IMG/VR virus record: IMGVR_UViG_3300021964_009108 | Location: 1 to 20,277 of that record | DNA: 20,277 nt | Direction: 5' to 3' (one strand) | Source of the DNA: a virus | Part shown: one piece after another, positions 1 to 20,277 of the stretch | Layout of the letters: each line of letters opens with the position of its first letter | How positions within the stretch are numbered: position 1 is the stretch's first letter | The notes under the pieces: model-generated | What the model saw: the letters and a program-made list of their open reading frames with translations, nothing else | Databases searched by the model: none | What the model was told of the DNA's origin: nothing | Made by a program: the position numbers and the translations under genes

Positions 1-492
1 GAGTGTCAAGTCTCCATTTAAGGCTTTCAGGATGCTTGTATCATTCACATAGATCTCATTCTCTACAGAAAACTCACAATAACCTTGCTCTGCATTTGGA
101 TGTCCGTATACTGGCTCTCTGATCACTCCTCTGAAGAAATCGATTATCTCCTCGTATGTCTGCTGTACGACTCCTCTCTTGATTGTGATATACGAGAGAG
201 TCATAACTGCATTATCGATTCCCTTCCCGATCATCTGACGCTCTGCGACATTGAAAGGAAAGACAAGCGACATCGAGATGCTATTTGTCGACAGCTTAAT
301 TTGTCCGATCTCTTGCAGCTCTTGGGAAAAGCTCGGATCTCCGAGGAGTCCAGGAAAGAAGACGATTCCTCCTGAGTCAAGCTCAATCTCTACCGGAAAG
401 GAAGAGAATCTGTATGTCGTGCCTTTGAGATCGACTTCGGCAAGAAAGCAGATCTCCGTCTCAAGAAAGTCTGTCATTGGATACAAGCGCAT
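1..492 (-). CDS. Tail-tip/baseplate-region protein, 3' end beyond the window
   Basis: The reading frame opens with ATG at 492 and stays open to base 1, giving the first 164 residues, beginning MRLYPMTDFLETEICFLAEV. The start overlaps the stop of the preceding 1095-aa tail gene as TAATG, so translation is probably coupled. The visible part has no signal peptide or membrane segment and reads as alternating beta strands with many acidic residues. I recognise no named motif. Its place directly after the tape measure and a large tail-tip protein is where siphoviruses usually encode hub, baseplate or minor tail proteins, so I infer a tail-tip role. The C-terminal part, which would decide between a hub, an adaptor or a peptidase-bearing protein, lies outside the window. 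Confidence 0.75.
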   Translation of the reverse strand, partial: MRLYPMTDFLETEICFLAEVDLKGTTYRFSSFPVEIELDSGGIVFFPGLLGDPSFSQELQEIGQIKLSTNSISMSLVFPFNVAERQMIGKGIDNAVMTLSYITIKRGVVQQTYEEIIDFFRGVIREPVYGHPNAEQGYCEFSVENEIYVNDTSILKALNGDLTL

Positions 493-3400
493 TAGATCAC
501 CTCTTGGAGAGTCAGAGTCGCGATGCGCATGAGCTCCCCTCCGTCTGTGACAAGCTCGTCTCCAAGCACATTCTCGACTTGAACATCTCCGACAAGCATG
601 ACGAGAGCTTGCTCATTTTCGCGCAGCAGCTCTCTCGCGTCTGCTCCTTTGGAGATCATCGGCAAGTATACAATCGGAGTCTTCTCTCCTTGCAGATAAT
701 CAAGCAATCCTTGCAGAAGATCGGGCACATCGTTTGCAATTGCTATCGGCTGTCCAGAGACTGCGTCTGCAATCCAATAATCAGGATCAGGATTATCACC
801 TTGTATCTCGGATATGTCGATCCCTTCTGTCCACGCAATGCGGAACAATCGACGAGAAGGACGATAGTTGCGAGCATAGATGACTCCTGACTGTGTCTCT
901 GTCGTCTCTGTGCCCGACGAGATTGAGATTGTACGTCCTCTTTGATACTGCTTGCCCGGAATGACTACAGCTCCGATATGCATGAGTCCGATTCGAAAGT
1001 CATTCTCGAGAGTCTCTTGGCTCAAGATCTTGAGTCTCAGAGCCTCAAATTTTTGTCCGTTGAGATTGGCGAGAAGTGTCATGCTGTTCGGGATCAAGTC
1101 GATCTCATTTGGTGAGACTGTGACTGTGATGTCTTCGTCTATCTTGAGGACTGCTTGCTTTGTTCCTGTTGCTGTGCCTCCGAAGACTCCTTCGGAGTTG
1201 CTGACGACTGTCCTCCATTCATAGACACCTCGAGAAGTCTCAATCCGAGCTCGCCATCCTGCGCACTCGTTATATCTGAAGTACGGTTGATTGGTTGCTG
1301 TGTTGACTCCTGTCAATGTGCGACCGTTGACGACTCCTCCGGTTTCTATATACGCATCGAAAGTCTCGAGTGTGGTCCATGTTCCCGAGCTGTAGTATTG
1401 TAGTCGTGCGAGTCGGAAGTTGTGCCCGGAGAGATGCAGCCCGATTATGTCATTTGGGAAGACTTCGTCTTTGTGGATGCTCGTGTCTGGATTAAGCTTG
1501 AGCGCGATGTCCATTTCTGGCACTGATCCCGAGCTGACTGCTTCGCTCTTCCATGTCACCCTCGGAGTCGGGCTGCTTGCATAAAATACGTTATTGATCG
1601 AGAAGTCAGAGTCTGGAGTGATATTGTATTCGTCTCCGAGGAATGTTTGACCGTTGGCTGTCGTGATGGAGACATTGTCTGCTGTCCATGCGAATCGCTC
1701 GATTGTTGGGTATGCTCTGTGCATGAGATCATCGGGATTTGTAAAGTCGTGTATCTGCTCTGATATTTGGAATCCTTGCGCATGAGATACGCTGCTCCAG
1801 CTTGTTTCGAGAGTCCCTACTCCAGAATAGGCAAGATGTCCCCATCGGATGCGCTGCAAGATTGAGCCTCCTCCTCCTCCGTCTGATAGACTGCTGTATG
1901 TTCCTGCGTCAATCCATGTTCTTGTATTGCTCTCGCTGTCGATGTCACGATAAAAGACTGTGACAGAGCCTCCAGAGAATGCAATCAAAATATCGACTGT
2001 ATCCAAAGACAAAGAGCCGACTGTAATAACATCTGCCGAAGCATTATTGTCTCTGACTTTGATCTCTGTCGGAGAGACTCGGACTTCGATCTCATAGTCT
2101 TCGGTTGTGTCGTCAATCTTGAGAAGCACTCCTCTGTTATTTGTTGTATTGTTGCCTCCGCTCATTCTCTGGATTCGAGCTCTGACGATCAAACCCTTGT
2201 CGATGATGTCTGCGAGAGGCATGCCCGACACGCTCGGGTTCGTTGTCCAGTATTCGGCATTTTGATTGAATACTCCGAGACTTGTCAGAGACTCTCCTCC
2301 TCCGACTGCTGTCTTGCTGACTCCTGTGAAGTTGGAGAAGATATCAAGTCCGGGATAGTTATATGCATACGAGAGTCGATTCCACTCTGCTATTGCGCTA
2401 TTGGCAAGAGCTGACGCAGGAAGAGTCACAGAGGAGTATCCTCCGAAAGACATCATGCACATACTATAGTTTGCGGCTGTCGCTTTTGCTTCTCCGACAA
2501 GCACAGTCTTCCCCGTCCAGGAGACAGCTTTGATTGTTTCGATCTGGCTGTTTGTGTCTCCGGTTCTAACCGCTCGTCCTGCTCCGTTGATGTCTTGTCC
2601 CATTGCTCGCCATTCAATGGCATTCTGACTCCAATATATCCGAAAGTCTCCTGCATTGATACTGGCAGCTCTTGCGATGAGATGATGACTTGCTCCCTCG
2701 TCCGTCCAGACTGAGAGATCCCCTCCTGTCATGTAGTCGTCTGTACCATCTGATCGGATTGTACCGTCTACAACGATAAAAGCACCGGCAGCTCGCATCG
2801 CGTGAATACTTGTGAATGCAGAAGGCAGTGTCATGTAGCTCGGGTTCCTATCTCCATAAAAGCCGACACGAAAGAGTCCTTTGTCTGCATAGAGATCGAT
2901 GCTGTGAAAAGAGTGATCTTCGATCTCCGAGTCTGTCGTGATCTTTCGGAATGTTCCCCCGAGATCGGTCGAAGCATATTGCAGGACGCGATTTCTCTTT
3001 GTTGCGCTTGTATTGTTCCATATAGATTCAATCAAGAGAAGAATGACTCCGTTGCTCTGCTCAATCTTTAATCTCTGCGGATTGTGATTATCAAAGGATG
3101 ATCCCGATCCGGTCGATGTGCCGATCTTAATCTCATCTTCAAGAGATTTGTCTGATCGCTGTGTCCATGTTGCACCGTCTTCGCTGACAAAGGTTTTGAC
3201 GTTGACTGTATTACTGTCTCCTGCAATCAAGCACAAGAGATACTTTCCATTTGGTAAGATACACATGTCTGATAATATATTGTATCCTGTGATTGATACG
3301 TCCTCTTGATAGACAATCACAACGCTCTGCGAGTCGTCTTGTCCGAGCGTGTCGACTTTGAGAAAGCGTCCAGAGTTGAGATCATGAAAATAGGATACGA

Positions 3401-3779
3401 GCAGATCTCCTTCTCCTGTGTCCAGTGCTGACGGATTGAGATACTTGCTTGATGATGATGTCGAGAATCTCAGATTTTGAAATCTGGATAAAGCATTTTG
3501 CGGATCTCGTCCGAAGGTTGTGCTTGTCTGGTTGTCTGTGAAGACAAAGCCTGCACCATATCCTGCAAAGCCTGGAGATTTTGTTTCTATCGTCAGATCT
3601 GACGCTCCGCTTTGTCTCCCTTGGGCGATGAGCTGCATTGCGCTATTTTGTTGTGGTTCGGGATCTCCGGCTCTCTCCTCTGCTGTAGAGAATGAGCTCT
3701 GCGCATCCCAAACATTTTCGAAGCCAAGAGCAAGAGGAACAAGAAACCCTCTCAAGTATGTTGGTGTAACGTTTGCCAT
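492..3779 (-). CDS. Large tail-tip protein with sialidase-type Asp boxes and a possible distal-tail-like C-terminus
   Basis: This 1095-aa protein starts at an ATG overlapping the tape-measure stop (TAATG) and ends in the same kind of overlap with the next gene. Residues 199-205 (SEDGATW) and 270-277 (STDLGGTF) fit Asp-box motifs of BNR/sialidase beta-propellers, and a third, degenerate one may lie at the sequence IYWSQNAIEW. The N-terminal third is therefore probably propeller-like. A glycine-rich stretch (DGGGGGS) lies mid-protein. The last 200 residues (GLMHIGAVVIPG, then YRPSRRLFRIAW) resemble the beta-sandwich seen in distal tail or tail-hub proteins, but this is a weak similarity by eye. 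Position after the tape measure supports a tail-tip or receptor-contacting structural role. Enzymatic sialidase activity is not implied, because Asp boxes also occur in non-catalytic propellers. Confidence 0.8.
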   Translation of the reverse strand: MANVTPTYLRGFLVPLALGFENVWDAQSSFSTAEERAGDPEPQQNSAMQLIAQGRQSGASDLTIETKSPGFAGYGAGFVFTDNQTSTTFGRDPQNALSRFQNLRFSTSSSSKYLNPSALDTGEGDLLVSYFHDLNSGRFLKVDTLGQDDSQSVVIVYQEDVSITGYNILSDMCILPNGKYLLCLIAGDSNTVNVKTFVSEDGATWTQRSDKSLEDEIKIGTSTGSGSSFDNHNPQRLKIEQSNGVILLLIESIWNNTSATKRNRVLQYASTDLGGTFRKITTDSEIEDHSFHSIDLYADKGLFRVGFYGDRNPSYMTLPSAFTSIHAMRAAGAFIVVDGTIRSDGTDDYMTGGDLSVWTDEGASHHLIARAASINAGDFRIYWSQNAIEWRAMGQDINGAGRAVRTGDTNSQIETIKAVSWTGKTVLVGEAKATAANYSMCMMSFGGYSSVTLPASALANSAIAEWNRLSYAYNYPGLDIFSNFTGVSKTAVGGGESLTSLGVFNQNAEYWTTNPSVSGMPLADIIDKGLIVRARIQRMSGGNNTTNNRGVLLKIDDTTEDYEIEVRVSPTEIKVRDNNASADVITVGSLSLDTVDILIAFSGGSVTVFYRDIDSESNTRTWIDAGTYSSLSDGGGGGSILQRIRWGHLAYSGVGTLETSWSSVSHAQGFQISEQIHDFTNPDDLMHRAYPTIERFAWTADNVSITTANGQTFLGDEYNITPDSDFSINNVFYASSPTPRVTWKSEAVSSGSVPEMDIALKLNPDTSIHKDEVFPNDIIGLHLSGHNFRLARLQYYSSGTWTTLETFDAYIETGGVVNGRTLTGVNTATNQPYFRYNECAGWRARIETSRGVYEWRTVVSNSEGVFGGTATGTKQAVLKIDEDITVTVSPNEIDLIPNSMTLLANLNGQKFEALRLKILSQETLENDFRIGLMHIGAVVIPGKQYQRGRTISISSGTETTETQSGVIYARNYRPSRRLFRIAWTEGIDISEIQGDNPDPDYWIADAVSGQPIAIANDVPDLLQGLLDYLQGEKTPIVYLPMISKGADARELLRENEQALVMLVGDVQVENVLGDELVTDGGELMRIATLTLQEVI

Positions 3780-5857
3780 TAGTATCCTCTTCTTGCAGAT
3801 CTTGACGAGAGCCCTGCTCTTTGTCTGTCTGTCATATATCGATCAAAGTGTTTATACGGATTCATGACTATAACCTCGGGCTGTCCAGTCTGTCCATTTT
3901 GTAGACGATTGACTCCGGGCTCTCCTCCGAGTCTGTCGACGGTTGCCCGATCAAGTACTGCTTCTCCTGCTTTGACGACTGCGATGCTTTCATCTGGAGT
4001 CATGCCGCCCATGTGAAACTCCGGAGCTCTTTGACTGAGCACTGTAGCACCTTGTGCTGCTCCTGCTGCGACTGCGGAGGCTATCATGATACCGTTGAAA
4101 GGAGGAGGATATGCCTGTGCTGCTGTGATCGCTTTTGCTGTGTTAAATGCAATCTCACCAAGAGAAGCAACCTTGTTCATCTCAAAGAGAGCCTTGATTG
4201 TATTTGCATTCTCTTGTCCTGTCGCCTTCATGATTGCGCCAATTGCATTCGTTGTATTTCTGAAAGTCCCAATCACCGCCTCTTGTTGCATGTTGAGCTC
4301 TTGCATTTGTCTTTGCATTGCTTCTTTTCTAAGCTCGTCCTCTGACTTGATTCTCTCTTTGTTCTTGTCGCTGTTCTGCTGTCGAAGCTCGTCAAGTCTG
4401 ATCTCTCCTTCTTCTTCGATCACTTGTCTCTCTTGGATGAGAGCTGCGATTGTGCGCTCTCCTTCTGCTCTGACTTCTGCGGCTGCTGTTCTGTCTGCGT
4501 CTATCTTTGCGAGTGCTTTCGCTCCTGCTATCTCTTGATTGATCTTCTCGATTGTTTCGTCGATCTCTTCCTTTCTCATCTTTGTCTGTTCGATGATCTG
4601 CTGCTGTGGATCAAGTGTTGATATAAAGATTTTACGAGCTCTGTCTTCTGATGCGATTCGTTGATCTGCAAGAGATTGTCCGACTGCTTGGATCTGTTGC
4701 AATCTTGCTTGATTCTCAAGTCTCTTTGCATCAAGAGCTGCTTGTCTTTCAAGTCTGTCCTCTTCTTCTTCGGCTTCTTTGTTGTATTCTGCTTTTGCTT
4801 TGATGAGCTTCTCTTCTGCTTGCAGTGCTTGCTCTCTTCGGTTGACGATTGCATTTGCGAAGTCTCGCTCTTTCTGGAGTCTGCCGAGGAGCTCTCCGCG
4901 AAACTTCAGCAATGCGAGCTCACTTGTGACTCCTTCTGCGTCGATGCCTTTTTGCACGAGCTTGTTATCACTGATCGCCATTGCTGTATTCAGCAGCTCT
5001 CTCTCTTGTGCAGATAGCTTTGATGTTCCTTGCTGTGCTTTGTCTAGTATTGTGACAAGTCTCTCTTGCTCTTTGATTCTCTTCTCTTGGATCTCCAGCT
5101 CTTGCCGAGTCTTTTCTGCTGATCGGTCCCGAGCTGATCCTAGATCAAACTCCAGCTGTGTGATCTGTTTTGTCAGGAGTTGATATTCTCTGTTTGCATC
5201 CTTAAAGTCTCCTGTGATGCTTTGCACGATTCCGAATTGCTCGTCAAGTTTCTCGTTCGCTTCTTTCTGTGCCTCTGCGAGTCTCTTCTGCTGTGCTGCT
5301 GCGAGCTGTGTTGATCGTGTGTACAGATTATACGCTGCTGTCCCGGCAACGACTGCAGCAGTGAGTGCCATTGTCGCCGGGCCTCCTTTGATTGCTTGCT
5401 CGGCTGCGGTTGCGAGTCCGTCAGCCATCTCAAGAGCCTTCTTTGCTCCTTCGTCTAGTCCAGGGAAGAGCTTGTCTGTCGCAAGAGTGGCCGCACCCAT
5501 AGATGTCCCGAGCGTCTCGGCCCCTTCTGCAAGTTGATTCGATCCTGTGGCTGCATCCTCAAAGCTGATCTTGACTTCGTGTGCTGCCGCTTTTGCATCT
5601 TGAGCGACTTTGTCAAATGATGCTCCTATCTTCTTGCCGCTTTGCTCATAGGCTGCACTTGTCGCTTTTGCTGCCTTCTTGCTTTCTTCTGCTGCTTTCT
5701 TCGCGGCCTTCTGTGCTTTGTTAAACTCCGAAGCTAAGGCACGCGTCATTGCGCGGGCCTCCGATTTGGTCATATTAGGGATGTCTTTTAGGGAGGATTC
5801 GAGCTGCTTGAGATTGGCTCTCAGCGTTATCTCTACGCTCTTATTAACGTCTGCCAT
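3779..5857 (-). CDS. Tape measure protein
   Basis: The tape measure sets tail length and is carried inside the tail tube. The protein is 692 aa from ATG 5857, which begins MADVNKSVEITLRANLKQLE. An in-frame start at 5911 would overlap the upstream gene and adds a poor leader, whereas 5857 lies 4 nt after the upstream stop with an AAGAAGG ribosome site. Long Ala/Lys/Glu/Gln-rich coiled coil dominates. A hydrophobic stretch (GPATMALTAAVVAGTAAYNL) sits about residue 180, and a second (GIMIASAVAAGAAQG) near the C-terminus. The end contains AGEAVLDRATVDRLGG, a pattern familiar from the C-termini of siphovirus tape measures. It follows the chaperone pair and the gp10-like gene, as expected. It is short for the family, suggesting a tail of roughly 100 nm by the usual 1.5 angstrom per residue rule (inference). 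Confidence 0.92.
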   Translation of the reverse strand: MADVNKSVEITLRANLKQLESSLKDIPNMTKSEARAMTRALASEFNKAQKAAKKAAEESKKAAKATSAAYEQSGKKIGASFDKVAQDAKAAAHEVKISFEDAATGSNQLAEGAETLGTSMGAATLATDKLFPGLDEGAKKALEMADGLATAAEQAIKGGPATMALTAAVVAGTAAYNLYTRSTQLAAAQQKRLAEAQKEANEKLDEQFGIVQSITGDFKDANREYQLLTKQITQLEFDLGSARDRSAEKTRQELEIQEKRIKEQERLVTILDKAQQGTSKLSAQERELLNTAMAISDNKLVQKGIDAEGVTSELALLKFRGELLGRLQKERDFANAIVNRREQALQAEEKLIKAKAEYNKEAEEEEDRLERQAALDAKRLENQARLQQIQAVGQSLADQRIASEDRARKIFISTLDPQQQIIEQTKMRKEEIDETIEKINQEIAGAKALAKIDADRTAAAEVRAEGERTIAALIQERQVIEEEGEIRLDELRQQNSDKNKERIKSEDELRKEAMQRQMQELNMQQEAVIGTFRNTTNAIGAIMKATGQENANTIKALFEMNKVASLGEIAFNTAKAITAAQAYPPPFNGIMIASAVAAGAAQGATVLSQRAPEFHMGGMTPDESIAVVKAGEAVLDRATVDRLGGEPGVNRLQNGQTGQPEVIVMNPYKHFDRYMTDRQRAGLSSRSARRGY

Positions 5858-5861
5858 TGTT

Positions 5862-6431
5862 TTATGCCTTCTTTGCTTGATTGATGAGATCGTCTGCGAG
5901 TACGTCGACAAGCTCGTCTCCGGCTCTCTTCATTGGAGCCCAGAGAAGCTCATTGCTCGTCCTTGTACCGTATGCAAGATCATTCAGTGTATACTGTCCT
6001 GTCCGGATTGCCCAAGCATAAGGAGCAGTATTGCGCACAAAAGCAACAAGATCAGGACCGTCGATCATGACTCCTCTTTCGAGCTTGTTCTTTGAGTCTT
6101 GACTCTTGTCCGAGATCTTTGCTTGCGAAGCATCTCCAGGAACAAACTTACCGCGCTCCTCCATGTCCTTGGCTATTGCGTACGCTTGAGAGCCCGTCTT
6201 CCCTTCTCTGCGTAGTCTGGCAACCTCTGACATCATGAGCGATCTCTCGCTCTTTGGAGGCTCGACTCTGACCGGCCACTCTCTATAAGCCTCTTGATAT
6301 ATCTCTTCGACTGCATCTTGCATTGTACGCTTGATCATTGGATTCGCATCAAGAAGCTGATTGACTAGTCTCTCCAGCTCGTCAGAGACTCCGATCGCGG
6401 CATTCCCATATTTATAGAATACTTTGCTCAT
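5862..6431 (-). CDS. HK97 gp10-like or minor tail protein (tentative)
   Basis: This 189-aa protein starts at an ATG overlapping the stop of the chaperone T frame (ATGA). The first 50 residues look helical (VSDELERLVNQLLDANPMIK). A charged middle follows, and residues 128-142 include LVAFVRNTAPYAWAIRTG. That resembles the '...NxxPYAxxxExG' stretch of HK97-gp10-like neck or tail-completion proteins. Such proteins usually lie upstream of the tail tube; here the gene is between the chaperone and the tape measure. It could equally be a phage-specific tail assembly protein. The 4-nt overlap upstream and 4-nt gap downstream place it firmly in the tail operon. Structural role is fairly safe; the family label is not. 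Confidence 0.6.
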   Translation of the reverse strand: MSKVFYKYGNAAIGVSDELERLVNQLLDANPMIKRTMQDAVEEIYQEAYREWPVRVEPPKSERSLMMSEVARLRREGKTGSQAYAIAKDMEERGKFVPGDASQAKISDKSQDSKNKLERGVMIDGPDLVAFVRNTAPYAWAIRTGQYTLNDLAYGTRTSNELLWAPMKRAGDELVDVLADDLINQAKKA

Positions 6432-6709
6432 GTCATGCGCTCCTTGATACGTTTCGCTTGTTGTATATTATACTTCTTTTTTCGCTCGTCTCTGTCTTTT
6501 TGTGATTCGTGTTCAAGAATATAATCAGCAATCAAGTCTGTCTGTGTCTGTCTCGGCAAGCTGCAAAACCATCCCGGAGGCTGTCCCCAGAATCGGCACA
6601 ATCGAAGAGCTAGTCTGTCGAGATGTCCTGCTCTTGAGTAGAGGAAAAATTTGCTCTTTCGTCGACCTCTGCCTCTGTCGGGATCTTTGCTGACATGAAG
6701 GAGAGACAT
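6428..6709 (-). CDS. Tail assembly chaperone, T-like downstream frame (made as a -1 frameshift extension)
   Basis: This frame overlaps the 3' end of the 125-aa chaperone gene in the -1 register, as in the lambda G/T pair, and stops at 6428 overlapping the next start (ATGA). A slippery heptamer at 6646-6652 lies in the shared region. The fused product would carry 114 residues of the upstream protein, then about 72 residues from FLYSRAGHLDRLALRL to the end. The tail of the product is highly charged (ESQKDRDERKKKYNIQQAKR), as in many T-domain proteins. An ATG at 6709 is preceded by AGGAGG about 7 nt away, so independent initiation is possible too, but no T-like protein is known to need that. The coding frame is solid; the expression route is inferred. 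Confidence 0.8.
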   Translation of the reverse strand: MSLLHVSKDPDRGRGRRKSKFFLYSRAGHLDRLALRLCRFWGQPPGWFCSLPRQTQTDLIADYILEHESQKDRDERKKKYNIQQAKRIKERMT

Positions 6710-6987
6710 TTGATCCCCTCCTCATATATGACAGATGCTGTCACTCCCTGTTCGAGAAGACGATCAAGACAATTATGACCATAGTCAGAAGCACGATGCT
6801 TAACAGGTCTGTATTTGGGGAGCCGAGCAGTATGATCAAGACATACTCCGATTGATCCTGCGCAAAGACGAGCGAGCATTGCATTGTCTGTCTCAGCAGA
6901 CCATAAGCTCACAAACTCAAAACAGGTTGCAAGACTAGGAGAAGAGAGATCAATCTCTCCCCCGAGCTTCTTGATGTTGATTTTCAT
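6610..6987 (-). CDS. Tail assembly chaperone, G-like
   Basis: This 125-aa protein begins MKINIKKLGGEIDLSSPSL. It lies between the tail tube gene and the tape measure, the standard site for the G-type tail assembly chaperone that binds the tape measure during tail building and is absent from the finished particle. Its start has the repeated leader GGAGACTACA directly upstream. The last 11 residues lie after the slippery site and are lost in the frameshift product. It has no recognisable catalytic motif, and four cysteines occur between residues 22 and 74. The identification rests on position, size and the textbook frameshift architecture, not on sequence similarity. Confidence 0.85.
   Translation of the reverse strand: MKINIKKLGGEIDLSSPSLATCFEFVSLWSAETDNAMLARLCAGSIGVCLDHTARLPKYRPVKHRASDYGHNCLDRLLEQGVTASVIYEEGIKCLSFMSAKIPTEAEVDERANFSSTQEQDISTD
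6646..6652 (-). promoter_or_regulatory. Programmed -1 ribosomal frameshift site, A AAU UUU
   Basis: On the minus strand the bases AAATTTT lie in the upstream frame as A AAT TTT, an exact X XXY YYZ slippery heptamer. Slipping back one base gives AAA TTT and enters the downstream frame that ends at 6428. The upstream frame would stop 12 codons later at 6610. A possible stimulator follows: AAGAGC (6635-6630) can pair with GCTCTT (6610-6605), a 6-bp stem starting 10 nt after the heptamer. The fusion would span 6987 to 6428, 186 aa. Confidence 0.85.
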
Positions 6988-6997
6988 TGTAGTCTCC
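6988..6997 (-). promoter_or_regulatory. Ribosome-binding leader GGAGACTACA before the chaperone gene
   Basis: The minus strand reads GGAGACTACA immediately before ATG 6987. The same 10-mer precedes the starts of small terminase, the scaffold candidate and the 219-aa gene. GGAG is the Shine-Dalgarno core; the extension ACTACA is not required for ribosome binding. Confidence 0.75.
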
Positions 6998-7006
6998 AGT
7001 GATGCT

Positions 7007-7507
7007 CTATGCGTAAGTCAAAGCACCGTATGATGTAAAGTTGATTGTGAAGCTGCTTGGATCGCCTTCTGTAAAGCTCGCAGTACATACACATTTTGTA
7101 AGAGTCGCAGATGTTGCAGCGTCGTCGCCGAGAGCTGTCGCGTCGACTTGATACTCAATATCGATACAGTAAAACTCAACGAAAGGAGAGCCGCTTGATC
7201 CTGTGGACACGTTGCTTGCATAGCTTCCTGTTTGGTTGATGAAGTCAAGGATTGAGCCAGCTTCTGATCCGTCTGTAAACTGTCGGAAGTATGCAGAGAA
7301 TGATCCGCTCGCTGTGGGTTCATCGTCTCCCTTTCTGACTGTGCTGATTGTTCCACGATCGCGGATAACAGTCTGTGCAGCTTTGGGAGTGTCAAAAGTG
7401 AGATTGCCTTCTTCGTATGCGACTTCAAGAGTCACAGGAGAGCCAGTGCCGTCTTTGAGTGTGATGACTCCGTCTCTTCGTGTCTTTGGTAGTGTAGAGT
7501 ATGCCAT
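7007..7507 (-). CDS. Major tail tube protein
   Basis: This 166-aa protein starts MAYSTLPKTRRDGVITLKDG, with AGGAGC upstream of the ATG. It is beta-rich and includes a central segment TVRKGDDEPTASGSFSAYFR and a C-terminal segment ASFTEGDPSSFTINFTSYG. Both resemble the tube-fold proteins that stack in rings to form siphovirus tails. Size and position support this: it follows the tail terminator candidate and precedes the chaperone pair. It is probably among the most abundant tail proteins. No Ig-like extension is present. An outer-ring or sheath role is unlikely, as no second tube gene or sheath is seen in the window. Confidence 0.82.
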   Translation of the reverse strand: MAYSTLPKTRRDGVITLKDGTGSPVTLEVAYEEGNLTFDTPKAAQTVIRDRGTISTVRKGDDEPTASGSFSAYFRQFTDGSEAGSILDFINQTGSYASNVSTGSSGSPFVEFYCIDIEYQVDATALGDDAATSATLTKCVCTASFTEGDPSSFTINFTSYGALTYA

Positions 7508-7519
7508 GATAAGCTCCTG

Positions 7520-7951
7520 TTATGTTAGTTCGATTGTGTGCAGAGCTTGCAGCTCTATTTCTGAGATTAGGTATTCTTGCGAGTCTGGAGTGCGACGAGT
7601 AGCCCGAAGGAATCTGACTTCGATCCCTTTCGCAAAGTTGCGATTCATGACAGCCTGTATCACTTCTTGTTCTTTGTCTAGTGCATTGCCATAGTCGAGG
7701 ATGAGATCATGAGGACGGAGTCGATATGCAATCTTGACTCGGACTGTCGTATCGACATAGAGCCCGACTGCAATGCGTTGTCTCTCGTTGGCTTGCTGAC
7801 TTCCTGAGACTTCGACAGAAAAGCCAAGATGCGCGAGAGTGTTCTGTGTACGTCCGAAGAGCTCCGGCAGCTGTCGGACCTCTCTGAAGCCTGACAAGTC
7901 TCCGATCTTGATTGCAATCGCTCGTTGTACTTCTTTGACTGATACAGACAT
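7520..7951 (-). CDS. Tail terminator / tail completion protein
   Basis: This 143-aa protein overlaps the stop of the adaptor gene as TAATG and ends 12 nt before the tail tube start. The centre reads VGLYVDTTVRVKIAYRLRPH followed by DLILDYGNALDKEQEVIQAV. This is a beta-strand pair plus helix arrangement typical of tail terminators (lambda gpU and HK97 gp10 neighbourhood), which cap the tail and join it to the head. The C-terminal strands (IEVRFLRATR, EYLISEIELQAL) fit as well. Gene order, with adaptor upstream and tube downstream, matches the usual place. The match is by eye, so another neck protein is possible. Confidence 0.72.
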   Translation of the reverse strand: MSVSVKEVQRAIAIKIGDLSGFREVRQLPELFGRTQNTLAHLGFSVEVSGSQQANERQRIAVGLYVDTTVRVKIAYRLRPHDLILDYGNALDKEQEVIQAVMNRNFAKGIEVRFLRATRRTPDSQEYLISEIELQALHTIELT

Positions 7952-8718
7952 TAGTATCTCCGTCTCCGATAGTATTCTCCAGGACGATTGAGAAAGATTG
8001 TCGGCTGTCCTCGTGTGCGCTTGTTTGGATCGTCTGCCTCTCCGTCGTGATCGGTATCATAGATGAAATTGATCTGGTCAAACTCATCTCGATAGAGACG
8101 ATAGTGCTCATTCGCGAGATCAAGATAGCGACCGTTGCTCTGTCCGAGAGAAGAATGAAAGTCTCGGAATATGAGATACAAAGACAGATGACGATGCGCC
8201 TCAAAGAAAGATTCTGCACTCATCATCAAGTATTCGTATCCCATCCCACGATTCCGAATCTTGCGCAAGATTTGATACCAAGCATCATCTATATACTGTT
8301 GATAGCTACTGAGCGAAGAAGGACGGACGTTTGCAAGATCTGAATATGTCGCAGTCAGATCTATGTCTGAGACGACAGGATAGAGTCTTCGTCTGACGAG
8401 AGCGCACATACGACGAAAGAGATACTCGTCTCCGTCAATCGTGACGGTCCACTCCTGCACATATCCCTCTCCGAGATGCTCGGAGTCTGCAAGCTGCTCG
8501 GCTGAATGCGCATAAGACACAGTGCCAGACGGAGCAATCGATGCAGTCTGTCCTGTGATCAAGTCTGATCCAGTCGGCTTGATGAGAGTATATGTCGCGG
8601 CAGTTGGCACGAGCTGCGAACCATCCCGATAGAGTTTAAGCTCAGAAGTCTGAGCCTTCCCTCTCTCGAGTAATTCGATTGCTCGTATTTGTGCCGCGTA
8701 TGGAGTAGACGAAGACAT
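7951..8718 (-). CDS. Head-tail connector/adaptor candidate
   Basis: This 255-aa protein appears to have two parts. Residues 1-105 are beta-rich (SELKLYRDGSQLVPTAATYT, then EWTVTIDGDEYLFRRM). Residues 115-225 are helical and rich in Tyr, Leu and Arg (SDLANVRPSSLSSYQQYIDD, then AWYQILRKIRNRG). The helical part resembles gp6-type adaptors that extend the portal ring in HK97-like phages. It precedes the tail terminator with a TAATG overlap and follows a small capsid-region gene by 6 nt, which suits a neck component. The C-terminus (NRPGEYYRRRRY) is basic. The N-terminal beta domain is unusual for a simple adaptor and may serve a decorating or tail-docking role. Function is inferred from context. 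Confidence 0.6.
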   Translation of the reverse strand: MSSSTPYAAQIRAIELLERGKAQTSELKLYRDGSQLVPTAATYTLIKPTGSDLITGQTASIAPSGTVSYAHSAEQLADSEHLGEGYVQEWTVTIDGDEYLFRRMCALVRRRLYPVVSDIDLTATYSDLANVRPSSLSSYQQYIDDAWYQILRKIRNRGMGYEYLMMSAESFFEAHRHLSLYLIFRDFHSSLGQSNGRYLDLANEHYRLYRDEFDQINFIYDTDHDGEADDPNKRTRGQPTIFLNRPGEYYRRRRY

Positions 8719-8724
8719 CGATTA

Positions 8725-9051
8725 TTATCCCTTTATGACATCCCACCAAGCGGAGACATTAGATACACAAAGCACTCCCTCGCCTGCTGAGAGTGTTGCG
8801 ATTGTGTTTGCGTCTACATCTTTAACAACGATGTTATGAGTTGAGGATGCTCTATTCTTGATCCAGAAAGAAGCTCCGTCTTTGTAGTCTGGGAGGATAC
8901 AGTCTAGGCTGCTTGTATTGTTTCTAAGCAGTTGATACTGAGAATCCTTGTATGTCAAAGTCTTATTCTCTGTTATTGTCTCAGGATTGACTCCGCCCTT
9001 TTGGACGATGTGACGAGGGACATTAAACTCTGCTTTGTCTGTAAATGCCAT
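8725..9051 (-). CDS. Small beta-rich structural protein
   Basis: This 108-aa protein begins MAFTDKAEFNVPRHIVQKGG. Its ATG overlaps the stop of the 46-aa gene as TAATG. The body alternates short strands (KTLTYKDSQYQLLRN, ASFWIKNRASSTHNIVVKDV, NTIATLSAGEGVLCVSNVSA) and ends WWDVIKG. This pattern resembles the C-terminal beta domains of phage fibres and small capsid decoration proteins that are common in aquatic phages. It has no helix-rich or catalytic part. In this neighbourhood it could be a head decoration protein, a spike or a neck accessory. I assign only a structural role, with moderate confidence. Confidence 0.55.
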   Translation of the reverse strand: MAFTDKAEFNVPRHIVQKGGVNPETITENKTLTYKDSQYQLLRNNTSSLDCILPDYKDGASFWIKNRASSTHNIVVKDVDANTIATLSAGEGVLCVSNVSAWWDVIKG

Positions 9052-9191
9052 TATTGACTCCTTTTCTTTTGTTCTGCTCGTGTCAAGTGTTTGACCACCA
9101 TCTGGCGAGCTTGTGTATGTGAGATGTTAGATTGCTGTGCGACCTTCTGAGCGATTCGATCGATTGCTGCTCTTTTGTTGCTATCGGACAT
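9051..9191 (-). CDS. 46-aa hypothetical protein in the connector operon
   Basis: This short frame begins at ATG 9191, 11 nt inside the end of the preceding 219-aa gene, and stops at 9051 in a TAATG overlap with the next gene. GGAG lies about 8 nt upstream of the ATG. The product starts MSDSNKRAAIDRIAQKVAQQ, is strongly basic and probably helical, and ends in a charged tail (TRAEQKKRSQ). The stretch NISHTQARQMVVKHL could form a short helix-turn-helix, but this is speculative. Coupling at both ends and the lack of any other gene in this gap argue that it is real. The function is unknown. Confidence 0.7.
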   Translation of the reverse strand: MSDSNKRAAIDRIAQKVAQQSNISHTQARQMVVKHLTRAEQKKRSQ

Positions 9192-9840
9192 TGTATGCTC
9201 CAGCTCCGAGATCTTCGACTCGCTTGATTGCCTTCTTTGTTAATCGCAGCTCTTCCTGCTTTGACTTGAGTCTGTTTGCTACTTCGGGGATATGTTGATC
9301 TCTCTCTAGTCTGCTCATCGCGCGATTCATGCTGATCAGTCTGAGAGCTGCTATTTGTGGATGCGGAGGATTGAGTGCTCCTTCTCTCATGAGAGAAAGT
9401 CTCCATTGATCAAAAGCGTCCTGATCAAAGTGCTCGATAACTCTCCGGCCTACCTTTTCAAGACGAATCCATTTAGATGTGTGATAGTTACCTTTGTGCG
9501 CAGGATATACGCGCATATAGTCATGCTTGACGGGATCAAGCAGAGTCCATCCTTGATCTTGCATGTGTGTTCTCATGATTGAGCTGTCGATGCGTCCTCC
9601 GACTGCTCTGGTCCCATTGACACCGGGAGTCTCGGATACACTAGACAAGACAGGAAGCAAAAGAGGAATCTTCTCTTTTTTCTTCTTTCCATCTGTCCCT
9701 GTTGTGTATGTGTCGAACACTTTGAGCTCCCAGTTTTCGGGATTGTGTGCAAACAGAAATCGGCTGTTTGCTTTCTTTGGGATACGCGTCTGTGTTTGCG
9801 TCTTCTCTTCCCAAGGTTGTGAATAGTTTGTGTAGTCCAT
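9181..9840 (-). CDS. Conserved-looking head/connector-region protein of unknown function
   Basis: This 219-aa protein starts MDYTNYSQPWEEKTQTQTRI. Its ATG follows the repeated leader GGAGACTACA and a regulatory stem-loop region placed after the capsid gene. The middle (SSIMRTHMQDQGWTLLDPVK, then YPAHKGNYHTSKWIRLEKVG) is rich in aromatic and basic residues. The C-terminal 70 residues are helical and charged (RDQHIPEVANRLKSKQEELR). I do not recognise a family. There is no signal peptide or membrane segment. Its place between the capsid gene and the connector genes suggests a virion or assembly role, but this is context only. Confidence 0.6.
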   Translation of the reverse strand: MDYTNYSQPWEEKTQTQTRIPKKANSRFLFAHNPENWELKVFDTYTTGTDGKKKKEKIPLLLPVLSSVSETPGVNGTRAVGGRIDSSIMRTHMQDQGWTLLDPVKHDYMRVYPAHKGNYHTSKWIRLEKVGRRVIEHFDQDAFDQWRLSLMREGALNPPHPQIAALRLISMNRAMSRLERDQHIPEVANRLKSKQEELRLTKKAIKRVEDLGAGAYNVR

Positions 9841-9841
9841 T

Positions 9842-9918
9842 TGTAGTCTCCAATAAAAAAGAGTTGGGAGACTCGCAGAATTTGGAGACTACAGAAATAA
9901 ATCCTGAAGTCTCCCAAC
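9842..9918 (-). terminator. Post-capsid intrinsic terminator overlapping an alternative RBS-sequestering structure
   Basis: After the capsid stop, the minus-strand RNA has four linked segments in order: GTTGGGAGACT (9918-9908), TGTAGTCTCCAA (9893-9882), AGTCTCCCAAC (9873-9863) and TTGGAGACTACA (9853-9842). The first and third pair perfectly over 11 bp and are followed by TCTTTTTTATT, an intrinsic-terminator layout with a long 34-nt loop. The second and fourth pair perfectly over 12 bp, and the fourth contains the ribosome site of the gene starting at 9840. The first can also pair with the second, and the third with the fourth, over 7 bp. The terminator is well supported; switching is inference. 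Confidence 0.7.
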
Positions 9919-9931
9919 AAAGCGAATCTTT

Positions 9932-10882
9932 TTAGCGTGCAGAGAGAAGCTTGACTCCGCGAGCGTTTTCGATGATACCAAGTCCGAGATAAGCATGTCC
10001 CACGATGAAAGTAGAAGCAGACATCGGACGACGATCAAACTCTACTACAACCTTTCCCATAGACATGAGATCGGCTGATCCTTGTACGCCTGCAGGAATA
10101 CCGTCTACGTATCCGAGAGCCATCGGAGAGATCATATAGTTGTCATATCCAGAAGAAGCATTTTCTTTGACGTACTTGCTTCTGTAGACATCCACCCCGA
10201 ATAAATTACCGGCAAAGTTTTCGCCTTTAACTTCGAGCATGGACATTGAGGACTGCATGCGAGAGATAGCATTTCCTGTCTCGTTACGAAGAGAGTCTTG
10301 AAGCTCTGTCAATGCCTTTGGATCAAGTACGCAAGCGTAAGGACCGGGAGCACCGGAACCGGAGTCTGCTTGCTCAAGAGCAAAGATTGCATCAAAGAAA
10401 TCGTCTACACTGAGAGTAGTTGTATTTGCTCCGGCTGTAGTTGTGAAAGCTGCTGCAGCTTCTCCTGTGAGCTCAGCAAAGCGCGCCTCGTAAGATCCTG
10501 CGATGCTTTGAGCGATACGGAAAGGATCAATGTCTGCTCCTCCGAATCCAGTCATAGAAGCAAGATCACTCATCTCATAGATGATGTATTGACGAGCTGC
10601 AACAAGATCGGCAGAGTTGATTGTCAATGCTGTTGTATTTGATGCTTCGTCTGAGATTTCAGAAGTCGCCGCAGCCATTGAGTCGTAGCCATCAAGACCG
10701 GCAAGACGTACACGGACGGTATCTGTGCCGAGGCCATTGATAGAGCCTTGGTAGCTCAAAAGAGGAGTATTTCTTAGGTTTGCATTATCTTTTATGAGGA
10801 GATTTATTTCCTGTGAGATCATTGCTGATAATCTTAGGATATTTTCCATATTGGAAAAACGAATCGGATCGACTGTAGCCAT
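9932..10882 (-). CDS. Major capsid protein (HK97-fold type)
   Basis: This 316-aa protein begins MATVDPIRFSNMENILRLSA, with GGAGG 8 nt before the ATG. Features of HK97-fold capsid proteins are visible. The N-terminal helix is followed by a 'TVRVRLAGLDGYDSMAAATS' strand/loop region, and a long Ala/Asp-rich stretch runs through ARQYIIYEMSDLASMTGFGG. A spine-helix-like middle (DDFFDAIFALEQADS) precedes DPKALTELQDSLRN and a C-terminal strand set (MGKVVVEFDRRPMSAST, then VGHAYLGLGIIENARGVKLL). There is no long N-terminal delta domain, consistent with a separate scaffold. The gene sits alone between its own promoter candidate and a terminator, which fits high expression. It is separated from the scaffold by four genes, which is unusual. 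Confidence 0.85.
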   Translation of the reverse strand: MATVDPIRFSNMENILRLSAMISQEINLLIKDNANLRNTPLLSYQGSINGLGTDTVRVRLAGLDGYDSMAAATSEISDEASNTTALTINSADLVAARQYIIYEMSDLASMTGFGGADIDPFRIAQSIAGSYEARFAELTGEAAAAFTTTAGANTTTLSVDDFFDAIFALEQADSGSGAPGPYACVLDPKALTELQDSLRNETGNAISRMQSSMSMLEVKGENFAGNLFGVDVYRSKYVKENASSGYDNYMISPMALGYVDGIPAGVQGSADLMSMGKVVVEFDRRPMSASTFIVGHAYLGLGIIENARGVKLLSAR

Positions 10883-10973
10883 TTGAGGCCTCCATTCATT
10901 AGGGTTATATTATGAGAGTGCTGTGGGCTGCTCTGCTGTTACCGGTGCGACCGTACCCCGCTGTATCATTCCT

Positions 10974-11000
10974 AGTATAGCATAAAAAAGGAGAGTGCAA
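10974..11000 (-). promoter_or_regulatory. Extended -10 promoter candidate for the capsid gene
   Basis: The minus strand carries TGC-TATACT (10982-10974), a good extended -10 box, about 90 nt before the capsid start. A weak -35 (TTGCAC, 11000-10995) lies 15 nt further up. The 14-mer TTTTTTATGCTATA recurs at a second promoter candidate near 11705. The 232-nt stretch 10883-11114 around it holds no minus-strand gene; its leader part also has a short CGGT/ACCG hairpin. Confidence 0.6.
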
Positions 11001-11002
11001 GT

Positions 11003-11317
11003 ATGATTGACATTTTTGCTCGATATATTGACGGAGACTTTGTATTTGAACCAATGAAGAGACGAGGAATGAGTAAAGGAGAATACTTGAGAGCTGTTGC
11101 AGCATGTAAGCGCCTTAACGAAGACGGAATCCAGAGCTCTTCTTCTCTAGCTGCTTTTTTGCCTGATCATATAACTCCCGATCAGGCCCCTTTGTCACAG
11201 CTCCACCTTTTTGCAGAAATGAATATACACGAGCCCGAGCCCATTGCGATTGAGTCGCGCCCGGACGATGCCCGACAGCCCAAGCAGCAAGACCTCTCTT
11301 GTAAACTTGAGAAATGA
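11003..11317 (+). CDS. Possible plus-strand small gene (doubtful)
   Basis: This is the only plus-strand frame with a convincing ribosome site: AAGGAGAG lies about 8 nt before ATG 11003. It would encode 104 aa, starting MIDIFARYIDGDFVFEPMKR. The first 37 codons lie in a gap between minus-strand genes and look protein-like (MSKGEYLRAVAACKRLNEDG). The remaining two thirds run antisense to the DUF5824-like gene, and that half looks like a shadow translation. The ribosome-site-like sequence may simply be the T-tract of the capsid promoter region read on the other strand. No plus-strand promoter is obvious. I cannot name a family. Confidence 0.35.
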   Translation: MIDIFARYIDGDFVFEPMKRRGMSKGEYLRAVAACKRLNEDGIQSSSSLAAFLPDHITPDQAPLSQLHLFAEMNIHEPEPIAIESRPDDARQPKQQDLSCKLEK

Positions 11318-11603
11318 TTCCTTTGGAGATCCCTGTCACTTTTGCGACTCCTGCGATAAATCGCTCTTGCTGATCTCCGCTCTTCATTTTTGATGTAGCA
11401 TCTCGGACTTCTTCTCGGAGCTTGGATGCGCTGAGCGTGTACTTGCTCGGCCTTGTCTTCTTCGTGTCTCCGGCTACAGGTTCGAATCTTGCAGAGCCGC
11501 TTCTCTTCCCTTCGATGCGCTTGCGAAACTCGGCTTTACGTCTCGCAGCTGTGCTCTCTCCGAGTCCTCGAGTATACTTCTTTTGTATCTTTGCTTTAGC
11601 CAT
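11115..11603 (-). CDS. DUF5824-like phage protein
   Basis: This 162-aa basic protein begins MAKAKIQKKYTRGLGESTAA. Three parts recall the DUF5824 family, which occurs in many marine and aquatic phages and has no established function. They are an N-terminal 'KYTRGLGESTAARRKAEFRK' element, a 'KTRPSKYTLSASKLREEV' element and a C-terminal 'GHRPGATQSQWARARVYSFL' element ending in a Gly-Gly and a charged tail. The gene has its own promoter candidate and a repeat array upstream and stops 232 nt before the capsid start. The ribosome site is AGAGG. The protein carries many Lys and Arg residues, so nucleic-acid or capsid-interior binding is possible, but unproven. The family call is from memory of the pattern. 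Confidence 0.72.
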   Translation of the reverse strand: MAKAKIQKKYTRGLGESTAARRKAEFRKRIEGKRSGSARFEPVAGDTKKTRPSKYTLSASKLREEVRDATSKMKSGDQQERFIAGVAKVTGISKGIISQVYKRGLAAWAVGHRPGATQSQWARARVYSFLQKGGAVTKGPDRELYDQAKKQLEKKSSGFRLR

Positions 11604-11616
11604 GATTCACCCTCTG

Positions 11617-11705
11617 AAAAAGTTATTCATAGCCTGTGTATAACTTGTGTATAACTTGTGTATAAAGTTATTCATAGCCTGTGTATAACTTGTGTATAAC
11701 TTTTT
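11617..11705. repeat. Array of five DnaA-box-like 9-mers within a 10-bp inverted repeat
   Basis: The minus strand contains TTATACACA five times (plus-strand positions 11635-11643, 11646-11654, 11657-11665, 11680-11688 and 11691-11699). Steps are 11, 11, 23 and 11 bp, so the copies sit on nearly the same face of the helix. TTATACACA fits the DnaA-box form TTATNCACA. A 37-bp unit (11621-11657) is directly repeated at 11666-11702. AAAAAGTTAT (11617-11626) and ATAACTTTTT (11696-11705) are perfect inverted repeats flanking the array. Inside each unit, AAGTTAT and ATAACTT can form a 7-bp hairpin. It could be an origin, an operator or an RNA element. Confidence 0.85.
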
Positions 11706-11718
11706 ATAGCATAAAAAA
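11703..11718 (-). promoter_or_regulatory. Extended -10 promoter candidate for the DUF5824-like gene
   Basis: The minus strand reads TGC-TATAAA (11711-11703) directly after the terminator T-tract, and shares the 14-mer TTTTTTATGCTATA with the capsid promoter candidate. The repeat array lies immediately downstream, between this site and the start at 11603, where a bound protein would block or modulate transcription. No clear -35 is visible; the upstream bases belong to the terminator stem. Confidence 0.5.
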
Positions 11719-11742
11719 AGCCCGACCACATCGGGCCGGGCT
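11713..11742 (-). terminator. Intrinsic terminator after the repeat-fibre gene
   Basis: On the minus strand AGCCCGGCC (11742-11734) pairs with GGTCGGGCT (11727-11719), a 9-bp stem with one G-U pair and a 6-nt loop, followed by seven T residues. It lies 22 nt after the stop of the fibre gene and ends the packaging/head transcript. Confidence 0.92.
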
Positions 11743-11764
11743 ACACAGTACGAAACCTTAAATC

Positions 11765-13495
11765 TTAGTACCAGTACCAGATGATAAGACCATCTTGATC
11801 AGCAAGAGCAGAGCCGAAAGTCAAGCGAGCAACGCCTCCAGATCCACCATTCGCAGATACAGAAAACTCGTCCTCGTCTGCGGCAGTATCACCGAGAGCT
11901 GTCATATTGCGAAGAGACAGACCATTCTTGAATACGAGAACAGAGTTGATGCTGTTGCTTGGAAGAGTCTGAGCGAGATCGATAGTAGTTGTAGAGCTAC
12001 CGGAGATCTGTGCTCCCTCTTGTGCAAAAGTGATTCCGAGCTTGCCAGCAGTCACAGAAGAGCTTGCGAGCTTTGCGCTAGTTACACCAGAGTCAGCGAG
12101 AGCAGTAGTCCCGACAGCACCGTTTGCGATCTTTGCAGATGTTACAGCAGCAGAGGCAATCTTGTCTGAAGATACTGCAGAAGTCGCGAGCTTTGCAGAT
12201 GATACTGCTCCGTCTACGAGCTCAGCAGTGTCTACTGCATTGTCAGCCATCTTTGCATTTGTGACAGCATCGTCTGCGAGCTTGGAGGAATCGATTGCAG
12301 TAGACGCGATCTTTGCTGTTGTTACAGCTCCGTCAGCAATCTTTGCAGTCGCTACAGCATTGTCAGCAATCTTTGCCTCAAGCACAGAAGAAGAAGCAAG
12401 AGCAACAGATCCGACAGAACCATCGATCAGCTCAGCAGCTCCGACAGAGTCATCAGCCATCTTTGCATTTGAGATTGCATTGTCTGCGATTTTTGCAGAT
12501 GATACAGCAGAGTCAGCAATCTTTGCAGAAGTGACAGAACCGTCAGCAAGTTTTGCAGATGTGACTCCTCCGTCTGCGATTGAGATGTCGTCTCCCTGCT
12601 TCTCCAAACCGCCTGAGACGGTCACGGAGCCTAATCCGGTAAATCTTTGGAAGTCGATGTCTGTTGATCCGAGAGTCGGAGCTGTGTCATTGATACAGAC
12701 AAAGCCTTGATTGTCGTATGTGTTACCTTCGAGAGCAAAGAGAAATGCTCCTGGAAAGTCGTCGCCTGCATCCATATCTGTAGAACGAGACATTGCACTG
12801 TTGGCACCAGCGAAGACATAGACACCATTCTCAGCACCGTCTGTCTGGCCGATCAAAAGAACACGATCATCATTTGAAAGATTGACTCCGTCAATGCTTG
12901 CAGGAGCTGAAGAAATATCAACATTTGAGTCAGATACGACTCGGACATTTTCCTTAACAGACAATCCAGCTGCAACAGAATCGACATAGCTCTTATTGGG
13001 TACGTCGTTTGCATTGCTCGGAGTGCCGACCTGCAAAGTACCGGAAGAGAAGTCATAAGTATCGGTCAAGTCGAGCTTGCTTGCGTCTACAGCGTCAGCC
13101 GCGATCTTTGCAGTTGTTACTGCTCCGTCGTTGATCTTTGCAGTCTCTACAGCAGAGCTTGCGAGCTTGGCAGCAGATACAGCAGAGTCTGCGAGCTTGG
13201 CAGTCTGGACAGATGCCGCTCCGAGCTTGGCTGAGTCTACAGCTCCGTCAGCGAGCTTGGCAGTCAATACTGCTCCGTCTGCGAGCTTGGCAGATTCTAC
13301 AGATGCAGCTCCGAGTTTTGCAGCTGTGACAGCTCCGTCATTGAGAGCTGCAGTCAATACTGCACTTGTACCGAGCTTGCCCGATGTGATTGCTCCGTCT
13401 GATATTTTTGCTGATGTTACAGCATTGCTTGCGAGTTTGGCGGCGATAATAGCCGAGTCGACTATCTGACCGCCTTTAATTTGTACTGATCCCAT
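11765..13495 (-). CDS. Repeat-rich fibre protein, probable head or tail fibre
   Basis: This 576-aa protein has four parts. After a 10-residue lead, residues 11-140 hold 13 decapeptides of the form LADGAVTSAK. Residues 141-305 form a distinct domain with KSYVDSVAAGLSVKENVRV and DDRVLLIGQTDGAENGVYVF, a module seen in phage fibre and appendage proteins. Residues 306-485 carry 18 more decapeptides. Residues 486-576 form a beta-rich C-terminal cap (SVLVFKNGLSLRNMTALGDT, ending WYWY). The repeats suggest an elongated, trimeric shaft. The gene is in the head block between a small structural gene and the capsid region, so a capsid-surface fibre is plausible; a tail-fibre role is not excluded. AGGAGT precedes the start, and a strong terminator follows. 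Confidence 0.82.
   Translation of the reverse strand: MGSVQIKGGQIVDSAIIAAKLASNAVTSAKISDGAITSGKLGTSAVLTAALNDGAVTAAKLGAASVESAKLADGAVLTAKLADGAVDSAKLGAASVQTAKLADSAVSAAKLASSAVETAKINDGAVTTAKIAADAVDASKLDLTDTYDFSSGTLQVGTPSNANDVPNKSYVDSVAAGLSVKENVRVVSDSNVDISSAPASIDGVNLSNDDRVLLIGQTDGAENGVYVFAGANSAMSRSTDMDAGDDFPGAFLFALEGNTYDNQGFVCINDTAPTLGSTDIDFQRFTGLGSVTVSGGLEKQGDDISIADGGVTSAKLADGSVTSAKIADSAVSSAKIADNAISNAKMADDSVGAAELIDGSVGSVALASSSVLEAKIADNAVATAKIADGAVTTAKIASTAIDSSKLADDAVTNAKMADNAVDTAELVDGAVSSAKLATSAVSSDKIASAAVTSAKIANGAVGTTALADSGVTSAKLASSSVTAGKLGITFAQEGAQISGSSTTTIDLAQTLPSNSINSVLVFKNGLSLRNMTALGDTAADEDEFSVSANGGSGGVARLTFGSALADQDGLIIWYWY
12041..12580 (-). repeat. 30-bp coding repeats, 18 decapeptides
   Basis: Eighteen tandem 30-bp units encode decapeptides such as IADNAVATAK. 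Periodic Val and Lys positions are kept while DNA units have diverged, so they are old and under protein-level selection. The 30-bp period also opens long antisense frames, which are not genes. Confidence 0.9.
13076..13465 (-). repeat. 30-bp coding repeats, 13 decapeptides
   Basis: Thirteen tandem 30-bp units at the N-terminal side of the fibre protein encode decapeptides such as LADGAVDSAK. The variant LGAASVxxAK appears three times, hinting at duplication of multi-unit blocks (for example LGAASVESAK and LGAASVQTAK). Confidence 0.9.
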
Positions 13496-13531
13496 GAGAG
13501 ATACTCCTATATAGTAGTTAGTTTATTACGC

Positions 13532-13552
13532 GTTTCTGTAGTCTCCAGAAAC
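13532..13552 (-). promoter_or_regulatory. Hairpin in the fibre gene leader containing the GGAGACTACA motif
   Basis: GTTTCTG and CAGAAAC form a perfect 7-bp stem around a 7-nt loop, GAGACTA on the minus strand. The repeated leader GGAGACTACA spans loop and stem here, but no gene starts next to it; the fibre gene begins 37 nt on with a different site, AGGAGT. There is no T-tract, so it is not a normal terminator. Confidence 0.5.
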
Positions 13553-13554
13553 TG

Positions 13555-13830
13555 TTAAGTCGATGATTCTGCAATGTAGTCGACAGTGATATAATCTCCT
13601 GTCTCGGGGATGAAGTCTGTCGTCGTGAATGTCGTTGAGTTGTGCTCACTAAACGTTTCTCCTTCTACTTGTCGGACACCATTATAGTAGACTCTGAGAG
13701 ATCCTGCCTGATATTCTTCGGGCAATTCGAAAGACGTATTTGAACCATCACATTGAGAAGAAAGATCTGCTTGTTTCATGTCTCCTCCTGTGCCGCCTGA
13801 CTCGTTGATAAAAAATGCAAACCTGAACAC
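13555..13830 (-). CDS. Small beta-rich structural protein, fibre-cap-like
   Basis: The frame can start at GTG 13830, 2 nt after the preceding stop with GAGGAG 8 nt upstream, or at ATG 13779, with AGGAGGAGAC directly upstream (91 or 74 aa). The ATG product begins MKQADLSSQCDGSNTSFELP, which looks like a natural domain start; the GTG adds a hydrophobic, glycine-ending leader. The core AGSLRVYYNGVRQVEGETFS followed by GDYITVDYIA resembles receptor-binding or decoration modules that occur both alone and at the C-termini of fibres. The neighbouring fibre protein ends in a similar strand pattern (SVLVFKNGLSLRN...LIIWYWY). I infer a small virion surface protein. Which start is used is unsettled. Confidence 0.65.
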   Translation of the reverse strand: MFRFAFFINESGGTGGDMKQADLSSQCDGSNTSFELPEEYQAGSLRVYYNGVRQVEGETFSEHNSTTFTTTDFIPETGDYITVDYIAESST

Positions 13831-13832
13831 AC

Positions 13833-14144
13833 CTATAACTCCTCAAGCACTATCGAGATCTCTGCATTGCCCGACTTCGATGCAACGAAGATCGACTCAG
13901 GACGATTCTTTCCTCGTCCGAGTCTGAGCACGATATAATTGCTTTGTGGGACTGTCATTTTATGAGTCGGGATTGCTCCTCCGTCTGTGGCCCCGTTGCG
14001 ACAGACATAGATCTCTTTTCCCTGCGCTCCGAGGCTGATCTGTGTAGCCGGAGAAGGGAGAAGAATCTCTGTCGTTGTTGTGTCTCCTGCTGTGAAGTTG
14101 TAGAATGCAGGATATACGTTTAGATTTCGAAGATCTTCGCTCAT
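13833..14144 (-). CDS. Small structural protein, possible head decoration
   Basis: This 103-aa protein is read from ATG 14144, which overlaps the scaffold stop (ATGA) and has AGGAGAC 6 nt upstream; an upstream in-frame start at 14171 lies inside the scaffold gene and is less likely. It begins MSEDLRNLNVYPAFYNFTAG and runs as beta strands (TTTEILLPSPATQISLGAQG, KEIYVCRNGATDGG, YIVLRLGRGK, ESIFVASKSGNAEISIVLEE). The layout is that of a single beta-sandwich domain. It follows the scaffold, where many phages encode capsid decoration or stabilisation proteins. The role is inferred from position and predicted fold. Confidence 0.62.
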   Translation of the reverse strand: MSEDLRNLNVYPAFYNFTAGDTTTTEILLPSPATQISLGAQGKEIYVCRNGATDGGAIPTHKMTVPQSNYIVLRLGRGKNRPESIFVASKSGNAEISIVLEEL

Positions 14145-14815
14145 GATTGTCTCCTGTTGCGATTTTTCCATGCTTGCATAACCTTGTCACGATTGGCTGC
14201 ATAAAACTCGGGATCTTTGAGAGCACGATCAAGAAAGCCCGGAGAGTCAGGAGCTGGGATTGCTCCGACGTTTGCTCTCGGAGCTGCTGCTTGTTCTCTC
14301 GGCTCAAGTGACTCTCCGAGAGACTGGAGTTGTGATGCTGTCGATGCTTCTTGCATGTCTCCAGGCTCTGCATTGTCTTCTCCGATCATTTTCAGAGCTT
14401 GCAAGTGTGGACGGATGGTTATCGGTGCTGTCTCTGGATTCTCTACTTGCTGATCAAGCCAGTCTGAGAGAGTCTGTCGCTCCTTGTCACTCTTACCTTT
14501 TTGCGCACGCTCAAAGCTCCATTCTATCGCCTCCACAAGATCGGGATCAGTCAGTCCATGCTTGGATATAGATTGGTATCGCTCGAATCGTTGCTCGGAG
14601 CTCTGGAGTCTCGTCTGCATCTCTGCGAGCTGCTGATTCAAGATGTCGACAGAAGACATTGCCTTCTCCGCTTTTGCGAGTCTGCTCTGTGCTTCTTCCA
14701 GTGCCTTCTCGGCTGTCGTTGCTCTCGTTGCTACCTTGCCGATTCTCTCTTTGATGATGTTTTCCATTTCTGATTTGAGGACATAAGTACGTCCTTCGTT
14801 TTCTATCTCTGTCAT
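14141..14815 (-). CDS. Scaffolding protein candidate
   Basis: This 224-aa protein begins MTEIENEGRTYVLKSEMENI and is dominated by coiled coil over residues 14-80 (TTAEKALEEAQSRLAKAEKA). A helical middle, an acidic and proline-rich linker (EPGDMQEASTASQLQS), and a short C-terminal basic helix (ANRDKVMQAWKNRNRRQS) follow. Coiled coil plus a basic C-terminal helix that could bind capsid protein is typical of phage scaffolds. It follows portal by 17 nt. GGAGACTACA precedes the start. No Ser-His-Asp protease domain is fused to it. Confidence 0.75.
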   Translation of the reverse strand: MTEIENEGRTYVLKSEMENIIKERIGKVATRATTAEKALEEAQSRLAKAEKAMSSVDILNQQLAEMQTRLQSSEQRFERYQSISKHGLTDPDLVEAIEWSFERAQKGKSDKERQTLSDWLDQQVENPETAPITIRPHLQALKMIGEDNAEPGDMQEASTASQLQSLGESLEPREQAAAPRANVGAIPAPDSPGFLDRALKDPEFYAANRDKVMQAWKNRNRRQS

Positions 14816-14825
14816 TGTAGTCTCC
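14816..14825 (-). promoter_or_regulatory. Ribosome-binding leader GGAGACTACA before the scaffold gene
   Basis: The minus strand reads GGAGACTACA directly before ATG 14815. This is one of four exact copies at gene starts in the window. Confidence 0.75.
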
Positions 14826-14832
14826 TATGAGG

Positions 14833-16293
14833 TTAGATTGAGTATTGAGCTCTTTCTGCTCGGATTCTCTCGAGCTCCTGCTTTGCTTCGATTGGATCAA
14901 GATCGGGATTCATGATCTGCATTGCATCGACTGGAGAGATAAGTCCTGCGCTTAATTTCTGGATGATGTCTTCTCGTTGTGCTCTCATCTCTTCCGGGGA
15001 AAGTCCGAGAGGAGTATATACGACTCTGTATCCTGTCTCGGGAAGATTGGCATTCAAAAAACGATTGCACAGCATCGCACATTTAGACAGCATCTCTTCA
15101 TCTGCTCTTCGAAAGACAGGAGCATATCTGCGCTGTGCTTCTCGCTGTCCGTCGCGTGAAATACTAAGTGCATACCCCGATCTCGGATCTCCGCTTTGTC
15201 TCAAGACTTCGGAAGAGATTCCTGCTGCTGTCGCGACTCTGTATTCATACTTTGAGATACTCTCTAATAGCTTCTCGGGATCGCTATATGTGAAAGAACC
15301 GATCAGCGGCTGTCCTTGCATGTCTGGATCTGTTTGGAACATCAAGATAGAGCTTGGATCGGTAGAGATTGCAGATCTGCGTCCTGTCAAGTCTCCCTCT
15401 AGTTGGGATAGTCCTGCAAGATGCAATCCTGCTACATACTTCTGCGGCCAGCTATTGTCTCGGACACAATGCACATAGAACGAGAAGAGGACTGCTGCTG
15501 TCAAAGAACCGTATGCAAGCTGTGCAGCGTCAAAAGCGTTAAAGAGCTGTCCTGTCTTCTCGGCATGATACAAGACGACAGGGAGAAACGGGACTCCTTC
15601 CTTGCTGCGATAGGGATATGAGTCTCCTCGCATCGCTTCATGTCCCATGTATATCTCGCTCATATCCTTTCCGACTCCTCCGGCTGGAGTAGCTTCGAAC
15701 ATGCCAAACAAAGGAGCATTCGGATCTCTGATGTCTAGAATGTCCCAAACCCAGATAGCCTCGCCATTTTCTGGATTCATTCGCAGACGTAGTTCTTGAT
15801 AATATAGAGGAATGTCGGGAGCATCTTCAGACGCTGCGCACACTACAAAGTCAGGAGAGACACAACGAAAGGACAGGCCGGGCACTCGTGCAACGTCTCC
15901 GGGAATATGAGGAGCAACGTCGACGCGCACAAACATTTCTCGAATACCGAGAGTCATCTGTTGGACCTTCTGCATGAGCTGAAAGTATCCTGCCTTTGAT
16001 ACATATCCATCACGTCCGACGAGCTCAGAGATGTCTCCTTCTCCGGTTATGTTTGGTTCTGAATGATAGAGCATCGCGAGCTGTCTTGTTACTTGCTCGA
16101 TTGCGCAAGAGGACAAGTCAGAAGGCCCAAGAGCTTCTCTTCTGTCTGTCGGCAGATGTCGGAGCAGCTCGTCTTCTAAGTCTTGCTCCCATAGTCCGGT
16201 TAGCAGTCTTCGTCTCAGTGCGGAGTGCTCCCATCTTCGTTGATCGGAGTCTGTCGGAGCTTGCGGTTTTGGCGGTACGTTGTTGATATGCAT
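14833..16293 (-). CDS. Portal protein
   Basis: This 486-aa protein overlaps the large terminase stop as TAATG. Portal forms the dodecameric ring at one capsid vertex through which DNA enters and leaves. Size and place directly after large terminase fit. Visible elements include an N-terminal helical stretch (WEHSALRRRLLTGLWEQDLE), a middle with LPVVLYHAEKTGQLFNAFDA followed by a long helix (AQLAYGSLTAAVLFSFYVHC), and the segment AAGISSEVLRQSGDPRSGYA then LSISRDGQREAQRRYAPVFR. That last part resembles the stem and clip region of phage portals. The C-terminus (GLISPVDAMQIMNPDLDPIE) is a familiar helical ending. No fused protease is present. Confidence 0.87.
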   Translation of the reverse strand: MHINNVPPKPQAPTDSDQRRWEHSALRRRLLTGLWEQDLEDELLRHLPTDRREALGPSDLSSCAIEQVTRQLAMLYHSEPNITGEGDISELVGRDGYVSKAGYFQLMQKVQQMTLGIREMFVRVDVAPHIPGDVARVPGLSFRCVSPDFVVCAASEDAPDIPLYYQELRLRMNPENGEAIWVWDILDIRDPNAPLFGMFEATPAGGVGKDMSEIYMGHEAMRGDSYPYRSKEGVPFLPVVLYHAEKTGQLFNAFDAAQLAYGSLTAAVLFSFYVHCVRDNSWPQKYVAGLHLAGLSQLEGDLTGRRSAISTDPSSILMFQTDPDMQGQPLIGSFTYSDPEKLLESISKYEYRVATAAGISSEVLRQSGDPRSGYALSISRDGQREAQRRYAPVFRRADEEMLSKCAMLCNRFLNANLPETGYRVVYTPLGLSPEEMRAQREDIIQKLSAGLISPVDAMQIMNPDLDPIEAKQELERIRAERAQYSI

Positions 16294-17714
16294 TAGTACA
16301 CCTTAATTTTTTGGGGAATCGTTGGCTTATAGTCCAGAATCGGAAGCAGTCCATATCTCAGACCGTCGATTGCGTGTCCGTAAGGATCTCGGGATCTTGC
16401 TGATTGTGTTCTTTTCATCGTCCAGCTCTGGATTGATTTTATCGTCTGCGCACATTCAGGACGAATCCAGAAATGCTTTCTTGACATGATTGCATGCAAT
16501 ATACTAGCACCAAAATACACAGAATGCCGTCCTTTTCTTGCTCGTCGTACAGTGAACGGTAGACCGCGCGGAGGATAGCCGAGAATGCTTTCGAAAGCTC
16601 TCATTAACATAATGTTACTCATTCGATACTGATCGCGGCCTCTGTGCTCTCCGTCTCCTGTCCAGATGGCAAGATTCGGATCGACTCCGTACTTTTTGAG
16701 CATCTCAAGAATCGCTTGTGCATGATGTTCGGGAGGAGCTTGTCCTGATGTATATTCTCCGAGCACGAAGATCCTCGGATTCTGAGGATCTCGCATATCG
16801 ACACAAGAGAGAATCGCGACTTGTGATCCTGGATTCGATCCATGATCAATACCGACACAGAAGCGATAGTCTCCGCCTCTCGGGACAGGTTGCGAGCTGA
16901 TCATATCTTCGGAGAAGTTTTCGAAGACGACTCCGATCGGAGCAACGTCAAAAGAGCCATTGATACGAGCTTCTCTGTCGTAAGGGAGATAGGCCTCTGT
17001 GATCTTGTCGATCTGCTCTTGTGACAGCAGGAATCCTTTCGGGAGTCCTATCGGAGTCGTTGCATCGACAGTCAAGGGAGCACGATGTGCAGATATGAGT
17101 CCTCTCTCTATCATCTCCTTGATATATGTCACGTCTACGCCACCGACTGGAGTGAGCGAGATTGCGACTGTCCCTCTCTTGCCTCCTGCGCCTCCTCGCG
17201 AAGTACGCGCGACAAGCTCGTTGAATGTAGACTGATCGACCGGCTCATCGATGCACACAAGATTTGCCGTTGCAGATGCCAATCCTAGTCCTTGATTCGC
17301 TGTTTTGATGCGAATGATTGATCCGTTTGTAAACTTGACAAGAGGAGCAAGACCGCGAAATCCTTTGCCTCTGACAAACTCGCAGCTCGGATCAAGCTCT
17401 TCTTTCGGGATCATGTCGTATAACTTCTGTTGTATCGTCCGAGATTGCTCGTGCGAGTGTGTGATGAGCCAGGCCTCTATCGGAGGAGGATCTGTTTTGT
17501 AGTGCGGATGCCGTCCGAGACAATGATAGAGTAACAGTGCGCATGTCGCTAGTGTCTTGCCGACTTGATTCCCTCCAATCAGTGCTTTGATTGGAGCTTT
17601 GTCTGCGAGATAATCACGCTGCGGAGGAGTAGGAGAGAAGTATCTCAAAGGATCATTCTCTGCTCTCTTTCGCAACCATGTCAGACGCTGCGCCATTCCT
17701 CCGAGACTATTCAT
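16293..17714 (-). CDS. Terminase large subunit
   Basis: This 473-aa packaging motor and nuclease starts in an ATGA overlap with the small membrane-protein gene; GGAGAC lies just upstream. Walker A is GGNQVGKT at residues 47-54, and Walker B with the catalytic glutamate is NLVCIDEP at 151-158. The C-terminal RNase-H-like nuclease has acidic residues at D290 (VGIDHGSN), D354 (WTGDGEHRG) and D450 (GHAIDGLRYGL). Both ATPase and nuclease sets are intact, so the protein should be functional. It acts with small terminase and portal to cut and package DNA. The packaging type (cos or pac) cannot be judged from this sequence alone. Confidence 0.95.
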   Translation of the reverse strand: MNSLGGMAQRLTWLRKRAENDPLRYFSPTPPQRDYLADKAPIKALIGGNQVGKTLATCALLLYHCLGRHPHYKTDPPPIEAWLITHSHEQSRTIQQKLYDMIPKEELDPSCEFVRGKGFRGLAPLVKFTNGSIIRIKTANQGLGLASATANLVCIDEPVDQSTFNELVARTSRGGAGGKRGTVAISLTPVGGVDVTYIKEMIERGLISAHRAPLTVDATTPIGLPKGFLLSQEQIDKITEAYLPYDREARINGSFDVAPIGVVFENFSEDMISSQPVPRGGDYRFCVGIDHGSNPGSQVAILSCVDMRDPQNPRIFVLGEYTSGQAPPEHHAQAILEMLKKYGVDPNLAIWTGDGEHRGRDQYRMSNIMLMRAFESILGYPPRGLPFTVRRARKGRHSVYFGASILHAIMSRKHFWIRPECAQTIKSIQSWTMKRTQSARSRDPYGHAIDGLRYGLLPILDYKPTIPQKIKVY

Positions 17715-18079
17715 TTGCGTCTCCAGAATAGATCAGTACAGAGTGTGCCGTCTCCTTGCTCGTTGCAGTATTGGATCATTGACATCGTGTTCTGTATATT
17801 GCTGATCTCTTCGCATTGCTTGCCGGATGTCTGCGAGTCGATTCCTCTTGAGTAGACAAGACAAGTCATCTCACGACAGAGCAGAAGTCCTTCTTGTGTC
17901 TTCGTCTGCTCAGGATTGCAGATCTCTTTGATCACGTCTAAGTCTGTCAGCTGCTTGATTACTTCTTGTTGTTTCGTTGCTGTTGTGTCTTCGATTGTTG
18001 GCTGTTTGTTCTCGAGTGCTTTTGCTCCTCCGACTCCCAAGAGGACACCTATCAAACCTGCAAGGATAATCTCTACCAT
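17711..18079 (-). CDS. Small membrane-anchored, cysteine-containing protein
   Basis: From ATG 18079 the product is 122 aa, beginning MVEIILAGLIGVLLGVGGAK, a single N-terminal hydrophobic segment of about 18 residues. A polar, mainly helical region follows, then a C-terminal part with six cysteines (EICNPEQ, LLCREMTCLVY, KQCEEIS, QYCNEQ, TLCTDLF). This is consistent with a protein anchored in the inner membrane with a disulfide-stabilised periplasmic part. An upstream start at 18124 lies deep in the previous gene and would spoil the N-terminal segment. An Rz-like spanin is one option, but there is no holin or endolysin nearby, so I make no functional call. It sits between two packaging genes, which is unusual. 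Confidence 0.6.
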   Translation of the reverse strand: MVEIILAGLIGVLLGVGGAKALENKQPTIEDTTATKQQEVIKQLTDLDVIKEICNPEQTKTQEGLLLCREMTCLVYSRGIDSQTSGKQCEEISNIQNTMSMIQYCNEQGDGTLCTDLFWRRK

Positions 18080-18384
18080 TTTGATTGATTCCTCTCGTTT
18101 ATTCTTTCGATGCACTGTATCCATGATTCTCCGTCCATATCAAAGACCAGCTTGATGTCATCTTCTTGCAATAACATGTCTTTGATGATTGCTGCAATTA
18201 GATCGTCGACTTGAAGATCTGTCACTGTCTGCTTATATATATGCAGATAGTTGCGGAGCGTTATTTTGTCTTTGTCCAGCTCCATAGTGAGCGCAGTCAC
18301 AGCAGCGTTTTTTGTCGCTACCTTGTCGAGCATATAAAGGATTTGCCCCTCTAAGGTTGTGACATCAAGATCAACGATTCTCAT
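18073..18384 (-). CDS. Hypothetical protein, 103 aa
   Basis: This product begins MRIVDLDVTTLEGQILYMLD and overlaps the methyltransferase stop as ATGA. Most of the sequence looks helical and acidic (DLQVDDLIAAIIKDMLLQED). It has no signal peptide or membrane segment. The stop overlaps the next start by 7 nt, so it is likely coupled at both ends. I recognise no family. It might regulate or assist the methyltransferase or terminase that surround it, but that is only context. Confidence 0.6.
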   Translation of the reverse strand: MRIVDLDVTTLEGQILYMLDKVATKNAAVTALTMELDKDKITLRNYLHIYKQTVTDLQVDDLIAAIIKDMLLQEDDIKLVFDMDGESWIQCIERINERNQSKW

Positions 18385-19553
18385 ACTGCATCCTCAAAGA
18401 GATTAAGCTGTGCATTCTCTCTCTTGTATTCTTCTTTTGCCCAATCAAGACGACCTTTGATTATTGGCAAGTATTCAGACGTTATCTCAATCCCGACAAA
18501 GTCGTATCCTTCAAGTATTGCTGCGCATCCTGTTGTGCCCGATCCGCAAAAAGTATCAAGAATCGTTGCTCCCTTCTGTCCTCCGATGAGTCTGCATAAC
18601 CATCTCATGAGCTTGATCGGCTTGACTGTCGGATGAAAGTTTGCAACCTCTGGAGATTCTCGTCCGTCGAATCTCTCTCCTTGTCCGTCATTCAGACACA
18701 TATTGCTCTTTGCTGTTCGTCTCTTCAGATGTTCAAGTCCTGCATCTCTCTCTGCTCTGCTCGGCTTTGCACATTGAAACAGGTTTGCGGGCCAACGGCC
18801 TTGATTGTTTTGTATGATCTCACCATTCCAATTATTGCTTTGAGTATTTCCAACCTCGTAAAAGTTTTTAGGCTTTGTTAATTTTGTTAGTGTTTGCTCT
18901 TGAGGCCCAACCCAACACGGATCACCATAACCAAAACGACAATTATCTATATTGATTGCTCCTGTCCCGTATTTCAAGACATTCTGTGCAACAGTCAATC
19001 CTTTCTCGATTGGCTTTCTAGCTAAGATTGCAGGTTCTATTGCTGGTTTGAGTGCTGTCCCGTATCCCTGCCATTTTTGCGCGTCTTTTGTTGCTGGAAT
19101 TGTTATCTCTCCCTTTTGGCCTTGATGCTTAGAATACACAATAGACTTTTTATCACTTCTTGCTATTGACTGATCTACACCAACAACCTTACGAACCGCC
19201 CCTGCCTCACGATCAATCGCTTTGCTTATATCGTGCGACTTTGGAAATCCAGAGAAGTAACACCAGTTTATCGTGTCTCGTATCTCAAAGCCTGCATCCT
19301 CAATCGCGACTCCGAGACGATGCACTGTGCGAGTCGAAGAGAATGCGATGATGTATCCTCCTGGCTTCAGTACTCGCAGACATTCTCTAGCCCAATCAAG
19401 ACCGGGGACAGAGCAGTCCCACTTCTTATTCATAAAGCCGATTCCATAAGGAGGATCAGTCACGATTGCATCGATTGAGCAAGATTCGAGCTCTTTCATT
19501 TTTTGGATGCAATCGCCTTCTAATATTTTGTAGTCTCTCAAGTCCTCCCACAT
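18381..19553 (-). CDS. DNA methyltransferase, beta class (N6-adenine or N4-cytosine)
   Basis: The 390-aa protein begins at ATG 19553, 1 nt after the small terminase stop, with AAGAAGG upstream; the in-frame ATG at 19592 lacks a ribosome site and lies within terminase. The catalytic motif IV is DPPY at residues 33-36 (DAIVTDPPYGIGF). The S-adenosylmethionine-binding motif I is DTFCGSGTTG at 333-342. The order IV then I defines the beta class. HPTVKPIKLM is a motif-X-like element. The central 200 residues carry the variable target-recognition region. No restriction nuclease is nearby, so it is an orphan enzyme that could protect phage DNA or mark packaging sites. The methylated sequence cannot be read from the protein. 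Confidence 0.92.
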   Translation of the reverse strand: MWEDLRDYKILEGDCIQKMKELESCSIDAIVTDPPYGIGFMNKKWDCSVPGLDWARECLRVLKPGGYIIAFSSTRTVHRLGVAIEDAGFEIRDTINWCYFSGFPKSHDISKAIDREAGAVRKVVGVDQSIARSDKKSIVYSKHQGQKGEITIPATKDAQKWQGYGTALKPAIEPAILARKPIEKGLTVAQNVLKYGTGAINIDNCRFGYGDPCWVGPQEQTLTKLTKPKNFYEVGNTQSNNWNGEIIQNNQGRWPANLFQCAKPSRAERDAGLEHLKRRTAKSNMCLNDGQGERFDGRESPEVANFHPTVKPIKLMRWLCRLIGGQKGATILDTFCGSGTTGCAAILEGYDFVGIEITSEYLPIIKGRLDWAKEEYKRENAQLNLFEDAV

Positions 19554-19554
19554 A

Positions 19555-20214
19555 TCAAGCCTTCTTGAGTGCAACGACATTTGAGCCGACAAGAGAATGC
19601 AGATCAGCTTGTACTCTTTGTCTCAAGATTGGAGGCAATGCAATAATCGTGTTGACGATCTCGCTCATGAGCTGCTCGTCTGTCATTCTCTCATGCGCGT
19701 CGACTGCTCCCTCTTCTGCATCGTATGCCTTCAGTGCTTGCATCATTGTCACGAGCTGTCTCTGTAATGCTGCGTATGCTTGCCATGATCCCGAGTCCTT
19801 TGCTTTTGTCATGGACTGCTTGAGCTCTGATATTTGGATGGTCAGCATGGTCCGATAATCAAGAGAGTCGGCTTTGTTCTGTGTCTCTTCTTCGACTTCG
19901 GGGATTGCGTGCTGTGCATCGTTTTTATATCCATGTCTCCGAGAGAGAAGCCACATTGCAGACTTGACATCTCCTTCCTGGATAGAGTGATTGATCGTCT
20001 CAAGCGCAGTCATTGCAGCATGAGCATCGGCAGCTCTGACATTTTCTGCGAAGGTCTTGAATAATTTTTGTGCTCTTGGCTGCTCTCCTTTCGCAATCCA
20101 TTTGTAAATTGTTGATCGTCCGACTCCGGCAACGTCTGCCGCAATCTGCATTGTCGCGCCCGCTTTGAGCGCTTTGATTATTTTGTCTTGGGTTGCTTGT
20201 AGTTTTTTGCTCAT
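19555..20214 (-). CDS. Terminase small subunit
   Basis: This 219-aa protein begins MSKKLQATQDKIIKALKAGA. Residues 9-44 form a helix-turn-helix (AADVAGVGRSTIYKWIAKGE), the DNA-binding part that recognises the packaging site. A helical middle (SAMWLLSRRHGYKND) and a coiled stretch for oligomer formation follow. The 'SAMWLLSRR...Y' pattern after the HTH is typical of small terminases. The large subunit is four genes downstream. GGAGACTACA is directly before the start. An ordinary HTH regulator is possible, but size, middle region and position favour terminase. Confidence 0.85.
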   Translation of the reverse strand: MSKKLQATQDKIIKALKAGATMQIAADVAGVGRSTIYKWIAKGEQPRAQKLFKTFAENVRAADAHAAMTALETINHSIQEGDVKSAMWLLSRRHGYKNDAQHAIPEVEEETQNKADSLDYRTMLTIQISELKQSMTKAKDSGSWQAYAALQRQLVTMMQALKAYDAEEGAVDAHERMTDEQLMSEIVNTIIALPPILRQRVQADLHSLVGSNVVALKKA

Positions 20215-20223
20215 GTAGTCTCC
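20214..20223 (-). promoter_or_regulatory. Ribosome-binding leader GGAGACTACA before small terminase
   Basis: The minus strand reads GGAGACTACATG, so the last A of the repeated 10-mer is the A of the start codon, the shortest spacing of the four copies. The remaining 54 nt to the window edge are AT-rich and contain no clear promoter that I can support. Confidence 0.75.
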
Positions 20224-20277
20224 AATATTTTTTGAAAAAAATCTGCACGTTTCTCTAAAAGGCCGCGGTACGCGCAG

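Follow-up and report, generated by a model that had tools for sequence, protein, structure and literature searches.

The Mu-gpT-DE RNA motif is a conserved RNA structure lying downstream of a phage capsid gene. Phages can also encode antisense RNAs, such as the c4 RNA of P1 and P7, whose loops contain complementary stretches that bind a phage mRNA around its ribosome binding site (reviewed in PMC12197685). Hairpins 7, 13 and 14 of S. aureus RNAIII and the E. coli CyaR RNA expose an anti-Shine-Dalgarno seed in a loop and bind several mRNA starts with it (PMC2837412), and in the case of SdhX and other 3′-end-derived sRNAs an abundant mRNA supplies the regulatory RNA from its 3′ end and terminator (PMC9438474). 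Cluster K mycobacteriophages carry a short Shine-Dalgarno-containing motif, SAS/ESAS, at many starts; it is found in non-structural genes and has no established partner, and an RNA or a protein was suggested for that role (PMC3203893). Phage start-associated motifs have been on record since 2011, with no known partner; at the locus presented here, one antisense copy of such a motif lies in the predicted loop of a terminator. Our search of the literature on phage antisense regulons and capsid-downstream motifs found nothing closer than these systems.

The analysed stretch of IMG/VR DNA (20,277 nt, hereafter the window) comes from an uncultured phage and contains a run of structural genes, all on the minus strand. 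The capsid-like protein had no PHROG or Pfam match and its AF2 model (pLDDT 34) was unusable, and its presumed identity is drawn from gene order. The terS assignment comes from a PHROG match and that of the scaffold-like 224-aa gene from a weak Pfam match under the cut-off, while the 125-aa tail-chaperone-like gene was named from an overlapping −1 frame, an A AAT TTT heptamer and its place upstream of the tape measure gene. This slippery heptamer (window 6652-6646, minus strand) lies in frame near the 3′ end of the 125-aa gene, and a 93-aa ORF in the −1 frame overlaps that gene and precedes the tape measure gene (genes 6987-6610 and 6709-6428); together they likely mark programmed frameshifting in a gene for a tail assembly chaperone. 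In the 3′-terminal part of the capsid-like gene (10001-9972, minus), 50 nt before the hairpin described below, hexamers resembling promoter elements were seen, together with a TG extension; promoter-like sites in the window were no more frequent than in shuffles.

Table 1. Positions of the features discussed in the text, in window coordinates.
Feature	Sequence	Position	Strand	Basis or remark
Motif at terS	TTGGAGACTACA	20214..20225	(-)	overlaps ATG
Motif at scaffold-like 224-aa gene	TAGGAGACTACA	14816..14827	(-)	
Site iii, leader of head-fibre-like gene	TGGAGACTACAGAAA	13533..13547	(-)	15 bp with terminator loop
Intrinsic terminator between site iii and capsid gene	AGCCCGGCCCGATGTGGTCGGGCT TTTTTT	11719..11742	(-)	
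Capsid-like gene, 316 aa		9932..10882	(-)	named capsid from position only
5′ arm of outer stem P0	GATTCGC	9922..9928	(-)	3′ arm GCGAGTC at 9870-9876
S1, 5′ arm of terminator stem	GTTGGGAGACT	9908..9918	(-)	complementarity and covariation
Inner 5′ arm of terminator stem	CAGGATTT	9899..9906	(-)	fold and covariation
Apical loop with A1 (9882-9893), putative antisense seed	ATTTCTGTAGTCTCC	9884..9898	(-)	fold, genome scans, loop-target energies
Inner 3′ arm of terminator stem	AAATTCTG	9876..9883	(-)	fold and covariation
A2, 3′ arm of terminator stem	AGTCTCCCAAC	9863..9873	(-)	complementarity and covariation
T tract after stem		9855..9862	(-)	kept in most relatives
S2, start-associated motif of post-capsid 219-aa gene	TTGGAGACTACA	9842..9853	(-)	includes GGAG
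Post-capsid gene, 219 aa		9181..9840	(-)	no family match; ATG at 9840
Motif at 125-aa tail-chaperone-like gene	CTGGAGACTACA	6988..6999	(-)	

As listed in Table 1, four complementary segments follow the capsid-like gene in the minus-strand order S1, A1, A2 and S2. They lie where the first-pass annotation had placed them, and their complementarity is real and far above chance. As that annotation had also described, S1 and A2 form a perfect 11-bp terminator stem and A1 pairs with S2 over a perfect 12 bp. A repeat search returned A1 and S2 as a 100% complementary inverted repeat. The folding energy of the stretch is −33.4 kcal/mol, against −21.7 ± 3.1 in shuffles (z −3.8, 0 of 200). The S1:A2 stem extends inward by a second stem (CAGGATTT:AAATTCTG), which the earlier reading had missed, and A1 therefore falls in a 15-nt apical loop when the window adopts this fold. 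A T tract follows this G+C-containing hairpin directly, the arrangement of an intrinsic terminator, and we regard the element as a predicted one. It was not returned by a simple terminator scan because the scan permits loops of 3-8 nt only.

Relatives were collected by capsid-based searches of viral contigs, and the resulting 76 related loci represent 50 distinct post-capsid regions. These comprise clade A (window-like), clade B (capsid 54-57% identical), L118 and the more distant L126-L128; several outgroups (L138, L142, L149, L163, L151-L158) have a plain terminator after the capsid gene, without A1. A search of 50,697 phage records matched neither the capsid region nor its protein, bacterial and archaeal genome contigs yielded no confirmed relative, and the element stayed below the Rfam gathering threshold for every family. 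Among the relatives, 93.5% of cells in the terminator stem are paired, compared with 33-56% in slid controls; 12 of the 19 pairs of the extended stem have changed on both sides (0 of 500 shuffles), and cells with double-sided changes number 44 vs. 12.6 in shuffles. When the A1 core was held unpaired, A1 could be folded as an apical loop of 12-19 nt in all distinct sequences except one partial sequence. All 24 representatives show strong S1:A2 and A1:S2 pairing, and both pairings were lost on swapping partners between clades. The T tract is degraded in three relatives (L045, L047, L048), where the hairpin and loop are kept. An extra small hairpin, located in the first 20 nt right after the capsid stop, was seen in clade B (L106, L107, L108, L109, L111, L113, L053), with both-sided changes recognised by eye (AAGAT..ATCTT, AACAT..ATGTT).

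Beyond being the partner of S2, A1 is the single antisense copy of a motif that reads GGAGACTACA in the window's clade. Motif sites were found at the starts of the terS, scaffold-like, tail-chaperone-like, post-capsid and some early genes, and at one non-start position, termed site iii. S2 is one of several copies ahead of starts in the window, a point that had escaped the first reading. In seven clade-A contigs the antisense copy, A1, occurs once per contig, vs. three to nine sense copies. The clade B motif differs, GGA(n)ACCGACATG, and stands at the starts of like genes, and early regions of related long contigs hold further copies at starts. Early-region genes of L168, L167, L169, L170, L171 and L172 carry the motif in the variants GGAGACAACATG and AGGAGACCGACATG. 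As k-mer enrichment upstream of ATG was too noisy, a motif search was used in its place; the core motif includes the Shine-Dalgarno sequence, and starts are therefore favoured by that alone.

Scans of whole contigs with their own A1 placed the same genes' starts among the best targets in several clades, and in L120 the seven best A1 sites were all at starts or within S2. With the element itself excluded, the number of starts in the top six for own vs. foreign A1 was 5 vs. 0.25 in L120, 4 vs. 0.33 in L121, 3 vs. 0.08 in L119, 3 vs. 0.22 in L161 and 3 vs. 0.67 in the window; enrichment was weak in L164, L128, L118 and L126. Predicted pairing energies of own vs. foreign loops were −18.1 vs. −8.5 kcal/mol for the gpG-like start, −17.1 vs. 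−8.2 for the scaffold start and −15.7 vs. −8.0 for the post-capsid start, compared with −7.7 vs. −6.4 for the capsid start, which served as control. The gpG, scaffold and S2 sites of clade A have an invariant core, outside of which no covariation with the loop is seen, and the argument from starts therefore rests on differences among a few deep clades.

These data bear on the plainest explanation, namely an ordinary terminator next to a favoured Shine-Dalgarno sequence, with the complementarity as a by-product. One would expect a terminator behind a capsid gene, the outgroups have a plain one, and the motif does include GGAG. Yet the motif reaches past the Shine-Dalgarno sequence and differs by clade with the loop changing along, and the capsid start shows no such effect. 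Together with the behaviour of site iii, which is no ribosome site, this makes a by-product very hard to believe.

Site iii, the motif copy away from any start, is the best-matched loop partner in the window's clade and can form up to 15 bp with the whole loop (window UUUCUGUAGUCUCCA : UGGAGACUACAGAAA). In clade A, site iii with its own loop gives a mean of −23.4 kcal/mol vs. −19.7 for all pairs, a value reached in 0 of 20,000 permutations; with one row per distinct A1 the result was 0 of 10,000, and the flanking 24-nt stretches of site iii did not track the loop in the same permutation test. Relatedness of the rows inflates such tests, and individual cases therefore weigh more than p values. 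One of these is L094, in which distant positions have changed in a compensatory way (loop UCUUCGG with site CCGAAGA). L090 and L091 have lost the GGAG from site iii and still form 13 bp with the loop, which also argues against the by-product explanation, and in L164 and L101 S2 is mutated off A1, with the match of site iii to A1 kept. Clade B has no evident site iii. In these comparisons seed and target co-vary away from the locus, at starts between clades only and at site iii also within a clade.

A strong predicted intrinsic terminator separates site iii from the capsid gene (Table 1); similar ones occur between the head-fibre-like and capsid genes in L161, L147 and L137, and L164 has a weaker candidate only. 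Because of this terminator the pairing is probably between separate RNAs, with site iii and A1 on different transcripts most of the time. A short perfect palindrome was also noticed just after site iii (window ~13536-13525, minus) and in L022, L137, L147, L161 and L164, its letters differing between phages (ACACGTGT, AAACATGTTT, AAATGCATTT, AAATTGCAATTT).

Short motifs repeated at gene starts could instead be double-stranded DNA sites for a phage regulator, used in both orientations, so that the complementarity of A1 would reflect binding-site identity. The palindrome that follows site iii would suit such a site, as would promoter-like hexamers (10/12) overlapping site iii in L147. A1, however, falls in the predicted loop of a covarying RNA hairpin, and the match of site iii, unlike that of the start sites, includes the idiosyncratic flanks of A1, which is unexpected for a common protein site. 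Moreover, clade B targets change C to T opposite a constant G of A1 with G-U pairing kept (9 G-U vs. 7 broken, small numbers). Considering this, we find a DNA site distinctly improbable.

The locus has a second predicted fold, in which S1 pairs with A1 and an outer stem, P0, forms after the capsid stop; P0 was missed by the first-pass annotation, and 0 of 20,000 permutations reach its observed value. For the terminated RNA of the window the minimum-energy structure masks A1 (−30.3 vs. −28.2 kcal/mol for the terminator fold), and the terminator fold is the energy minimum in nine others (L037, L041, L044, L053, L101, L105, L109, L111, L118). It had been proposed that mutually exclusive pairings here make a local switch, limiting expression past the capsid gene and tying translation of the next gene to read-through. 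Its parts exist, i.e., the terminator stem, the A1:S2 pairing and the competing S1:A1 fold, and what did not hold in general is the hiding of the ribosome site. A1:S2 covers the ribosome site of the next gene in clade A but does not generally do so, because in clade B S2 sits ~20-45 nt upstream of the real Shine-Dalgarno/start. Of the two small hairpins suggested (S1:A1 plus A2:S2), S1:A1 has the support of its outer stem, although changes in S1:A1 within clade A are G-U only and none is double-sided. As a selected helix A2:S2 was rejected, being weaker than the other pairings and implied by them; the control pairings S1:S2 and A1:A2 were at shuffle level. Covariation of A1 with S2, named earlier as a check, is seen between clades, where the pairing has been rebuilt with other letters, but not beyond the invariant core within clade A (1225 of 10,000 permutations reach the observed value; 25 of 20,000 in an earlier run on 25 rows also having site iii).

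A switch acting in cis only would set S1:A1, with read-through and a free ribosome site, against S1:A2 plus A1:S2, with termination and a hidden site, and A1 would resemble remote motifs merely since S2 is a motif copy. Conservation of both folds, including P0, would fit this, as would the retention of S1:A1 and A1:S2 in three clades and the near-equal energies of the two folds in the window (~2 kcal/mol apart). We consider it unlikely nonetheless, as S2 of clade B is not at the Shine-Dalgarno sequence, S1:A1 lacks double-sided changes in clade A, and the loop co-varies strongly with the non-start site iii and weakly or not with S2 within that clade, with S2 diverged from A1 in the two relatives named above. 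The local switch is also too narrow because A1 matches remote sites, site iii best. Switching between a masked and an exposed loop by S1:A1 and the outer stem is possible but less well supported.

Our preferred reading, which we hold to be somewhat more probable than its negation, is that the terminator behind the capsid-like gene also serves as an antisense hairpin, with A1 in the apical loop as the seed. The predicted pairing of loop and motif is well supported, and regulation by the loop is what we infer from it. Capsid transcripts, terminated or processed, would end in this hairpin, and the loop would base-pair with the Shine-Dalgarno/start regions of the terS, scaffold, tail-chaperone-like, post-capsid and some early genes. 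Pairing would most likely block ribosome binding, with motif-bearing starts probably repressed, and capsid transcription would in this way exert feedback on early genes and on those for assembly factors. In the head-fibre leader, site iii could serve as an additional target, or it could titrate the loop as a sponge. In read-through RNA the loop may pair in cis with S2, giving the pseudoknot considered in the first-pass annotation, and S1:A1 pairing, stabilised by the outer stem, may mask the loop. More tentatively, and with the balance of our judgement somewhat against it, the element could govern a phage-wide RNA regulon, in which the capsid-terminator loop, produced along with capsid transcription, shuts off translation of motif-marked assembly-factor and early genes and has a dedicated sponge or target in a virion-gene leader. 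If so, the motif would drift along with the loop, and other phages may likewise have RNA partners for their start-associated sequences; in the present comparisons the motif and its antisense loop copy co-evolve. Provided that the loop acts, assembly and early genes would be timed through the 3′ end of the capsid message, without a protein regulator.

Compared with the systems described above, the element shares with the Mu-gpT-DE motif its place as an RNA structure downstream of a capsid(-like) gene, a comparison made via Rfam only, where no family matched. The likeness to cluster K SAS/ESAS lies in a short conserved Shine-Dalgarno motif at many starts of one phage; the sequence is different and the phage unrelated, and since neither the GGGATAGGAGCCC consensus nor the 17-bp upstream inverted repeats were found here, the two are similar in kind only. 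In phage Angelica the sole reverse SAS copy lies in a strong hairpin loop (L176:9634, record ~58634; −44.8, z −3.2) in the right-end region, unannotated in several relatives. The exact Angelica-type loop occurs only in Angelica, LilPharaoh, Validus and Niklas. As a conserved parallel this anti-SAS hairpin was rejected, being absent in Keshu, TBond007, Pharb and Yuna, with the SAS copies of Keshu unchanged; as other subclusters are without it, it is only a lead.

Like c4 of P1 and P7, the proposed RNA is phage-encoded and would carry its complementarity in a loop. Unlike c4, which acts on the ant message, one loop here matches many starts and belongs to the capsid transcript's terminator. The proposed RNA would resemble SdhX-type sRNAs in deriving from an mRNA's 3′ end, terminator included, and differs from them in being encoded by a phage and in having its putative seed in the terminator loop itself. 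With RNAIII, whose loops are C-rich, and CyaR it would have in common a hairpin-loop seed complementary to several starts; those RNAs, however, are host-encoded with a general anti-Shine-Dalgarno seed, whereas the seed described here fits a clade-specific extended motif.
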